DNA of 64,000 bases. Origin: Kordiimonas sp. SCSIO 12603. GTDB lineage: Bacteria > Pseudomonadota > Alphaproteobacteria > Sphingomonadales > Kordiimonadaceae. The stretch lies in contig NZ_CP073748.1 in assembly GCF_024398035.1 (NCBI RefSeq), forward strand, positions 1,835,520 to 1,899,519, given 5' to 3'. The position numbers and the translations under genes are program-made. The notes under the pieces were generated by a model, which was not told the DNA's origin, did not search any database, and saw only the letters and a list, made by a program, of their open reading frames with translations. This document shows, one piece after another, positions 1-64,000 of the stretch (its first letter is position 1; each line of letters opens with the position of its first letter).

Positions 1-3000
1 ATATCTTGCGCAATTGTGCTGTTAGCACCAAGAGCCACATCACCAGTTACTGCTAGCGTACCGTCCTGTGTGAAATTCAGGCCACCGTTTACTGCAACAT
101 CACTGTTGATAGTGCGTGCCGCATCAACAACAAGGTTTGCTGCATTGATGTTTACCTGATTATCACCAGTGCCTAGATCAATGTTACCGTTGATCGCGCC
201 ACCCGTGATGTTTAGAACATCATTACCGCTACCTGTTAGAACGTCACCGTTCAGTGCACCACCAGTTTGGTTGATGATTACATTACCTAGAGATGTACGT
301 GTATCAATCGCTGCTGTTGCACCGCTGATGGTACCAGAGTTTGTGATGGAACCCGTGAACGTGATGTTTTCAAGCAAGATACCTGCTGAAGTTTCAGAAG
401 CAACTGCGCCTGAGTTATCAATTGTTAGGTCCACTTCAGGGCGCATCATGTTCGGCGGGTAGAAAGCACGGATACCAGCAGAAGCACCAGACGCCAGAGC
501 ATCACCACGGCCCTGAATTGTGCCTGAGTTAGTGATTGTGTGCGTGCGAGTACCAGCTAGTGCCTGAATGGATACACCAGAACCGTTATTGCCAGCGCCT
601 GCATCAATAGTACCAGTGTTATTCAGTGTGATGTTGTTTGCTGTACCGTCAAAGTAAACAGTACCATTACGCTGGTCACCAGTACCGAGAATGGAGCCTG
701 AGTTATTAACAACAAGGCCTGTACCGTCGATGTTCAGTGCGCGGCTATCTGATGAAATCGTACCAGCGTTGTTTACAACACCGCCTGTGTGATCAGCACC
801 GCCAGCAGGAACTGGGTTGCCAAAGTATAGGCCATTGTTCACGCCAGAGATAACACCACCAGCTTCGTTGGTAAGTGTACCTTGGAAGCTAACGCCGTTC
901 ACGAAGCGGATACCAGCTGTTGTGCCAGCCGTTGCCTCGCTGTTGATCAGGCCGGAGTTAGTAATTGTACCAGTGAACAGGCCAGTTGTTGAACCGTCCA
1001 GCGCGCCATCAACACGTGTACGTTCAAAACGGATACCGTCACCCGCAGTTGCAGCACCCGCGCTTGCCTGACCGCGGCCCTGGATTGTGCCTGAGTTTGT
1101 AATGGTGAAATCGTTACCATCTGCAGAAAGCTGGGCAGAGAAACCTGCACCTTCGTTGCCTGCGCCGGCATCGATTGTGCCGCTGTTGTTCAGGTTGAAA
1201 TCCTGAGCAGTGATGTCAGCATACACAGTACCGTTACGCTGGTTGCCTGTACCAAGGATGTTGCCTGAGTTAACGACTGAAAGATTTGTACCGTCAATGT
1301 TCAGTGCGCGGCTGTCAGATGAGATCGTGCCACGGTTGGTGAGACCACCACCAAAATCTACACCATCAACCAAACCACCATCGTGGTTACCTGTACCGAA
1401 ATACACACCGTTATTAACGCCAGAGATCGTGCCGCCCTCTTCGTTTACAAGTGCGCCTTGGAAGTTAACACCATTCACCGCTCTGAAGCCGCCAGTTGTG
1501 CCAGCTGTTGCTTCACTGTTGATTGTGCCAGAGTTCGTGATAACACCAGTGAATGTACCTGTTGAGGAGCCGTCGAATGCACCATCAACACGGGTGCGCT
1601 CTAGCCTGATACCATCACCAGCCGTTGCTGTGCCTGCGCTGGCTTGGCCGCGGCCTTGGATTGTACCTGAATTATCGATCACAAAGTTGCTGCCATCAGC
1701 AGATAACTGTGCAGAGAACCCAGCACCTTCGTTGCCCTCACCAGCATCAATTGTACCGCTGTTGTTCAGCGTGAAGCTTTGTGCAGTAATATCGCTATAT
1801 ACAGTACCATTACGTTGGTTGCCTGTACCAACGATGTTGCCTGAGTTGTTTACAACAAGACCTGTACCGTCGATGTTCAGCGCGCGGCTATCAGAAGAGA
1901 TAGTACCAGCGTTGTTTACAACACCACCTGTGTGGTCTGCACCGCCAGTTGGAACCGCGTTACCGAAGTATAGGCCGTTGTTCACACCAGAGATTGTGCC
2001 GCCTTCTTCGTTTGTAAGTGTGCCTTGGAAGCTCACACCATTCACAAAGCGGATACCAGCTGTGGTGCCGGCAGTTGCTTCACTATCGATTGTACCTGAG
2101 TTTGTGATTGTTCCAGTAAACAAGCCTGTTGTTGAACCGTCTAGAGCGCCGTCAACCCGTGTGCGTTCAAAACGGATACCGTCACCAGCAGTTGCAGCGC
2201 CTGCGCTTGCCTGACCGCGGCCCTGAATTGTGCCTGAGTTTGTGATGGTGAAATCATTACCATCTGCAGAAAGCTGGGCAGAGAAACCAGCACCTTCATT
2301 ACCTGCGCCGGCATCGATTGTGCCAGTGTTGTTCAGTGTGAAATCTTGCGCGGTAATATCGCTGTACACAGTACCATTACGCTGGTTGCCTGTACCTACG
2401 ATATCGCCAGAGTTATTAACTGCGAGGCCAGAACCATCGATGTTCAGAGCACGGCTGTCAGATGAGATTGTACCAGCGTTATTTACAACGCCGCCAGTGT
2501 GATCAGCGCCGCCAGTTGGAACTGGGTTACCGAAGTATAGACCGTTGTTCACACCAGAGATTGTACCGCCTTCTTCATTGGTAAGTGTGCCTTGGAAGCT
2601 CACACCGTTCACGAAGCGAATACCAGCTGTTGTGCCTGCAGTTGCTTCACTATCAATTGTACCTGAGTTTGTAATCGTACCAGTGAACAGACCTGTTGTT
2701 GAACCATCTAGTGCACCGTCAACACGTGTGCGTTCAAAACGGAGGCCATCACCAGCTGTTGCAGCACCTGCGCTTGCCTGACCGCGGCCTTGAATTGTAC
2801 CTGCGTTTGTAATAGTGAAGTCATTACCTTCAGCGGATAGTTCAACTGAGAAGCCTGCACCCTCGTTGCCTTCGCCTGCATCAATCACGCCACCGGTTTG
2901 GTTATTCAGTGTGAAGTTTTGTGCTGTGCTATCAGCATATACAGTACCGTTGCGCTGGTTACCTGTGCCGATGATATTGCCTGAGTTGTTGATCGTTAGA

Positions 3001-3899
3001 TCAGAACCATCAATGTTTAGCGCACGGCTACCAGACGAAATTGTACCTGTGTTTGTTAGTGTTCCACCTGTGTGTTCGCTATCACCAAAATAAACACCGT
3101 TGTTCACACCGGAAATAGTACCGCTGTTCTCGAAAGTGCCTTGGAAAGCAATAGCGTTATTGAAGCGTACGCCAGCAACTGGGCCTGAAGCTCCTTCAGA
3201 GGCGATTGTACCTGAGTTGTTGATTGTACCTGTGAACAGGTAAATTGGAGCAAGGCCGGGACCTTGGAAACGAAGACCATCACCAGCTGTGTTGGCTGGG
3301 GCTGCATCTTGCCCACGACCTTGAATGGTGCCAGCATTATTGATTGTTGCGTTAACGGAACCATCTAGTTCCAGAGCAACACCCGCGCCATTATTACCAG
3401 CGCCGGCATCAATCACGCCACCAGCATTGTTGTTGATAGTGTAGTTGTCAGCTGTGCGGTTGGCATAAATTGTACCGTTACGCTGATCACCTGTACCCAG
3501 AATACTACCTGAATTGTTTAGCGTGGTGCCATCAACTGTTAGGTTAACCGCGCGGGATTCGCCTTGAATAATGGCGCCAGCCGCGTTGTTAATAGTAGCA
3601 TTCAGGCCACCGGTACCAACATTTACAGTCTGTGTTACACCAGTTGTAGAGATTGTTCCGCCGTTATTAAAAATTACACCGCTGTTGATAATGTTGATCA
3701 CAGGGTTGGCAGCGACCGTACTGCTGCTGCCTGATGTTACAACGATAGTTTCATTGTCTGCTGTGCTGTTAACAGTGGCGGTGTTGCCGTTTGGCACTTC
3801 TGTTTGCGCAACTGCAGCTGTGGAAAGAAAAGCGATAGTGGAGACAGAGGCCGCCAGCATCAGCTTTCTACTTTTATTATGACTTAATGAATAACTCAT
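1..3899 (-). CDS. Autotransporter-like repeat surface protein, N-terminal part (partial, continues past left edge)
   Basis: Reading the minus strand from the ATG at 3899 gives one open frame of about 1,299 codons to position 1 with no stop. It begins MSYSLSHNKSRKLMLAAS and continues to a signal peptide ending near AVAQ. The rest is low-complexity Gly/Asn/Thr/Ser sequence dominated by NSGTI, NNAGTI and RNGTVYAD-type strings, the pattern of beta-helical passenger domains of type V secreted proteins. A block of about 189 residues is repeated about five times. A Shine-Dalgarno-like GGAAG lies just upstream. The C-terminal beta-barrel expected of an autotransporter is not in the window, so that assignment is inference; a filamentous two-partner or LapA-like adhesin is the alternative. 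The plus-strand open frames in this region are shadows of it. Confidence 0.8.
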   Translation of the reverse strand, partial: MSYSLSHNKSRKLMLAASVSTIAFLSTAAVAQTEVPNGNTATVNSTADNETIVVTSGSSSTVAANPVINIINSGVIFNNGGTISTTGVTQTVNVGTGGLNATINNAAGAIIQGESRAVNLTVDGTTLNNSGSILGTGDQRNGTIYANRTADNYTINNNAGGVIDAGAGNNGAGVALELDGSVNATINNAGTIQGRGQDAAPANTAGDGLRFQGPGLAPIYLFTGTINNSGTIASEGASGPVAGVRFNNAIAFQGTFENSGTISGVNNGVYFGDSEHTGGTLTNTGTISSGSRALNIDGSDLTINNSGNIIGTGNQRNGTVYADSTAQNFTLNNQTGGVIDAGEGNEGAGFSVELSAEGNDFTITNAGTIQGRGQASAGAATAGDGLRFERTRVDGALDGSTTGLFTGTITNSGTIDSEATAGTTAGIRFVNGVSFQGTLTNEEGGTISGVNNGLYFGNPVPTGGADHTGGVVNNAGTISSDSRALNIDGSGLAVNNSGDIVGTGNQRNGTVYSDITAQDFTLNNTGTIDAGAGNEGAGFSAQLSADGNDFTITNSGTIQGRGQASAGAATAGDGIRFERTRVDGALDGSTTGLFTGTITNSGTIDSEATAGTTAGIRFVNGVSFQGTLTNEEGGTISGVNNGLYFGNAVPTGGADHTGGVVNNAGTISSDSRALNIDGTGLVVNNSGNIVGTGNQRNGTVYSDITAQSFTLNNSGTIDAGEGNEGAGFSAQLSADGSNFVIDNSGTIQGRGQASAGTATAGDGIRLERTRVDGAFDGSSTGTFTGVITNSGTINSEATAGTTGGFRAVNGVNFQGALVNEEGGTISGVNNGVYFGTGNHDGGLVDGVDFGGGLTNRGTISSDSRALNIDGTNLSVVNSGNILGTGNQRNGTVYADITAQDFNLNNSGTIDAGAGNEGAGFSAQLSADGNDFTITNSGTIQGRGQASAGAATAGDGIRFERTRVDGALDGSTTGLFTGTITNSGLINSEATAGTTAGIRFVNGVSFQGTLTNEAGGVISGVNNGLYFGNPVPAGGADHTGGVVNNAGTISSDSRALNIDGTGLVVNNSGSILGTGDQRNGTVYFDGTANNITLNNTGTIDAGAGNNGSGVSIQALAGTRTHTITNSGTIQGRGDALASGASAGIRAFYPPNMMRPEVDLTIDNSGAVASETSAGILLENITFTGSITNSGTISGATAAIDTRTSLGNVIINQTGGALNGDVLTGSGNDVLNITGGAINGNIDLGTGDNQVNINAANLVVDAARTINSDVAVNGGLNFTQDGTLAVTGDVALGANSTIAQD
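461..3270 (-). repeat. Long in-frame tandem repeats of about 190 codons
   Basis: The sequence recurring around ggatacc/cgttcaaaac falls at about 470, 1027, 1603, 2170, 2737 and 3268. The spacings are about 561, 576, 567, 567 and 531 bp, all multiples of three. Units around 1.0-2.8 kb are nearly identical, while the outer ones are more diverged. Each unit encodes a GRGQ...AGDG(I/L)RFER...TNSGTI...DSRALNIDG...GNQRNGTVY series. This suggests expansion by recombination within the passenger domain. Confidence 0.8.
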
Positions 3900-4210
3900 T
3901 TTTCTTCCTTCCGAGGAACCTATACCTTCGTAAGAAAATGCATTGGGGGCATTTCCTGAACGAGGCAAAGGTCATGGTGGGAGGAAAAAATATCTAATTC
4001 TATTTAGTTATAGAAAATATTACTTTGTAAAATAGTTGTTTAATTTCAGTGCTTTAGATTGATGTGTATCACATCCATGTGTATGCTCTAGTATAGTTTC
4101 GTGATTGGCTGTGAACTGAGTTGTTTAAAATTTTACGTAATTTAGAAAATTTCTTACCTATTCATAACTGTATTGTTAATCTGGCGTTCATATTACTTAA
4201 CAGTTTTTAC
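3900..4210. other. Intergenic region between surface-protein gene and oxyR
   Basis: This AT-rich stretch of 311 bp holds the upstream region of the surface-protein gene and the 3' flank of oxyR. I see a small inverted repeat AAATGC (3936-3941)/GCATTT (3949-3954) near the surface-protein start and a better dyad at 4061-4075, listed separately. No convincing gene is present. Confidence 0.5.
4061..4075. promoter_or_regulatory. Perfect dyad GATGTG-TAT-CACATC
   Basis: Six-base arms GATGTG and CACATC are separated by TAT, about 160 bp upstream of the surface-protein start codon. The layout fits an operator for a dimeric regulator and is only loosely CRP/FNR-like. The regulator is unknown. Confidence 0.35.
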
Positions 4211-5131
4211 CTATATTAGAGAAATAACCTGTGGAGGCATGTATTTGCCCAGCGCTTCAACAATGCCGGGAACTAGGTTCAGGCGCGGGCAGCTGCTGCG
4301 GTATGCAAAACCAATAGTTCGGATAAATCTTTCCGAATTTACGCGGATATAAGCGCAGTTCAGATCCCGTTTTTTACACTCTTCAACACCCATCGCAGGA
4401 AGAAGTGTGCAGCCCATACCTTTTGATACATACTGAACCAATGTTTCAAGGCTGGTGGCGGAAAGGTCAGACGGAAGGTTAGAGCCTACTGATTTGTCCT
4501 TGCAAAGTGCCAGTGCACTATCTTTTAGGCAGTGCCCACCCGCGAGCAGGATAATATCTCTGTATGGTAATTCGCTTTCTTCAACACTTTCTTGCCCTGC
4601 AAGAGGGTGGTCTTTGTGAACCGTGAGGTAAAGTTCTTCATCATACAAATCCACGGTCTCAACACCATCACGCCGTTGTGGCATGGCCATCATCGCGATG
4701 TCTACTTTACGGTCTATCAGGTTATCCAGAAGAACTGTGGGCCCTTGTTCACTGAAAACCAGTTGAACGCCTTCAAATTCCCTGCGAAGGGCATCGCAAA
4801 TGGTTGGCAGCATATAAGGGGCCACTGTCGGGAAGATGCCTATCCTGATCGGAACGGCAAGAGGATCGCTGTATAGCTTCACCAGATCAGACATTTCCTG
4901 CATGCCAACAAGCACAGAAGCTGCGGCATCCATAAATTTTCCGCCTGCATCGGTTAAGCTAATACCAGTTTTCTTGCGATCGAACAGAGTGAGGCCGATG
5001 CGGGTTTCTATCCGCTTTATCTGATTTGAAAGCGCGGGCTGTGTAACATTACAGGCTTGTGCAGCTCGGCTGAAACTTTGGTGTTGTACAACAGCGGAAA
5101 TATATTCAAGATCGCGCTGGTTTACCTGCAT
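4211..5131 (-). CDS. oxyR: LysR-family peroxide sensor OxyR
   Basis: This 306-residue LysR-type regulator has an N-terminal winged HTH (SFSRAAQACNVTQPALSNQI region) and a periplasmic-binding-like effector domain. The decisive feature is GHCLKDSALALC, giving Cys201 and Cys210 separated by eight residues, the redox pair of OxyR (Cys199/Cys208 in E. coli). OxyR forms an intramolecular disulfide on H2O2 exposure and then activates catalase/peroxidase genes. The length matches E. coli OxyR (305 residues). I chose the ATG at 5131 because AAGGA lies seven bases upstream; the longer frame would need a TTG at 5146 without such a site. It is divergent from the DUF5690 transporter. No catalase gene lies in the window. 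Confidence 0.88.
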   Translation of the reverse strand: MQVNQRDLEYISAVVQHQSFSRAAQACNVTQPALSNQIKRIETRIGLTLFDRKKTGISLTDAGGKFMDAAASVLVGMQEMSDLVKLYSDPLAVPIRIGIFPTVAPYMLPTICDALRREFEGVQLVFSEQGPTVLLDNLIDRKVDIAMMAMPQRRDGVETVDLYDEELYLTVHKDHPLAGQESVEESELPYRDIILLAGGHCLKDSALALCKDKSVGSNLPSDLSATSLETLVQYVSKGMGCTLLPAMGVEECKKRDLNCAYIRVNSERFIRTIGFAYRSSCPRLNLVPGIVEALGKYMPPQVISLI

Positions 5132-5158
5132 CGTATAATCCTTCAATTTAAAAAATTA

Positions 5159-5174
5159 ATAGAATATTAACTAT
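5159..5174. promoter_or_regulatory. LysR-type dyad (ATAG-N8-CTAT) between oxyR and transporter
   Basis: ATAG and CTAT half-sites flank eight bases in the oxyR/transporter divergent intergenic region. OxyR boxes are classically ATAG-N7-CTAT, so this is one base off. It is plausible as an autoregulatory OxyR or other LysR site, but not proven. Confidence 0.35.
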
Positions 5175-5243
5175 GCTGGAGCCGAAACAAAAATAACAAT
5201 ACTGTAATATGTGTTTAGTTTAGGCTCGGGGAAGCAGGATTTT

Positions 5244-6527
5244 ATGAACGGATCGTCGGGAAAAATTACCAGATGGCTTGAAAAAGCCCCTGCGCCTTTA
5301 TTTGTCCTATATGCTACCAGCGCGGCATTCATTACTTATTTTTGTATGTATGCTTTCAGGAAACCTCTTACCGTCGGCACCTTTGAAAATGTTGTTGGTT
5401 GGGAAGGGGCTATTGATTTTAAAACCGCTTTAGTGATCTCTCAGCTTGTTGGATATGCCGCTTCCAAGTGGATTGGCATTAAGGTTGTCTCTGAGATGAC
5501 TGCTGCAAGGCGCGCACTTGCAATTTTGTTATTGATTGGAATAGCGGAAATTGCGCTTGTCCTTTTCGCATTATTGCCAGCACCACTGAACCTTATTCCT
5601 TTGTTTTTCAATGGTTTGATGCTTGGTATGATATGGGGGCTCGTATTTTCCTACCTTGAAGGACGACGCACCAGTGAAATTTTGGGAGCAGGGCTGGCGA
5701 CCAGTTTTATCGTGTCGTCTGGCGTAGTGAAATCAGTTGGGAAATACCTGATCCTTGATTGGAATGTATCTGAATACTGGATGCCAGCCTTAACGGGAGC
5801 TTTGTTCTTTGTGCCATTATTCATTGCTGTTTTCTTTCTTTCCAAACTGCCGCAGCCAACTGAAGAAGATGAGATGGAGCGATCAGCGCGAACCCCAATG
5901 CATAAGGCAGAGCGATTATCATTTTTGAAAGATTATATGGTAGGACTGTTAGCTCTTGTGCTTGCCTATGTGGTTTTCACAGCTTTCCGAGATTTCCGGG
6001 ATAATTTTGCAGCAGAGATATGGATCGCGCTTGGTTTTGGTGATGCGCCGAGCATGTTTACCTTTTCTGAAGCGCCGGCCACACTTATAGTTCTTGTGGT
6101 GCTTGGTGCGACTATGTGGATTAAAAGCAGCAAGTTTGCATTAAAGCTCTATCATATGATTATTGCCGTAGGCGCTGGTATTCTGGCTTTTGCGACATAT
6201 GCTTTTCAGGCAGGCATAATTGGGGGCGCGCTATGGATGGTGCTTTTGAGCTTGGGGTTATACCTCGCCTACGTACCATTCAACTGTATCCTTTTTGACC
6301 GTATGATGGCAGCAGTGAAAAAGCCAGGGAATGCGGGTTTTCTTATCTATCTGGCTGATGCTTCGGGCTATGTGGGAAGTGTTGGCTTAATGCTCTATAA
6401 AAGCCTTGTGGCGCCTGATCTGAATTGGATCGAATTCCTAGAAGGATTTGCCTATATAACCGCAGTTGTTGGCCTAATTTTGGTGGTTTTATCAAATTTA
6501 TATTTCAGTAAGCGCATTCATACATAG
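5244..6527 (+). CDS. DUF5690-family MFS-like membrane transporter
   Basis: This integral membrane protein of 427 residues has about 12 hydrophobic segments. Near the N terminus is the motif YFCMYAFRKPLTVGTF, followed by ISQLVGYAASKWIGIKVVSE and MLGMIWGLVFSYLEGRRTSE. These strings are characteristic of the DUF5690 branch of the major facilitator superfamily, whose substrate is unknown. I prefer the ATG at 5244, preceded by GCAGGA, over a GTG at 5211 that adds 11 residues. The gene is followed after 52 bp by the PhoX-like gene in the same direction, so they may be co-transcribed. The family call rests on remembered motif similarity. Confidence 0.7.
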   Translation: MNGSSGKITRWLEKAPAPLFVLYATSAAFITYFCMYAFRKPLTVGTFENVVGWEGAIDFKTALVISQLVGYAASKWIGIKVVSEMTAARRALAILLLIGIAEIALVLFALLPAPLNLIPLFFNGLMLGMIWGLVFSYLEGRRTSEILGAGLATSFIVSSGVVKSVGKYLILDWNVSEYWMPALTGALFFVPLFIAVFFLSKLPQPTEEDEMERSARTPMHKAERLSFLKDYMVGLLALVLAYVVFTAFRDFRDNFAAEIWIALGFGDAPSMFTFSEAPATLIVLVVLGATMWIKSSKFALKLYHMIIAVGAGILAFATYAFQAGIIGGALWMVLLSLGLYLAYVPFNCILFDRMMAAVKKPGNAGFLIYLADASGYVGSVGLMLYKSLVAPDLNWIEFLEGFAYITAVVGLILVVLSNLYFSKRIHT

Positions 6528-6579
6528 AAACGTCATATTAAGTTTGTTATGTAGTAACGAAATTACCTGAGAGGCCATA

Positions 6580-7950
6580 ATGAAGCTGGATAGAAGACAA
6601 TTTAATAAAGCTATTGGATCAATTGCATTTGCTGGGCTTGCGGCAAGCATGGCGGGCTGTAGCCCGTCTGTTGCAAGAGAAAAGCTGCAAGCTTATGGCC
6701 CGCTTATTAAAGATCCTGATGGCCTTTTCGATTTGCCAAAAGGCTTTAGCTACAAGGTTATCTCCAAACTTGGCGATAAGATGAGCGATGGCTGGACGGT
6801 ACCTGACCGTGCTGACGGTATGGGCTGTTTTGCTCTGAATGGCTCAGAAGTAGCGCTTGTGCGAAACCATGAATTAAAGATCGGTCACACGGGTGAGGGG
6901 GCTTTCGGTGAAACCATACCGGAAGGTGTTGAAGTTTATGACACCAACGATGATGGTGAGATCATGGCAGGCGGCACTACCACTATTGTGTATGATGTGG
7001 TGAGCGGTGAACGTGTAAGAGAATATGTAAGCCTTGCAGGCACGATCCGGAACTGTTCTGGTGGCGTTACCCCTTGGGGGAGTTGGCTTACGTGTGAAGA
7101 AGATGTCACAAACGCTGGTAATGGGGCTCATAAAGATCATGGCTATGTTTTTGAAGTGCCGGCAGATGCAGAAGGCGTAGTTAGCCCTGTACCGCTCAAG
7201 GAAATGGGGCGTTTTAACCATGAAGCTGCGGCGGTTGACCCTCGCACCGGCATTGTTTACCTGACTGAAGATCGTGATAACAGCCTTTTTTACCGTTTCA
7301 TTCCAAAGGTAAAAGGCAAGCTATCGGAAGGCGGAAAACTGCAAGCTTTGGCTCTGAAAAAGGCCAAGGGTATGGAAACCCATAATTGGAATGATAAAAA
7401 CCTGACAGTAGGTGTTTGGGAAGCTTCAGAGTGGGTTGATCTGGATAACCCTGAAAGCCCCGAGGATGATCTTCGTTATCGCGGGCAGGAAAAAGGCGCG
7501 GCAACCTTCGCACGTGGTGAAGGTATTCACTGGGGTGATGGTGAGCTTTACTTCTGCTGCACCTCCGGCGGTGCCGAAGGTTACGGACAAATTATGCGCT
7601 ATAAACCTTCTGAACATGAAGGCGAGAGCGGTGAGGCTGATAAGCCGGGGCAACTGCAGTTATTCCTTGAATCCAGAACATCTGAAGAATTTAACTTTGG
7701 CGATAACCTTACCGTCGCACCAAACGGACACCTGATTGTGTGCGAAGATCAGTATAGCCTTGTAGTGGATAACCATCTGCGAGGTGTTACTCCTGAAGGT
7801 AAGCTATATGATTTCGCGAAACTGCAGTCTCAGACAGAGCTTGCGGGTGCTTGTTTCTCACCTGATGGCTCTACGCTATTCGTGAATGTTTATAGCCCTG
7901 CAAAAACACTGGCAATTACAGGGCCGTGGGCAGATTTTAAAAACGCTTAA
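6580..7950 (+). CDS. PhoX/DUF839-like secreted lipoprotein phosphatase
   Basis: This 456-residue protein has a DRRQFNKAIG N terminus resembling a twin-arginine export signal. It is followed by a lipobox-like AGLAASMAGC, so Cys26 could be lipidated after Tat export. The mature part resembles PhoX/DUF839 proteins: VALVRNHEL, NCSGGVTPWGSWLTCEED, GRFNHEAAAVDP, TSGGAEGYGQI and NLTVAPNGHLIVCED. PhoX enzymes are Ca2+/Fe3+ phosphomonoesterases with a beta-propeller fold. This copy is shorter than classical PhoX (about 600 residues), so its substrate may differ. An AGAGG site lies before the ATG. It sits 52 bp behind the DUF5690 transporter gene, which suggests a release-and-import pair, as an inference. 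Confidence 0.75.
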   Translation: MKLDRRQFNKAIGSIAFAGLAASMAGCSPSVAREKLQAYGPLIKDPDGLFDLPKGFSYKVISKLGDKMSDGWTVPDRADGMGCFALNGSEVALVRNHELKIGHTGEGAFGETIPEGVEVYDTNDDGEIMAGGTTTIVYDVVSGERVREYVSLAGTIRNCSGGVTPWGSWLTCEEDVTNAGNGAHKDHGYVFEVPADAEGVVSPVPLKEMGRFNHEAAAVDPRTGIVYLTEDRDNSLFYRFIPKVKGKLSEGGKLQALALKKAKGMETHNWNDKNLTVGVWEASEWVDLDNPESPEDDLRYRGQEKGAATFARGEGIHWGDGELYFCCTSGGAEGYGQIMRYKPSEHEGESGEADKPGQLQLFLESRTSEEFNFGDNLTVAPNGHLIVCEDQYSLVVDNHLRGVTPEGKLYDFAKLQSQTELAGACFSPDGSTLFVNVYSPAKTLAITGPWADFKNA

Positions 7951-7976
7951 TGGAGAAGGAGCATAAGCCCCTTTTT

Positions 7977-9761
7977 TTATGCTGACACGACGGCTTTAAT
8001 CAGCGCCAGTGTTTCTTCGTTCCATTCAATATCTGATGTCTCTAAACGGTTAAGGCGGTGGTATTCCGCAGCAGCGAATTTGCTTTCACCTAAACCACTT
8101 TCCTTCTGGTCAGCGGCTTCCAGCAGTGTAATGACATAATAAAAGATATCTGCCATCCGCTCGATCAGCTTCTTTAACTTCATGGACTGCAATGCCGTGC
8201 TGGATGATTTGCATGCTTCCATATCTTTCTTGAGAACGGTGAGATAGCTTTCTGCTTTTGCTTTTTCAGATGCGACAGAAGTGGGAAGCATAGCCAGATA
8301 ATCTTCCATTGCTTTGAAGTAAGCTTCATCATGGGCATAGCGTGCGATATCCCGCTGCACCTGCACGATAAGCGTATTATGGGTGCCTTCCCAGTTCTCG
8401 TAAATTACACTGTCTCTGAGCAGACGCGGCAGGCTTGATTGCGTTTCAATAGCGCCGTTACCGCCCAAAGTGTCGATTGAATGGTGGACATTATCAACCA
8501 CGCGCTTTGAGATAATGCTTTTGCTGATGTTGGTCATCAGGCGGAGGAAGGCATGCATATAGTCTGGCATCTCTTTGCCTGTGTCCGCATCGTCCTGTCC
8601 GGCAAGTAGTGCATACATGCCAGCAAGACCAACGGTTACATCGGTTTTGATGCCCGCGAGATTTTCCTGCACCAGCGGATAATCAATGATGGTATTTCCA
8701 AAAGCCTCTCGGGTATCTGCATAGTTTCTAGCGGTTTGATACGCACGCTCGTTCATGCCGAGAACGGAGATTGCCAGAGAAATGCGGGAGAAATGAACCA
8801 CCTGTTCCATCATACGGTTAAAGCCGCGCTCTACGCTGCCTGCAGGCACTGCATATGCATCGTGAAAATCAATCTCGGAAGATGCGAGAGCTTTTGTACC
8901 CATTTTTTCCTTGAGACGGCGGAAAGTGAAATCATTCTTACTGCCATCAGGTTTACGTGCTGGTACGATGAAGACTGACAGTCCTTTAGTGCCTTTAAGT
9001 TCTTCGCTGTGGCGGGCAGTGATAACCATTAATTCAGCATTAGCGTTAGAGCAGAACCATTTTTCACCGCGAATGCGCCAGTTACCGTCGCTATCTTTCC
9101 AGGCTTTGGTCGCGTTTTTACCAACGTCTGATCCGCCTTGAACTTCTGTAAGGAATTGGGATGACGTGAAGTTATCGTCATAACTTGGCACTTCAAGCAT
9201 ATCAATCCAGTGCTGACGTTCAGGAAAATCATCTACGTAACGGAGCAGGCGAACAGTCTCAAACGTGCAGGCAATTGGGCAGTTATGCCCAGCCTCACCA
9301 GCGTAAGACGACAGGAGGAAAAAAGCCATGCCCTCTTTCAGACCACCGAGCGTGCCGAGCCGCTTGATCATGCCAGAGCCATAGATGATATTCCCGGCTT
9401 CGTTATATTTGGGGTGGTGGATGATGCGGTCATCCCGGTCACCAATACCGTTAAAATGCTCAACACGTGGGTTGTTGAAGCGGAGGTCATTTTCCATCAC
9501 TGCTGGTTCGAGTTCAGCTGGAACTTGTGCGCCGAAAGAAACTAATTCTGGGTGCAGTTCCTCATATGCAGCGCCAAGCCAATACCGGAATGTGTGAACA
9601 ATATCGGGGTCAGTCAGGTAAGAATTTTCCTGCATTTTCGCCATCCACTGGCGCATGCCTTCTCGGCCTTTGTTCTGTTCAGGACGCGTTTCTGCGGCCC
9701 CCATACGTTTTTCATCCAGTGCGGCTGCCGCATCTTTGGCTAAATTCTGGTTCATGTTCAT
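7977..9761 (-). CDS. Acyl-CoA dehydrogenase family protein (AidB/FadE-like, 594 aa)
   Basis: This is a flavin-dependent acyl-CoA dehydrogenase-fold protein. Signatures include FLTEVQGGSDVG (203-214), RIRGEKWFCSNANAE (229-243), REAFG (351-355), LGGNGAIE (432-439) and ENWEGTHN (455-462). Glu458 sits where the catalytic base occurs in MCAD-type enzymes. At 594 residues it is longer than classical dehydrogenases (about 380); the extra C-terminal helical domain is typical of the AidB/long-chain-like branch. A GGAGGA site six bases before the ATG at 9761 supports the start. It is divergent from the GlxA-type regulator, which may control it. The substrate cannot be read from sequence. Confidence 0.85.
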   Translation of the reverse strand: MNMNQNLAKDAAAALDEKRMGAAETRPEQNKGREGMRQWMAKMQENSYLTDPDIVHTFRYWLGAAYEELHPELVSFGAQVPAELEPAVMENDLRFNNPRVEHFNGIGDRDDRIIHHPKYNEAGNIIYGSGMIKRLGTLGGLKEGMAFFLLSSYAGEAGHNCPIACTFETVRLLRYVDDFPERQHWIDMLEVPSYDDNFTSSQFLTEVQGGSDVGKNATKAWKDSDGNWRIRGEKWFCSNANAELMVITARHSEELKGTKGLSVFIVPARKPDGSKNDFTFRRLKEKMGTKALASSEIDFHDAYAVPAGSVERGFNRMMEQVVHFSRISLAISVLGMNERAYQTARNYADTREAFGNTIIDYPLVQENLAGIKTDVTVGLAGMYALLAGQDDADTGKEMPDYMHAFLRLMTNISKSIISKRVVDNVHHSIDTLGGNGAIETQSSLPRLLRDSVIYENWEGTHNTLIVQVQRDIARYAHDEAYFKAMEDYLAMLPTSVASEKAKAESYLTVLKKDMEACKSSSTALQSMKLKKLIERMADIFYYVITLLEAADQKESGLGESKFAAAEYHRLNRLETSDIEWNEETLALIKAVVSA

Positions 9762-9879
9762 CTTTGTCCTCCAACCCGCAGAAATGAGCGATTTTCATCA
9801 TTATATTCTTGAATTTGGCTGAAATACTATGGTATTTAGGACAAAATGTTTGGTGTACAGGTCAAAGGAATATGATCAT

Positions 9880-10872
9880 ATGAGCGGTAAGAAGATTCTG
9901 GTGTATTGCCCGAAAGAAAGCCTTGGGTTTAGCGCTTATATGATTCAGGAGCTTTGCTGGGCTGCTATTCAGATCGCGGGGAAAATGAGCGCAGGCCTCG
10001 CCATGCACATTAATAAGCCGCGGCATAGCGTTCAGCTTGTAAGTGCGACGGGGCAGGCATCTGCCTCCTCTTCTGGCGTTACAATTGTTCCAGATGCTTC
10101 TATTGCGGATGTGGAGGAAGCTGATGTGGTATTTCTCTCCGCATTTTGGGGAAGTGCGGATAAGGCGCTTGAAGCTGAACGTGATTTGATGCCGTGGCTA
10201 CAGAAACTTGCGAAGCATAAATGTATAATCGCTGCTATTAGTAACAGTCCGCTGTTTCTTGCAGAAGCTGGCTTGCTGAACGGTGAAACCGCAACCATTT
10301 ATGCGCCTTATGCAGATGAATTTAAGGCCAAATACCCGGTAGTAGACCTAAAGCTTGAGCGAGCGATCACGAGCGCGGGGAATATTTACTGCGCTGACGG
10401 TATTGCATCCAGCTGTGATATGATTGTTCTTATTCTCGAAACTTTATTTGGCCCCAGTGTTGCGCGTGAAGTAGAGCGCAGGTTCCTTATCGGTTTTAAC
10501 CGTAGTTACATGGTGAATACTATTGATTTTGATGGGCAAAAGTTCCATCAGGATACAAAAATTCTAGCAGCGCAAAAATGGATTGAGCGCCATTATGCAC
10601 AGGATATCTCTATTGCAGGTGCTGCGGACATGGCGGGAATGAGTACGCGTAATTTCAGTAGACGCTTTAAAGCCGCTACGGGAGATACACCAAATGAGTA
10701 TCTCCAGCGTGTACGAGTTGGGGCGGCAAAGCTCCTGTTAAAGAATGGGCGTGATCGAATTATCGATGTTTCCCACAAAGTGGGTTACACGGACCTCGGT
10801 TCCTTTAACCGTATATTCCTGCGTATTGTTGGAGAAACCCCTAGTGAGTACCGGAAAAGCCAGTTGCAGTAA
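9880..10872 (+). CDS. GlxA-type transcriptional regulator (DJ-1/PfpI domain plus AraC HTH)
   Basis: The protein has 330 residues from the ATG at 9880, which has AAAGGA upstream; the open frame extends 17 codons further. The N-terminal half is a DJ-1/PfpI-like amidotransferase-fold domain (KKILVYCPKESLGFSAYMIQE, and AAISNSPLFLAEAGLLNG where the nucleophile elbow would be). The usual Cys is replaced by Ser/Asn, so it is probably a ligand sensor, not an enzyme. The C-terminal 100 residues form a double HTH of the AraC family (AADMAGMSTRNFSRRFKAATG and DVSHKVGYTDLGSFNRIFLR). It is divergent from the acyl-CoA dehydrogenase gene and its 3' end overlaps the BLUF gene tail to tail by 32 bp. Confidence 0.85.
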   Translation: MSGKKILVYCPKESLGFSAYMIQELCWAAIQIAGKMSAGLAMHINKPRHSVQLVSATGQASASSSGVTIVPDASIADVEEADVVFLSAFWGSADKALEAERDLMPWLQKLAKHKCIIAAISNSPLFLAEAGLLNGETATIYAPYADEFKAKYPVVDLKLERAITSAGNIYCADGIASSCDMIVLILETLFGPSVAREVERRFLIGFNRSYMVNTIDFDGQKFHQDTKILAAQKWIERHYAQDISIAGAADMAGMSTRNFSRRFKAATGDTPNEYLQRVRVGAAKLLLKNGRDRIIDVSHKVGYTDLGSFNRIFLRIVGETPSEYRKSQLQ

Positions 10873-11290
10873 GTTGCTGTTTTTCAGCCATCTTGTACAT
10901 AAGCGGCAGGATATTCTTCTGGTCCATAATAGAGGGATCAAATTTATCCTGACTACTGTACTTCAGGATTAACTGTTGGTTGCTCATGCTATCCCCAAGG
11001 AAAGCCATGGACCAATCATGGAACGTACGCGTGTCAATACGGTTGACACTGATTAGATCAATGGCGCCATGTCGGTGGTCGGCGCAGATATGATTGCAGA
11101 AGATGTTACTTACTTTCCTGCGTTGGCCTTCAAGAATTTGTACGAAATATTTACCGTGGAGCCATAGGGCGCCAGTAACATTTTCGGCTTTGTTACGTTT
11201 TCTGGCAGACTGGAGCAATTGCTCCATATCCAGCTCTGTTGAGCGGTTCACTTTGCTTGCGTAAGTAAGCTGTATCAAGGAATTTGGCAT
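10841..11290 (-). CDS. BLUF-domain blue-light sensor protein
   Basis: This 149-residue protein is almost entirely a BLUF (FAD-binding blue-light) domain. The expected photocycle residues are present with family spacing: Tyr10 (QLTYAS), Asn33 (RKRNKAENVTGAL), Gln51 (FVQILEG), Trp93 and Met95 (HDWSMAF). No fused output domain is present. It is a stand-alone short BLUF protein, which normally signals by protein-protein interaction. The start at 11290 follows GGGAGAG. The 3' end overlaps the GlxA-type regulator gene by 32 bp in convergent orientation. The partner is unknown. Confidence 0.88.
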   Translation of the reverse strand: MPNSLIQLTYASKVNRSTELDMEQLLQSARKRNKAENVTGALWLHGKYFVQILEGQRRKVSNIFCNHICADHRHGAIDLISVNRIDTRTFHDWSMAFLGDSMSNQQLILKYSSQDKFDPSIMDQKNILPLMYKMAEKQQLTATGFSGTH

Positions 11291-11582
11291 AACTCTCTCC
11301 CGCGGCTCCCCAACGCCTTTTACGTATTTGTACAGTAGTGGATCACTAATTATGACAAATTTTGTAAGATTTAAGTGTTAACAAAAAATTACCAACTCAA
11401 AAACTGGCTAATAAAGTTAGAGAAGTTAGTCTGAGTCGTCATTTTTCGAAACAATTAGATTGTACAGAGCTGTCTTATGTTAAGAATGGTTCTTAAATTC
11501 TGCACAGTGTGATGTGATTTTTCCTATTAATTATATATCTTTACCTAGTGCTAGCCGCTTATTTACAAAATTGTCAATGTTT
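11291..11582. other. Intergenic region between BLUF gene and TetR operator
   Basis: This AT-rich non-coding DNA carries the upstream region of the BLUF gene (minus strand) and the distal promoter region of the TetR gene. I see no ORF with a ribosome-binding site and no strong hairpin here. Confidence 0.5.
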
Positions 11583-11620
11583 ACGTAGTTGACAAACTTA
11601 CGAGTTTTTGTCAACTACGT
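11583..11620. promoter_or_regulatory. Perfect 14-bp inverted-repeat operator of the TetR regulator
   Basis: ACGTAGTTGACAAA (11583-11596) and its exact reverse complement TTTGTCAACTACGT (11607-11620) flank a 10-bp spacer and end three bases before the regulator start codon. The left arm contains a consensus -35 hexamer TTGACA (11589-11594). Binding would occlude the promoter, giving autorepression and probably co-control of the downstream RND efflux genes. Confidence 0.8.
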
Positions 11621-11623
11621 CTC

Positions 11624-12247
11624 ATGGAACAAGATCTTTTACTTATAAATGCGATGGATGTGTTCATCCGTTACGGTTTTAAAAAAGCCTCAATGGATGA
11701 TGTAGCAGCGGCTGTTGGTATGTCCCGGCAGGCGATTTACAAACGCTACCGTAATAAGAAAGACCTGTTCCGGTCTGTCATTGAGTTTGGCATGAGAAGC
11801 TCGAAAGAGGCTGCGATAGCATCTCTTAGTATTAAAGGGCTTTCACCAAAAGAAAGACTGCTTCAAAGCTGTTTTTGCTGGGGCGGGCAACATATCGAAC
11901 GTATGCGGTCTTCACCACATAGTTTCGAGGTGATTGCTTTCGCCAATGCTGAAATGAAAGACCATGCCAGGGCAATGGAAGAAGAATATACGGAAGCAGG
12001 CATTGAAATGCTGCTGAGAGAAGGGCTTTGCTCAAGTAAAGATGAAGCCTTCAATATTCTCTTCACCATTGAGATGGCATCTAAAGGGTTATTCCATTGG
12101 GGTGAAGATTTGCGCTCCTATATGGAAGGTGTTGCACAGGTAATAAACACGCTTTTGCCACGGGGGGAGCCGTGTGAGGTTAACGAAAGCCTTGATGTTT
12201 ATACCCAGGTAATGAACCCGAGTTGCGACGAAGCGAGTGAGATATAG
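11624..12247 (+). CDS. TetR-family regulator of the adjacent RND efflux operon
   Basis: This 207-residue protein has an N-terminal TetR HTH (FIRYGFKKASMDDVAAAVGMSRQAIYKRYRNKKDLFRSVI, residues 13-51). The all-helical C-terminal ligand domain is not conserved enough to name a ligand. The ATG at 11624 is the first in-frame start and no Shine-Dalgarno precedes it. With -35 TTGACA at 11589 the transcript could begin at or near the ATG, so it may be leaderless. It is followed by an RND adaptor and pump, the classical arrangement for a TetR efflux repressor (AcrR/NfxB-like role). Confidence 0.85.
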   Translation: MEQDLLLINAMDVFIRYGFKKASMDDVAAAVGMSRQAIYKRYRNKKDLFRSVIEFGMRSSKEAAIASLSIKGLSPKERLLQSCFCWGGQHIERMRSSPHSFEVIAFANAEMKDHARAMEEEYTEAGIEMLLREGLCSSKDEAFNILFTIEMASKGLFHWGEDLRSYMEGVAQVINTLLPRGEPCEVNESLDVYTQVMNPSCDEASEI

Positions 12248-12375
12248 CCCCGATAAAGAGGGTAGCAAGCTCACCGTACAATTAGGCGAAAGCCAACGGA
12301 ATGTTGTTTAGAGTGCTCATTATGAGTGCTCTTGAACAGGTTATGAATGTTTGAATATTGAGTAGAGAGGGCGCT

Positions 12376-13569
12376 ATGCCACAAGTGGAAAAGAAATCTA
12401 TCTCCTCCCGTTTTTCTTTTGTTTACGGTCTCGTTGCACTGGCGGGCGGTGTTTTTGTTATGATGGCGGCAGGCGCCAGCAATAATGTTGCAGATGCCGC
12501 GGCTCAAAACCGCCCCGTTGATAAAGGGCAGCTTGTTGAAACCATGACGGCAAGTGTGGTAGATGGAAAATATGTGGTGGAAGCACCAGGTCGGCTTCAG
12601 TCGCGCCAAAACCTTCTTATTGTTGGTGAGGTTGCTGGTAAGATTACTTATGTGAACCCTAAGTTTGTTCTTGGAGGCCGTTTTGCTGAAGGCGAAACAT
12701 TCTTCCAGATCAACAAAGCAGATTATGAAGCTGAGGTGGCCCGTTCTAAAGCAGGCGTTGCAAGTGCTGAAGCTTCTCTGGTTCAGGCTCGCCTTGATAA
12801 TGAACGCCGTCTTGATCTTGTTAAAACGGGTGCTGTTTCAGAAGCGTCACGCGATCAGGCTGTTGCTAATCTCGCTGCGGCAGAAGCTGGTGTAGCGCAG
12901 GCGAAAGCAAGTCTTATTCGTGCTCAGGAAAATCTGGAGCGGACTACCGTTAAAGCGCCATTTCCTGCGCTTGTAACATCAGAAAATATTTCACTGGATT
13001 CCTATGTTTCACCAGGGCAGGAGCTAGCTCGTATTCTTGATACACGCGCCGGCGAACTGGTAGCAGGGCTTTCCCCCCGAAAGGCCGCAGCGGTAACGAG
13101 AGCGCTTTCAATCCTCGCTGAAAGTAAACTCGTTGCCGTTGCCAAGCCTAATGAAGGCTCGGTAGGTTCCGGTACATTAACTGGTTATGTGGATCAGTTT
13201 TCACCATCAATTGATGCAGCGTCACGTACAGCTCTTGTGGTTGCTGTATTCCCGGAGGCCTTTAGCGCTGAAAACGCAGGACGTGTGTTTGCGAACGATT
13301 TCATGACCCTTGAGATTGCTGTTGAGGCTGACCAGCAGGTATGGCGTGTGCCAGTTGGTGCTGTACGGAAAGACAGCTATGTATGGGTGGTGAAGGATAG
13401 CAAGCTTTCAAAACGTTTGATTACCGTGATTGACCATGAAGGCGAAAATGCGCTTGTAGCCTCTAAGGATGGCCTTGAAGGCGAACAACTAGTACTTTCT
13501 ATCCTTTCGGAAGAGCATGAAGGCCTGAAGGTGCGTGCTGCTTCAACTGCTGTTGCGCAGCTGCAGTAG
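12376..13569 (+). CDS. RND efflux periplasmic adaptor (membrane fusion protein)
   Basis: The protein is 397 residues from the ATG at 12376, which is preceded by AGAGAGG; an upstream TTG at 12358 is less likely. It has one N-terminal membrane anchor (LVALAGGVFVMMAAGA), a biotinyl-lipoyl-like half motif (VGEVAGKITYVNP) and a long alpha-helical hairpin rich in Ala/Arg/Glu (about 115-185). A second lipoyl half (TTVKAPFPALVTSENI) and beta-barrel/membrane-proximal domains follow. It links the inner-membrane pump encoded 12 bp downstream to an outer-membrane channel. No channel gene is present, so a TolC encoded elsewhere is presumably used. Confidence 0.88.
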   Translation: MPQVEKKSISSRFSFVYGLVALAGGVFVMMAAGASNNVADAAAQNRPVDKGQLVETMTASVVDGKYVVEAPGRLQSRQNLLIVGEVAGKITYVNPKFVLGGRFAEGETFFQINKADYEAEVARSKAGVASAEASLVQARLDNERRLDLVKTGAVSEASRDQAVANLAAAEAGVAQAKASLIRAQENLERTTVKAPFPALVTSENISLDSYVSPGQELARILDTRAGELVAGLSPRKAAAVTRALSILAESKLVAVAKPNEGSVGSGTLTGYVDQFSPSIDAASRTALVVAVFPEAFSAENAGRVFANDFMTLEIAVEADQQVWRVPVGAVRKDSYVWVVKDSKLSKRLITVIDHEGENALVASKDGLEGEQLVLSILSEEHEGLKVRAASTAVAQLQ

Positions 13570-13581
13570 GGAGCAGGTATC

Positions 13582-16500
13582 ATGAAAGGTTTAATCAAAG
13601 GCGCTCTCGAAAACCGGGTGGCTGCCACTCTTTTTGCTTTTGTATTGATTATGGCGGGTTTGCTTTCATTGCAGACGCTGAATGCTCGCTTATTCCCTGA
13701 AATTATCATTCAGGGTGTAACAATCACTGTTCCTTATCCAGGCGCAACTCCTACTGAGGTGGAAACTTCAATTGTTAAGCCAATTGAAGAACGGCTTGAG
13801 GGTATGGAAGGTGTTCGTAAAATTACGGCCCTCGCAGCAACAGGTGTTGCCAGTGTGCTTGTAGATATTGAAGACGGTGAAAGCATTCCGGATATGCTGG
13901 ATGATATCCAGACAGAGATTAACCGGATTACCGTATTCCCGCAACGTTCTGAACGCCCGCAAGTGGTTCATACAGAGCAAGACGAGCTTATTGCACTATT
14001 GATTATCTACGGTGATAAAAGTGTCGAGGAATTGAAGCGTGTTGCGGAACGAGTGCGCTCTGATCTTACTGATCTAGACGAAATCTCCCGTGCAGCTGTA
14101 AATGGCGCTCCTCCTTATTTGATCGATATCTCAATCAGTGAAAACACACTGCAATCTCTTGGTTTATCCCTTGGTAATATCTCTGATCGTATTGGCGAGC
14201 AAAGCCTTGATCTATCGGGTGGTGAAATTGAAAACAACAGGCAGAAACTTCTGGTTCGTTCAACAGGTGAACGCCGTACAGGTGACCAGTTTAGGAATGT
14301 TGTGTTGGGTTCTGGTGAAACAGGTACACCGATCCTTCTTGAAGATGTGGCTGATATTAACGACGGTATCTCCGAAGCACCTATTCAGGCAATTTATAAA
14401 GGGAAGCCTGCCACGTTTGTAACGGTATTCCGTACGGGTGATGAACAGATTCTTGATCTGGCAAATGCTGTGCGTGGGTATTTCGCTGAAGATATACAAG
14501 GCGTTCTTCCAGAAGGTGTAGAAGCAGCCTTCTGGCGCGATGAAGCGTCTATCCTTGAACAGCGTATGAGCCTGCTTTCTGAGAATGCGATCCTTGGTTT
14601 GATCCTTGTGTTCCTTCTTCTTATGGCATTCCTTGATATCCGTATCGCGGGATGGGTGGCTTTCGGTGTAACAGTGGCCTTCGTTGGTTCGTTTACGCTG
14701 ATGAGTATCTTTGGTGTAACCATTAACATGCTTACGCTTTTTGGCTTTATTCTCGCGATTGGTATCGTGGTGGATGATGCGATTGTGGTGGGTGAAAATA
14801 TTCACGGTACTTGGCGCAACCAAGGTGTAACGCCCAAGGAAGCCGCAAAAATTGGTGTGCTCCGTGTATCGACGCCTGTTCTGTTCTCTGTGACCACGAC
14901 GATTGTAGCGTTTGTGCCGCTCCTGTTCCTGCCGGGTACGTTTGGGCAGTTCCTTGGCCCAATTGCCGCCGTTGTGATTTGTGTGTTGGTGCTTTCGCTG
15001 TTTGATAGTTTCTTTATCCTACCCAAGCACTTGTCGCATTTGCGTGTTGAAGGCCCGCGTCGTTTCTCACCGCGCAAGATTGCTGACCCGTTCCGCAATT
15101 GGTTCGCGTCTCGTCTCCGTAGGTTTACAGAAGGCCCAATTCGCCGCGCGGTAACAACCACTGCTGCCCACCCGCTTACAACAGTACTTGTGGCATTTGG
15201 TATCTTTATGGGGTCTATGTCGCTTTTGACAGGTGGTGTTGTGAAGGTGGTTTTCTTCCCTGCGGTGGAAGGCGATTATATCACTGCAGAACTTGAACTA
15301 TCTGAAGCAACGTCCAAAGAACAAACTCTTCGCTATGCGGATTACATTGCGAAAGCTGCTGAAGAGGCGGCGAAGGATTTTGAGCTGGATGATGATCCGC
15401 TTCGCGGTGTGTTCACCTCGCTTGGCCGTACAGTAGCACCAGCTACAGCCGCACCTTCGACAGATGGTGGTGCTGCATCGAATAAAGCTTATATCGAACT
15501 ACTATTGAAAGATGCATCTTCTCGTAATTTCTCAACAAGCGATTTTGAGAAGCTATGGCGAGAAAAAGTGGGTGAAATCCCAGGGGCGCAGAAACTTACT
15601 TTCACGGCTGACCTGGTTTCACCTGGTGCGCCAATTCAGCTTGAAGTTAGCACACGCCTTGATAGTGATACCAGATCAGCGGTAGCTGAAATCGTACGTG
15701 AGCTAAAATCGTTGCCGGGTGTGTATGATGTGCGGGATGATCGTTTCCGTACAACTGATGAAGTGCAGATTTCATTAAAGCCTCTCGCGCGTTCGTATGG
15801 CATTTCACAGGAAGATCTGGCTCGTGAAATCCGCGCAACCTTCTTTGGTGCTGAAGTAACTCGCGTTCAGCGTGATCGTGAAGAAATTCAGGTGCGTGTG
15901 CGCTTGCCAAAGCAGGAACGCCTTTCTGTTGAAGCAATGAAAAACTTGCGTATCCGTGTGGGTGATGGTTTCATTCCAGTAACAAGCCTTGCTGATATCA
16001 ACATTGAACCTGCACCAGCGGCTATCAACCGCATTAATTCGCGCCGTGTTTATACGGTTTCGGGATATGTGGATACATCACTGATCACTGCGGGTGAAGC
16101 GACAAACTATATCCTCAATGAGGTGCTGCCGCGTGAAGCTGAGAATTTCGACGGCCTTCATATTACGCTTTCTGGTAATCAGGAAGAGCAGGCGAAAACG
16201 GTTCCAGCTATTGCCCGTAACTTTATGATGGCGATGATGGTGATCTATACGCTGTTGGCGCTGAGTTTTAAGTCATACTCTCAGCCGGTTATTGTGATGA
16301 TGGCTATTCCATTTGGCTTTATGGGCGCGCTTATTGGCCACGGCTTGCTTGGTATGGATATGACACTTCTTAGCATGTTTGGTGTGATTGGCCTTAGTGG
16401 TGTGATCATTAACAACTCTTTGATGGTAGTTAGCTTCATCAATGACCGTATTGCCGAAGGTGAAGAATATCACACAGCGGTAGTTGAAAGTGTGCTGGAA

Positions 16501-16746
16501 CGTTTCCGTGCGATCCTTCTTACGACACTAACAACTTTCCTTGGTGTGACACCAATTATCCTTGAGACAAGCGTACAGGCGCAGTTCCTTGTGCCAACGG
16601 CGGTATCTCTTGGTTTTGGCATTATCATTGGTACATCAGTGCTGATCTTCACAATTCCCGCGCTTTCCATGATGCATCTGAAGGTGTTTGGCCACCATAG
16701 CCGGAGAGGCAAGCAAAAAGCAGTTGCTGCGGCAGCTGCTGAATAA
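13582..16746 (+). CDS. RND-family efflux pump, inner-membrane permease
   Basis: The 1,054 residues match the AcrB/MexB class length. The RND layout is visible: a first TM helix at about 13-33 (NRVAATLFAFVLIMAGLLSL), the periplasmic porter domain with PGATPTEVE, and TM2-6 from about 330. TM4 carries VDDAIVVGENI, the Asp pair of proton translocation. A second porter domain runs about 560-860 and TM8-12 follow. It belongs to the shorter divergent subgroup often annotated as AcrB/AcrD/AcrF family, with unknown substrates. It has a GGAGCAGG site before the ATG, sits 12 bp after the adaptor gene, and probably lies under TetR control. Confidence 0.92.
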   Translation: MKGLIKGALENRVAATLFAFVLIMAGLLSLQTLNARLFPEIIIQGVTITVPYPGATPTEVETSIVKPIEERLEGMEGVRKITALAATGVASVLVDIEDGESIPDMLDDIQTEINRITVFPQRSERPQVVHTEQDELIALLIIYGDKSVEELKRVAERVRSDLTDLDEISRAAVNGAPPYLIDISISENTLQSLGLSLGNISDRIGEQSLDLSGGEIENNRQKLLVRSTGERRTGDQFRNVVLGSGETGTPILLEDVADINDGISEAPIQAIYKGKPATFVTVFRTGDEQILDLANAVRGYFAEDIQGVLPEGVEAAFWRDEASILEQRMSLLSENAILGLILVFLLLMAFLDIRIAGWVAFGVTVAFVGSFTLMSIFGVTINMLTLFGFILAIGIVVDDAIVVGENIHGTWRNQGVTPKEAAKIGVLRVSTPVLFSVTTTIVAFVPLLFLPGTFGQFLGPIAAVVICVLVLSLFDSFFILPKHLSHLRVEGPRRFSPRKIADPFRNWFASRLRRFTEGPIRRAVTTTAAHPLTTVLVAFGIFMGSMSLLTGGVVKVVFFPAVEGDYITAELELSEATSKEQTLRYADYIAKAAEEAAKDFELDDDPLRGVFTSLGRTVAPATAAPSTDGGAASNKAYIELLLKDASSRNFSTSDFEKLWREKVGEIPGAQKLTFTADLVSPGAPIQLEVSTRLDSDTRSAVAEIVRELKSLPGVYDVRDDRFRTTDEVQISLKPLARSYGISQEDLAREIRATFFGAEVTRVQRDREEIQVRVRLPKQERLSVEAMKNLRIRVGDGFIPVTSLADINIEPAPAAINRINSRRVYTVSGYVDTSLITAGEATNYILNEVLPREAENFDGLHITLSGNQEEQAKTVPAIARNFMMAMMVIYTLLALSFKSYSQPVIVMMAIPFGFMGALIGHGLLGMDMTLLSMFGVIGLSGVIINNSLMVVSFINDRIAEGEEYHTAVVESVLERFRAILLTTLTTFLGVTPIILETSVQAQFLVPTAVSLGFGIIIGTSVLIFTIPALSMMHLKVFGHHSRRGKQKAVAAAAAE

Positions 16747-16766
16747 ACCTCAACCAATAACTTTTA

Positions 16767-16796
16767 AGGCGCGGGCGGCTTCGGCTTCCTGCGCCT
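16767..16796 (+). terminator. Hairpin downstream of RND pump gene
   Basis: AGGCGC (16767-16772) and GCGCCT (16791-16796) form the base of a GC-rich hairpin 21 bp after the pump stop codon. Only AATTATAAT follows, not a U-run, so it may be a weak terminator or an mRNA-stabilising hairpin. Confidence 0.4.
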
Positions 16797-16819
16797 AATT
16801 ATAATAACCAGATTGGGGG

Positions 16820-17935
16820 ATGGAGAAGGCAGTGTTGAAAGTGTTAAAGGGTATTTTGATTGTTCTGGTGTTGTTGATCGTTATCGCAGCCGCTGTGATT
16901 TATTCTATAAATGCTAAAAATATCGGTGAAGATAAACTTGCCCGATCTACAGCATTCAATGGTGAGAAGTTCGTCAATATTGACGAAAATAAAAAAGCCG
17001 CTGGCGATATTTGGAAGATTATCTCAGCCTACCGTGGACTTGATACAACAGACCACGAGCCTACTGTTACAATCCCAGTTCAGAAAGTAACTCGAGCGCA
17101 GTTGGATGCGCTGCCGGATAATAAAACCCATATTATCAAGCTTGGTCATTCAAGCCTGCTGATAAAAGGCGCAGGTAAATACTGGCTTGTTGACCCGGTG
17201 TTTTCAGAACGTGCATCGCCCTTCAGTTTTCTTGGTCCCAAGCGCTTTCATGAAGCGCCGATCAGTATGGATGAATTGCCTGAAATCGAAGGTATTATCA
17301 TCAGCCATAACCACTATGATCACTTAGATAAAGGGGCCATCCAAACTTTGAAGGCGAAAACAAACCGCTATTTCGTACCGCTTGGTATTAGTGGTGATCT
17401 CGTTTCCTGGGGTGTTGATGAAAACCGTATCGAAGAGTTGGTGTGGTGGGAGAGTATAGAGCATGCAGGCCTCAAGCTTACATCTGTACCAGCTCAGCAT
17501 TTCTCAGGCCGAGGGGTAGGGGATAGTAATATCACGCTCTGGACTGCTTGGGTACTTGATTTTGGTGGTGATAAAATTTTCTATAGCGGTGATGGCGGTT
17601 ATGCGAAGGAATTTGCAAGAATTGGTGAAAAGCTTGGCCCGTTTGATATCACGTTTATGGAGGTTGGTGCCTATAATGAATTATGGCCGGATATCCACAT
17701 GACACCAGAGCAAGCTGTGCAGGCACATGTTGATTTAAACGGGCGTTTTATGGTGCCAGTTCATAACGGAACTTTCAATCTGGCAATGCATACATGGTAT
17801 GAACCGTTTGACCGTGTACTTGTGGAGGCAGATCAGAAAGATATAGAATTGATAACACCAAGGTTTGGTCATGTTATTACTTTAGATTATCTGGGTAGCT
17901 ATAGTCAGGATCGTTGGTGGCAAAAGCTTAAATAA
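16820..17935 (+). CDS. Membrane-anchored MBL-fold hydrolase (NAPE-PLD/UlaG-like)
   Basis: This 371-residue protein has an N-terminal hydrophobic anchor (residues 11-30). It is followed by a metallo-beta-lactamase fold with HNHYDHLD (163-170, the HxHxDH zinc motif), KLGHSSLLIKGAGKYWLVDPV, FYSGDGGY and a late MVPVHNGTF. This combination is characteristic of the NAPE-PLD-like MBL branch, a phospholipase-D type phosphodiesterase group. No secreted cleavage site is evident, so it is probably inner-membrane bound with a periplasmic catalytic domain. The ATG at 16820 follows GGGGG. A GTG at 16832, with GGAGAAGG before it, is an alternative start. Confidence 0.8.
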   Translation: MEKAVLKVLKGILIVLVLLIVIAAAVIYSINAKNIGEDKLARSTAFNGEKFVNIDENKKAAGDIWKIISAYRGLDTTDHEPTVTIPVQKVTRAQLDALPDNKTHIIKLGHSSLLIKGAGKYWLVDPVFSERASPFSFLGPKRFHEAPISMDELPEIEGIIISHNHYDHLDKGAIQTLKAKTNRYFVPLGISGDLVSWGVDENRIEELVWWESIEHAGLKLTSVPAQHFSGRGVGDSNITLWTAWVLDFGGDKIFYSGDGGYAKEFARIGEKLGPFDITFMEVGAYNELWPDIHMTPEQAVQAHVDLNGRFMVPVHNGTFNLAMHTWYEPFDRVLVEADQKDIELITPRFGHVITLDYLGSYSQDRWWQKLK

Positions 17936-18044
17936 CTTAGAAAAATTGCTACGCCGTATCTTGAAAGTTCGGAAAAAGCTTGTAGTTTCCTCACAACAAT
18001 AATGCTCGGGTGGTATGCCGCTCGGGCAATTCAGTGGGGGTAGT

Positions 18045-20075
18045 ATGTTTGAGTTTTTAGTTGCGCCGTCGTTTATGATGGCGACAGTTTCCGTGGCCGA
18101 AGTTAATTTCAGTACCGTTGATGATGATATCGAAGTGATCGAGATTAAAGGGCGTAATGTTGAAAATATTGGCAAGGTAACGGCTGGTTCAAGCGGGCTT
18201 GTTGGTTACGATGATTTGAAAAATCGCCCAATTTCCCGTGTTGGGGAAATTCTTGAAGTTATCCCTGGGCTTGTGGCTACCCAACACTCTGGCACTGGAA
18301 AAGCAAACCAGTTTTTCCTCCGTGGGTTCAACCTTGATCACGGTACCGATTTTGCGACATTCGTTGACGGGGCACCAATCAATATGCGTACGCACGGTCA
18401 CGGCCAAGGGTACACAGACATGAATTTCATTATTCCTGAACTTGTTGAACGCGTGGAGTTTAAAAAAGGGCCATACCACACTGAAGTTGGTGATTTTGGT
18501 TCTGCGGGTAGCTCTTCCATTTCCACCTACAATAGACTTGATAAAAATATCGCAAGCGTAACGTTTGGTGAAAATGGTTTTGCGCGCGGCCTGGTTGCGG
18601 CAAGTTTTGATATTGCCGAAGATGTTCACTTGCTTACAGCAATTGAAGGTAACCTGTATGATAGCCCGTTCGAGCGTGAAGAAGATCTTGAAAAGTTGAA
18701 TGCATTTGCAAAACTTTCCGGCGCGTCTGAGGATCTTCGCTGGAATGTTGGTTTCAACTATTATGACGCTGGCTGGAACGCGACAGATCAGGTCGCTAAC
18801 CGCGCGGTAGAAAGTGGTTTAATTGGCCGCTTGGGTACGCTTGATGAAGACTTGGGCGGTAATACCGAACGTTTTGCCATTACAGCGAATGTTGCAACAG
18901 AAGATACAAGCTTTTCTGCCTATTATATTAACTATAGCTTCAACCTGTTTTCTAACTTCACATATTTTCTGAATGATCCAGTGCGTGGTGATGAATTTGA
19001 GCAGTTTGATGACCGCTCTATCTTTGGCGGTAATATTCAGCGCCACTGGCATCTGGATGCGCCTGTACCAGTTAAATTTACGGTAGGTGCAGATATCAGG
19101 CATGATGATATTGGTGCTGTTGGGCTTTACGGTACTGAAGGCAGGGTTCGCCACACGCTTATTCGTGATGATGACGTTTCATCAACCAGTTATGCAGGCT
19201 TTGCTAAGGCTCAGTTCGAGCTTGCAGAGAATGTAAGGTTTGAAACAGGCGCAAGGCTGGATCATATCGCTGTAGATGTAAATGCAACGATTAACGAAAA
19301 CAGTGGCAAGGAAACTGATACAATCGTATCGCCTTCAGCTTCTCTGGCGTGGCGTGTTGCTCCAGAGATTGAGCTTTATGCTAACTACGGCGAAGGCTTC
19401 CATTCTAATGACGCCAGGGGCGGTACGATTAGTGTGGACCCTGTTACTGGCGACGCGGTCGATGCTGTACCGCTTTATGTGAAATCACGTGGTGCAGAAA
19501 TTGGCGCACGCTATGAAACAGAAAGATTTAAAGCAGCCTTAGTTGGGTTTTGGCTAAACCTTGATTCTGAACTTGTGTTTGTGGGCGACGCTGGCACAAC
19601 AGAAGTGAATGATGGCACACGCCGGTTTGGGGTGGAAGCCAGCATGTTCTGGCAGGCGGCAGACTGGCTGAATATGCATGCATCCTATGCCTACACTCGT
19701 GCTCGCTTCCGTGGCGGTGTGGCTGAGGACCGCATTCCGAATGCCGTACCAAGTGTGTTTAGCGCAGGTGTGGATATCGACCCCGCAGAAAACATCTCCA
19801 CCAGCTTCATTCTTCGCCATTTTGGTGGTGCGCCACTTATTGAAGATAGTTCCGTTAAATCAGAGAGCACAACAACAGTAAACTGGGGTGGTTATTATAG
19901 CTTCAGCAATTTCAAGTTGGGTGTTGAGGTTCTGAACCTGTTTGATAGCAAAGACCCTGATATCAGCTATTTCTTTGAAAGTCGCCTCCCGGGTGAAGCA
20001 GCTGGTGTTGAAGGCCTTCATACACATCCGCTTGAACCAAGGCAGCTTCGTGTGACCTTGCAGGCGACATTTTAA
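18045..20075 (+). CDS. TonB-dependent outer-membrane receptor
   Basis: This protein of 676 residues, from the ATG at 18045 preceded by GGGGG, has a signal-like N terminus. A plug domain follows with RVGEILEVIPGLVATQHSGTG, FFLRGFNLDHGTDFATFVDG and ERVEFKKGPYHTEVGDFG. The beta-barrel ends in QLRVTLQATF, with the C-terminal Phe typical of outer-membrane proteins. The HGHGQGYTDMNF stretch is conserved in a subgroup of proteobacterial receptors with unknown ligand. A clear DUF560 or siderophore gene is not nearby. It lies downstream of the MBL hydrolase with 109 bp between, and a bidirectional terminator follows. Confidence 0.88.
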   Translation: MFEFLVAPSFMMATVSVAEVNFSTVDDDIEVIEIKGRNVENIGKVTAGSSGLVGYDDLKNRPISRVGEILEVIPGLVATQHSGTGKANQFFLRGFNLDHGTDFATFVDGAPINMRTHGHGQGYTDMNFIIPELVERVEFKKGPYHTEVGDFGSAGSSSISTYNRLDKNIASVTFGENGFARGLVAASFDIAEDVHLLTAIEGNLYDSPFEREEDLEKLNAFAKLSGASEDLRWNVGFNYYDAGWNATDQVANRAVESGLIGRLGTLDEDLGGNTERFAITANVATEDTSFSAYYINYSFNLFSNFTYFLNDPVRGDEFEQFDDRSIFGGNIQRHWHLDAPVPVKFTVGADIRHDDIGAVGLYGTEGRVRHTLIRDDDVSSTSYAGFAKAQFELAENVRFETGARLDHIAVDVNATINENSGKETDTIVSPSASLAWRVAPEIELYANYGEGFHSNDARGGTISVDPVTGDAVDAVPLYVKSRGAEIGARYETERFKAALVGFWLNLDSELVFVGDAGTTEVNDGTRRFGVEASMFWQAADWLNMHASYAYTRARFRGGVAEDRIPNAVPSVFSAGVDIDPAENISTSFILRHFGGAPLIEDSSVKSESTTTVNWGGYYSFSNFKLGVEVLNLFDSKDPDISYFFESRLPGEAAGVEGLHTHPLEPRQLRVTLQATF

Positions 20076-20101
20076 ATAACTGATCTTGAGCAATTATATA
20101 T

Positions 20102-20135
20102 AAAGCTACTCATCTTTTGAAGATGAGCAGCTTTT
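20102..20135. terminator. Bidirectional intrinsic terminator
   Basis: CTCATCTT (20109-20116) and AAGATGAG (20120-20127) form a perfect 8-bp stem. The outer AAGCT/AGCTT pair and flanking T/A runs on either side extend it. It serves both the TonB receptor gene (plus) and the convergent serine hydrolase gene (minus). Confidence 0.75.
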
Positions 20136-20141
20136 GGCGGG

Positions 20142-21611
20142 TTATTGTTTTTGTAGTGCAGCAATTTGTGCTTTTGCATTGGCGCACCAGGTACAGCCTT
20201 TGTTTGGTGCAATATCTAGCGACCGCTGATAGCTGGCGATAGCTTGAGCTTTATCGCCTTTAGTCCGATATCCTTCGCCCAAACTTTCCCACAGATTGCC
20301 TTTTCCCGGGAATAATTCGATATTAAGTTTGAATAAGGCGATCGAAGTTTCGTACTGACCTTGTTCTTCAAACGCGATGCCCACTCGGTTTAATAAAGAT
20401 GGCTGCATTATCGGCTTGCCAGTTTGCTTCTCAAAATATTCTGGCAATTTCGCTGCATCAGCCGCTGGTTTGGATTGCATGAATTCATACACCACCCTGT
20501 GTGGAGAAACGGTGAAGGCTTTTGGCACATAATCTGGTTCAAAAACCATCCTGTGTACCTGATAGGTGGGCCATTCTGCTGTGGAGGTGTTGCTCGCATA
20601 TATAATGGTTACGTCATCTTCTGGATACCAAGCAAGTCCAGAGAAAAATATGCCGTTTCCCCCGTTGTGAGTGACTAAATCTTTTCCGTCGTAACCAGAC
20701 CGAACGCCCCAGCCATACCCGTTGTAGACGTTAGGTCGATTAGGAATTGGAACGTGTTTGGCAAAGAGTTGATTGCGAACAGGTGCCGACAGTATCTTAT
20801 CTGTCTTCAGGGCCTCCAACCACATGTAGAGCTCGTTTGACGTGGTTGCCAGACCACCATTACCTACCAGGTTCCATGATACGCTATCATCTTTCAGATA
20901 CCGCTCTAATGTTGTTCCTCTAGGGATGATACCGTGCCAGTATTGTTGCGCTAAAGATTGCCCTTTCCGTTCTGGCAAGAGATAGCCTGTTTGCTTTAGT
21001 CCCACAGGCTTGAAAATGTTTTCGTTTAGGTAAGTTTCATAGGAAGTACCGGAAACCTCCTCAATGATGGCAGCTAGTAAGCTATAGCCCGCGTTGGAAT
21101 ATTTATAATCTCCAAGTTCTAATATTAATTTGCTGGTTAATGCTTTGTTTAAGAGCTCGTTTTTAGTAGTGCCGTCGAAATCACCACCAAAACCAAAATC
21201 AAGGCCGGAGGTGTGGGTTAATAGATGATGGACAGTTATGTCTTTTTTATCATCAGGGATATCAGGAAAAAACTTATCTAAGCGATCGGTTGTGGATAAT
21301 TTCTTTTGGTCTACCAGTTTCATAATAGCTGCAGCAGTAAACTGCTTGGTATTGGAGCCAATATCAAAGACTGTGTCGGGAGTGTTATCTACACCATTTT
21401 CTTTATCGGCAAAGCCGTATCCTTTGTTCAGGATAATCTTACCATCTTTTGCGACCAAAAGAGTTCCCGCATACCCTTTCTCTACCCCTGATATCATATA
21501 GTCATCTATTCGCGCGGCGAGCGCCTTATCAGAAGGGTTATATTCTGGATCGGAGGCTTGTGAATGTGAGGTGGCAAAAATGCAGGTAATTAACGCAAAT
21601 ATATGTTTCAT
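20142..21611 (-). CDS. Serine beta-lactamase-family hydrolase with C-terminal TPR
   Basis: The open frame starts at 21680, but the signal peptide MKHIFALITCIFATSHSQA begins at the internal ATG at 21611, so I use that (489 residues). Its Shine-Dalgarno (AAAGGA) is unusually close, so the start is uncertain. Class C/DD-peptidase motifs are present: SNTK (Ser86, Lys89), YSN (Tyr172, Asn174) and HNGG. A tetratricopeptide-like region at the C terminus (FEEQGQYETSIALFKLNIELF and SLGEGYRTKGDKAQAIASYQ) is added to the hydrolase domain. It is transcribed divergently from the BlaI gene across the operator region, so it is a probable target of BlaI. Substrates may be peptides or esters, not necessarily beta-lactams. 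Confidence 0.82.
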   Translation of the reverse strand: MKHIFALITCIFATSHSQASDPEYNPSDKALAARIDDYMISGVEKGYAGTLLVAKDGKIILNKGYGFADKENGVDNTPDTVFDIGSNTKQFTAAAIMKLVDQKKLSTTDRLDKFFPDIPDDKKDITVHHLLTHTSGLDFGFGGDFDGTTKNELLNKALTSKLILELGDYKYSNAGYSLLAAIIEEVSGTSYETYLNENIFKPVGLKQTGYLLPERKGQSLAQQYWHGIIPRGTTLERYLKDDSVSWNLVGNGGLATTSNELYMWLEALKTDKILSAPVRNQLFAKHVPIPNRPNVYNGYGWGVRSGYDGKDLVTHNGGNGIFFSGLAWYPEDDVTIIYASNTSTAEWPTYQVHRMVFEPDYVPKAFTVSPHRVVYEFMQSKPAADAAKLPEYFEKQTGKPIMQPSLLNRVGIAFEEQGQYETSIALFKLNIELFPGKGNLWESLGEGYRTKGDKAQAIASYQRSLDIAPNKGCTWCANAKAQIAALQKQ

Positions 21612-21689
21612 TTCCTTTGAATCCCCGTGAAGTGCTGTCGTTATATTTATTTGTTTTATTGATGTGTTAGTACGTCTCATAATTTACTA

Positions 21690-21710
21690 ATCACAATTAA
21701 TTGTTGTGAT
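21690..21710. promoter_or_regulatory. Inverted repeat ATCACAA-N7-TTGTGAT
   Basis: Perfect 7-bp arms (21690-21696 and 21704-21710) lie in the divergent region upstream of the serine hydrolase gene. The sequence is distinct from the two TACA/TGTA dyads nearer blaI. It may be an independent operator for the minus-strand gene. Confidence 0.4.
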
Positions 21711-21728
21711 GATATATACCGTTATTTA

Positions 21729-21754
21729 TTTTTGTTTACAGGTGTAAACAAAAA
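21729..21754. promoter_or_regulatory. BlaI-type operator 1
   Basis: TTTTTGTTTACA (21729-21740) and its exact complement TGTAAACAAAAA (21743-21754) flank a GG centre. The core TACA-N2-TGTA is the recognition pattern of BlaI/MecI repressors. It lies 35 bp, centre to centre, from a second copy and between the divergent serine hydrolase and blaI genes. Confidence 0.75.
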
Positions 21755-21768
21755 GGCTTTACATTATC

Positions 21769-21784
21769 GATTACATGTGTAATC
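21769..21784. promoter_or_regulatory. BlaI-type operator 2 overlapping the blaI promoter
   Basis: GATTACA-TG-TGTAATC is a perfect dyad with the same TACA-N2-TGTA core as operator 1, ending 9 bases before the blaI ATG. A TTTACA hexamer (21758-21763) and TAATCA (21780-21785), 16 bases apart, could be the -35/-10 of blaI, so the operator overlaps the -10. This supports autorepression. Confidence 0.72.
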
Positions 21785-21793
21785 AATAAGCCC

Positions 21794-22174
21794 ATGACAG
21801 ATTCAAACACACATATCAGTGAAGCTGAAAGCAAGGTTATGGAAGCGCTGTGGCGCACCTATCCTTTGAGCGCAGAAGATATTACCGGCAGTGTTGGTGA
21901 AGAGCAGAACTGGCGCACGGGCACGGTGAAGACCCTTCTTAATCGCCTGCTTTCCAAAGGGGCTATCTCAGCGGAGAAGCAAGGTAAGAAATATCTCTAC
22001 AGCCCAGTGCTTGCGCGTGATGAGTATCTCAGTACCGAAGGTGAAAGTGTGCTGAACCGCTTGTTCGGCGGTAGTGTGTCTTCACTGGTGTCTCATTTTT
22101 CCAAGCATGAAAAGCTGGACCAGAAGGATATTGCTGAACTTAAGAAGCTGATTGGGGAATTAGACGATGATTGA
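21794..22174 (+). CDS. blaI: BlaI/MecI-family transcriptional repressor
   Basis: This 126-residue winged-helix protein has the family core EAESKVMEALWRTYPLSAEDI, TGTVKTLLNRLLSKGAISAEKQGKKYLYSPVL and a C-terminal dimerisation segment (LFGGSVSSLVSHFSKHEKLD). Family members repress beta-lactamase or related genes and are inactivated by a membrane protease of the BlaR/M56 type. Its stop overlaps the start of the M56 gene by 8 bp, implying translational coupling. Two operator-like dyads precede it. The symbol denotes family membership; the inducing ligand is unknown. Confidence 0.87.
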   Translation: MTDSNTHISEAESKVMEALWRTYPLSAEDITGSVGEEQNWRTGTVKTLLNRLLSKGAISAEKQGKKYLYSPVLARDEYLSTEGESVLNRLFGGSVSSLVSHFSKHEKLDQKDIAELKKLIGELDDD

Positions 22175-23696
22175 TTTTCTGATGTCTGTAGCTTCCATGG
22201 CTGTGGCTGCCACGTTTGCAATTATTGTGGTGCTTTTATGCAGAAAACATCTTCAGGAGTTTTTTGGGGCACGTATTGCGTATGCGTTTTGGGCGATTGT
22301 TCCGATTGCCATGATTGCCAGTATGTTGCCTGCTGATGTTGTTTATAAAGTAAATGTTCTGCCAGAGATTGAGGTAGCGAACATAAAAAATAGCGCGGTA
22401 GCTGTTCTGCCTCGTGAAGGGACAGAAAGCGCATTTATACCGGAAGATAATAAGCCCTTCTTCTATTCTCTTAGTATACTTGGTGGGATGGCTGTTTTCT
22501 GGATTGTTGGTGTTGGACTGAAGATAATCCGTATGGCAGTTCAGCAGCGACAGATTATGAAGCAGACCGGGCTTAAGAAAATACATGGCAATGTGTTCAA
22601 GGCATCCCGAAATGATGTTGGGCCTGCGGTGGTTGGTGTTTTAAGGCCTCGCATCATCGTGCCTGAGAACTTTCATTCTGTTTTCTCAGAAGAAGAACAG
22701 AAGCTTATTTTGGCGCATGAGCAATCTCATATTCAGGCGGGTGATCTGCGGGCTAATTTGGTGGCCGCTGCTATCAAGGCCGTGAACTGGTTCAATCCAC
22801 TTGTTTATGTGGCCTTTAATTATTTCAGAATGGATCAAGAATTTGCGTGCGACGAACGGGTGATGCGCACGCACCATGCTCAGCGAAAGCTATATGCAGA
22901 AACGCTGTTGAAATCTCAACTGATGTTCCAGCATACAGCGCCTTTTAGCTGTGCATGGAAACCATCTGGTATGCACCCACTTACACAACGAGTTGGCAAA
23001 TTAAAAAACGGAGAACCAACCATGACACGACGCACACTTGGATTAACTGCTCTAGCTGTATCTGCTCTCACGATTGGTAGCAGCGCATGGGCAACACTGG
23101 CCTCCAATACGGTTTACATCGAAAGCCCTTCAACAAGAGTTGTTGAAGTTACGGATAGCGAAGAGGCTGAGCTGGGTTCGGCATTGGTGACTACTCTTCT
23201 TGAAGGGCAGCGACAGGCCGCACGCGTGCTTGTGAAATCAGGCGCTAACGTAAATTATTTCATGCCGGGTGATGGGACACCGCTTTTAATCGCCGCTGAT
23301 AATGGTGATTTAGGCATGGTTAATATGTTGATTGAAGCTGGCGCTGATGTAAACAAACCTGCACCGGGTGACGGAAATCCGCTGATTGCCGCAGCTGGCT
23401 CCCGGAATCTAGATATAGCTGGCCTGTTGGTTACGCACGGTGCTGATGTGAATGGTTTTGTTCTTGGTGATGAAACGCCACTTATTCAAGCTGTTCAAAA
23501 CAATGATTATGCGATGACAAAGTTCCTTGTTGAGAACGGTGCAGATGTAAACCTTCGTGTGAAAACCGGCAACGAGATATATGGCCGGGCAGAGTACCGT
23601 TCACCTCTTGGGCAGGCTGAGCTGAAAGCATCCAGCAAAATTGTTAATTATCTGAAACGGCAAGGTGCAACGCCTGTTGTTGGTAAAGAAGACTAA
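22167..23696 (+). CDS. BlaR1-like M56 membrane protease with C-terminal ankyrin repeats
   Basis: The N-terminal half has several TM segments (about 4-24, 38-55 and 99-121) and an M56 zinc protease site. HEQSH is at 184-188 and the third ligand region DQEFACDE at 223-230 (Glu225 likely). After the protease a TM/signal-like segment (GLTALAVSALTIGSSAWATLA, about 293-313) is followed by ankyrin-type repeats at about 340-500 (SGANVNY, EAGADVNKP, THGADVNGF and ENGADVNLR). Classical BlaR1/MecR1 instead end in a penicillin-binding domain. No SxxK penicillin-binding motif is seen here, so the sensed ligand must be different or delivered by another protein. It overlaps blaI by 8 bp. Confidence 0.83.
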   Translation: MIDFLMSVASMAVAATFAIIVVLLCRKHLQEFFGARIAYAFWAIVPIAMIASMLPADVVYKVNVLPEIEVANIKNSAVAVLPREGTESAFIPEDNKPFFYSLSILGGMAVFWIVGVGLKIIRMAVQQRQIMKQTGLKKIHGNVFKASRNDVGPAVVGVLRPRIIVPENFHSVFSEEEQKLILAHEQSHIQAGDLRANLVAAAIKAVNWFNPLVYVAFNYFRMDQEFACDERVMRTHHAQRKLYAETLLKSQLMFQHTAPFSCAWKPSGMHPLTQRVGKLKNGEPTMTRRTLGLTALAVSALTIGSSAWATLASNTVYIESPSTRVVEVTDSEEAELGSALVTTLLEGQRQAARVLVKSGANVNYFMPGDGTPLLIAADNGDLGMVNMLIEAGADVNKPAPGDGNPLIAAAGSRNLDIAGLLVTHGADVNGFVLGDETPLIQAVQNNDYAMTKFLVENGADVNLRVKTGNEIYGRAEYRSPLGQAELKASSKIVNYLKRQGATPVVGKED

Positions 23697-23823
23697 TCCA
23701 AACACTTCCAAACATCTGGCTGCTTTAATTCTAAACTAAGGTGGCCCTCAATAAAGCCCGAACTCTGCTGTAGACTATGCGGCAGAGAACGGAAAACCTA
23801 TATCACGACAGTGAGGAATTCTT

Positions 23824-25365
23824 ATGTCTATGTTTTCAAAACGGTTTAAAAAAGCCGGGAAAACCGTAGTTGGTGCTGTGCTCGCAGCCAGCATGCTTTC
23901 ATCAGGCCAGGTACTAGCCGTTTCAAACCTTGATAAACTGGAGCAAAACCTGCGGCCTCGTTATACGGTTGGCTCAGAAATGCCTCGCTTTAATCTGGCT
24001 GAACGTATGAAGCATTACGGTGTGCCAGGTGTTGCGATTGCTATCATTAAAGATGGCAAACTTCATGAGGCAAAAGGTTTTGGCGTGCTGCAAGCCGGAA
24101 ATGATACGCCAGTGGATGGCGATACACTTTTCTCTGTCGGTTCTGTTAGTAAGGTGGTGACAGCAGCGCTTATTCACCGGATGCAGGATGAAGGAAAATT
24201 AAATGTTGATAGAGACGTCAATGATTTCCTGAAAACATGGAAGCTACCTGATGATCGGAAGTGGGATGATGGTAAAATTAACCTGCGTATGATCCTTTCT
24301 CACACGGCTGGCTTTAACGTTCACGGCTTTCCAGATTTCCTGCCGGGAGAAGAATTACCAACGGTTTATGATACACTGAACGGCACTGCGCCTGCACGCA
24401 CAGATGCGTTGAGGCAGGTCTATCAGCCGGGTAGCCGTTACCGTTATTCTGGCGGTGGTTATACGCTGGCTCAGCTTCTCGTATCAGATGTTTCCGATAA
24501 ATCTTTTGAAGATACTGCAAAGGGCACACTTTTGGCCCCACTAGGTATGAATAGAAGTAGTTTTGAAAACCCTCTGCCCGAAACTGTGCCCAATGTTGCG
24601 AAAGCGCATAACCGGAACGGCGAAGCGGTAGCGCTGCCAAGAGGATATGAAGCTATGCCGGAGATGGCAGCATCAGGTTTCTGGACAAGCGCGAATGAAC
24701 TTGGAACCTTAGTTGCTGCACTCATAGAGAGTTACCGAACCAATGAAGGTTTCCTTAAACAAGCAACAGCAGTGGACATGATGACAAAGGTTGCGACTTC
24801 TGTGCACGGAATGGGCCCGCGGCTGCAAGGTTCTGGTTTGAAACGGGTTTTCCATCATGGCGGCGCGAACGATAGTTATCGGGCCTGGATTGAAGGTAAT
24901 CTGGCAACTGGTGATGGTCTTGTTGTGCTCACCAACGGTTCCGGCGGCAACAATCTTTATGTAGAGATTAGAAATGCGGCTGCAGATACTTATGATTGGG
25001 TGATTAACGAACCTGTATTGATCCCAGAGATCAAACTACCAGAGGCCATGATGGCGAGCTATACAGGAAAGTTCAAACCATCTGAAGAATTCACCAAGTT
25101 ACACCGTGAAAACCTGATTGATTATTTTTATGATATGCCGCTCATTATCTCGGCAGAAAACGGGAAGTTAATGGTGGGGAGAGAAGGCTCAGACAGGAAA
25201 AGTGAACTTGTTCCAACCGCAGGTAACCGGTTTATGGTACCAGCTCTCAATGGCCGGATGGGGACTGCAGAGCTTATTTTCCATAGAGATGGCCATAAGA
25301 ATATAGTGGGGATGACACTTAGTAATGATGGGAAACGTTCTTACTACGATTATGTAAGCGAATAA
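23824..25365 (+). CDS. Secreted serine hydrolase, beta-lactamase/DD-peptidase family
   Basis: This 513-residue protein has a signal peptide (VVGAVLAASMLSSGQVLA). Active-site motifs are SVSK (Ser107, Lys110), YSG (Tyr208) and HHGG near residue 342. The YSGGG form resembles EstB/penicillin-binding esterases more than true AmpC, so the substrate could be an ester or D-peptide. A C-terminal lipocalin-like region of about 110 residues follows. GAGGA precedes the ATG. It lies 127 bp behind the M56/ankyrin gene on the same strand. It is therefore the second candidate effector of the BlaI/M56 module. Confidence 0.85.
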   Translation: MSMFSKRFKKAGKTVVGAVLAASMLSSGQVLAVSNLDKLEQNLRPRYTVGSEMPRFNLAERMKHYGVPGVAIAIIKDGKLHEAKGFGVLQAGNDTPVDGDTLFSVGSVSKVVTAALIHRMQDEGKLNVDRDVNDFLKTWKLPDDRKWDDGKINLRMILSHTAGFNVHGFPDFLPGEELPTVYDTLNGTAPARTDALRQVYQPGSRYRYSGGGYTLAQLLVSDVSDKSFEDTAKGTLLAPLGMNRSSFENPLPETVPNVAKAHNRNGEAVALPRGYEAMPEMAASGFWTSANELGTLVAALIESYRTNEGFLKQATAVDMMTKVATSVHGMGPRLQGSGLKRVFHHGGANDSYRAWIEGNLATGDGLVVLTNGSGGNNLYVEIRNAAADTYDWVINEPVLIPEIKLPEAMMASYTGKFKPSEEFTKLHRENLIDYFYDMPLIISAENGKLMVGREGSDRKSELVPTAGNRFMVPALNGRMGTAELIFHRDGHKNIVGMTLSNDGKRSYYDYVSE

Positions 25366-25371
25366 ATATTG

Positions 25372-25396
25372 GCTCCCCTACATCGTGTGGGGGAGC
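25372..25396. terminator. Bidirectional terminator between convergent genes
   Basis: GCTCCCC (25372-25378) and GGGGAGC (25390-25396) form a 7-bp GC stem between the serine hydrolase gene and the convergent nitronate monooxygenase gene. The stem overlaps the last codons of the latter. ATTTCTTC follows on the plus strand. Confidence 0.6.
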
Positions 25397-26448
25397 ATTT
25401 CTTCTACGAGAATTTTCATAAGTTTAGCTGCAGGCATAGACCGAATACGTGCGACCTCTGATCCAGCCCACTGAGCCCCAAAACCATTTTCACCCAAGGC
25501 TTTCGCAGCTGTATTTACAGCTTTCCCCGCATCATAGGCGATGGGGTAGTCAGGAATAGCACGTGTCGAAACTGTTTCCCCAAATTCTGTGAAACGATTT
25601 CGTATAGATCTGGCTGGTCGACCAGATACAACACGTGTCATTATCGTTTCCTGTGCGCTTTCGACTGCAATGCGGTGGTCTGCATCAATACAGGTTTCAG
25701 GGCAAGTTACAAAGGCTGTGCCCAGCTGTGCAGCTGCAGCTCCGTTCTTCAGTGCTGTGGATATATCTTTCCCATCCATCAAACCACCTGCGGCTATGAC
25801 GGGAATAGAGATATGTTTGGTTAGAAGCCTTAGCAATTCAACAAGGAGTAGCTTTTCATCTGCCGCATCCGGGTTAAAGCAACCACGATGGCCACCAGCT
25901 TCCCAGCCTTGTGCAACAACCGCATCTATTCCTTTTTCTTCAGCAAGCTTCGCTTCTGAAAGGTTTGTCGCCGATGCCAGCAAATAAATGCCAGCATTCT
26001 TAAGTGCATCTATTGTGGTTTGGGAAGGAAGACTAAAATGAAAGCTAACAACAGCAGGCTTTTCTTCCAGAACCATGTGAAGCATGTCTGGGTTTTCATC
26101 GAAGGTTAAATATATTTCCTTCAATTCCTTTGGTGCGTCTGCGTCAAATTCGTCAAAGAGCGGCTTGAGTGTTTCCAGCCAAACCTGTTCTTTCTCTCTG
26201 TCTTGCTGTGCGGGTGCATGGCAAAAGAGGTTAACGTTAAAAGACTGATCTGTAAGAGCTTTAAGCTGCTGGATATCACTTCGAGCTTTTTCAACATCGG
26301 AAGCCCCCAGTGCAATAGAACCTAACCCACCTGCATTTGAAACAGCCGCAGCTAGTTCTGGCGTGGAAACACCAGCCATTGGCGCCTGAATAATGGGAAG
26401 TTTCAGGGAAAGCTTCGCCATAAGAGAATTTGAGTATGCTAGTGTCAT
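25378..26448 (-). CDS. Nitronate monooxygenase (2-nitropropane dioxygenase family)
   Basis: This 356-residue TIM-barrel flavoprotein shows PIIQAPMAGVSTPELAAAVSNAGGLG at the N terminus, VVAQGWEAGGHRG (catalytic His in the GGHRG element), PVIAAGGLMDGKDISTALKNGAAAAQLGTAF and a phosphate-binding end. These are hallmarks of the FMN-dependent NMO/NPD group, which oxidises alkyl nitronates such as propionate-3-nitronate to carbonyl compounds. The upstream region of the ATG at 26448 lacks a strong ribosome-binding site. The closest neighbour on the strand is a SnoaL-like gene 118 bp upstream. Class I versus enoyl reductase-like activity cannot be decided here. Confidence 0.85.
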   Translation of the reverse strand: MTLAYSNSLMAKLSLKLPIIQAPMAGVSTPELAAAVSNAGGLGSIALGASDVEKARSDIQQLKALTDQSFNVNLFCHAPAQQDREKEQVWLETLKPLFDEFDADAPKELKEIYLTFDENPDMLHMVLEEKPAVVSFHFSLPSQTTIDALKNAGIYLLASATNLSEAKLAEEKGIDAVVAQGWEAGGHRGCFNPDAADEKLLLVELLRLLTKHISIPVIAAGGLMDGKDISTALKNGAAAAQLGTAFVTCPETCIDADHRIAVESAQETIMTRVVSGRPARSIRNRFTEFGETVSTRAIPDYPIAYDAGKAVNTAAKALGENGFGAQWAGSEVARIRSMPAAKLMKILVEEMLPHTM

Positions 26449-26565
26449 TACTATCTATTTAGGTTTTGAGATGATTTTACAAGGAGTGCCTTGAGGAATT
26501 CCCTATCGGCAAGATCATTTATCCTATGATCTTGCCAAAGATATAATAATGACAGGCCTGTGGTA

Positions 26566-27039
26566 TTAAGGTTGGTAAGGAAGTGAAGAATGGTGGTGTA
26601 CGATACGGAGTGTACCTTCTTCATCCTTCTTGTAACCCCAGCTTTTATCCACTTTCGTAACGTTGCCGTCTTTGTCTGTGAAGGTTACCCAACCCATCCA
26701 CATGCCAACATCACCTTCAATGAAGCTCGCTGATGTTTCTGATACTACTTCGCGCCAGCCTTTGATGCCGAAACCACCATCAAGTGGGAAGTTTTCATCA
26801 TGGCCAACGAAGTAGGCTAGGGCGCCTTCTTTTGTTGGACGGAATGTTTTCTCACCGCTTGCAAGCGTTGGTTTGAATAGAACCGGGCCAAGATTATAGC
26901 CGTATGCCGCGTCAAGTACGTCATTCGCTAGTGCTCTGGCTGCATCGATGCCGCCTTCTTCATATGCTTTTGAAATAGCAATAAGCGCATTTCCCCATGC
27001 TTCGCGGGCTTGTGTTAGTTCTGTTTCTGTAATTGGCAT
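26566..27039 (-). CDS. SnoaL/NTF2-like conserved protein
   Basis: This 157-residue protein, from the ATG at 27039 with GGAGA just upstream, shows a conserved run AYGYNLGPVLFKPTLASG, EGALAYFVGHD, GGFGIKGWREV and LRIVHHHSSLPY. I remember this family as having been labelled phosphoribosyl-AMP cyclohydrolase in some databases. None of the Zn-binding Cys residues of HisI is present, so that name should not be used. The fold is probably NTF2-like, and the function is unknown. The open frame allows four extra residues. Confidence 0.65.
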   Translation of the reverse strand: MPITETELTQAREAWGNALIAISKAYEEGGIDAARALANDVLDAAYGYNLGPVLFKPTLASGEKTFRPTKEGALAYFVGHDENFPLDGGFGIKGWREVVSETSASFIEGDVGMWMGWVTFTDKDGNVTKVDKSWGYKKDEEGTLRIVHHHSSLPYQP

Positions 27040-27121
27040 CATGTTCTCCATTGATTAGATTTAGATATATAAAAAAATCCCGATACTACAATACGGCTAC
27101 ATAATTTGTTTGGATTGTAAC

Positions 27122-27634
27122 TTATTGGTTATTCACAGCAGATGCAGCGGTAATTCGGTAAAACATCCCCATTGAAAAATCTTGCAGCAGCTCGAAGTGC
27201 CCTTCAATCAATATTGGATCATAGGTGAATTTTACGGGTATATCCGTGATTACCTCTACGAAACCTCCAGGGCCGCCGGGCATATGGAAAGGGCAGGCGT
27301 GTGGATATGCCATCAGGATAAAGTGGCTTTGAAATTCTCCTGCATCAAGAGGTAATAAATAGCCATTGAGTTTTACGGATGAGTTATCAAGAGATTTGAG
27401 TGCTGGTGTAAACGTAGGCACATATTGAACGAAGTTATTAATCTCTTCCTGTCTAACCTCAATGCCTGTCAAAATGCTCCAATCAATTGAGCCCTGAGTA
27501 CTTGGTGCAGGTTTCCATATTTCCGGAATATTTTGTTCAGCGAAGGGACGGAGAAGATCATCCTGAGCGGTTACATTTATGCTTATAAAAAGGCTGAGAA
27601 AAATCAGGATGCGGTATGTGAACTTATTTTCCAT
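27122..27634 (-). CDS. DUF3299 secreted/periplasmic protein of the ABC operon
   Basis: The 170 residues begin with a signal peptide (LIFLSLFISINVTAQ). The mature part includes VKLNGYLLPLDAG, HFILMAYPHACPFHMPGGP and FVEV, the CxxH-containing core of DUF3299. Family members accompany FtsX-like ABC systems, including zinc-regulated ones. An AGAGGA site precedes the ATG, and the gene starts one base after the permease stop. It therefore forms the third gene of the operon. A metal-binding role through Cys/His is an inference. Confidence 0.72.
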   Translation of the reverse strand: MENKFTYRILIFLSLFISINVTAQDDLLRPFAEQNIPEIWKPAPSTQGSIDWSILTGIEVRQEEINNFVQYVPTFTPALKSLDNSSVKLNGYLLPLDAGEFQSHFILMAYPHACPFHMPGGPGGFVEVITDIPVKFTYDPILIEGHFELLQDFSMGMFYRITAASAVNNQ

Positions 27635-27635
27635 T

Positions 27636-28952
27636 CTAGCGTCCTCTTTTTAACAATATAGATGGATCAACGCGGTATGCATTAAGGGCAGGCCACAGTG
27701 ATGCAGCAGCCCCAATCAGAACCACCCCTATTATCAGGCCAAGTTCGGTTGAATATAATCGCATGCCTGTAAGCCCAAATACCGCAACAGGGGCGTAAGT
27801 TTCATGAAGAACCAGTAGTAAAAGATGGGCTAAGGAAACACCAATAACAGCACTGGTTATTGCGATTAACAACCCTTCCAGAAGACGTTGGCTGATAGTA
27901 AATGTTGTGCTGGCTCCAACTGCTCGCATAAGCGCCATATCGTATAATCCCGCAGCTGAAGAATGACTGACTGTTACAAATATACTCATGCCGCCAATCA
28001 CCGCGAGTATTATAGCAACAGCCTGAATGGTTTCTGAGATGCCAGCGGTGAGGTCAAAAAGCCTAGTGATTTCAATAGCGGGTGCCGCTGCTTGCAAACC
28101 GGGTGTTGAATTGACCATGCGGGGCATATGAACGGCTGCGATTGGCGATTTGTACCGAACAAGAAGGGCCGTGATTTCACGCTCTTCTGTGTCTATCGAT
28201 TGTAGATCTGTGACGGGCCGAGACCGTATATCCTTTTCATGATGATGAGCCTCATCCTCATGTTCTTCATGTTCTTCATGTTCTTCATGTTCGCTGTGTT
28301 CTTCTAGAGTGTCATGTGCTTCTTCACCGTGGGCAAGCCATATGCTGTCCACGGACGTTAAAATCAGGCGATCTAAAATACTGTCAGTTGGCTCCAGAAT
28401 ACCGGTTACTTCATAGGGGGCGTGTTGGTGTTGAGCTTCATTGGTTCCGGAAGAAGACAGGCCGTGGGAACTGTAAAACTTTTGGCCCAGGTTCATTTTA
28501 AGCGCCTTATGTACTGATGAACCAATGACAACCTGCTGAGCTTCATGCCATATTTCGCCAGAAGCTAAACGGGCATTATAGAATTTCATAATATTAGGCG
28601 TTGTCCCTACAACCCTGAATCTTCTGAAACTATCCCCGAGTGCGAGCGGTAATGTTTCAGAGACATGGGGGTGTTTCATTATGGTTTGGGCATCCGTAAG
28701 AGGGATATTGCCTGTTGGGATATCTATGTGAAGTAAACTTGAAAGAACAAGCTGAAGAGGGCTGCCTTTAGCTCCAACAACCAAATCAACATCAGCAATA
28801 TCCTGTTTAAGCCGGTATGTTGAATGTGCTTTTATTTGAATAAGTAATGACATCAGGGCGACGGCGGCTGCAAGCGTAGCTATGGTAAGAAATGTGCTTA
28901 GTGGACGGTGCAGCATGTTTGCCAATGTTAATTTGAAAATGAGCTTCTTCAT
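27636..28952 (-). CDS. ABC transporter permease (FtsX/MacB-like) with His/Glu-rich loop
   Basis: The 438 residues follow the MacB/LolC-type topology. There is one N-terminal TM (about 19-39), a large periplasmic domain and three C-terminal TM segments (about 314-334, 362-384 and 405-425). Inside the periplasmic domain, residues 208-239 form a run of His and Glu (EEHEEHE-type) encoded by a 9-bp tandem repeat. It is a likely Zn/Cu/Ni-binding sequence. It lies between the ATPase (4-bp ATGA overlap) and DUF3299 genes. The layout resembles the Vibrio Zrg zinc-uptake system (ATPase, permease, DUF3299). It lacks a visible DUF2796 partner, so zinc transport is a hypothesis. Confidence 0.78.
   Translation of the reverse strand: MKKLIFKLTLANMLHRPLSTFLTIATLAAAVALMSLLIQIKAHSTYRLKQDIADVDLVVGAKGSPLQLVLSSLLHIDIPTGNIPLTDAQTIMKHPHVSETLPLALGDSFRRFRVVGTTPNIMKFYNARLASGEIWHEAQQVVIGSSVHKALKMNLGQKFYSSHGLSSSGTNEAQHQHAPYEVTGILEPTDSILDRLILTSVDSIWLAHGEEAHDTLEEHSEHEEHEEHEEHEDEAHHHEKDIRSRPVTDLQSIDTEEREITALLVRYKSPIAAVHMPRMVNSTPGLQAAAPAIEITRLFDLTAGISETIQAVAIILAVIGGMSIFVTVSHSSAAGLYDMALMRAVGASTTFTISQRLLEGLLIAITSAVIGVSLAHLLLLVLHETYAPVAVFGLTGMRLYSTELGLIIGVVLIGAAASLWPALNAYRVDPSILLKRGR
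28261..28287. repeat. 9-bp tandem repeat coding for the His/Glu loop
   Basis: Three exact copies of tgttcttca lie in tandem within the permease gene, with a partial fourth. Copy-number change here would alter the length of the His/Glu loop without a frameshift. Confidence 0.8.
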
Positions 28953-29623
28953 GCTGGGCTCGTTTCTTGGCTTTTCAAAATGAGGCGCTTTTCAAAGAAA
29001 GGTTTAATACGCTTATCATGGCTTGCCACCAGCAGTGTTGCACCCCATTCGGTACACAAGTTATTTAGCAATTCCATAACGTGTGCGGTATTCTCATCAT
29101 CAAGAGCTGACGTTGGTTCATCCGCAATAAGGACTGGTGGTTGGCACATCGCGGCTCGAGCAATTGCCACACGCTGTGCTTCACCATGGCTTAAAGCTGA
29201 AGGCTTGGTGTGTTTCTTATCAGTTAAACCTAAGCGCTTTAGAAGATGTTCAGCCCAGTCTTTATCAATAGGCTGGTTGGTGAATTGTTGGGGCAGGGTT
29301 ATGTTTTCGTAAACGTTTAGGCTGGAAACTAAATGATAGTCCTGAAAAATTAAACCGAACATTGATGCTCTCAGTTGGTCTATTTCTCCGGATTGTAAAC
29401 CAGATAGTAGTATACCGTTTACCCAAATATCACCGGAAGAAGGGTTAGATAGGCCAGATAGTAGAGAGATTAATGTAGTTTTTCCGCATCCTGAGGCGCC
29501 TAGCAGAAGTTGGTTTTCGCCTTCATTCAAGCACCAACTTTTAATGTATAGTACCTCTTGGTCGCTATAGCGGTGACGTAGTTCTTTAGCTTCGATTAGC
29601 GGCGTTTCACTATCTGTAGGCAT
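28949..29623 (-). CDS. ABC transporter ATP-binding protein (LolD/MacB-like)
   Basis: This 224-residue ATPase has Walker A GASGCGKTT, Q-loop region MFGLIFQDYHLVSSL, signature LSHGEAQR, Walker B VLIADEP and the ASHD switch. It belongs to the LolD/MacB-type subfamily that works with FtsX-like permeases. Its stop overlaps the permease start (ATGA). The ATG at 29623 has a weak ribosome-binding site. A zinc-uptake-regulator-like AT-rich box lies about 45 bp upstream. Confidence 0.87.
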   Translation of the reverse strand: MPTDSETPLIEAKELRHRYSDQEVLYIKSWCLNEGENQLLLGASGCGKTTLISLLSGLSNPSSGDIWVNGILLSGLQSGEIDQLRASMFGLIFQDYHLVSSLNVYENITLPQQFTNQPIDKDWAEHLLKRLGLTDKKHTKPSALSHGEAQRVAIARAAMCQPPVLIADEPTSALDDENTAHVMELLNNLCTEWGATLLVASHDKRIKPFFEKRLILKSQETSPA

Positions 29624-29665
29624 GAGCGATATACTGGCATTAGGTATATTAGTTTTTTTGATTTA

Positions 29666-29683
29666 GTAATGTTATATAATCAC
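29666..29683. promoter_or_regulatory. Possible Zur-type box upstream of the ABC operon
   Basis: GTAATGTTATATAATCAC lies upstream of the ATPase gene. The left half ATGTTATA matches the start of the known Zur core of proteobacteria, while the right half matches poorly. It is reported because the operon resembles zinc-uptake genes; the match is only suggestive. Confidence 0.3.
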
Positions 29684-29770
29684 TTTATAAAATGAGCAAG
29701 CTTCAAGAATATGACTATAACTATAGTAAGAAGTGGGGAGTGTACGGTAAATGGGGTACCCTAGATAAAC

Positions 29771-29798
29771 AACAGGCAGCGCCATAGCACTGCCTGTT
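29771..29798 (-). terminator. Terminator of the gamma-glutamyltransferase gene
   Basis: AACAGGCAG (29771-29779) and CTGCCTGTT (29790-29798) form a perfect 9-bp stem 21 bp past the minus-strand stop codon. TTTAT follows on that strand. The T-run is short. Confidence 0.6.
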
Positions 29799-29818
29799 TC
29801 TTGGAAGATTAATCGATG

Positions 29819-31597
29819 TCAATAGCCGATGGCCTGGCCATCTTTGCGCATCTCTGTTGCACCTATGTAAACCCCGGTTTTAGGGTCACGCATAATGGCT
29901 TGATATCCACCAAACATAATGCCGTTATCAATAACTTGAACCCGGTGGCCCATTGCTTTCAGTTTTGCCACCGTTTTAGCGTTGATGCCTGGTTCAAGGT
30001 TTAGGGTTCCGATTAAATCCACACTGTTATCACCGATGCGACCAGTTGGCTCGCGACCACCGATATGGTTAAGCCTTGCTGCATCACCAGCTTCTTGCAG
30101 GTTCATGCCGTAATCAACAATATTGATCAGCACCTGAACGTGGCCTTGTGGCTGCATCCCACCACCCATCAAGCCGAAGCTGATATATGGCTGACCGTCT
30201 TTCATCACAAAAGCAGGAATAATAGTATTAAAGGGCCTTTTCCCCGGTGCGTAAACATTCGGGTGATTAGGGTCCATAGAGAATAATTGACCCCGGTCCT
30301 GAAGCATAAAGCCGAGACCATCAGGCACGAGCCCAGAGCCCATACCACGATAGTTAGATTGAATGAGGGAAACCATCATGCCGTCTTTATCAGCCACCGT
30401 AAGGTATGTGGTATCCCCTTCACCTTCAATTCTTGGGTCGCCCGGCTCAGGATTAGGGTTAACCTTGGCTGGGTCAATAAGAGCAAAACGCTTTTGGCCA
30501 TATTCGTCAGTGAGCAGGCTTTTGATATCAAAATCGCTGAAGGCAGGGTCTGCATAGAAGCGGCCTAAGTCTTCAAAGGCTAGTCGTTTCGCTTCTGTAA
30601 TGTAATGAAGTACCTCTGCGCTGCCGCGTGACCATTGGGTTAGGTCTACATTTTTTAAAATATTAGCCATTTGAAGGGCTGCAAAGCCTTGGCTGTTTGG
30701 CGGCAGTTCACAAAGTTCATGGCCTCGATAGTCAACACAAGCGGGGTCTACCCATTCGCTCTTATGGTTTGCAAAATCTTCATAGCGCAGGTCTCCCCCA
30801 ATGCGTTTCATATAGGCATCAATAGTTTTCGCTATTTCACCTTTGTAGTAAGCGTCTCTGCCTTCGCTGGCTAACATTTTAAAGGTACGTGCCAGGTCAG
30901 GGTTTTTGAAAAGTGATCCTGCTTTCGGTGCACCATTTTTGAAATAAGTAGCGCGGGCATTATCAAATTCATTGATTGTCGCAATGCGTTCTTCAAAGCG
31001 TGCCAGGTTCATCTGGAAATAACGTGCGATTACTGGCGACACTGGAAAACCGTTTTCCGCATAGTCAATTGCAGGCTTTAAAACGTCTGACATGGGTTTG
31101 TTGCCAAAGCGTTTGTGAAGCTCGAACCAACCATCTACAGCACCGGGTACACTAACAGGTAAATCCCCAAATGGTGGTAGTGTGTCCTTGCCCTTCAGTC
31201 TCGCCGCTAACTCATCATAAGAGCGGCCCTTAGGGCTCCTGCCTGATGCATTAAGGCCATAAAGTTTCTTGGTTTTCGGATCCCATACAATAGCGAACAA
31301 ATCGCCGCCCATTCCGTTGCCCGTGGGTTCCATAAGTCCGATAGCGACGTTTGCTGCAATGGCTGCATCTACTGCATTCCCACCTGCTTTGAGGATATCT
31401 ATTGCTACTTGGCTTGCAAGTGGGTGCGCGGTGGCTGCCATGCCGTGTTCTGCATAAACTGGGCTTCTGGACCAAAGCGCACCAACAGGTCTGCCGCCAG
31501 CGCCAATATCATCGATAACTGGTTTATCGTCAGCTGCGGTTGCGGCTAATGAAGCTGCCAGCATTATCGTGGCAGCGCCTTTTTTTAGAAACTTCAT
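29819..31597 (-). CDS. ggt: Gamma-glutamyltransferase
   Basis: This 592-residue protein has an N-terminal signal peptide (GAATIMLAASLAATAA). It belongs to the Ntn-hydrolase GGT family: AATAHPLASQVAIDILKAGGNAVDAAIAAN, NGMGGDLFAIVW and GEGDTTYLTV. Thr396 is the expected autocatalytic cleavage site and nucleophile, and S(N)YRGMGSGLV follows it. Periplasmic GGT cleaves glutathione and gamma-glutamyl amides. The MMGGGMQPQGHVQV-like sequence (GLMGGGMQPQGHVQVLIN) and RLNHIGGREP are also conserved. A perfect-stem terminator follows. It is divergent from a TonB receptor gene. Confidence 0.9.
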   Translation of the reverse strand: MKFLKKGAATIMLAASLAATAADDKPVIDDIGAGGRPVGALWSRSPVYAEHGMAATAHPLASQVAIDILKAGGNAVDAAIAANVAIGLMEPTGNGMGGDLFAIVWDPKTKKLYGLNASGRSPKGRSYDELAARLKGKDTLPPFGDLPVSVPGAVDGWFELHKRFGNKPMSDVLKPAIDYAENGFPVSPVIARYFQMNLARFEERIATINEFDNARATYFKNGAPKAGSLFKNPDLARTFKMLASEGRDAYYKGEIAKTIDAYMKRIGGDLRYEDFANHKSEWVDPACVDYRGHELCELPPNSQGFAALQMANILKNVDLTQWSRGSAEVLHYITEAKRLAFEDLGRFYADPAFSDFDIKSLLTDEYGQKRFALIDPAKVNPNPEPGDPRIEGEGDTTYLTVADKDGMMVSLIQSNYRGMGSGLVPDGLGFMLQDRGQLFSMDPNHPNVYAPGKRPFNTIIPAFVMKDGQPYISFGLMGGGMQPQGHVQVLINIVDYGMNLQEAGDAARLNHIGGREPTGRIGDNSVDLIGTLNLEPGINAKTVAKLKAMGHRVQVIDNGIMFGGYQAIMRDPKTGVYIGATEMRKDGQAIGY

Positions 31598-31944
31598 GTT
31601 TTATTCCCCTCATAAGCAGCGTGGTGTGGCTGCGTAACTTGCCCCTGAGTTTTCAAACGGAAGGTTACCGCAAACCAGACGATTGCCAATACAAACACGA
31701 AAAGGTGATTGCCTCTAACTGAAGTTATAGAGATATGGGTATTGCTTGACATAAGGGCCAAAGGCTTGTGTGTTACCGTGCAATGTAAGCGAAAGTACGG
31801 TTTGGGACGTGCTTTGGAGCTTACAAAGGGAATGTTCATCCCATGGGGGCGGGGGATATACATGAAGAGATAATTTTGTGTGTTTATTAGTGATCGCGTG
31901 TGTTTCGCGATTAAACCCTGAACTATTGCCTAAATTGCCCCGAT
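31598..31944. other. Intergenic region between ggt and TonB receptor gene
   Basis: This divergent promoter region of 347 bp contains a consensus -35-like TTGACA at 31744-31749. It also has a perfect dyad ATCGCG (31893-31898)/CGCGAT (31906-31911), inside wider GTTTA/TAAAC flanks, close to the TonB receptor start. That dyad is a plausible operator. No gene was recognised; the minus-strand open frame here has no codon or ribosome-binding evidence. Confidence 0.45.
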
Positions 31945-33987
31945 ATGCCGTTTCCTCAGACTATAAAATTTAATCAAAACACCAAACTTGCCAGGCCTTA
32001 CCGCTTAGCTGTTCTGTCAGTATTTTTGCCTGCTTTTATTACTCTTGATGCGCAAGCCGATGCTACAGAGTTTTATGATTTGAAGGAAATCAGCGTAACA
32101 GCTGTTAGAAGCAAAGATAGAGTTCTTCAGCCTGCGCTTGAGCTTGATCAGGCATATTTTGAACAGACTGTCCCAACAGATTTTACCGATGTTTTCCGGG
32201 GTGTACTTGGGGTTGGTATTCGGACTAACTCAAGGGGTGAAGCAGTACTGAGGTTACGCGGTTCGGAAGAGCGTCAGTCGCAGGTGTTTATTGATGGCGC
32301 GCCAATAAGTGTTCCTTGGGATGGTCGCGCTGACCTTTCTCTGTTTCCTGCTAGTTTGATTAGAAGCGCGCGGGTTATCAAGAGCGCAGCACCTATTGAA
32401 TATGGTGCAAACGCGGTTTTGGGTGTTGTCGATATATCTACTCTTGATGATAGTGATGAGTTCCGTTTGAACGCACGCACGGAATACGGCACCCATGATA
32501 CCTTCACGTTGGAGGGTGATGTCTATATTCCAATTGGCAATTGGGCGCTTCAGTTTGGTGCAAACCATTTCGAGCGTGATGCCATCAGTGTTGCTGATGA
32601 AGATGTTATTCCGTTTGATCCGCTGGAAGGCGAAGGCAGAACCAACACTGACTTGGAAAGTACAAGCCTTTTTGCAGCCGTATCACTGGATGAAGAATGG
32701 GGAACAGTGCGTGCGTCCATTTTTGATATCAATTCAGAAAAGGGTATAGCCGCTGCGGCACATATTGATCCTGCTGTTGGAAGCCCGCGTTTTTGGCGAT
32801 ATCCCAACTGGCATATGACACAAATAAACTTGGCTGCAGATATTAATTTGAATGATACTACCAATCTAAGGGTGAATACTTGGCGGCAGGACTTCGAACA
32901 AACCATACTGTCTTTCACCGATGTGAATTATAACGAGCTTGAAGACAGACAGGATGATGAAGATAACACATGGGGCGGGCGCGTTGTGCTTTCTCATGAG
33001 CAGCCGCTCATTACTACACGACTGGTAGCGTCCTTACAGCAAAGCACCCATGAGCAAACCGAGGATGACATACTCGGCGGTGTGAACGGGGAACTGGAAA
33101 GGTTTCGCCAGCGTTTGTTCAGTGTTGGTGGCGAAGTTGATGTGCCTTTAAGCGAAAATGTGAAAACATCTTTTGCACTTGCTTATGACAGAGCAGCAAC
33201 ACCGCTAACGGGTGGCCGACCAGAACAGCCAGCCATTGGAAAATGGGCGGCAAGCGGAGCATTGGAATGGCAGGCATCACCTGATGTAACTGTCACTGCA
33301 ACGGTAGGACAGCGCCTTAGATTTCCAACCATGCGGGAGTTATATGGCACGGCGCTTGGGCGTTTTCTTTTAAACCCTGACCTAAGGCCAGAAACAGCTT
33401 TGTTGGCTGATGTAACCATTGATTGGGCTCCAGCTGATTTACCAATTACACTAACGGTTACACCGTGGATTTCACGTATAGATGATACGCTTTCACGCCG
33501 GAACGTGACGGTAGATGGCTCTGTTCTTCGTCAGCGGTTTAATCTGGAAGGCTCACGCGGTATTGGCCTTGAGGCGGCATTCACTTGGGCGGTGAGTGAC
33601 GGACTAAGCTTTGAAGCAAATATGCTTCTGCAGGACTTGAAGGCAGATCAGAATGAAGAAGGTAATCGTCCAGTATTGTTTCAGCGACCTAATAGCCAGA
33701 TATTGCTGGCCGCGAACTATAGGTTTGAAGGCGGAGCTAATATACGCGCTGAAATGAACCACACTGGTCGCGCTTTTGATGAAGATGAAGACGGTAGTGT
33801 TGTGGCACTTAACAGATCAAATGAATTTAATGTGCAGTTTTATGTGCCTCTCAAGGAAACCAGCTTTGGCTCTTTGCAGTTTTATGGTGCCTTGAACAAT
33901 ATTACAGATACGGTTGTCTTGCCGCAGTTAGGCTTACCTGCGCCAGGACGGACTATAAAATTTGGTATTAGGCTTAATGGAGGATAA
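31945..33987 (+). CDS. TonB-dependent outer-membrane receptor
   Basis: This 680-residue protein starts with an N-terminal signal peptide (LAVLSVFLPAFITLDAQA) and a TonB-box-like ISVTAVRS. The plug domain has FRGVLGVGIRTNSRGEAVLRLRGSEERQSQVFIDGAPISVPWDGR and ARVIKSAAPIEYGANAVLGVVDI, and a barrel follows. The terminal Phe of a classical C-terminal sequence is absent (KFGIRLNGG). It resembles receptors of the vitamin B12/iron-chelate type in the plug, but the ligand is unknown. The ribosome-binding site is weak. It precedes the sortilin/BNR gene with 192 bp between. Confidence 0.85.
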   Translation: MPFPQTIKFNQNTKLARPYRLAVLSVFLPAFITLDAQADATEFYDLKEISVTAVRSKDRVLQPALELDQAYFEQTVPTDFTDVFRGVLGVGIRTNSRGEAVLRLRGSEERQSQVFIDGAPISVPWDGRADLSLFPASLIRSARVIKSAAPIEYGANAVLGVVDISTLDDSDEFRLNARTEYGTHDTFTLEGDVYIPIGNWALQFGANHFERDAISVADEDVIPFDPLEGEGRTNTDLESTSLFAAVSLDEEWGTVRASIFDINSEKGIAAAAHIDPAVGSPRFWRYPNWHMTQINLAADINLNDTTNLRVNTWRQDFEQTILSFTDVNYNELEDRQDDEDNTWGGRVVLSHEQPLITTRLVASLQQSTHEQTEDDILGGVNGELERFRQRLFSVGGEVDVPLSENVKTSFALAYDRAATPLTGGRPEQPAIGKWAASGALEWQASPDVTVTATVGQRLRFPTMRELYGTALGRFLLNPDLRPETALLADVTIDWAPADLPITLTVTPWISRIDDTLSRRNVTVDGSVLRQRFNLEGSRGIGLEAAFTWAVSDGLSFEANMLLQDLKADQNEEGNRPVLFQRPNSQILLAANYRFEGGANIRAEMNHTGRAFDEDEDGSVVALNRSNEFNVQFYVPLKETSFGSLQFYGALNNITDTVVLPQLGLPAPGRTIKFGIRLNGG

Positions 33988-34068
33988 TGCCATCAAAGAT
34001 CACAAGCATGTGACGTGCAGGAGCTGTGAAAAGAGGCCATCTTCTTTCACGCATGCTTGAGTATATAA

Positions 34069-34087
34069 AACGTTATTTTATAACGTT
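34069..34087. promoter_or_regulatory. Perfect inverted repeat AACGTTAT-TTT-ATAACGTT
   Basis: Eight-base arms (34069-34076 and 34080-34087) with a 3-bp spacer lie about 100 bp before the start of the sortilin/BNR gene. The layout suggests the operator of a dimeric regulator. It is unlike the TACA/TGTA sites elsewhere in the window. Confidence 0.5.
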
Positions 34088-34179
34088 CCTGTATTCGGGA
34101 ATAGAAGTTCGCTATGAAATGGGTAAAGCGTTCTCGCTGTTTCAATCGAGTAGACCAACAAAGCATAAGGGGGAGACCT

Positions 34180-37100
34180 ATGAAGCTTGGGATTAACTTA
34201 GGACTGGCACTGATGATGGCTACATCACCACTGCTGGCTGCAGACGATGATTTGATGTCTGCAAAAACTTTTGCTGGTATGAAAGTTCGGAATATTGGTC
34301 CGGCTTACATGTCTGGACGTGTATCTGATATTGCAGTTGATCAGACCGATCCATCCACATGGTATGTTGCTATGGGATCTGGTGGTGTTTGGAAAACAGT
34401 GAATGCAGGTACAACATGGAAGCCGATCTTTGACGATCAGGATGTTTATTCCATTGGTGATGTTACTATTGATCCTAGCAACCCAAACATTATCTGGGTT
34501 GGTACAGGTGAGAATAACGGTGGTCGCCATATCTCATTCGGCGATGGTGTTTATAAATCGCTTGATGGCGGTAAAACATGGAAGAACATGGGGCTGAAAG
34601 CTTCCGAGCATATCGGCGATATTGTTATCCACCCGACAGATTCAAATACAGTTTGGGTTTCTGCTCAGGGGCCGCTTTGGTCAAAAGGCGGTGAGCGCGG
34701 TGTTTATAAAACTACGGACGGTGGTAAAACATGGCGCAATGTTCTTGAAGGTGACGAATGGACTGGTGTAGGCACACTGGCAATTGATCCGAGCAACCCA
34801 GATAAACTTTATGCCGCTAAATGGCAACGTCAGCGTACTGTAGCAGCGTTAATTGATACAGGTCCAGGATCCGGCCTGTTCACATCTGATGATGGTGGTG
34901 AAACTTGGGTGAAGATGAAAACAGGTCTGCCGGGTGGTGACCTTGGTAAATCAAGCATCGCAGTATCACCAATTGATCCAAACGTTGTGTATGCAGCAAT
35001 TGAAACAAATGGCCGTAAAGGTGGTTTCTGGCGTTCTTCAGACAAGGGTGCAAGCTGGAAGAAAATGTCTGATATCGTTGGTGGCGGTACAGGACCTCAC
35101 TATTATCAGGAAATCTTCGTAGATCCTGACACGTTTGACATGGTTTATATGTCTAGCAACGTAAGCTCGTTTTCAATGGATGGCGGTAAAACATGGAAGA
35201 ACGTCAACCTAAAGAACCGTCACGTTGATGATCATGCTTTTGCATTCCACCCAACTGATCCTGATTTCATTCTTGTGGGTTCAGATGGCGGCCTTTATGA
35301 AAGCCGCGATAACATGGCGACATGGCGCTTTATGGAAGGTATTCCGGTAACGCAGTTCTACAAGATTGCGGCTGATGATGATTACCCATTCTATAATGTT
35401 TATGGCGGTACACAGGATAACTCCACTCAAGGTGGGCCAAGCCGTACACGCCGTGAAGATGGTATCAAAAATTCAGATTGGTATCTGATTATGGGTGGTG
35501 ATGGTCACCAGCCTGCAACAGAACCTGGCAATCCAGATATTGTTTATGCGCAGTGGCAGCAGGGTAACCTGAACCGTTATGACCGCAAAACACGGGAAAC
35601 AATCTACATTCAGCCGCAAGGCAAACCGGGTGACCCGGCAGAGCGCTTCAACTGGGATGCGCCGATCAATGTTTCTCATCATGACCCGAAGCGCCTGTAT
35701 CACGCATCACAGCGCCTGTGGCGTTCTGATGATCGCGGTGATAGCTGGACAGCGATTTCACCTGATTTGACCCGCAATGAGAACCGCCTGCACCTTCCAA
35801 TGATGGACCGCAAGTGGGGTGCTGAAGCTGGTTGGGATCTTTATGCGATGTCCAACTACAACACGATTGCGAACGTGGCTGAAAGCCCAGTGGATGAAAA
35901 CATCCTTTATGTGGGTACAGATGATGGCCTTATTCAGGTTACGTCTGATGGCGGTGAGAACTGGACACGCTACGAGATTGGTAAAATCAAAGGCGTTCCT
36001 GCGCGTGCATACGTGAATGATATTCGTGCTGACCGTTTCGATGCCGATACAGTTTACGCGGCACTCGATAACCATAAGGAAGGTGATTATAAGCCTTACC
36101 TTATCAAGAGTACAAACCGTGGTAAAAGCTGGAAAATGATCACTGGTGGTCTGCCAGAGAAGAACCTTGTGTGGCGTATTACACAGGACCATGTGAACAA
36201 AGACCTTATGTTCATTGGTACTGAGTTTGGCCTTTATTTCACAGTTGATGGTGGTTCAAACTGGGTAGAGCTAACAGGCGGCGTTCCAACAATTTCTTTC
36301 CGTGATGTTCGCATTCAGCGTAGAGAAAATGATTTGGTAGCAGGTAGCTTTGGCCGTGGTATCTTCATTCTTGATGATTATTCAGCTCTTCGTGGTTTGA
36401 ATAAAGATACACTTGATCAGGAAGCGCTCCTATTTGCTAAAGATAAAACGCTTCTTTTCAATGAAGATGGCCTTCATAGTGATAATCAGGGTGCTAACCA
36501 GTGGGTTGCTGATAACCCGCCATACGGTGCAACCTTCACATATTATCTGAAAGACACGTTTAAAACATCTAAGCAAAAGCGTGTTGCTGCGGATAAGAAA
36601 CTCGCAAAAGATGGCAAAGATGTATTGTTCCCGGCGTGGGATGTGCTTGAAGCCGAGCTTCGTGAAGCAAAACCAAAGGTATTTGTAACCATTAAGGATG
36701 CTTCTGGAAAAGTGATCCGTCATGTAGCAGCTGCAAACAAAAAAGGTGTGCAGCGGGTAACATGGGACCTTCACCATGCGGCACAGGAAGCGATTACCTA
36801 TGCGGCGAGTTCTTCACGTGCGAAGAATGCGAACGGTGTAAAAGCTATTCCTGGTACATATACAGCAACACTGAATGTGCGCGAGAACGGCAATATTCGC
36901 CAGCTGGCACAGCCGGTTTCTTTCGAAGTGGTAGCCGATGTTGCACCAACGCTTCAGAAAGCATCAGCTGCTGAAGTGCAGGCCTTCCAGCAGAAGGTTA
37001 GCAAAGCTGGCGCCGCTGTTCGGGCGGCAAGTGCTGTGATCAGTGACCTGCAGAAGCAGCTTAAAGTCTACCGCGTGGCGATGGACCGTACAGCTGATCA

Positions 37101-37431
37101 GGCAGCTCTTGAAACACAGTATGAAGCTATTCGTGCAGAGCTGTTCAGCTTAGCCGAACTGTTGAATGGTAAGAAGGCGGATGACCGTAAAGGTGCTGAG
37201 CCGGAAACTATTTCAAGCCGTATTGGTTTTGCACAGTTTAACAGTGGTAGTTCTTATGGACCAACACCACAGAGCCATGAGCAAATGGGCTATGCGCTTG
37301 AAGCCTTCAAGGATGTGCGCCGTCGTCTTGGTATCATGACTGAGCAGACAATCCCTGCGTTTGAGAAAGCTCTGGAAGATGCTGGTGCCCCGTGGGTACG
37401 AGGCTCAATGAAGCTGCCAAGCGCTGAGTAA
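34180..37431 (+). CDS. Secreted sortilin/BNR-repeat beta-propeller protein (VPS10-like, 1,083 aa)
   Basis: The protein runs from the ATG at 34180 (GGGGGAG upstream) and has a signal peptide (LALMMATSPLLAA). The first about 700 residues hold many BNR/sortilin motifs of the form SxDGGxTW: KSLDGGKTWKNM, KTTDGGKTWRNV, TSDDGGETWVKM, SMDGGKTWKNVN and TSDGGENWTRYE. They are interspersed with DPSNPNIIWVGTGE-like strings, indicating two beta-propellers. A C-terminal region of about 350 residues includes a long helical segment rich in Ala/Glu/Lys. This family has often been annotated as glycosyl hydrolase or photosystem stability factor-like, though catalysis is not established. A probable periplasmic or outer-membrane protein; its TonB neighbour upstream may be functionally linked. 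Confidence 0.82.
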   Translation: MKLGINLGLALMMATSPLLAADDDLMSAKTFAGMKVRNIGPAYMSGRVSDIAVDQTDPSTWYVAMGSGGVWKTVNAGTTWKPIFDDQDVYSIGDVTIDPSNPNIIWVGTGENNGGRHISFGDGVYKSLDGGKTWKNMGLKASEHIGDIVIHPTDSNTVWVSAQGPLWSKGGERGVYKTTDGGKTWRNVLEGDEWTGVGTLAIDPSNPDKLYAAKWQRQRTVAALIDTGPGSGLFTSDDGGETWVKMKTGLPGGDLGKSSIAVSPIDPNVVYAAIETNGRKGGFWRSSDKGASWKKMSDIVGGGTGPHYYQEIFVDPDTFDMVYMSSNVSSFSMDGGKTWKNVNLKNRHVDDHAFAFHPTDPDFILVGSDGGLYESRDNMATWRFMEGIPVTQFYKIAADDDYPFYNVYGGTQDNSTQGGPSRTRREDGIKNSDWYLIMGGDGHQPATEPGNPDIVYAQWQQGNLNRYDRKTRETIYIQPQGKPGDPAERFNWDAPINVSHHDPKRLYHASQRLWRSDDRGDSWTAISPDLTRNENRLHLPMMDRKWGAEAGWDLYAMSNYNTIANVAESPVDENILYVGTDDGLIQVTSDGGENWTRYEIGKIKGVPARAYVNDIRADRFDADTVYAALDNHKEGDYKPYLIKSTNRGKSWKMITGGLPEKNLVWRITQDHVNKDLMFIGTEFGLYFTVDGGSNWVELTGGVPTISFRDVRIQRRENDLVAGSFGRGIFILDDYSALRGLNKDTLDQEALLFAKDKTLLFNEDGLHSDNQGANQWVADNPPYGATFTYYLKDTFKTSKQKRVAADKKLAKDGKDVLFPAWDVLEAELREAKPKVFVTIKDASGKVIRHVAAANKKGVQRVTWDLHHAAQEAITYAASSSRAKNANGVKAIPGTYTATLNVRENGNIRQLAQPVSFEVVADVAPTLQKASAAEVQAFQQKVSKAGAAVRAASAVISDLQKQLKVYRVAMDRTADQAALETQYEAIRAELFSLAELLNGKKADDRKGAEPETISSRIGFAQFNSGSSYGPTPQSHEQMGYALEAFKDVRRRLGIMTEQTIPAFEKALEDAGAPWVRGSMKLPSAE

Positions 37432-37469
37432 TTCCTGCGCTTGAATATCACTTAAGTGATTAAATGAAG

Positions 37470-37503
37470 GAGCCACCGGTAATTATCGCCGGTGGCTCTT
37501 TTT
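37470..37503 (+). terminator. Intrinsic terminator after sortilin/BNR gene
   Basis: GAGCCACCGG (37470-37479) and CCGGTGGCTC (37489-37498) form a 10-bp perfect stem, followed by TTTTT. Confidence 0.92.
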
Positions 37504-37541
37504 CTTGAAAGTGCGGTTATTGGCTAGCAGTTTGCTGGTTT

Positions 37542-38975
37542 TTAGTTTGCTGTGCGTCCTGCAATAATTTTTTCTGCTAGATCAGCTATCTCAGCTTCTG
37601 GATTTATAGGATTACTAGAAATAATGAGGTCTGGTGTCATGGGCTGTTGGCATAAAGCATCCCCTGATGACCGGGTAAAGATAGCTGTTGGTAAGGTCAC
37701 TTCGAGTTTGGACCCGGATAAAATAAGTGGTTGAATACGGCCAGTTGTGCATGATCGAACGCCACTTGATGGGCCAGCTATCACTGCTTGTTTTGAATCC
37801 TGAAACGCCGTTAAAAACAAAATGGATGATGAATAACTGAGTGGCCCCATTAGCAAGTATGCTTGGCCAGGTATTTTTAGCTCTTCTTGTCCATCAACAG
37901 GGATCATATAGTCAAAGGGTGCTTCAACAATGGAACCAAGTTCCCCCTTCACCGGGCCGAGACGAAGGTTTCTTTCCGTCAGCCGTACTTTGAATTTCGA
38001 AACAAAAGAAAATGGTTCGGAAGCGACATAAGGCGCAATGCCCAGATGCCAATAGTGATCAGTGCCGCCAGGGTTCTTGCGTACATCAATAATTACATCT
38101 TTTACGCCCTTGTCGTGAAATTCCTGCCATGTCGCTTTCATGAAATTGAAAAAGGCTTCTTCGTGGGCTGGCTTATAATAAAACCGGTCAATCCGTAGAT
38201 ACCCAATATCGTTATCAAGTCTCTCGCGTTGAACCAGTTCCTCAAGCTCGGGATCTACTGCTCTTGGGTTTTTATCACTACCAATGACCGTGTGGGTGTG
38301 GGGCTGTCCATTTTTTTTGGTTTCAATCTTGTAATAACCGCTGTCCCCATAAAGCATCCAGTACATCTGGGAAAACCTGTCAGAAGCTAAGGCAAGGCGG
38401 TGGCTTGGAGAATCGCCGTGCATTCTACTTGAAATGGCTTTTATAATCTCTGCTGATTTGAGGCCGTTAATTCGTGTTATTTCATCACCTGCTTTGAAGC
38501 CTTCAATTGTCCCTTGGGTATCAGCAATATAAATACGGTTTGCTGTATCTATTTGTACTTTAAAGGGGAATAGGCGGCCGCCGCTTTCTATATGGTTTTG
38601 AAGATATTTGCCTGCTTCGGGAAAGAATACAGCCATGTGACCGTCTTGAAAATATGGGTTTAACTGCGCTAAATATTGCCAAGCTTCATAGTGGCTCAGT
38701 GGTTTCTTTAATCCTTCTGAAAGTCTATCTATTTGAAACTTCACCTGTTCTACATCCATGGTGAAACTTGGATCGGGATGGGTAGTCTCCAGCAGGTCTT
38801 TTAGCTTTGCTAAGTCCTCTCTAAGCGCCTCAACTGAAACTAATTCGCCTTCCGGCAATCGTTTCGTTTGTACTTCGGTTTGTTGAGAAGATGTATGAGC
38901 AGTACTGCTTACAGGAGCCGCTGTTGCACAAATGCTAAAGAGCATAGCGCTTGAAGCGATTAGGGTCGTTTTCAT
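37542..38975 (-). CDS. S41-family peptidase
   Basis: This 477-residue protein has a signal peptide (TTLIASSAMLFSICATAA). A PDZ-like segment is around 135-175 (FKVQIDTANRIYIAD, GFKAGDEITRING), and the S41 core carries DVIIDVRKNPGGTDHYW and LMGPLSYSSSILFLTAFQD. The Ser cluster at 380-384 provides the nucleophile. The catalytic Lys of classical CTPs is not obvious, so it may be closer to tricorn-core-like secreted S41 peptidases. It is separated from the BNR gene by a terminator and transcribed toward it. Confidence 0.8.
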   Translation of the reverse strand: MKTTLIASSAMLFSICATAAPVSSTAHTSSQQTEVQTKRLPEGELVSVEALREDLAKLKDLLETTHPDPSFTMDVEQVKFQIDRLSEGLKKPLSHYEAWQYLAQLNPYFQDGHMAVFFPEAGKYLQNHIESGGRLFPFKVQIDTANRIYIADTQGTIEGFKAGDEITRINGLKSAEIIKAISSRMHGDSPSHRLALASDRFSQMYWMLYGDSGYYKIETKKNGQPHTHTVIGSDKNPRAVDPELEELVQRERLDNDIGYLRIDRFYYKPAHEEAFFNFMKATWQEFHDKGVKDVIIDVRKNPGGTDHYWHLGIAPYVASEPFSFVSKFKVRLTERNLRLGPVKGELGSIVEAPFDYMIPVDGQEELKIPGQAYLLMGPLSYSSSILFLTAFQDSKQAVIAGPSSGVRSCTTGRIQPLILSGSKLEVTLPTAIFTRSSGDALCQQPMTPDLIISSNPINPEAEIADLAEKIIAGRTAN

Positions 38976-39265
38976 TTTCTGAGCCTCGCATGAAGGTATA
39001 GTTTATTATAATTTATAAGGTCTGTCTTATGTTTAGCTGATGGTGACCGTTTTCAAGCCATTTTTAAAAAATGTTGAACCGAAGAGTTAAAAGCGGGGAA
39101 AACTTGATGATTTTGCATGACATGCGTACAATTTATTTTCCCCAATATAGTTTTTAAATTTGATCATTGGAGATATAGCTGAGATCACCTGTCGCCTTAG
39201 CTATTTTCGGGTGTTCGCTATTTAGGCTTCGGTCATTCTGTTTTTGATAAAACAGGAGGTCCGTT

Positions 39266-40174
39266 ATGATTAAGAACAAGATAGCTTGGCCAAAAGGTGC
39301 TAAATGCGCTGCTGCCATTACGTTTGATATTGATGCGGACAGTTTGATCCATATTTCTAAACCTAATGACGGCCATGATCGATTGTGCCCGCTTTCTATG
39401 GGGCTTTACGGTCCAACTGCTGCAATGCACCGCATATTGGATACCTATAAAAAGTTTGGCATTAGGCAGACATTTTTTATTCCTGCTTGGTGTATGGAAC
39501 AATATCCAGAGATGGTGGAAAATATTCTGGAAGGTGGGCATGAAATAGCGCACCACGGCTATATTCATGAAGATCCTACTACGCATTCAACAGAAGAGCA
39601 GCGGTACTGGTTTGAAAAAGCTTTGGACGTGCATGTGCGCATGACCGGCAGCAAACCGAAAGGTTACCGGGCACCTGTTTACAATGTGAATATGGCTGTG
39701 GTTGATCTGCTGATTGAACACGGCTTTCTCTATGAAAGCTCCATGATGGCAGATGATACACCATACATTCTGCAAACAGATAAAGGTCGCTTGGTGGAAG
39801 CACCTGTTCATTGGGCTGTAGATGATTGGCCACCTTTCGCACATTACCCTGAAATTGATTATATGATGCATGTTCAGCCCGCGTCACATGGTCTTCAGGG
39901 CTTCTGGGAAGAGTTTGAAGCACAGCACAAACATGGTGGTTTTTGGATGTCTATCTGGCACCCATTCCTGACTGGACGGCTATCCCGCTGGTCGATGGTG
40001 GAGGAATGGCTTGAACGAGTGCTTGAACGCGGTGATGTATGGTTTGCTCCGGTTCATGAAATCGCTTCATATGTTCAAAGCCAGCATGAAACAGGTGCAC
40101 AGGATATAAGGGTGGACAGGTTGCCTTATTATCCACAGGCACAGTTTCCAGCGGCGCGCGAACATAAAAAGTAG
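39266..40174 (+). CDS. Polysaccharide deacetylase-family hydrolase (PgdA/cyclic-imide hydrolase/PuuE-like)
   Basis: The protein is 302 residues with no signal peptide and is preceded by AGGAGG. It is a NodB-fold metal-dependent amidohydrolase: ITFDIDAD (18-25) with the first metal Asp, then GHEIAHHGYIHEDP (His97 and His101 the likely metal pair), and GYRAPVYNVN as the Arg motif. The FDVD/HHGYxH form groups with Helicobacter PgdA-like proteins, cyclic imide hydrolase and PuuE-type allantoinase more than with chitin deacetylases. Together with the amidases and NCS1 transporter downstream, a role in cyclic amide or imide catabolism is possible but unproven. Confidence 0.78.
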   Translation: MIKNKIAWPKGAKCAAAITFDIDADSLIHISKPNDGHDRLCPLSMGLYGPTAAMHRILDTYKKFGIRQTFFIPAWCMEQYPEMVENILEGGHEIAHHGYIHEDPTTHSTEEQRYWFEKALDVHVRMTGSKPKGYRAPVYNVNMAVVDLLIEHGFLYESSMMADDTPYILQTDKGRLVEAPVHWAVDDWPPFAHYPEIDYMMHVQPASHGLQGFWEEFEAQHKHGGFWMSIWHPFLTGRLSRWSMVEEWLERVLERGDVWFAPVHEIASYVQSQHETGAQDIRVDRLPYYPQAQFPAAREHKK

Positions 40175-40206
40175 CACTGATTTTCAAGTATTCAGAGAGA
40201 TATCAC

Positions 40207-40239
40207 ACCCCGAAGCCTTTGTTGGTTTCGGGGTTTTTC
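40207..40239 (+). terminator. Intrinsic terminator after deacetylase-family gene
   Basis: ACCCCGAA (40207-40214) and TTCGGGGT (40227-40234) form a stem followed by a TTTTT run, 33 bp past the stop codon. Confidence 0.85.
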
Positions 40240-40473
40240 TTTAGATGTGAATTCCTTTGCTGAGAGCAACCTTAGGCTGCTTATAAAACATTTATAATCA
40301 ATGCTTTAGTTTGTGTTCTGAGTGCATTCATCTATAGGCTGAATTTATCTCACATGATGTCAGGAGAGTCTTCTTTCATACTCAGTGTCGGGGAAAAGGG
40401 TGCCCGATGATGGGCTGCGGCAGCTGCTCCCGGAGTGCCTGCTGATTAATTTCTGATGTATGGGAGGATGATA

Positions 40474-42777
40474 ATGCGCAAGCATTTCGTACCGAGCACG
40501 TTGCACCGGCAGCTGATGAGTGCTGTTGCTGTTACTACCGTTCTGGCAACACAAGCGTGGGGACAGGATGATGGAAAAGAACGTGAGCAAAAATATGCTC
40601 TTGAAGAGGTTGTTGTAACCGCACAAAAACGCTCTGAATCTCAGCAGAGTGTTGGTGTTACACTTTCTGCTTTTTCTGGCGATGTAATGAAAGAACTGAA
40701 TGTTGATGATATCGCTGATGTAGCGGCAAATATCCCCAACGTTCAGGTGAACTATGGTTTTGGCCCTACAAATTTTAATGTACGTGGCCTTGGTGTGAAT
40801 GAATTCTCCAGTAATCTGGATTCACCAATCGCCGTACATGTTGATGAAAGCTATATTTCGAAGAGCTTCACCACGAGCTTGCTTTTGTTTGATATTGGAC
40901 GAGTTGAAGCGCTTAAAGGTCCGCAAGGTACACTCTTTGGTCGGAATGCCACAGGTGGCGCGGTAAACTTTTTCACCAATAAGCCGCATAATGAGTTTGA
41001 AGCTAGCATTAATGCTGGGTTTGATACTTATGAAACGCTCCGTGTTGAAGGTGTATACAATACACCACTTACTGATAGCCTAAGCCTCCGCCTGTCTGGT
41101 TTTGTTATTAATCAGGGGCAGGGCTTTTATGAAAATACCACACGAAATGAGGATGAAGGCAAAACTGATAAGTGGGCAGTACGTGGCCAGCTTAATTGGG
41201 CTGGTGAAAACACTGAGGTGAACTTGTCACTTTCTTACGGTCAGGATCGTTCCGACTTTATTCCGTATGAGGGTGTAGGTGTTGCAACTCCTGAATCGGT
41301 AGCTGCTGGTGCCCCTGAGTTTTGTCCTGAGTATCTGAATGGTACTGTGCGTGGTAATACAGCTAATTGTGTACGTACAATTGATGGCTTGAACCCGGGT
41401 GACGATGATCCATTCACATCAGAAGGTGATGTTGAACACCAAGTGAATAACGAATCTTTCATTGGTCAACTTCGCATTGATCATGATTTCTCAATTGGTA
41501 CATTCTCTTCCATATCAACTTACCAAACATTTGAACGCGATCAGCGTGAAGATGCTGATGGTACGCCTGGTCCGGGTATTGAGAACTTCTACTATGATAA
41601 AGTAGAGGTGTTTGGTCAGGAACTGCGCCTTGCGTCAGATAACGCCGGTGTTTGGAACTATGTTGCAGGCCTTTACTATCTGAAAGATGATTTCCGTCAG
41701 TCAGAATATTTGCGTGTTGCAGGCGGTGCTGTGCCAGGCTTGTTCTCTAGCTTTACGCAGAGCAATGAAGCCGTTGCAGCTTTCTTGCACAATAACTTCC
41801 AACTTACTGATTCCTTCAGCCTTACAGGCGGTATCCGCTGGAGTAGAGAAGAAGTAACCATCGTTGGAGGTACCGATGCTGGCTTAGGCTCTATTGATTT
41901 TGGTGATGGTGAAGATGGCCCGGAAACAATCGTCGCTACGCTTGCGACACATACACTGTTGCCAGATGGTGGTGAACGTACAGATGAAAACGTAAACTTC
42001 AAAGTAGGTTTTGAGTGGGAACCAGAGCTGGAAGCTTTTGATCAGTTCTTGTTCTTTGGTAATGTTTCTACAGGTTTCCGTTCAGGCGGTTATAACGCGA
42101 CCTTTGTTTCTGCGCAGGAAGGTTTCACGTCTCTTGAGCCTGAAACAATCACTGCTTATGAAGCTGGTTTCAAAACTACATTTCTAGATAACCGCGCGCG
42201 CGTAAATGTATCTGGTTTCATTTATGATTTCTCCAACGGCATCGTAAATGTGGATACGCCTTTCGCGGTTCTGCCAGTTGCTGTGAACGCTGCCTCTATT
42301 GATACTAAAGGTATTGAGATTGATGGTCAGTTCCTTCTTGCACCTGGCCTTGAACTGAACGTTGCAGGTGGTTGGCTTGATTCTGAAATCGTAAGCGATA
42401 TTACGGCAGCTGGTGTAAGCCTTAATGGCTTTACGCCGGTAAATGCGCCTGAGTGGACCTTCAATGGTCAGCTTCGCTATGAATTTGAAGTAAGTGATGA
42501 CTGGAACATGATTGTTTCAACAGATTGGAGCTGGCGCGATGACCAGTTCCTGGAAACAGTGAATGCACCGTCTAACCTTGAAGATGCTTACTGGATTGGT
42601 AATGCCCGCATCACGCTTACTGATGTTACCGAGAAATACAGCGTTTCCATTTATGGCAGTAACATCACCAATACCACATACCGGACCTACGCGAATGATC
42701 TGCCGAGCTTTGGCTGGCTCTTGAATATCTATGGCCCACCAAGAGTGTTTGGTGTTTCCGCAGGCATACGTTTCTAA
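40474..42777 (+). CDS. TonB-dependent receptor
   Basis: This protein of 767 residues from the ATG at 40474 (GGGAGG upstream) has a signal peptide (MSAVAVTTVLATQAWG), a TonB box EEVVVTAQKRSES and a plug with NIPNVQVNYGFG, FNVRGLGVNEF and EALKGPQGTLFGRNATGGAVN. The barrel ends in GVSAGIRF with a terminal Phe. The EEVVVTAQKR/PQGTLFGRNATGG pattern is that of the large family in sphingomonads and Kordiimonas-type organisms, which serves siderophores, glycans or aromatic compounds. It sits at the start of the amidase cluster and may import its substrate. Confidence 0.9.
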   Translation: MRKHFVPSTLHRQLMSAVAVTTVLATQAWGQDDGKEREQKYALEEVVVTAQKRSESQQSVGVTLSAFSGDVMKELNVDDIADVAANIPNVQVNYGFGPTNFNVRGLGVNEFSSNLDSPIAVHVDESYISKSFTTSLLLFDIGRVEALKGPQGTLFGRNATGGAVNFFTNKPHNEFEASINAGFDTYETLRVEGVYNTPLTDSLSLRLSGFVINQGQGFYENTTRNEDEGKTDKWAVRGQLNWAGENTEVNLSLSYGQDRSDFIPYEGVGVATPESVAAGAPEFCPEYLNGTVRGNTANCVRTIDGLNPGDDDPFTSEGDVEHQVNNESFIGQLRIDHDFSIGTFSSISTYQTFERDQREDADGTPGPGIENFYYDKVEVFGQELRLASDNAGVWNYVAGLYYLKDDFRQSEYLRVAGGAVPGLFSSFTQSNEAVAAFLHNNFQLTDSFSLTGGIRWSREEVTIVGGTDAGLGSIDFGDGEDGPETIVATLATHTLLPDGGERTDENVNFKVGFEWEPELEAFDQFLFFGNVSTGFRSGGYNATFVSAQEGFTSLEPETITAYEAGFKTTFLDNRARVNVSGFIYDFSNGIVNVDTPFAVLPVAVNAASIDTKGIEIDGQFLLAPGLELNVAGGWLDSEIVSDITAAGVSLNGFTPVNAPEWTFNGQLRYEFEVSDDWNMIVSTDWSWRDDQFLETVNAPSNLEDAYWIGNARITLTDVTEKYSVSIYGSNITNTTYRTYANDLPSFGWLLNIYGPPRVFGVSAGIRF

Positions 42778-42850
42778 ACATTGAGAGAGAAATCATCAGG
42801 GGCCTTCGAGCCTCTGAAAACCGTTTAGTTTGAGGGTTGGAGACCGATCA

Positions 42851-44332
42851 ATGACCAATGATTTTGCATATATGGCGGCTTATGAAATCGCTGATTTAAT
42901 CCGAGCGCGGGAAGTGTCTCCGGTGGAAGTAATGTTAAGTACTATCAACCGCATTGAAGCGCGAAATGCATCTATGAATGCTTTTGTGTTTACGGCTTTT
43001 GAAGAAGCCCTTGAAAATGCAAAGGCGGCTGAAGATGAGATAATGCGCGGTGATTACAAAGGCCCGCTTCACGGTATTCCAACCGCCATGAAAGACCTGT
43101 TTGATTTTAAAGAAGGGTGGCCGTCCACACTTGGTGGTGTTCCAGCGATGAAGGATAATATTGCAGAAAACAACTGCGCTTATACAGAACGCATGGAAGC
43201 GGCTGGTGCGATTATTGTTGGTAAAACAAATAGCCCTACGTTTGGTTATAGAGGAACTTGTGACAATTTCCTTTTTGGCCCTACGGGAAATCCATTTAAC
43301 ACCAACTACAACAGTGGCGGTTCGTCAGGTGGTAGTGCGGCAGCGGTAGCTGATGGTTTAGTGCCAATCGCGGAAGGAACTGATGGGGGTGGTTCTATTC
43401 GTATTCCAGCTGCCTGGTGTAACAATTATGGTTTCAAGCCTTCCTTTGGTCGCTCACCTATTCTTATAAGGCCAAACGCTTTTGGTGCTTCCACACCGTT
43501 CATTCATATGGGGCCAATCACGCGTAATGTTAAAGATGCTGTAAATACACTTAATGCCCTATGTGGGCCGCATCCGGGTGATCCTTTAGCTGTTATGCCA
43601 AAGGAAGATCTAAGTGGATATGTTGGCCGCCCTGTTGGTGGCATGAAGGTAGCGTTTACTGAAGATTTTGGAATTTTCCCGGTTGTTCCAGAAGTAAGAG
43701 CTGCAGTGCGCCGCACAGCTGAAAAACTACGGGAAGCGGGAGTTGTCGTTGAGGATGTGAAGTTTGATATTAAGCACTCTGCTTATGAACTAGGTGAACT
43801 TTGGTGCAAACTATTTGCTCCGCTTAACAATCATGTGCTCGATAGTTTGAAGCAAAATGGTGTCGATCTTCTGAACGGTGATATGCAACAGGTGCCTGAT
43901 GAATTCATCAAATGGTCAAAATATGCTTCGGAAGAGCTCACATTTGTAGAGCATCATCGCCAGCAAAGTATTCGCGGTGAAATCTTTGATGAACTCCAGC
44001 GCGTACTAGAGGGTTATGACGCTATTATCTCTCCCACTCTTGCTTGTTTACCCGTTTTGAATGAGCAAAATGGCGATACTATGGGGCCGACAGAACTTGA
44101 GGGTGAACAGGTTGAGCCGCTTATTGGTTGGTGCATGACATACTTCAATAATTTCACAGGGCATCCTGCTGCAAATGTGCCAGCGGGACTTAGTAAAGAT
44201 GGTTTGCCAATTGGGCTTCATATCACAGGCCGGATGGGTGCAGATGGTGATGTTATCGCGCTCAGTAGTGCCTTTGAGCAAGTTGCCCCGTGGCAGCAAC
44301 ACTATGATGTGTGTAAAGCACGTGCGTTGTAA
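42851..44332 (+). CDS. Amidase (amidase-signature family)
   Basis: The 493 residues run from the ATG at 42851 (GGAGA upstream); a TTG at 42830 is an alternative. The Ser-cisSer-Lys triad is readable: Lys81 in AMKDLF, cis-Ser158 in NSGGSSGGS and nucleophile Ser182 in TDGGGSIRIPAA. These spacings match amidase-signature enzymes. It has no signal peptide and is likely cytoplasmic. It follows the TonB receptor with 73 bp between and precedes a LysR regulator. The substrate is unknown; candidates are aryl, cyclic or peptide amides. Confidence 0.9.
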   Translation: MTNDFAYMAAYEIADLIRAREVSPVEVMLSTINRIEARNASMNAFVFTAFEEALENAKAAEDEIMRGDYKGPLHGIPTAMKDLFDFKEGWPSTLGGVPAMKDNIAENNCAYTERMEAAGAIIVGKTNSPTFGYRGTCDNFLFGPTGNPFNTNYNSGGSSGGSAAAVADGLVPIAEGTDGGGSIRIPAAWCNNYGFKPSFGRSPILIRPNAFGASTPFIHMGPITRNVKDAVNTLNALCGPHPGDPLAVMPKEDLSGYVGRPVGGMKVAFTEDFGIFPVVPEVRAAVRRTAEKLREAGVVVEDVKFDIKHSAYELGELWCKLFAPLNNHVLDSLKQNGVDLLNGDMQQVPDEFIKWSKYASEELTFVEHHRQQSIRGEIFDELQRVLEGYDAIISPTLACLPVLNEQNGDTMGPTELEGEQVEPLIGWCMTYFNNFTGHPAANVPAGLSKDGLPIGLHITGRMGADGDVIALSSAFEQVAPWQQHYDVCKARAL

Positions 44333-44348
44333 AAACGGCTGAATGGAG

Positions 44349-44366
44349 TGGGGCATAAGTGCCCCA
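44349..44366 (+). terminator. Hairpin after amidase gene
   Basis: TGGGGCA (44349-44355) and TGCCCCA (44360-44366) form a perfect 7-bp stem with TAAG loop. There is no strong T-run, so it is a weaker terminator candidate. Confidence 0.5.
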
Positions 44367-44452
44367 TCATACTTCACCGATGGCATATAGACTTTATTAT
44401 TAAATTCTGGCTAACATGCTTTAATCAGATGGGAAATTTGAGGCTTTAACAT

Positions 44453-45409
44453 ATGGCAAGACTTCCGCAGCTTAGAGGACTTCAGGCATTTGATGCCGCA
44501 GCAAGGCACTTGAGCTTCAAAAAGGCGGCTGAAGAATTAAACGTTACGCCTACCGCGATTAGCCATTTGATCAAAGCCCTTGAAGATGATCTTGGTCTAA
44601 AGCTGTTTAACCGGTTGACCCGGTCTTTATCTCTCACTCAGGCTGGTGAAGTATACGCACCGCATGTGCATGAAGCCTTTCGTAAGCTTGAAGAAGCTTC
44701 ACTCGCCATTACGGATAGTGACGCCAGTGGTCCTATCCATATCACCACGACAAAGACATTTGCCAGTAAATGGCTATCGCCTCGTTTGCATACCTTTAGC
44801 GCTGAAAATCAGGAGTTCCGAGTGAAACTTGATGCCAGTGATATGGTACGCGATTTTGCTGTGAATAATATTGATATTGCAATCAGGCACGGTACTGGCG
44901 ATTACGGAGGCCAGTATTATTCCTGGATACTCGATAACTATGTAGCGCCAGTTTGTTCACCTGATTTATTTGAAAGTGGCGATATCACGCCGGAAGACCT
45001 GCTCAAACATCCACTGATTGTTTATGAATGGAGTGGGTTTTGTGAAGAAGATCCTGACTGGGAAAAATGGTTCGCTGAATGTGGCATTGAAAAACCTAAT
45101 CTGGATTTAGCAGAAACCTATAGTGACGAGCATATTTGTGTTCAGGCAGCTTTGGATGGCCGCGGTATAGCGCTCACAAGCCTGTTGGCTAGCGCTTCTC
45201 ATATTGAAGCAGGGCGATTAATCGTGCCTGTTCCTGTGTTGGTGAAAGATAAAAGTTATTATCTCGTTTGCAATCAGCTTCATTCCGAGAGCAAGAAAGT
45301 GAAAGCTTTTGAAAACTGGCTGTTGGAAGAGGCTGATACTTTCAGGGATACAGCCGTTGGCGCTCTTATGGAAAAAGAGTGGCTAAAGGATAACGAACCT
45401 TCTGAATAG
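44453..45409 (+). CDS. LysR-family regulator (GcvA-like)
   Basis: This 318-residue LysR protein has an N-terminal HTH: LPQLRGLQAFDAAARHLSFKKAAEELNVTPTAISHLIKALEDDLGLKLFNR. The LP.L.GL.AFDAAAR opening is typical of the GcvA subgroup, as is FASKWLSPRLHTF and the NDIAIRHG-like NIDIAIRHGTGDY. It is flanked by an amidase gene and an SDR gene in the same direction and is a candidate regulator of this cluster. The inducer is unknown; the amidase substrate would be the natural guess. Confidence 0.85.
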   Translation: MARLPQLRGLQAFDAAARHLSFKKAAEELNVTPTAISHLIKALEDDLGLKLFNRLTRSLSLTQAGEVYAPHVHEAFRKLEEASLAITDSDASGPIHITTTKTFASKWLSPRLHTFSAENQEFRVKLDASDMVRDFAVNNIDIAIRHGTGDYGGQYYSWILDNYVAPVCSPDLFESGDITPEDLLKHPLIVYEWSGFCEEDPDWEKWFAECGIEKPNLDLAETYSDEHICVQAALDGRGIALTSLLASASHIEAGRLIVPVPVLVKDKSYYLVCNQLHSESKKVKAFENWLLEEADTFRDTAVGALMEKEWLKDNEPSE

Positions 45410-45533
45410 CCCTCAAATAACATTTATTCATCTAAAGATCTAAATTCCTCAGCTATCAGATTAGCTCTTATCGCTCGTAGATTAAGCCAATTAATCGTTA
45501 CTCTTAAAATAGAGAAAATCCGAGCTGGGAAGC

Positions 45534-45598
45534 GGCTTTATCATCTGTATATCTATAATAAAGCCGGGCTTTTCGCTATCAGAGAAATGAGGCTTTAT
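45534..45598 (+). promoter_or_regulatory. Two mutually exclusive GGCTTTAT/ATAAAGCC hairpins upstream of SDR
   Basis: GGCTTTAT occurs at 45534-45541 and again at 45591-45598, and its complement ATAAAGCC lies between them at 45558-45565. The central copy can pair with either one. Pairing with the second copy would place a stem five bases before the SDR start codon (45603). The arrangement is compatible with translational or attenuation control. It is a structural observation only. Confidence 0.4.
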
Positions 45599-45602
45599 CC
45601 GG

Positions 45603-46358
45603 ATGACACAAGAGTTGAACGGGAAGATCGCGCTAGTTACAGGTTCTTGCAGAGGTATTGGCCGGGCATGCGGCAAAGCACTGGCAATAGCAGGTGCTCA
45701 AGTGGTCTTGAACTGGAATGAATCTGAAGACGACATCAATAATGTTGTAACCGAGATACGGTCTTTAGGGGGGAAGTGCATGCCTGTGCGTGCTGATGTC
45801 TCCAATGAGATCGATGTTCGGCAGATGTTCAACTATATTGATGAAGTCTGGGGCGCGATTGATATTGTGGTGAATAATGCCGGCGTTGCGCTTAGCAAGC
45901 CGTTCCTTGATAGTACGGAAGAAGATTTTCAATATATTTTTGATACCAATGTAAGGGGTGCTTTCTTTGTCGGGAAAGAAGCGCTGAGGCGTATGCAAGG
46001 CCGCAGCGATCTACCGCGGCTGATCAATATTGGATCAGAACTGGGGTATCTTGGACGCCCGAACAACGCTCTTTATGCAGCATCAAAAGCAGCCATGATG
46101 AACCTTACCAAATCCTGGGCCACAGAATTTGCGCCGTATGTGTTGGTTAATACGATCGCACCAGGGCCTATTTCCACACGCATGTTAGACCCTAAACGTA
46201 TGTCCGAGGAAAGTTTGGAACTTGAACTGAATAACCCGATGGGACGTTTGGGAACGGTTGATGAAGTGGCTGGCTGTGTCAGATTTTTAAGTGGCCCGGA
46301 GGCCACTTTCATAACCGGTCAAACTCTTGGACCTAATGGCGGGGCCGTTATGCCGTAA
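45603..46358 (+). CDS. Short-chain dehydrogenase/reductase (FabG-like)
   Basis: This 251-residue Rossmann-fold SDR has a TGSCRGIG cofactor loop (13-20), NNAG (91-94) and the catalytic triad Ser145, Tyr158 (YAASK) and Lys162. Thr/Ser-rich NADP preference cannot be settled from sequence. PGPISTRM follows the active site, as in classical FabG-like enzymes. The upstream region has weak ribosome-binding sequence and the double hairpin noted separately. The 3' end overlaps the DUF1989 gene by 11 bp in convergent orientation. It may reduce a keto product of amide catabolism, as an inference. Confidence 0.87.
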   Translation: MTQELNGKIALVTGSCRGIGRACGKALAIAGAQVVLNWNESEDDINNVVTEIRSLGGKCMPVRADVSNEIDVRQMFNYIDEVWGAIDIVVNNAGVALSKPFLDSTEEDFQYIFDTNVRGAFFVGKEALRRMQGRSDLPRLINIGSELGYLGRPNNALYAASKAAMMNLTKSWATEFAPYVLVNTIAPGPISTRMLDPKRMSEESLELELNNPMGRLGTVDEVAGCVRFLSGPEATFITGQTLGPNGGAVMP

Positions 46359-47079
46359 GGGAGCTTGCGGGCTTTACAAGGAAATCTAGTGGGTGAGTGG
46401 TTTTACTGTCACCATTCACCACCGTGATGTCCTGTGGGCATGCTGACATTGCAATGATAGTTGGCATACAGGCCTTAAGGACTATTTCATCCCGTTCTTT
46501 TGAAACCGGTGGTAACCAGCGAAAATCACCATTTTCCTCAACTGGAACATTCATCCACACATTGAAAGGGCTTGGCACATAGGCCTGTGTTCTGCCGATA
46601 GCATACATCGCCATTCGCATGTTATCTGAACAGTTATCATGATAGCCTTCAACGCCCAATTCTTCGTACCGGTACACATCACAGGCCGCGATTACTGTAT
46701 CGTGAATGCCAGCTGATGAATCTGCGACAACTTCAAGAATAGGCCGACGGCGGTTGGTAACAAGCTTATCTCCTTCTCTGGGAATAGTCCGGTTTAACGC
46801 AGTTCGGCTATGTTCCATGGACATATATTCAGCCTGATTTTCGGCATTAAAGGCCCATAGATCACATACTTGACGCCCCGTTGGGTTTGCTAGAACCAGA
46901 TACTCGTTTTTCTTGAGAATAACCGCACGGCCTTGTCTGGCAGGTATTCGGTAAGTTTTGTTAAACTCGACACGGCCGCTCGGTGATGCAGGGGTAACCA
47001 GGGTATCATTAAAGCCTTTCAATTCCGCAGCAGACCCTAACGCGCTGCGAAGCTTTTCTTCTTCAGTGATGTAACACAT
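46348..47079 (-). CDS. DUF1989 (urea carboxylase-associated/carboxyguanidine deiminase-like) protein
   Basis: I prefer the ATG at 47079 (MCYITEEEK), with AAAGG upstream, giving 243 residues. The frame stays open to an ATG at 47145, which would add 22. The conserved DUF1989 core is visible: YRIPARQGRAVILKKNEYLVLANPTGRQVCDLWAF, SRTALNRTIPREGDKLVTNRRRPILEVV, YHDNCSDNM and PSPFNVWMNVPV. Paired members are known as carboxyguanidine deiminase subunits and urea carboxylase-associated proteins. Here only one copy is present and no urea carboxylase is nearby. A different substrate is plausible. Confidence 0.78.
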   Translation of the reverse strand: MCYITEEEKLRSALGSAAELKGFNDTLVTPASPSGRVEFNKTYRIPARQGRAVILKKNEYLVLANPTGRQVCDLWAFNAENQAEYMSMEHSRTALNRTIPREGDKLVTNRRRPILEVVADSSAGIHDTVIAACDVYRYEELGVEGYHDNCSDNMRMAMYAIGRTQAYVPSPFNVWMNVPVEENGDFRWLPPVSKERDEIVLKACMPTIIAMSACPQDITVVNGDSKTTHPLDFLVKPASSLTA

Positions 47080-47320
47080 TCTGGAGCCTTTCTTACTCGG
47101 GCTGCGCGCTTTGCCCAGCCAAAACCACAGTTCCAGTTTGCTCATACTTTTTAATGGTCCCGCTAATGATCATTTTTCATGTAACGCTGTATTTTTGATC
47201 AGTTTATCCGTGACGTCCCTGAAGCTATATTTTCTGTGTCGGTACGGCGTGAGGTATCGACAGCATTTCCCAGCGTATCGGGGATTGCAGTTCCATGTTT
47301 CATGGAATGAGTTTTAGTCT
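47080..47320. other. Upstream region of DUF1989 gene and 6S-like RNA
   Basis: This non-coding stretch contains an inverted repeat TTCCATG-TTT-CATGGAA at 47291-47307 and the presumed promoter region of the structured RNA. No open reading frame with support was seen. Confidence 0.45.
47291..47307. promoter_or_regulatory. Perfect inverted repeat TTCCATG-TTT-CATGGAA
   Basis: The 7-bp arms with a 3-bp spacer lie about 20-30 bp before the presumed 5' end of the structured RNA gene. They could be an operator within its promoter, or an upstream stem. Confidence 0.4.
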
Positions 47321-47497
47321 CCCGAGGATGTGGTAGGCGCGGAAAATTGGAGCTCTCCCTCCCCCTGAGCGTTTCCTATCAGTTGGCAGTAGCCTACGCA
47401 TCCCAACTTAACCTTTCGAAGGTTAGCTACCTTTAGCCCCGGGTTGGCTTCAGGTAGACGCCCACCATCCTTGAGTCTTGGATGGTGGGCTTTTTTA
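47321..47497 (+). ncRNA. ssrS: 6S-like structured RNA with intrinsic terminator
   Basis: A non-coding segment can fold as a long rod with an open centre, the 6S RNA plan. A closing stem of GGATG..GGCG with the 3' CGCCCACCATCC is backed by TTGGAGC pairing with GCTTCAG. Then comes a bulged central region with CCCCCTGAG on the 5' side, an apical hairpin (AGTTGG/CCAACT), a small AACCTT-TCGA-AAGGTT hairpin on the 3' side, and finally an 11-bp terminator. The 5' CCCCTGAG string and the 3'-side hairpin have counterparts in E. coli 6S RNA. 6S RNA binds sigma70-RNA polymerase in stationary phase. Ends are approximate, and the assignment is by structure only. Confidence 0.55.
47460..47496 (+). terminator. 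Intrinsic terminator of the 6S-like RNA
   Basis: GCCCACCATCC (47460-47470) and GGATGGTGGGC (47480-47490) form an 11-bp perfect stem followed by TTTTTT. It lies 30 bp before the next start codon. Confidence 0.92.
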
Positions 47498-47526
47498 TTA
47501 AATCATGAATAATCAAGGATGATCGG

Positions 47527-47937
47527 ATGACGGATGAAGAACAGATAAAAGGCATTATTCGGGCTCAGTTTACAGCTCTGAAATGGGGAGCAGATATCAA
47601 ACCAAATTGGCCAAGTTTTGAGGCGGGGTTTACGGAAGGAGCCTACCTTATTCCTGCAAAGCGCCCAGCGAAGCCGATTAGTGTTTTTGATTTTATCCAA
47701 CGAATGGAGGGGTTACGAAAAGACGGTAGTCTTGAAAGCTTTTCTGAACAAGAAAAGGGTACGTTTATTAAAGTGGTAGGTAATATAGCAATTGCACTTG
47801 CCGGTTGTGAGATGACAGAAAATAAAGCAGAGGTGACCAAAGATATAAGCGCGTTTTTGCTTGTTAAAACAAATGGTGAATGGTCAATCGCGGCACAAGC
47901 TTGGGATGTTGTTGAAGATTTTAATGCGCTTGCCTAA
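47527..47937 (+). CDS. NTF2-like hypothetical protein
   Basis: This 136-residue cytoplasmic protein has SnoaL/DUF4440-like features: a short N-terminal helix (EEQIKGIIRAQFTALKWGAD), central ISVFDFIQRMEG and a C-terminal SAFLLVKTNGEWSIAAQAWDVV, the usual NTF2 end. The role is unknown. It has AAGGATG upstream and starts 30 bp after the RNA terminator. It is convergent to the SnoaL gene at 48033. Confidence 0.65.
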   Translation: MTDEEQIKGIIRAQFTALKWGADIKPNWPSFEAGFTEGAYLIPAKRPAKPISVFDFIQRMEGLRKDGSLESFSEQEKGTFIKVVGNIAIALAGCEMTENKAEVTKDISAFLLVKTNGEWSIAAQAWDVVEDFNALA

Positions 47938-48032
47938 TTAAAGAGCCCACAGATATCACCTGAGTGGATTCTGGTTTTATCTGTGGGAAGTGTTGGGAAC
48001 TTAAAGGGGCTCCCAAGGACAATGCTTGAATA

Positions 48033-48491
48033 TTAATCGGCGGAAACATCAACGCCGGCGATTTCGTCCTGATTAAGCGGCATTACACCAATCTGGAAGA
48101 AAAGCCCGAGCGCATCTTCGTGGTAAAGATAATCAACCACTTTACCATCGTTAAAAGTGAACATTTCACCGCCATAGATATCGATTTTTTTGCCTGTACC
48201 TGGGATGCCGTAGAAATCACCTTTGTGGGTGCCGCGAAGACGGAAGCGGCTTGCAACTTTATTACCTTCGGCGATAAGCTCAATTGCATCTTCGTGAATG
48301 TCAGGGAAGGCTTCGCGCCAGAATCTCACAAGAGTTTTGAACCCTTCGCGCCCTGTTGGCCAGCCTTCAAGGAATTGTTCGTGGTTTACGTTTTCATCAA
48401 AAATCTCATCAATCATATCCATGTCACCATGGTTCCAGCAGATTGAGTAAATTTTCTCGACGATTTCTTTATTTCTTTCCTGTTCGGACAT
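48033..48491 (-). CDS. SnoaL-like polyketide cyclase family (ester cyclase-like) protein
   Basis: This 152-residue protein shows the SnoaL pattern: EIVEKIYSICWNHGDMDMIDEIFDENVNHEQF, GFKTLVRFWREAFPDIHEDAIELIAEGNKVASRFRLRGTHKGDFYGIPGTGKKI and NDGKVVDYLYHED. The fold is typical of aldol cyclases and many small-molecule-binding proteins. No polyketide genes are present, so catalysis is unknown. It is one of four NTF2-fold genes in the cluster and is divergent from the second SDR. GGAGATC lies upstream of the ATG. Confidence 0.78.
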   Translation of the reverse strand: MSEQERNKEIVEKIYSICWNHGDMDMIDEIFDENVNHEQFLEGWPTGREGFKTLVRFWREAFPDIHEDAIELIAEGNKVASRFRLRGTHKGDFYGIPGTGKKIDIYGGEMFTFNDGKVVDYLYHEDALGLFFQIGVMPLNQDEIAGVDVSAD

Positions 48492-48771
48492 GGATGATCT
48501 CCTGTTCAGATAACCGTTAAATGCTTACTTTTCTCCGCGCTAAAAGCGCTTCAGGAGAAAGCTCTGCCTGCAATCATTGGTCTGATGCTCTTCCGTGTCA
48601 CCTTACTATTCATCAAGGATTGGGTGAGGCTGATTCACCTCAGCTGTTATTGGAAACTCATCATCTGTTGGATGAATTTTGCGGTGTTGTAGCTTTGACC
48701 TGCTGTTCATAGCCTAATCACAAAATAACTGAATTTTATCGCTGTGTTGAACAGGTGAAAAGGAACGGGAT
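48492..48771. other. Divergent intergenic region (SnoaL-like/SDR)
   Basis: The 280 bp appear to be two divergent promoters. I found no strong dyad or RNA structure and no supported ORF. Confidence 0.4.
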
Positions 48772-49548
48772 GTGAGCTTCTTGAGTTTTAAAGATCAAAC
48801 CGTATTGGTAACTGGTGGAAGTAGCGGTATTGGTTTTGGCGTGGCCCAAGCTTTTGCTGAAGCTGGTGCAACACTGCATATTATGTCGCAAAGCTCAGAC
48901 ATTGTTGCAGCCGCCGAAAAGCTCTCAGAAAACTCTTCTGTACTTGTTACCGCACATCAATGCGATATTCAAAATTCGGAAGCAGTGAAAGAGGCGCTTG
49001 CATCAATAGGACAACTGGATGTGCTCGTAGCCAATGCTGGCGTAGAACGTGTTACCCCGATTACGGACTTATCTTCACAAACCGAGGAAGATTTCAGAAC
49101 CATTATAAATACCAATATTCTGGGTACATATTATGTAACTCGGGAAGCCGTACGATATATGGAGCAGGGTAGTAATATCATTATTACCGCATCTATCTGG
49201 GGCCGTACCGGTGTTGCTGAATTCAGTGGTTATGTAGCCTCCAAGCACGCTAACATTGGGTTTATGCGCAGTCTTGCCCGCGAACTAGGGCCTGAGGGTA
49301 TCAGGGTAAACTGCGTATGCCCTGGCTGGGTGAAAACGGGGCCGGCTATGCAATCTCTAAAAGAAATCGCTGAAGATAAGCAAGTAAGCGAAGAAGAAGC
49401 TCTCTCTGAAATTACCGCAAACCAGTGTTTGCCGGGGATTCAGGAGCCCTCTGATATTGCAGGATTATATCTCTATTTAGCGTCGCCATTTGCCAGCAAT
49501 ATTACTGGTCAATCTATCAACGCGGATAGAGGTGAGCGACTTTCATGA
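48772..49548 (+). CDS. Short-chain dehydrogenase/reductase
   Basis: This is a 258-residue SDR with a GTG start at 48772, preceded by AAAAGGA. An out-of-frame ATG sits two bases earlier. Motifs: TGGSSGIG (14-21), NAG (88-90), and catalytic Ser141, Tyr154 (YVASK) and Lys158. The central NAGVERVTPITDL and PGWVKTGPAM are typical of classical dehydrogenases. Its stop overlaps the amidase start by four bases (ATGA), implying co-translation. A coupled dehydrogenase-amidase step is possible. Confidence 0.85.
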   Translation: MSFLSFKDQTVLVTGGSSGIGFGVAQAFAEAGATLHIMSQSSDIVAAAEKLSENSSVLVTAHQCDIQNSEAVKEALASIGQLDVLVANAGVERVTPITDLSSQTEEDFRTIINTNILGTYYVTREAVRYMEQGSNIIITASIWGRTGVAEFSGYVASKHANIGFMRSLARELGPEGIRVNCVCPGWVKTGPAMQSLKEIAEDKQVSEEEALSEITANQCLPGIQEPSDIAGLYLYLASPFASNITGQSINADRGERLS

Positions 49549-51002
49549 ATGGGAAGTTGGATAAGATGGATCTCTTAACACCGAATTATGCCCTACGGTT
49601 TCTGGATGCTGTTGAAATAGTGGGTCTAGTGAAAGAGGGCCATTTGTCCACACAAGAGTTGATAGAGTGTTCTAGCCGGTCGGCGGCAGAAGAGCAGAAG
49701 AATATTTTTATTCGTACATCAAAGCCCGAGAAAATCGGGCTACACACAGATATCTCAACCCTAAATCAAAAACTTGGTGCTGTACGCAGTATGCTGGATG
49801 GTATTCCTGTTGCTTGGAAAGATAATTTTAAACATAAGAATGAGCCATTAACTGCGGGCCAAAAGTCCCCGAGAATGCACCCGAAGGATAATGTTGCCGC
49901 AGTATCAGTTGAGTTTGCAGAAGCTGCTGGCCTTATTCCTGTTGGCGCAACCAACATGAGTGAACTGGCTTTTTCGGGACTTGGGCTTAATGCCCATCAT
50001 GGCACACCATATAACCCGTATTCAGCTGCACGGCGGCTTATTCCTGGGGGATCATCAAGCGGATCTGCTTCCGCTGTTTCGATGGGCTTAGTGCCCATAG
50101 GAATTGGGACAGATACATCCGGATCAGTTCGTATCCCCGCTTCTATGCAAAATCTGGTGGGTTTTAAGCCGTCTTTCGGAAGGTACCCGATTGAAGGTGT
50201 AATACCACTGGCACCCAGCTTAGATACCATTGGTTTCCTCACTCGCAGTGTAAGGGACTGTATTCTCTTAGATGATATATTCAGGGGGCACAGTTCGTTG
50301 TTTGCGGGACTGACTTGGTCACAATACGAAGCAAAAAAAAGAACAACCCATGCGCTGAAGAAGACAATTTTTGTTCCCGAAAATTATATCTGGGATCAGG
50401 CCTCGGAGATTGTTGTCGAACGGTTTGAAGCCGCTCTCACAACCCTTGATGAAGCTGGATATTCTATTGTTCGAAAAGAATTTAATGTCTTTGACCGTGT
50501 GGCTAGCCTGTTTCGTGATAACGGTACCTTGGTGGCTTTTGAAGCAGGTAGATTATACAGAGATTACGCATATAGTTCGAAGTCAAAGTCCATGGACCCA
50601 TTTGTAGTATCTAGACTTAGGGATGCTATAGAATTGAAAGATCGTCACGGGGCAATGATCCTTTCATACCGGAATGAGCTGATCAAGGATATGAACCGTG
50701 AACTAGCGGGCGGAATGCTGGCAATGCCTACAGTAGCTGTTGATATACCAACGATGGTTGATGTGCAGAAATCAGCTAAAGCGTTTCACCGTTATAACCA
50801 GTTATGCCTCAGAAACACGATGCTGGGGAGTTTTCTGAATTTACCGGGTGTATCGCTTCCCATGGAAATGGGCAGAAAAGAACTGCCTGCTGGATTACTT
50901 CTCTCTGCAAACAGCGAAAATGATCGCGCCCTGTTGTGGGAGGCGCATAGCATGCTTCCCATCATCAACCCCCAGTATGTTGCCGATACCAGATACTCAT
51001 AA
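49545..51002 (+). CDS. Amidase-signature enzyme
   Basis: This 485-residue amidase has the readable triad Lys92 (VAWKDNF), cis-Ser170 (PGGSSSGSASAV) and Ser194 (DTSGSVRIPAS). The second half contains GRYPIEGVIPLAPSLDTIGFLTRSV, a feature of classical amidases and allophanate-hydrolase-like enzymes. The ATG overlaps the SDR stop. No GatC/GatB is linked, so it is not a GatA. It differs substantially from the first amidase in this window. Confidence 0.87.
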   Translation: MNGKLDKMDLLTPNYALRFLDAVEIVGLVKEGHLSTQELIECSSRSAAEEQKNIFIRTSKPEKIGLHTDISTLNQKLGAVRSMLDGIPVAWKDNFKHKNEPLTAGQKSPRMHPKDNVAAVSVEFAEAAGLIPVGATNMSELAFSGLGLNAHHGTPYNPYSAARRLIPGGSSSGSASAVSMGLVPIGIGTDTSGSVRIPASMQNLVGFKPSFGRYPIEGVIPLAPSLDTIGFLTRSVRDCILLDDIFRGHSSLFAGLTWSQYEAKKRTTHALKKTIFVPENYIWDQASEIVVERFEAALTTLDEAGYSIVRKEFNVFDRVASLFRDNGTLVAFEAGRLYRDYAYSSKSKSMDPFVVSRLRDAIELKDRHGAMILSYRNELIKDMNRELAGGMLAMPTVAVDIPTMVDVQKSAKAFHRYNQLCLRNTMLGSFLNLPGVSLPMEMGRKELPAGLLLSANSENDRALLWEAHSMLPIINPQYVADTRYS

Positions 51003-51175
51003 GAAGCTGATTTCAAAATAAAATATTGGCACCTCAATAGTGCTCAGCCATCGAATTAGGACATGTCGTTCGCGGATTTGAAGGCAGACCCCATATTTTT
51101 TGGGTGATCAAGTGGCGGGCTTTTCTCCCGAAAAACTGATCACCGAATGAGTATGTAAGGAGGAGAATAATCCTG

Positions 51176-51793
51176 ATGTCTGTAATCAACAAAGATGACC
51201 GGCAAGTAGCTCCCACGGCAACTTCTGAGACAGAGTTATCCAATACCTTTCTTGGTGACGCCATTGAAATAGCGATTGTAACGCCTGACCATAAGAAAAC
51301 GATGGAAGGCCTGGTAAAAATGGGTATTGGGCCATGGCGGGTTTATACCTTTTCACCAGAAAACACTACAGAACAAACCTACCGAGGTGAACCAGCTGAG
51401 TTCGAAATCAAGGTTTGTTTTGCCAGAAGCGGCAACATCATCTGGGAACTGATGCAGCCTCTCTCAGGGCCAACAATTTTTGAGGAATACCTGAAGAGAA
51501 ACCCAGAAGGGGGCATTCAACATATCGCTTATGATTGTGGTGATATTCCGCTTGAAGAACGCTTTGCTGAATTCGAACGCAGAGGCTTTAAGTGCATCCA
51601 ATCAGGCAAGTGGATGGATAAGAATCACTTTGCTTTCTTCGATACAGAAGAAGAAACGTCAACCGTATTTGAAACCTATTATTTCCCTGCAGACTTTGAA
51701 TATCCGGAACCGGAGGAATGGTACCCGTCGGCCCCACCTGAAGTGGATAACAAAGTTTATAGCAGCGGCGGCGCGCCAAAAAATCGCGACTAA
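51176..51793 (+). CDS. VOC-superfamily (glyoxalase/methylmalonyl-CoA epimerase-like) protein
   Basis: This 205-residue protein contains paired beta-alpha-beta elements. IEIAIVTPDHKKTMEGLVKMGIGPWRVYTF opens the first, with NPEGGIQHIAYDCGD in the second half, and a Glu late in the sequence (TVFETYYFP). VOC enzymes use a metal-binding His/Glu set. The GIGPWRVYTF sequence occurs in several epimerase/lactoylglutathione lyase-like groups. AGGAGG lies about 10 bases upstream. It precedes two NTF2-fold genes and an azoreductase. Confidence 0.75.
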   Translation: MSVINKDDRQVAPTATSETELSNTFLGDAIEIAIVTPDHKKTMEGLVKMGIGPWRVYTFSPENTTEQTYRGEPAEFEIKVCFARSGNIIWELMQPLSGPTIFEEYLKRNPEGGIQHIAYDCGDIPLEERFAEFERRGFKCIQSGKWMDKNHFAFFDTEEETSTVFETYYFPADFEYPEPEEWYPSAPPEVDNKVYSSGGAPKNRD

Positions 51794-51815
51794 TCAAAGA
51801 TAAGGAATAGAAATC

Positions 51816-52259
51816 ATGAAAAAACCAATGAACCCCGAAGACGTAGATTTTGCACTGGTTGAAGCGTTCCATGCAGGCGATCTGGATGCAGCAATCGAGC
51901 TTCACGAGCCAGACTGTGTAACATGGGCATTGCCTCATGAAGGTGCTCGTTTACTTGAAGGCCGCGATGCCATTCGTGCAGGCTTTGAAAATGGCTTGTT
52001 TGGTATCACGGGTAAAATGTCCCTTATTGTAAGGCACATCACCCGTGCCGGTGATTTGGCACTCATGCGTTCAAGCTGGAAAGTGGTAGGCAAGCTTAAA
52101 GACGGAACGCCTGTAGAACTTGGTCATTCTGGTATTGAAGTTGTACGCCAGCAGGCTGATGGATCATGGAAGTTCGCGATTGATCACCCATGGGGCTGTA
52201 ACCCGAATGTAAACGATCATTTCGCATCTCCGCCGGTTCCTGGCGAAATCGTAAAATAA
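51816..52259 (+). CDS. SnoaL/DUF4440-like protein
   Basis: This 147-residue NTF2-fold protein shows VDFALVEAFHAGDLDAAIELHEPDCVTWALPHEGARLLEGRDAIRAGFE and a C-terminal DGSWKFAIDHPWG. It has no signal peptide. It lies 22 bp after the VOC gene and is followed by azoreductase 117 bp later, in the same direction. The function is unknown. Confidence 0.72.
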   Translation: MKKPMNPEDVDFALVEAFHAGDLDAAIELHEPDCVTWALPHEGARLLEGRDAIRAGFENGLFGITGKMSLIVRHITRAGDLALMRSSWKVVGKLKDGTPVELGHSGIEVVRQQADGSWKFAIDHPWGCNPNVNDHFASPPVPGEIVK

Positions 52260-52376
52260 TTCTCTAGCTGTTCCTCCTCCAGATAACTGAGAGGTGGGGA
52301 ACCAAGCCTTTGTTAGCGGCGCCCATATGTTCTGGGTGCCGCGCATTTTTTAGGCTCAGACATAGAAAGAAACCCT

Positions 52377-53027
52377 ATGGCCAATATTCTTGTTATTGAC
52401 TCGTCAGCGCGTTTTGAACGCTCGCTCAGTCGCCAATTATCAGATGCTTTTGTAAAATCATGGAAGGATCAATATCCTGATGACGTTTTTACCTTCAGAG
52501 ATGTTGCGAAAAATCCTCCACCCCATGTAACGGAAGATTGGATTGCAGCAGCATTCACTGATGAAGCAGAACGCACTGATGCCCAGCGGGAAGCTCTGTC
52601 AGCTTCTGATGAAATTACGCAGGAAGTGCTTGATGCAGATGTGATTGTTGTAAGTGCCCCCATGTACAACTACGGCATGCCTTCCACCCTTAAAGCCTGG
52701 GTTGATCAGGTGGTGCGAATTGGTAAGACCTTTAGTTTTGATCTGGCTCGCGGAGCTAAGCCTATCGAGCCAATTCAAACAGGTAAATCAATGGTTATTC
52801 TTACCTCATCCGGTGAAGGAAACTTCGCAGCAATTGGTTTGCAGGATCATTTGGATGTTCACATGAAATCAGCTTCTCAATTAATGGGCGTTAGTCACCA
52901 TCATTCGATCCGCATTGAATTTCAGGAATATGGTGAAGAAGACAAGCGCTTCCAAAATTCCTATAAAAACGCAATTGCAAACATTCCAAGTGTTATTGAG
53001 GCCGTTATAGGCGAGCAATTGATTTAG
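52377..53027 (+). CDS. azoR: FMN-dependent NADH-azoreductase
   Basis: This 216-residue flavodoxin-fold protein opens with ILVIDSSARFERSLSRQL, the FMN-phosphate loop of AzoR. The hallmark APMYNYGMPSTLKAWVDQ follows in the middle, with a late TSSGEGNFA. These enzymes reduce azo dyes and quinones using NADH. They often act in quinone stress, which would fit OxyR-type oxidative biology in the cell. It lies in the tail of the amidase cluster, co-directional with the SnoaL/VOC genes. Confidence 0.9.
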   Translation: MANILVIDSSARFERSLSRQLSDAFVKSWKDQYPDDVFTFRDVAKNPPPHVTEDWIAAAFTDEAERTDAQREALSASDEITQEVLDADVIVVSAPMYNYGMPSTLKAWVDQVVRIGKTFSFDLARGAKPIEPIQTGKSMVILTSSGEGNFAAIGLQDHLDVHMKSASQLMGVSHHHSIRIEFQEYGEEDKRFQNSYKNAIANIPSVIEAVIGEQLI

Positions 53028-53154
53028 GCTTCTAAGATATAGGTTATCTTCTTCGTTTGTTATGGAGGTAACCTAAATCAAACATTCCTCATTGAACGGG
53101 TGAATACACATCACCTGACCTGCACAGCCATCTCCTGCAGTATTTGAGTGATAC

Positions 53155-53190
53155 GCTCGCCTGATTTTTGCCTAGCTAAAATAGGCGAGC
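53155..53190. promoter_or_regulatory. Inverted repeat GCTCGCCT...AGGCGAGC
   Basis: An 8-bp perfect inverted repeat (53155-53162 and 53183-53190) with a 20-base loop lies 30 bp before the DUF4440 gene. It might be the terminator of the azoreductase mRNA or a leader stem. Confidence 0.4.
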
Positions 53191-53220
53191 CAGTTCTGCA
53201 ATATAAAGGAGAATGTGGTG

Positions 53221-53682
53221 ATGATTGCAAAAGGGATGAACTATGTTTTCGGGCTAGCGCTGCTCGCAATTTCAACAACTGCAACGGTGCAGGCCGAAGA
53301 AAACAAGGCGCTTTATAATTTTGTGCACGATAATAATCAGGCAATTGCCAAGGCTATTCTTGAAGGCGACGCAGATTTTCTATCATCTGGGTATACTGAT
53401 GATAGCTATCTTATGGCGCCTGATACACCTCTGTTACGTGGTCCGGCTGGAGCACATGGTTATTGGCAGGCAGTGATTGATTCAAAGCCAGCCGAAGTAA
53501 AACTCGTTACAACAGAAGTGCATGAATCTGGCGATCTGGCATACGGCACAGGCACCCTCGCGGTAACAGCGCAAGACGGTAAAGTTTATAATAGCAATTA
53601 TGTTTTGGTGTTTAAGAAGATCGGCAGTGAATGGCGCTTGCATCTGGATATTTGGACACCAACACCTGCCTCAGGTAAGTAA
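53221..53682 (+). CDS. Secreted DUF4440/SnoaL-like protein
   Basis: The 153 residues are read from the ATG at 53221, preceded by AAAGGAG; GTG codons at 53215 and 53218 also exist. The signal peptide is MNYVFGLALLAISTTATVQA, and the mature part is a DUF4440 NTF2-fold (NNQAIAKAILEGDADFLSSGYTDDSYLMAPD, VYNSNYVLVFKKIGSEWRLHLDIW). It is likely periplasmic. The substrate is unknown. It ends the plus-strand cluster before two terminators. Confidence 0.78.
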   Translation: MIAKGMNYVFGLALLAISTTATVQAEENKALYNFVHDNNQAIAKAILEGDADFLSSGYTDDSYLMAPDTPLLRGPAGAHGYWQAVIDSKPAEVKLVTTEVHESGDLAYGTGTLAVTAQDGKVYNSNYVLVFKKIGSEWRLHLDIWTPTPASGK

Positions 53683-53711
53683 TAAGCTATCAAGCATAGC
53701 GAAATGAAAGG

Positions 53712-53740
53712 CAGCTACCTATTCGGGTAGCTGTTTTTTT
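53712..53740 (+). terminator. Intrinsic terminator after DUF4440 gene
   Basis: CAGCTACC (53712-53719) and GGTAGCTG (53726-53733) form an 8-bp stem followed by TTTTTTT. Confidence 0.93.
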
Positions 53741-53759
53741 ATGGATAGAGTTCATAAAG

Positions 53760-53797
53760 AAAAACACCTGGTGAAATGATCCAACAGGTGTTTTTTT
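53760..53797. terminator. Bidirectional terminator for the NCS1 permease gene
   Basis: AAAACACCTG (53761-53770) and CAGGTG followed by seven T (53785-53797) give a stem with U-runs on both strands. It suits the minus-strand permease gene ending at 53814 and doubles the plus-strand stop. Confidence 0.85.
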
Positions 53798-53813
53798 AAT
53801 GTGTTTTCTAGAG

Positions 53814-55193
53814 TTAGGCTTCTGGATATGCGCGTGAGATAGAGGGAGAAGCTTGCCTAAGCCTCCATTTTACGATTGTGACATAAACGGCCGCTGAGAC
53901 AATCATGGACGGTACAGTGGCCGTTAGGTATTGGAAGCTTATCTGGCCAGAGGAGAAGCTGAAGGCGGATAGGCCAGATAACCAACCGCCAAGCCACATC
54001 CACAGAACCATACCAACCAACTGTGCGGCTACAGCCACATAGTTCACCCCGTGGGTATATGAATAAATACCAGTGGGTTCATAGCAGGCTTCCACCGAGA
54101 TCTTCTCTTTTCTGAGAAAGAAATAATCTGCCATCACTACGGCCCAATAAGGTCCGGCGAGTAATCCAACGAATAATAGGATAATACCGAACAGGCTTTG
54201 AAGCTGTGCGTCATAGACGAATACCAAAGACGGTAGTGCAACCAGCATTGTTGCAAGTTTGTATGGTAGTTTCGGAATAAGTGAAAGCAGAGCCATTACG
54301 CCTGCATAGAGCAAGAGTGAGCATGTGGTGATGGTGCCTAAAATGATGATGATAGTTGCTAAAAAACCAAGCTCTAGTTTCACGGTCCAGATGGCTGGAT
54401 CAATTTCACCCGTTGCCAGAGTTGCAACGCCGCCTGTTATTGAGAATAAGATAGCGATAAGGCCAAGACCCCAGAAGCTACCCCAATAAGCTGCTTTTTC
54501 CGTTTTTGCGAACTTATTCCACGCACCCAAATATGGCTGCCAGGCAACAGCCCACACCACGCATGTTTCAATTGCGAATGCCCAGCCAAATTCACCAGTT
54601 GGTTTGTGAGAGAGCACTTTCTCCATATGACCGCTGCTCAGGAGCTCATAAAGGATATAAAGCGAGAAGCCTCCAAGAATTGGGACTGTGATGGAAGAAA
54701 GATAAAAGCCTGTCTTAGGTGAACTCATAACTAGAAGCATAGGGATGAGAATGCCTCCGCCAACGGCATAGAGTGTGAAATCCCCTGTAAAACTAGCAGA
54801 GGGGCCTATGAGCTCTGTCACGGCATTTAATGAGGCCGTACCTGTCATTGAAGATAGAAGGCCAATCCAGCCGAAATTAATGAAGATAAGAACAAAGGCG
54901 CCATAGTATGCGCCTCTGAACCCAAAAGTAGGGCGGAGCACGAGTATTTCATCCATACCATATTTAGCACCGCGCTGCGAGGAAACGGCGCACAGAGCGC
55001 AAGCGGCCAGATTGGCGGTTACGCAAACCACAATAGTGGGCCAGAACCCCAAACTTTCAGAGAAGTAGCTGCCGACCATGAAAGTGGCCAGAAGGATATT
55101 GCCGCCCGCCCATAACCAGAACATGGACCAAAAATTTGCGTGCCGATCTGATTGAGGAATAGGCTTTAAACTAATGCCCGATGACTGTTCCAT
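53814..55193 (-). CDS. NCS1-family nucleobase:cation symporter
   Basis: The protein is 459 residues from the ATG at 55193, which has AAAGG upstream; 14 more codons are open. It is a polytopic membrane protein (about 12 TM) with NFWSMFWLWAGGNILLATFMVGS (NCS1 TM1), FGFRGAYYGAFVLIFINFGWIG and AVVMADYFFLR. The latter is a conserved NCS1 end-of-TM motif. The family imports cytosine, allantoin, hydantoins or purines with Na+ or H+. Near the island of amidases, DUF1989 and imide-type hydrolases, a cyclic nitrogen substrate is suspected. A 39-residue membrane peptide gene precedes it by 23 bp. Confidence 0.85.
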   Translation of the reverse strand: MEQSSGISLKPIPQSDRHANFWSMFWLWAGGNILLATFMVGSYFSESLGFWPTIVVCVTANLAACALCAVSSQRGAKYGMDEILVLRPTFGFRGAYYGAFVLIFINFGWIGLLSSMTGTASLNAVTELIGPSASFTGDFTLYAVGGGILIPMLLVMSSPKTGFYLSSITVPILGGFSLYILYELLSSGHMEKVLSHKPTGEFGWAFAIETCVVWAVAWQPYLGAWNKFAKTEKAAYWGSFWGLGLIAILFSITGGVATLATGEIDPAIWTVKLELGFLATIIIILGTITTCSLLLYAGVMALLSLIPKLPYKLATMLVALPSLVFVYDAQLQSLFGIILLFVGLLAGPYWAVVMADYFFLRKEKISVEACYEPTGIYSYTHGVNYVAVAAQLVGMVLWMWLGGWLSGLSAFSFSSGQISFQYLTATVPSMIVSAAVYVTIVKWRLRQASPSISRAYPEA

Positions 55194-55216
55194 AGAATTA
55201 CCTTTCCGCAACAAGG

Positions 55217-55336
55217 TTATAAAATACTGAACCAAATGGTTGCGATAAGAAGGGGGATAACACCTACCACTAACAGTAATAGGTGGTCTCGGAGCTTCAC
55301 GGATCTGGTTGTTTTCTCTGGATTAGAACTGTTCAT
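55217..55336 (-). CDS. 39-residue small membrane protein upstream of NCS1 permease
   Basis: This short ORF has a good CGGAGGA site, then ATG at 55336, and stops at 55217. It encodes a charged N terminus (MNSSNPEKTTRSVKLRDH) followed by one strongly hydrophobic segment (LLLLVVGVIPLLIATIWFSIL) to the end. It precedes the permease start by 23 bp. Small membrane partners are known for some solute symporters (for example sodium:solute systems), but I know of none for NCS1. It could be a transporter accessory or a regulatory peptide. A membrane orientation with the N terminus in the cytoplasm is predicted from the charges. Confidence 0.68.
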   Translation of the reverse strand: MNSSNPEKTTRSVKLRDHLLLLVVGVIPLLIATIWFSIL

Positions 55337-55684
55337 CAAATGATCCTCCGAAACTGTTCAAAATATTTCGAAACACGTGATTTGAGGCATGTTTCGTCAT
55401 TAAACAGCTTATTCAGAGGAGGGCGTTTGTCAGGTGATGTGTCTTCAGCTTACCGATGATGGTGAGTAATCTGTCGGACAGTGTTTATAGCGGCGCCTAA
55501 TTTCGCAGGTGTTTTATGTAGTGTATTACAGGTGTATGGAATCAGTCCAAATATTGGGTGTTTTAGGGGGTGTATAACACCTAGTAACACACCTATTACA
55601 CCTGCGTCTAAAAATACTTGAAAAATAAAATCTTTAAAAATCAATGCCTTAATTGTTTTTGGTGAAGTTTTTTGATATTGCCTC
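55337..55684. other. Intergenic region with GGTGT/ACACC cluster
   Basis: No gene is supported here. The AT-rich region carries a dense cluster of GGTGT/ACACC motifs (55504-55606, listed separately), and the promoter of the minus-strand small membrane protein must lie in it. Long minus-strand open frames through here lack codon support and overlap the leader of the GntR operon. Confidence 0.45.
55504..55606. promoter_or_regulatory. Cluster of GGTGT/ACACC half-sites
   Basis: The segment opens with CGCAGGTGT (55504-55512) and closes with its exact complement ACACCTGCG (55598-55606). Between them are GGTGT-like motifs at about 55531, 55557 and 55569 and CACC motifs at 55578 and 55590. One perfect dyad is GGTGT-ATA-ACACC (55569-55581). 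Two GGTG/CACC pairs are 17 bases apart. The same half-site recurs at the proposed GntR promoter, so these may be regulator binding sites. Confidence 0.45.
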
Positions 55685-55724
55685 TTGTCAAATGTGAGGT
55701 GGTGTTGTACATAACTAATACACC
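55685..55724 (+). promoter_or_regulatory. Promoter with GGTG-N16-CACC operator of the YtrA-type operon
   Basis: TTGTCA (55685-55690) and TACATA (55708-55713) with 17-bp spacing are a reasonable sigma70 promoter. GGTG (55701-55704), 16 bases, CACC (55721-55724) overlaps the -10 and start region. I recall GGTG-N16-CACC being reported for YtrA-subfamily GntR regulators in Xanthomonas; the spacing here is exact. Repression by the downstream GntR protein is therefore likely. Confidence 0.6.
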
Positions 55725-55778
55725 GGCACGATAAAACGCCCAAACAGAGACATAAGTCCACGGGAGTTAGCCAAGAGA

Positions 55779-55999
55779 AGCCCAAAGGCTCAGATGGTAT
55801 GCGAGGAAAAAGTGCTGGTAACGGGAACAGATAAAATATCGGCCCGGGAACGACAGCACTAATAACAAGAAAGACCACAAGGTCTCATACAGCGAGGAAA
55901 AAATTGGGGGAGCCAGAGATAAAAATAAAATCTGGCCCCCTGATCTTAAAAGTAAAAAAAAAGAGACACGACAGTTTAACAATAAGCCTGAAAACAGGC
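55779..55999 (+). promoter_or_regulatory. Structured mRNA leader of the GntR/ABC operon
   Basis: Five distinct hairpins lie between the promoter and the 43-residue ORF. They are AGCC-CAAA-GGCT (55779-55790), AGTGCTG (55811-55817) with CAGCACT (55854-55860), AGACC-ACAA-GGTCT (55872-55885), GGGG(A)GCCAGA with TCTGGCCCCC (55907-55940), and GCCTG-AAAA-CAGGC (55986-55999). GCGAGGA recurs at 55801, 55892 and 56020, the last being the ribosome-binding site of the small ORF. No known riboswitch class was recognised. Confidence 0.55.
55794..55862 (+). CDS. Possible 22-residue leader peptide
   Basis: An ATG at 55794 with AAAGG five bases upstream opens a 22-codon frame (MVCEEKVLVTGTDKISARERQH) ending TAA at 55862. 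Its second half overlaps the long-range stem at 55811-55860. It could be a leader peptide or chance; nothing beyond the start context supports it. Confidence 0.22.
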   Translation: MVCEEKVLVTGTDKISARERQH

Positions 56000-56034
56000 G
56001 CCGCCCAATGAGGCAAACAGCGAGGAGAATAAAA

Positions 56035-56166
56035 ATGACAACCCGCACTTATACATCAACAAAACGTATGGTTCGTCGTAGCCGCCGTGTTGCGCGTGCA
56101 ACTGCAAAGCTTGTGGCCCAGCCGCTCTTTGCCGGCAACGTTAATCTTCTTGCAACTTCTGCGTAA
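56035..56166 (+). CDS. 43-residue arginine-rich small protein at head of GntR/ABC operon
   Basis: An ORF from ATG 56035 to TAA 56166 has GAGGAG eight bases upstream. It encodes an arginine/threonine-rich N-terminal half (MTTRTYTSTKRMVRRSRRVA) and a more neutral C-terminal half (RATAKLVAQPLFAGNVNLLATSA). No family is recognised. It lies 14 bp before the GntR start, consistent with co-transcription. An in-frame ATG at 56008 could add nine residues and would overlap the stop of an upstream TTG frame. It might be a regulator-binding or RNA-binding peptide, as pure inference. Confidence 0.6.
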   Translation: MTTRTYTSTKRMVRRSRRVARATAKLVAQPLFAGNVNLLATSA

Positions 56167-56180
56167 GAAAGGGAGTTTTT

Positions 56181-56540
56181 ATGACGCCGGATTGGAGCGA
56201 TGATCAGCCAATTTACCGGCAACTGAAGGACAAAGTGGTGACAGCCATTATGGAAGGTAATCTCCCTGAAGGAGAGGCACTTCCATCAGTAAGAAATGTC
56301 GCTGTGGATTTACAGATTAATCCTATCACTGCATCAAAAGCCTATCAGGAGCTAGTAATGGACGGACTTGTTGAAAAACGACGCGGACTGGGCATGTTCG
56401 TGATCGAAGGAGCTCGGGAAAAGCTGCTTGAAGCAGAACGAGCTAAGTTTATTGAAGAAGAGTGGCCACGGGTTCTAGAAACAATTCGTCGGCTTGGTTT
56501 TGAACCGGAAGACCTGCTTAAAAGCGGGCTTGCCAACTAG
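56181..56540 (+). CDS. GntR-family regulator, YtrA subfamily
   Basis: This 119-residue protein has the short YtrA layout: a winged HTH (DQPIYRQLKDKVVTAIMEGNLPEGEALPSVRNVAVDLQINPITASKAYQEL) followed by a brief helical tail and no large effector domain. YtrA-type regulators control adjacent ABC transporter genes and respond to cell-envelope stress or antibiotics. A GGGAG site lies before the ATG and the gene lies 12 bp before the ABC ATPase. The upstream GGTG-N16-CACC element fits its presumed operator. Confidence 0.88.
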   Translation: MTPDWSDDQPIYRQLKDKVVTAIMEGNLPEGEALPSVRNVAVDLQINPITASKAYQELVMDGLVEKRRGLGMFVIEGAREKLLEAERAKFIEEEWPRVLETIRRLGFEPEDLLKSGLAN

Positions 56541-56552
56541 GAGGGGGCCAAT

Positions 56553-57413
56553 ATGACAGAATATGTTGTTGAAGCACGAGGGCTTTCAAAGTCATTCGGC
56601 AAATTCCAGGCCCTTAAACCAGTTGATTTCAATATCCCACTTGGCAGAATTGTTGGTGTGATTGGCGCAAATGGCGCTGGGAAAACCACAATGCTGAACG
56701 CGGTTCTCGGTCTTACCACATATGATGGTAGCCTGAGTGTGATGGGCCATGACCCAGCGAAAGAACGCGACGCATTGATGCAGGATGTTTGCTTCATCGC
56801 AGACGTTGCAACACTGCCGAAATGGATGAAGGTTTCAGACGTTCTTGATTATGTTGAACGTGTTCACCCGAAATTTGATCGCTCAAAAGCGCTTGATTTC
56901 CTAAGCCGCACGAAAGTACCGATGGACCGTAAGGTGCGTGCTCTTTCAAAAGGTATGACGGTACAGGTGCATCTAGCGGTGGTGATGGCGATTGATGCCA
57001 AGCTGCTTGTACTGGATGAGCCAACACTCGGCCTGGATATTATTTTCCGGAAGCAATTCTACCAAAGCCTTCTTGAAGAATATTTTGATGAAGACCGCAC
57101 AGTGGTTATTACAACGCACCAAGTGGAAGAAATCGAACATATCCTCACAGATGTGATTTTCATCAAGGATGGCGGTATCGTTCTACAGAGCGATATGGAA
57201 GAGCTTTCTGAGCAGTTTGTTGAAGTGATGGTGGAGCCGGGTAAAGAAGAAGAAGCGACAGCTCTTGGCCCAATCCGCGAAAGTTCAACGTTCGGTAAGA
57301 AAACTTGCGTGTATAAAAATGCTGATCACGATGCGCTGGCTAAATTGGGTGAAACGCGCCGCCTAGGCCTGGCTGACATTTTCGTGGCGACCATGACAGG
57401 AGGTGGGCAATGA
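56553..57413 (+). CDS. ABC transporter ATP-binding protein of YtrA-type operon
   Basis: This 286-residue ATPase has Walker A GANGAGKTT, Walker B LLVLDEPTLGLD, the signature-equivalent ALSKGMTVQVHLAVVMA and the switch TTHQ. The second half carries extra residues similar to the YtrB/CcmA group. The LSKGM sequence replaces the canonical LSGGQ. It overlaps the permease start by four bases (ATGA). A role as drug or peptide exporter under YtrA control is likely. The GGAGGG site is strong. Confidence 0.87.
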   Translation: MTEYVVEARGLSKSFGKFQALKPVDFNIPLGRIVGVIGANGAGKTTMLNAVLGLTTYDGSLSVMGHDPAKERDALMQDVCFIADVATLPKWMKVSDVLDYVERVHPKFDRSKALDFLSRTKVPMDRKVRALSKGMTVQVHLAVVMAIDAKLLVLDEPTLGLDIIFRKQFYQSLLEEYFDEDRTVVITTHQVEEIEHILTDVIFIKDGGIVLQSDMEELSEQFVEVMVEPGKEEEATALGPIRESSTFGKKTCVYKNADHDALAKLGETRRLGLADIFVATMTGGGQ

Positions 57414-58348
57414 AAACCTTTCAGGCCCTGATTAAAAGGGAAATCTTAGACGGCAAAAATGGATACATATGGGCGCCAGTGGTGCTTGCAGGTATCACTG
57501 TGCTGCTCTTGTTCCTTTCCGTTCTTGGTTTTGGCAACATGATCGAAATTCATGGTATGGAAAGACACGATATCCAGAATTTTGGTGATGCGCTTACACG
57601 TTTGGCAGAAAAAGAGCCTGCAGAGATTAGTGCCGCAATGACCTTTGGATACTGGAGCATGGGTTCCCTTCCATGGATCGCATTCCCGTTCGTTGTGTTC
57701 TTCTCTTTGTTGAGTAGCCTATATGAAGAACGCCGTGACCGTTCGATCTTGTTCTGGAAGTCTATGCCAGTTGCGGATTGGCAAGAAGTTCTGGCGAAGC
57801 TTTTTGTGCCGGTTGTGATTGTTCCAATCATCTTTATGGCTGTTGTTATTGTTTCCCAGCTTGCAATTGCCTTTTTCTTAACCTTCGTGGTTCTGTTTCA
57901 AGGTGGTCCTATCCTTGAATTATGGCCGCTAGGTTCGATGATCGGCACATGGTTCTCTGGCCTTGGTATGTACTATGTATATGCGCTATGGGCACTGCCG
58001 ATGCTGGCTTGGGTATTGTTGGTATCATCATTCGCGAACCGTTTGCCTTTCCTTTGGGCGGCACTTGTACCAGCGGTGATGGCGGCAGTAGAGGGTATCT
58101 TCTTCGAAACAACAGGCGTGTTGCGCTGGATCGCTATCCATGTTGGTGGTTGGACAGAGTTTGCATATCGTGATTATGCAAATACGATTAGCATCGACGG
58201 CCCAAGAGAGTTGCTTGATTTTGTAGTTGGTGGTCCTCAATTCGATGCTCTTTCATATAGCTTGGGCAGTGGCGAATTTTGGGCGGGGATTGTAGTTGCG
58301 GCAGCTTTTGTTTTCGCTGCAATCGAAATCCGGAAGAAAGCAGTTTGA
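57410..58348 (+). CDS. ABC transporter permease of YtrA-type operon
   Basis: This 312-residue integral membrane protein has about six TM segments (approximately 25-45, 80-102, 135-165, 177-200, 207-228 and 286-305). It resembles ABC-2/YtrC-type permeases, with SSLYEERRDRSILFWKSMPVADWQEVLAKL characteristic of the family. It pairs with the upstream ATPase. A T-rich terminator lies about 28 bp after the stop. The substrate is unknown; envelope or antibiotic-related export is plausible. Confidence 0.83.
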   Translation: MKTFQALIKREILDGKNGYIWAPVVLAGITVLLLFLSVLGFGNMIEIHGMERHDIQNFGDALTRLAEKEPAEISAAMTFGYWSMGSLPWIAFPFVVFFSLLSSLYEERRDRSILFWKSMPVADWQEVLAKLFVPVVIVPIIFMAVVIVSQLAIAFFLTFVVLFQGGPILELWPLGSMIGTWFSGLGMYYVYALWALPMLAWVLLVSSFANRLPFLWAALVPAVMAAVEGIFFETTGVLRWIAIHVGGWTEFAYRDYANTISIDGPRELLDFVVGGPQFDALSYSLGSGEFWAGIVVAAAFVFAAIEIRKKAV

Positions 58349-58375
58349 TAATCCAGTTCAATCTATAAAGAATGG

Positions 58376-58403
58376 AGAGCCATCTTTTGATGGCTCTTTT
58401 TTT
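58376..58403 (+). terminator. Intrinsic terminator of the GntR/ABC operon
   Basis: AGAGCCATC (58376-58384) and GATGGCTCT (58389-58397) form a 9-bp stem with TTTT loop and a run of T to 58403. Confidence 0.93.
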
Positions 58404-58422
58404 GTGTGATGAAGATGTGGGC

Positions 58423-58857
58423 TTATTTATTAAGATCAGGGTGCCAGTTTTCGTCTTCGATCAGTTCATAGCTGTCAAACAGGAAACCCGGGCTGACCAT
58501 ACAGCTTACTAAGGTCCAGTCACCGTTGGAGCGTGCGCGCTGCCAGTTATCAGCGGGTACGAGAATTTGAGGTGCCTGTCCGTGGAAGATGTCAGGGCCA
58601 AGTTCATATGATTGAACCCCCTTATGGTGGAGGTCGATTTCAAGTGTTAAAGCCGCACCTGCGTGCCAATACCAGATTTCATCACCGTCAGTACTATGCC
58701 ATTTGGCAAAATCCGTACCCTCCAGAAAATAGTAGATAGATGTTGCCCGACCTCTTGCTTCAGCACCGCCTTCGTTTTGATAAGTACGGCGGTAGTAGCC
58801 GCCTTCTGGATGAGGGGAGAGGTCAAGTTTCTTAATAACGTCTTTAGCGGTTACCAT
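58423..58857 (-). CDS. Cupin superfamily (DUF985) protein
   Basis: This 144-residue cupin contains LDLSPHPEGGYYRRTYQNE, TSIYYFLEGTDFAKWHSTDGDEIWYWHAGAALTLEI and a C-terminal LVSCMVSPGFLFDSYELI. This is the DUF985/YML079-like cupin pattern. The metal-binding histidines (HST, WH) are partly conserved. The function is unknown; similar proteins bind small hydrophobic ligands. It is convergent with the ABC permease gene across the terminator and 14 bp from rlmB. Confidence 0.8.
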   Translation of the reverse strand: MVTAKDVIKKLDLSPHPEGGYYRRTYQNEGGAEARGRATSIYYFLEGTDFAKWHSTDGDEIWYWHAGAALTLEIDLHHKGVQSYELGPDIFHGQAPQILVPADNWQRARSNGDWTLVSCMVSPGFLFDSYELIEDENWHPDLNK

Positions 58858-58871
58858 AATCTACTTCTTAT

Positions 58872-59738
58872 TTAGTTCTGGTCTGCAATTTCATATAGAG
58901 CGATTGCCGCGGCATTCGAAACATTCAGGCTTTCAATCTGGCCTGACATAGGAATCTTTGCAATCATATCACATGATTTACGTGTGAGGGGGCGCATACC
59001 CTTTCCTTCGGAACCCATCACAATAACTATATTGTCGCCTAGTTTTACATCGCGGATTTTGGTTTCAGTATTACCGTCGAGGCCCACGTGCCAGTACCCC
59101 ATTTCCTTAAGGGTGTCTAAGGTCTGTGAAAGGTTGGCCACACGAAGCCAATCCAGAGTCTCTAAGCCGCCAGCAGCAGAGCGTGCAAGTGTACCGCTTT
59201 CTGATGGACTGTTACGGTCCTGTGTAATTAGTGCACGTGCGCCAAAAGCAGCCGCGGAGCGCATACAGGCGCCAACATTATGAGGGTCGGTTACTTGATC
59301 CAGCATAAGGATGATGTTTTTTTTGCCATCAATTGGGGTGAGGCTTTCGATATCAGTGCCGGGCAGGGGGCGTACCTCAAGTAGAATACCTTGATGTGGA
59401 GAGTCTGTGCCGACAGTTGCATCTAAAATGCTTGTGTCATTGATCACGACCGTTTCAATATTTGGCCTAATAGAGGTAATACGCTCATTTGATAGCGCTT
59501 TTTCTGTGCCAACAAGCCTCACACACTCACGGTTTTTATTCTGTAGAGCAGTTTCCACGGAATTGCGACCAAACAGAAAATAACCGTTTGAAGCTTTTGG
59601 TTTCAGATTGCTATCTGCGTGAGATCTAAAGCTTTTATCTCGGTGTGGGCCTTGATTCCGATTTCGCGCGCCTTGATTATTTTTTTTGCGCGGCATTTGA
59701 TTTGTCTTTTGTCCAGAGTGTCGTTTTTTATTCATCAT
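58872..59738 (-). CDS. rlmB: 23S rRNA (guanosine-2'-O-)-methyltransferase RlmB
   Basis: The 288 residues run from the ATG at 59738, with a GTG two codons earlier as alternative. A lysine/asparagine-rich extension of about 45 residues precedes a SpoU substrate-binding domain (YFLFGRNSVETALQ). A SPOUT methyltransferase follows with LDQVTDPHNVGACMRSAAAFGA, VMGSEGKGMRPLTRKSCD and IPMSGQIESLNVSNAAAIALYEI, the trefoil-knot signature. It methylates G2251 of 23S rRNA in E. coli. The position before tRNA-Tyr and tuf is common in alphaproteobacteria. Confidence 0.92.
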   Translation of the reverse strand: MMNKKRHSGQKTNQMPRKKNNQGARNRNQGPHRDKSFRSHADSNLKPKASNGYFLFGRNSVETALQNKNRECVRLVGTEKALSNERITSIRPNIETVVINDTSILDATVGTDSPHQGILLEVRPLPGTDIESLTPIDGKKNIILMLDQVTDPHNVGACMRSAAAFGARALITQDRNSPSESGTLARSAAGGLETLDWLRVANLSQTLDTLKEMGYWHVGLDGNTETKIRDVKLGDNIVIVMGSEGKGMRPLTRKSCDMIAKIPMSGQIESLNVSNAAAIALYEIADQN

Positions 59739-59853
59739 ATTCACTTGTTATCTGGGTGTCTTTTTTTGGCTCAACACCTAAGGTTCAGAGGGGCTATAAA
59801 TCACTCTGCAACAAAGCTCATCAAAAAAAATACATTTTTTTAATTCGTTTGTG

Positions 59854-59882
59854 TTGACACCGAGTAAGATATGGGCATATTG
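59854..59882 (+). promoter_or_regulatory. Promoter candidate of the tRNA-Tyr/tRNA-Gly unit
   Basis: TTGACA (59854-59859) and CATATT/ATATTG at 59876-59882 give 16-17 bp spacing, about 50 bp before tRNA-Tyr. A perfect hairpin ACGCTGA/TCAGCGT (59895-59914) follows in the leader. Confidence 0.5.
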
Positions 59883-59929
59883 CGCCTCACCGCGACGCTG
59901 ATCAAGGTCAGCGTGACGAACTCGATTTT

Positions 59930-60015
59930 GGAGAGATGGCCGAGCGGTTAAAGGCGACGGATTGTAAATCCGTTCTCGTATGAGTACGCAGGTTCGAATC
60001 CTGCTCTCTCCACCA
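59930..60015 (+). tRNA. tRNA-Tyr (GTA)
   Basis: The sequence is 86 nt and class II, with a long variable arm. The GGAGAGA/TCTCTCC acceptor, anticodon GTA at 59964-59966 in a GATTGTAAATC arm, the GGTTCGAATCC T-arm and an encoded CCA (60013-60015) are all present. Confidence 0.96.
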
Positions 60016-60078
60016 TCACCTTCCCTAGATGCATTTCTTCGGAGGGTTTTGTTATGTTCGGGGGATAGCGATGATTGT

Positions 60079-60152
60079 GCGGGTGTAGCTCAATGGTAGA
60101 GCAGAAGATTTCCAATCTTACGACGAGGGTTCGATTCCCTTCACCCGCTCCA
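60079..60152 (+). tRNA. tRNA-Gly (TCC)
   Basis: The 74-nt class I tRNA has a GCGGGTG/CACCCGC acceptor and anticodon TCC at 60111-60113. The T-arm is GGGTTCGATTCCC and CCA is encoded at 60150-60152. Confidence 0.96.
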
Positions 60153-60252
60153 AATATTTTAAATGCCTCTTCTGGGGCGGCTTATTGAATGTGATTACTC
60201 CTAGGGTGGGGTGTCACGGGGTATGAAAGTTCGTCTGAATATATTTTACGCG

Positions 60253-60264
60253 CACGCGCGCGTG
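60253..60264. repeat. 12-bp alternating CG palindrome before tuf
   Basis: CACGCGCGCGTG is a perfect palindrome in the leader of tuf, 33 bp before the start codon. Its pairing as an mRNA hairpin would be stable. It may influence translation or be a processing point. Confidence 0.5.
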
Positions 60265-60296
60265 TTCAGGCGTAAATGCTTGCAAGGATTACGGGC

Positions 60297-61487
<1,191 letters not shown>

Positions 61488-61507
61488 TTTCGGTAATAAA
61501 CGAAAAG

Positions 61508-61532
61508 TGGGTCGGTCTTGCCGGCCCATTTT
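61508..61532 (+). terminator. Intrinsic terminator of tuf
   Basis: TGGGTCGG (61508-61515) pairs with CCGGCCCA (61521-61528), with one G-U pair, and TTTT follows. Confidence 0.75.
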
Positions 61533-61657
61533 CTTGCGCAGTGATCGATTGAAAATTGAAGCGCAGTAAGTCATTTAAAAAAAATGACAAAAAACACTTG
61601 CAAGGGACGCGATAGAGCGGTAAACCGCAGCCCTCGCTAGTGACGAACTAACGGTCT

Positions 61658-61733
61658 AGGGGCGTAGCTCAGTTGGTAGAGCACCGGTCTCCAAAACCGG
61701 GTGTCGGGGGTTCGAGTCCCTCCGCCCCTGCCA
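61658..61733 (+). tRNA. tRNA-Trp (CCA)
   Basis: The 76-nt class I tRNA has an AGGGGCG/CGCCCCT acceptor, anticodon CCA at 61691-61693 and T-arm GGGGGTTCGAGTCCCTC. It also has an encoded CCA 3' end. Confidence 0.96.
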
Positions 61734-61864
61734 TTAGATCGAATAGAAAAATAGGCTGCGTGAAAGCTTTTTAGTTTTAAGCGCCTTATAGATAATGGAT
61801 TGATTAGCCTGCGGTTTTTGGTAAGAGAAGCGCGGGCTTGTTGGGTAATTATAAAGGATCGAAC

Positions 61865-62056
61865 ATGGCAAAAACATCGCCAGGTGAATTTTTCCGTCAG
61901 GTAAAGCGTGAAGGCGCTAAAGTTACTTGGCCTACGCCGAAAGAGGCGGGAATCACGTCTGTGATGGTTTTTGTGATGGTTGTGATTATGGCTGTGTTCT
62001 TCCTTGGTGTTGATTATCTGCTTAATGCTGGCGTGCAAGCGCTGCTTGGCCTTTAG
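61865..62056 (+). CDS. secE: Preprotein translocase subunit SecE
   Basis: The 63 residues from the ATG at 61865 (AAGGA upstream) have the cytoplasmic head [25 protein letters not shown], which is the conserved SecE motif. One TM helix (about 28-50) is followed by a short C-terminal tail. SecE is the essential small subunit of SecYEG; the single-TM form is the usual one in alphaproteobacteria. The gene lies directly before nusG. Confidence 0.93.
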
Positions 62057-62067
62057 GAGTTAATAAT

Positions 62068-62601
62068 ATGAGCAAATCTCGCTGGTATATTATTCATGCT
62101 TATTCTGGCTTTGAAGCTAAGGTTGCGGCAGCTGTTAAGGAACAGGCGCGGATTCAGGGGCTTGAGGCTCTGGTTGATGATGTGATTGTTCCAACTGAAG
62201 AAGTGATTGAGGTTCGTAAAGGTAAGAAGGTTTCATCTGAGAAGAAATTCTTCCCTGGTTATGTTCTTGTGAAGATGGTTCTTACAGATGATACATACCA
62301 CCTTGTGAATGCTCACGCTAAAGTAACTGGTTTCCTTGGTGCGAATGGTCGCCCAAGTCCGATTTCAGAAGCTGAGGCTGCTCGCATCCTTAACCAGGTT
62401 GAGGAAGGTGTTGAGCGCCCACGTCCGAATATCGTTTATGAAGTTGGTGAAGAAGTTAAGGTTACAGATGGCCCATTCGCGAGCTTTAACGGTATCGTTG
62501 AAGAAGTGGATGAGGATAAAGCACGCTTGAAAGTGTCTGTGTCTATCTTTGGTCGTGCAACGCCTGTTGAGCTGGAATACGCCCAGGTTGAAAAAGTTTA
62601 A
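62068..62601 (+). CDS. nusG: Transcription termination/antitermination protein NusG
   Basis: This 177-residue protein contains the NGN domain ([48 protein letters not shown]) and a C-terminal KOW ([25 protein letters not shown]). NusG binds RNA polymerase, promotes Rho termination and links to the ribosome. A GGAG site precedes the ATG, and secE lies 11 bp upstream. Confidence 0.96.
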
Positions 62602-62628
62602 TAAGAATTCGGGGTAATCCCGAGTGAA

Positions 62629-62663
62629 GTGCGGTAGGCCGCGCCATTGGCCGCACCGCGCAC
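62629..62663 (+). promoter_or_regulatory. Hairpin in nusG-rplK intergenic region
   Basis: The segment GTGCGGTAGGCC to GCACCGCGCAC is largely self-complementary and lies 50 bp before rplK. It may be the L1-binding autoregulatory site or a processing structure for the rplK-rplA mRNA. A second small stem TCGGG-CCCGA lies at about 62609-62623. Confidence 0.4.
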
Positions 62664-62713
62664 CCTAATTGAAGTGGTTGATCACTTCTGATGTTTTTCG
62701 AAAGGGAAATACA

Positions 62714-63142
62714 ATGGCAAAGAAGATTGATGGTTACCTGAAGCTTCAGGTACCTGCTGGTAAAGCGAACCCGTCACCTCCAATTGGTCCAGCTCTTGGT
62801 CAGCGCGGTGTGAACATTATGGAATTCTGTAAGGCGTTTAACGCTAAAACACAGAAGATGGAAGCTGGGATGCCAATCCCAACAATCATCACTGTGTATG
62901 CAGACCGTTCATTCACATTCGAAATCAAGACACCACCTGCATCTTTCCTTCTAAAGAAAGCTGCTGGTCTTAAGTCTGGTGGTTCAACTCCTGGCCGTGC
63001 GGTTGCTGGTAAAGTAACACGTGCACAGGTTAAAGAAATCGCTGAAGCTAAGATGGTTGATCTGAGCGCGAACGATATCGAAGCAGCTATGCTGATCATC
63101 GAAGGTTCTGCTCGTTCCATGGGCTTCGAGGTAGAGGGTTAA
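62714..63142 (+). CDS. rplK: 50S ribosomal protein L11
   Basis: The 142 residues from the ATG at 62714 (AAAGGG upstream) contain [40 protein letters not shown] and [12 protein letters not shown]11 contacts the GTPase-associated centre of 23S rRNA. An in-frame TTG/ATG stretch upstream is not part of the protein. rplA follows after 4 bp. Confidence 0.97.
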
Positions 63143-63146
63143 TAAG

Positions 63147-63842
63147 ATGGCAAAAGTTGCAAAACGTATGGCTAAAGCTTGGGACGGTCTAGACCGTGAA
63201 AAGCTTTACACTGTTTCAGAAGCTGTTGCTGAACTTAAAGCTCGCTCTGCAGTGAAATTCGATGAGACTATTGAAGTTTCTATGAACCTTGGTGTTGACC
63301 CACGTCACGCTGACCAGATGGTTCGCGGCGTTGTGTCTCTTCCACACGGTACTGGTAAAACTATGCGCGTAGCTGTGTTTGCTCGTGGCCCTAAGGCTGA
63401 AGAAGCAACAGCAGCTGGTGCTGACGTAGTTGGCGCAGAAGACCTGATGGAAGATATCCAAAAAGGTAACATGGACTTTGACCGTGTGATCGCTACTCCT
63501 GACATGATGGCTGTTGTTGGTCGCCTTGGTAAGGTTCTTGGTCCTAAAGGTCTTATGCCTAACCCTAAGCTTGGTACTGTAACTATGGACGTGAAAGCGG
63601 CTGTAGAAGCAGCGAAAGCTGGCCAGGTTGAATACCGTGTTGAAAAAGCAGGTATCATCCACGGTGGTGTTGGTAAAGCTAGCTTCGGTGAAGAGCAGAT
63701 CGTTGAAAACGCTGTGTCTTTCATCAATGCTGTAATTAAAGCTAAGCCATCAGGCGCCAAAGGTACATATGTTAAGCGCGTTGCGATGTCATCTTCTATG
63801 GGCCCAGGCCTTAAGATCGACGTAGCGACACTAGAAGCTTAA
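63147..63842 (+). CDS. rplA: 50S ribosomal protein L1
   Basis: The 231-residue length is normal for L1. The signature [22 protein letters not shown] and the end [11 protein letters not shown] are present. L1 binds the L1 stalk of 23S rRNA and its own mRNA leader, so it is the expected regulator of rplKA. It is followed by a leader region that probably precedes rplJ. Confidence 0.97.
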
Positions 63843-64000
63843 CTGTAAAAGATTTGTGTCGCGCTTTGGTGCGGCACACACATTTGGGCGGATGTTTTGC
63901 CTGAATGAGAGTAACTGTCCGAGATTACAGGTGAACTGAAGTGTGTTTCTAGTGAGCGACCTTCAGGTTTTAAAAGAAGCAGTATTCGCAACACTGTGGC
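63843..64000 (+). promoter_or_regulatory. Leader region before rplJ (gene start not in window)
   Basis: A hairpin TGTGTCGC (63855-63862) with GCGGCACA (63871-63878) follows the rplA stop. The rest has the features of an L10 leader, with no start codon of rplJ within the window. In other bacteria L10 binds here for autoregulation; that is an inference. Confidence 0.45.

Follow-up and report, generated by a model that had tools for sequence, protein, structure and literature searches.

The leader of the ytr operon in Kordiimonas sp. SCSIO 12603 repeats a Shine-Dalgarno-like word, GCGAGGA, three times among five hairpins, which raises the question of what the repeats do. A first-pass annotation of the window (the whole 64,000-nt stretch of DNA analysed here, from a genome that forms one contig of 3.85 Mb) had proposed a cis-regulatory RNA with cascade-like translation of tiny ORFs. 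Comparison with relatives points to another answer for the repeats: the leader is predicted to be, and in our judgement probably is, a landing array with several sites for a conserved sRNA that acts in trans and would repress the operon.

The ytr operon and its leader

The operon and the elements preceding it are as follows (window coordinates).

55685-55690 and 55708-55713, plus strand: promoter-like -35 (TTGTCA) and -10 (TACATA) with a 17-nt spacer, read from the sequence as a putative promoter
55701-55724, plus strand: palindrome GGTGT...ACACC (GGTGTTGTACATAACTAATACACC), overlapping the -10
55720-56034, plus strand: structured leader RNA of about 315 nt with a presumed start; folding z -5.9
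56035-56166, plus strand: 43-residue Arg-rich ORF with no credible Pfam or NCBIfam match
56181-56540, plus strand: ytrA, GntR-family regulator (PF00392, E 2.9e-12)
56553-57413, plus strand: ABC transporter ATPase (PF00005)
57410-58348, plus strand: probable ABC permease, assigned from its position; no Pfam match at E 0.001

A GntR domain encoded in one operon with an ABC transporter, as found here, is the habit described for the YtrA subfamily in the excerpted text of PMC4494728. The YtrA protein of this locus is 100% identical to that of Kordiimonas laminariae. The promoter-like pair and the palindrome together would place the transcript start near 55720. A GGTGT...ACACC palindrome also lies just upstream of most relatives' leaders, and its position, symmetry and conservation make the copy at 55701-55724 a probable YtrA operator. 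Several further GGTGT...ACACC-like repeats occur at 55507-55606, 100-200 bp upstream of this operator, and several relatives likewise have operator-like matches 130-150 bp further upstream. Unlike these repeats, operators of the YtrA subfamily are usually single sites, as far as the excerpted text describes them (PMC4494728).

The small ORF between the leader and ytrA has the consensus MxTRxYxxxKRxxRRSRRxAR over 19 aligned sequences, its own included. Scans at E values up to 10 returned no credible Pfam or NCBIfam match; across the 19 members, DUF1127 was not matched, and the sole Pfam match was to SafA in one member (E 0.15). A resemblance to ribosomal protein bL34, considered for this ORF, was absent from the Pfam and NCBIfam scans at the same limit and was dropped. 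One relative (L026) has two tandem copies of the ORF between leader and ytrA, each after a GACAGCGA-type box. Family f8 (L076, L078, L084-L090) has a different recurring small ORF (M-F/L-NLY...) between operator and ytrA, and neither boxes nor sRNA were found at those loci.

Within the leader, hairpins (hp1 to hp5) and two kinds of box, A and B, are arranged as follows.

55779-55790, plus strand: hp1, 4-nt loop
55801-55807, plus strand: box A1 (GCGAGGA), antisense to UCCUCGC of the predicted sRNA
55811-55860, plus strand: hp2, containing box B1
55841-55857, plus strand: box B1 (GGCCCG-GGA-ACGACAGC), antisense to parts of GCUGUCGU-n-CGGGCC of the predicted sRNA
55872-55885, plus strand: hp3, 4-nt loop, between B1 and A2
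55889-55898, plus strand: box A2 (ACAGCGAGGA)
55906-55940, plus strand: hp4, GC-rich; 5/9 modelled pairs changed on both sides among relatives
55967-55974, plus strand: box B2 (CACGACAG)
55986-55999, plus strand: hp5, 4-nt loop
56017-56026, plus strand: box A3 (ACAGCGAGGA), overlapping the Shine-Dalgarno of the Arg-rich ORF

The five-hairpin leader is real, structured and conserved. Its minimum free energy is -81.9 kcal/mol, against a mean of -55.8 kcal/mol for shuffled sequences (0/100 shuffles as good). In a set of 30 ytr leaders, of which 28 (own included) come from the organism's own family (f1) and 2 from family f6, z lies below -2 in 29 and below -3 in 26, with a mean of -4.0. The structured cis leader of about 315 nt that the first-pass annotation described thus holds, with tetraloops on three of its five hairpins (hp1, hp3 and hp5). 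Homologous leaders can be retrieved with a covariance model of hp3-box-hp4 (R1), which matches 16/19 genomes of the genus and, beyond it, one genome of another genus (weakly); there is also one extra place in genome G001. One YtrA locus outside the main collection (L143) has a related hairpin-box-hairpin layout with altered boxes and scores 20.2 bits with R1.

The compensatory changes that the annotation had named as a check are present. Among 18 distinct sequences, 7/14 pairs changed on both sides, five of them in hp4. The covariation score of 0.248 was reached by none of 500 shuffles (0.130), and slid structures gave no more than 0.120, although sliding is a control that favours the modelled structure, which was derived from part of the tested sequences; a measure of further pair types was not above shuffles (235/500). 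Paired alignment cells make up 72% in hp3 and 93% in hp4. MAFFT misregisters hp3 in the window and some relatives, so that hp3 receives no fair covariation test and hp4 carries the signal. The leader also fits no named class, as had been supposed: at Rfam gathering scores it matches no family (the whole window yields only three tRNAs), and at E values up to 5 it has two weak matches to unrelated families.

Recurring boxes and a predicted small RNA

The word GCGAGGA stands at 55801-55807, 55892-55898 and 56020-56026, and GTG (55812), TTG (55904) and ATG (56035) lie 4, 5 and 8 nt downstream of the respective copies. A 22-codon frame (55794-55862) and a TTG frame (55904-56011) are also present, as annotated. 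These starts after all three copies invite the view that ribosomes bind at the boxes and translate tiny ORFs in a cascade. Across the 30 leaders, with near-identical ones counted separately, a start lies 3-11 nt downstream of 13/48 non-final A boxes, compared with a background of 13%. This is a modest excess; 35 of the 48 lack a start, and the start type varies (ATG, GTG, TTG). A second recurring box, ACGACAG, alternates with GCGAGGA at 55850-55856 and 55968-55974; ribosome binding leaves it unexplained, along with the GGCCCGAG part that often precedes it. Cascade translation is therefore highly improbable, and antisense part-sites for a conserved predicted sRNA account for the boxes better than ribosome sites of tiny ORFs do.

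ACGACAG is present beside GCGAGGA in most of the 30 leaders. The order A-B-A-B-A was found by word search in 12/30, four of them with a doubled B, and in 23/30 the last A box lies 7-9 nt 5' of the ATG of the Arg-rich ORF. Boxes are placed mostly in linkers between hairpins, often with a hairpin between B and the next A, and are somewhat more often unpaired than average (probability 0.67 for A and 0.76 for B, against 0.58 overall). Most leaders of families f2, f6 and f7 are shorter, and several of them have the site within the start of the Arg-rich ORF or immediately 5' of it.

One 26-nt sequence, GGCCCGAGTCACGACAGCGAGGATAG, contains both box A (AGCGAGGA) and box B (GGCCCGAGU-n-ACGACAG), and some outlying members (L012, L026, L030, L031) carry parts fused as ACGACAGCGAGGA. 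The extra R1 match in G001 led to a search for this fused 13-mer, which occurs in 29/29 genomes of the own family and 72/147 genomes of the order. When 25 of the own-family 13-mer loci were fetched, 20 of them shared one recurring intergenic location, and the remaining five lie in coding sequence, are RBS sites or are unclear. On its opposite strand, the recurring place has two hairpins, the 13-mer antisense, an intrinsic terminator and TTGACC upstream, a layout that we read as a predicted sRNA gene. The 26-nt sequence is the reverse complement of a conserved stretch of this sRNA 5' of its terminator.

G000:C1:1300088-1300199, minus strand: predicted sRNA of about 110 nt, in the own genome outside the window

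The predicted sRNA comprises two covarying hairpins, an invariant AUCCUCGCUGUCGUGACUC stretch and the intrinsic terminator. The alignment of hairpins 1 and 2 has 13 pairs with kept double changes. A ATCCTCGCTGTCGTGACTCGGGCCGGGT block is invariant across 16 aligned sequences, of which only the flanking part counts as unselected evidence because the sequences were collected by the 13-mer. A covariance model of the sRNA (R2) matches 47/147 genomes of the order, and 45 of these belong to the own family and three related ones, which together count 46 genomes (f1 29/29, f2 8/8, f6 6/7, f7 2/2); the weak remainder lies in 2/101 other order genomes, one in f5 and one in f8. TCCTCGCTGTCGTGA is present in every one of 20 stretches retrieved from families f2, f6 and f7 and from two f1 genomes. 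Over a 385-genome sample of the class, with filters that lose weak matches, R2 found the own genome and three weak places, which were taken as chance since they have neither CTGTCGTGA nor GTCGTGACTC. At gathering scores no Rfam family matched any of six loci examined, five of which hold the sRNA (L221 does not). SorY (RF02651) and SorX (RF02784), which are among the best Rfam scores for the sRNA locus, reached 22.6 bits against a gathering score of 111 and 16.3 bits against 46.6, and suhB/mmgR (RF00519) reached 12.3 bits against a threshold of 41; membership in all three was rejected.

The genomic setting of the sRNA was scanned by motif, a search that misses some genes, such as the LysR gene of L210. 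An OxyR-like LysR gene lies downstream in the same orientation in 12/20 loci, and a T2SSF/tadC-like gene lies upstream in 9/20. The best match of the LysR protein at L216 is OxyR, at 241.5 bits against a cut-off of 329 that it does not reach; the upstream neighbour there matches PF00482. In two loci of K. laminariae type, AhpD and peroxiredoxin genes take the downstream position. An oxidative-stress role of the sRNA is a lead, not a result. At L212 (G022), tandem repeats of a terminator-like segment follow the sRNA terminator.

Predicted pairing between leader and small RNA

Boxes and sRNA tend to occur together. An antisense segment of at least 8 nt is present in 41/43 R2-positive ytr loci and in 3/27 R2-negative ones, counts that are not independent since the data follow clades. 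They cover 500 nt before ytrA at 70 loci, including L094 with only 27 nt upstream. A reversed-sequence control was invalid here because CGACAGC reads the same backwards (it matched in 31/43 sRNA-positive loci). One R2-negative draft genome with a segment (G058, f6) has the 13-mer in three places, none resembling the sRNA. Nine further YtrA loci, L143 among them, have no antisense segment and no R2 match in their records, the latter silence being weak as that search was run without a positive genome.

Complementarity exceeds its controls about tenfold. The 30 leaders hold 145 exact antisense segments of at least 7 nt (mean 4.8 per leader), whereas dinucleotide shuffling of the leaders leaves a mean of 0.47 and shuffling of the seed one of 0.58. 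Such matches might stem from common descent alone: the leader module could be related to the sRNA locus, read on its opposite strand, without any interaction, and hp2 with box B in several relatives does resemble the reverse complement of the sRNA terminator and seed. Against this, boxes are kept while hairpin stems diverge and covary, and they are mostly absent where the sRNA was not found; ancestry without interaction is improbable. A protein might instead bind the boxes, either a GGA-binding protein of CsrA type or the Arg-rich product itself. CsrA prefers an AGGA-type sequence, which GAGGA contains, and the Arg-rich product is rich in RRSRR-type motifs, but the conserved parts of the sRNA antisense include stretches without GGA, which leaves recognition by a protein about as improbable as bare ancestry.

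Returning to sRNA pairing, co-folding of each whole leader with the sRNA of the same genome gave a mean gain of -25.4 kcal/mol, against -13.4 kcal/mol with the seed shuffled. All 15 seed shuffles were beaten in 26/27 pairs (the exception is L021); the pairs cover 27 of the 28 own-family leaders, L010 being left out with its sRNA at a contig end. In most of the B1/A2 duplexes displayed, the sRNA is predicted to pair both arms while hp3 stays folded; in L008 the A arm stays unpaired. Real seeds beat 20 shuffled seeds at 42/43 B-A sites, which shows only that the geometry works because the sites were chosen for carrying the words, and 31/43 sites qualified as bridged. Counting duplexes at -11 kcal/mol did not separate real seeds (7.5 sites per leader) from shuffles (5.5) or the reversed seed (7.3). 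By best energy in that analysis, 20/30 leaders beat all 40 shuffles, and in L002, L003 and L024 the real seed was outscored by the reversed one.

Many leader part-sites are only 7-9 nt long. In RNAalifold predictions, part of the sRNA seed self-pairs (4 pairs) and three columns just behind it pair with the 5' end. The GGGCC end of the match is itself part of the terminator stem, so that complete pairing would require all of these sRNA structures to open. Two features expected of an Hfq-type target are present, namely complementarity that extends along a conserved stretch of the sRNA and exceeds shuffled controls, and an A-type box near the ribosome-binding region. The genome also encodes Hfq (PF17209, 113.8 bits). 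Taken as modelled, pairing between leader and sRNA is likely.

The mechanism proposed here builds on the computed structure, conservation, complementarity, co-occurrence and predicted duplexes. Boxes A and B would represent the sRNA complement cut in two, and, given the hairpin frequently found between a B box and the A box after it, a single sRNA could span the two. With both RNAs transcribed, the sRNA, assisted by Hfq, would pair the B and A arms and leave the intervening hairpin as the third arm of the junction. At box A3 it would cover the Shine-Dalgarno and repress the Arg-rich ORF, and by coupling ytrA and the transporter would be repressed as well; repression is the assumed direction of regulation. 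By capturing sRNA, sites further upstream may make the response sharper. Control of transcription would fall to YtrA, and that of translation or decay to the sRNA. More tentatively, and with less than even probability, each hairpin-split site may be closed by the sRNA into a three-way junction, two or three such sites jointly acting as its stoichiometric sensor or as a sponge; with the sRNA gene beside an OxyR-like one, this would link oxidative stress to an envelope transporter.

A leader with many sites might chiefly titrate the sRNA, such that relief from YtrA would produce a multi-site RNA that draws the sRNA away from further mRNAs, for instance mRNAs that carry a site at their RBS. Each of the 28 own-family leaders has 2-8 antisense segments of at least 7 nt, and the pattern ACGACAGNGAGGA-N3-12-ATG gives 17 matches over 29 genomes against 2 for its reversed control; one of the 17 is the sRNA locus on its other strand (L262) and one lies in the window at 23805. 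Yet the genes with such RBS-type matches mostly differ from genome to genome, so that a broad conserved regulon is not shown, and most sRNA-bearing loci outside the own family have only 1-3 segments of at least 8 nt. In several of these loci the segments lie near or inside the ORF start, which argues for direct control. In 23 of the 30 leaders, the last A box holds the Shine-Dalgarno position of the Arg-rich ORF. Titration as the chief role is rather unlikely. Allowing up to two mismatches, the 13-mer matches the own genome 56 times and the reversed pattern does so 115 times; lacking enrichment, it gives no sign of a large regulon.

Two individual sites stand out. At 23805-23826 of the window, ACGACAGTGAGGA stands immediately ahead of a start codon, ATG at 23824; the protein encoded there has 513 residues and a Beta-lactamase-family domain (PF00144), and its mRNA is a candidate second target of the sRNA. 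In G001, at about 107-166 of L201 (minus strand), a hairpin, ACGACAGCGAGGA and a terminator-like hairpin follow the stop of a small HTH gene, as read by eye; the element is possibly a 3'-UTR decoy of the sRNA.

Known systems and implications

The proposed landing of the sRNA on a repeated array has partial parallels. Titrating RNAs of the CsrB/RsmZ type carry repeated identical boxes among many hairpins; the ytr leader shares this plan, but its boxes are antisense to an sRNA. OxyS of Escherichia coli, whose gene lies next to oxyR, pairs with RBSs and binds fhlA at two sites. The likeness to OxyS drawn here is one of gene position, the predicted sRNA lying upstream of the OxyR-like gene, in the same orientation, in the 12 loci noted above.

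The nearest described case, likened by description rather than sequence, is StsR of Rhodobacter sphaeroides, an alphaproteobacterial sRNA that pairs with the long UpsM/dcw 5' UTR (excerpts of PMC5089854, PMC8307010). There, too, an sRNA pairs with a long leader, that of the dcw operon for cell division and the cell wall. A difference from the ytr leader is that an sRNA arises from the dcw leader, which has a terminator, and the excerpts describe no split-site array (PMC5089854, PMC8307010). No description of the present leader or sRNA was recognised in the titles and abstract openings of open-access PMC literature.

If the proposed pairing is true, the known sRNAs would be joined by a family conserved across four alphaproteobacterial families, along with its recognisable partner. 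The mRNA leader would be a repeated, hairpin-split docking array rather than a single start-codon site, and the questions of multi-site stoichiometry and of sponge versus target would become approachable in one locus. Recurring Shine-Dalgarno-like words, moreover, could then be antisense words.
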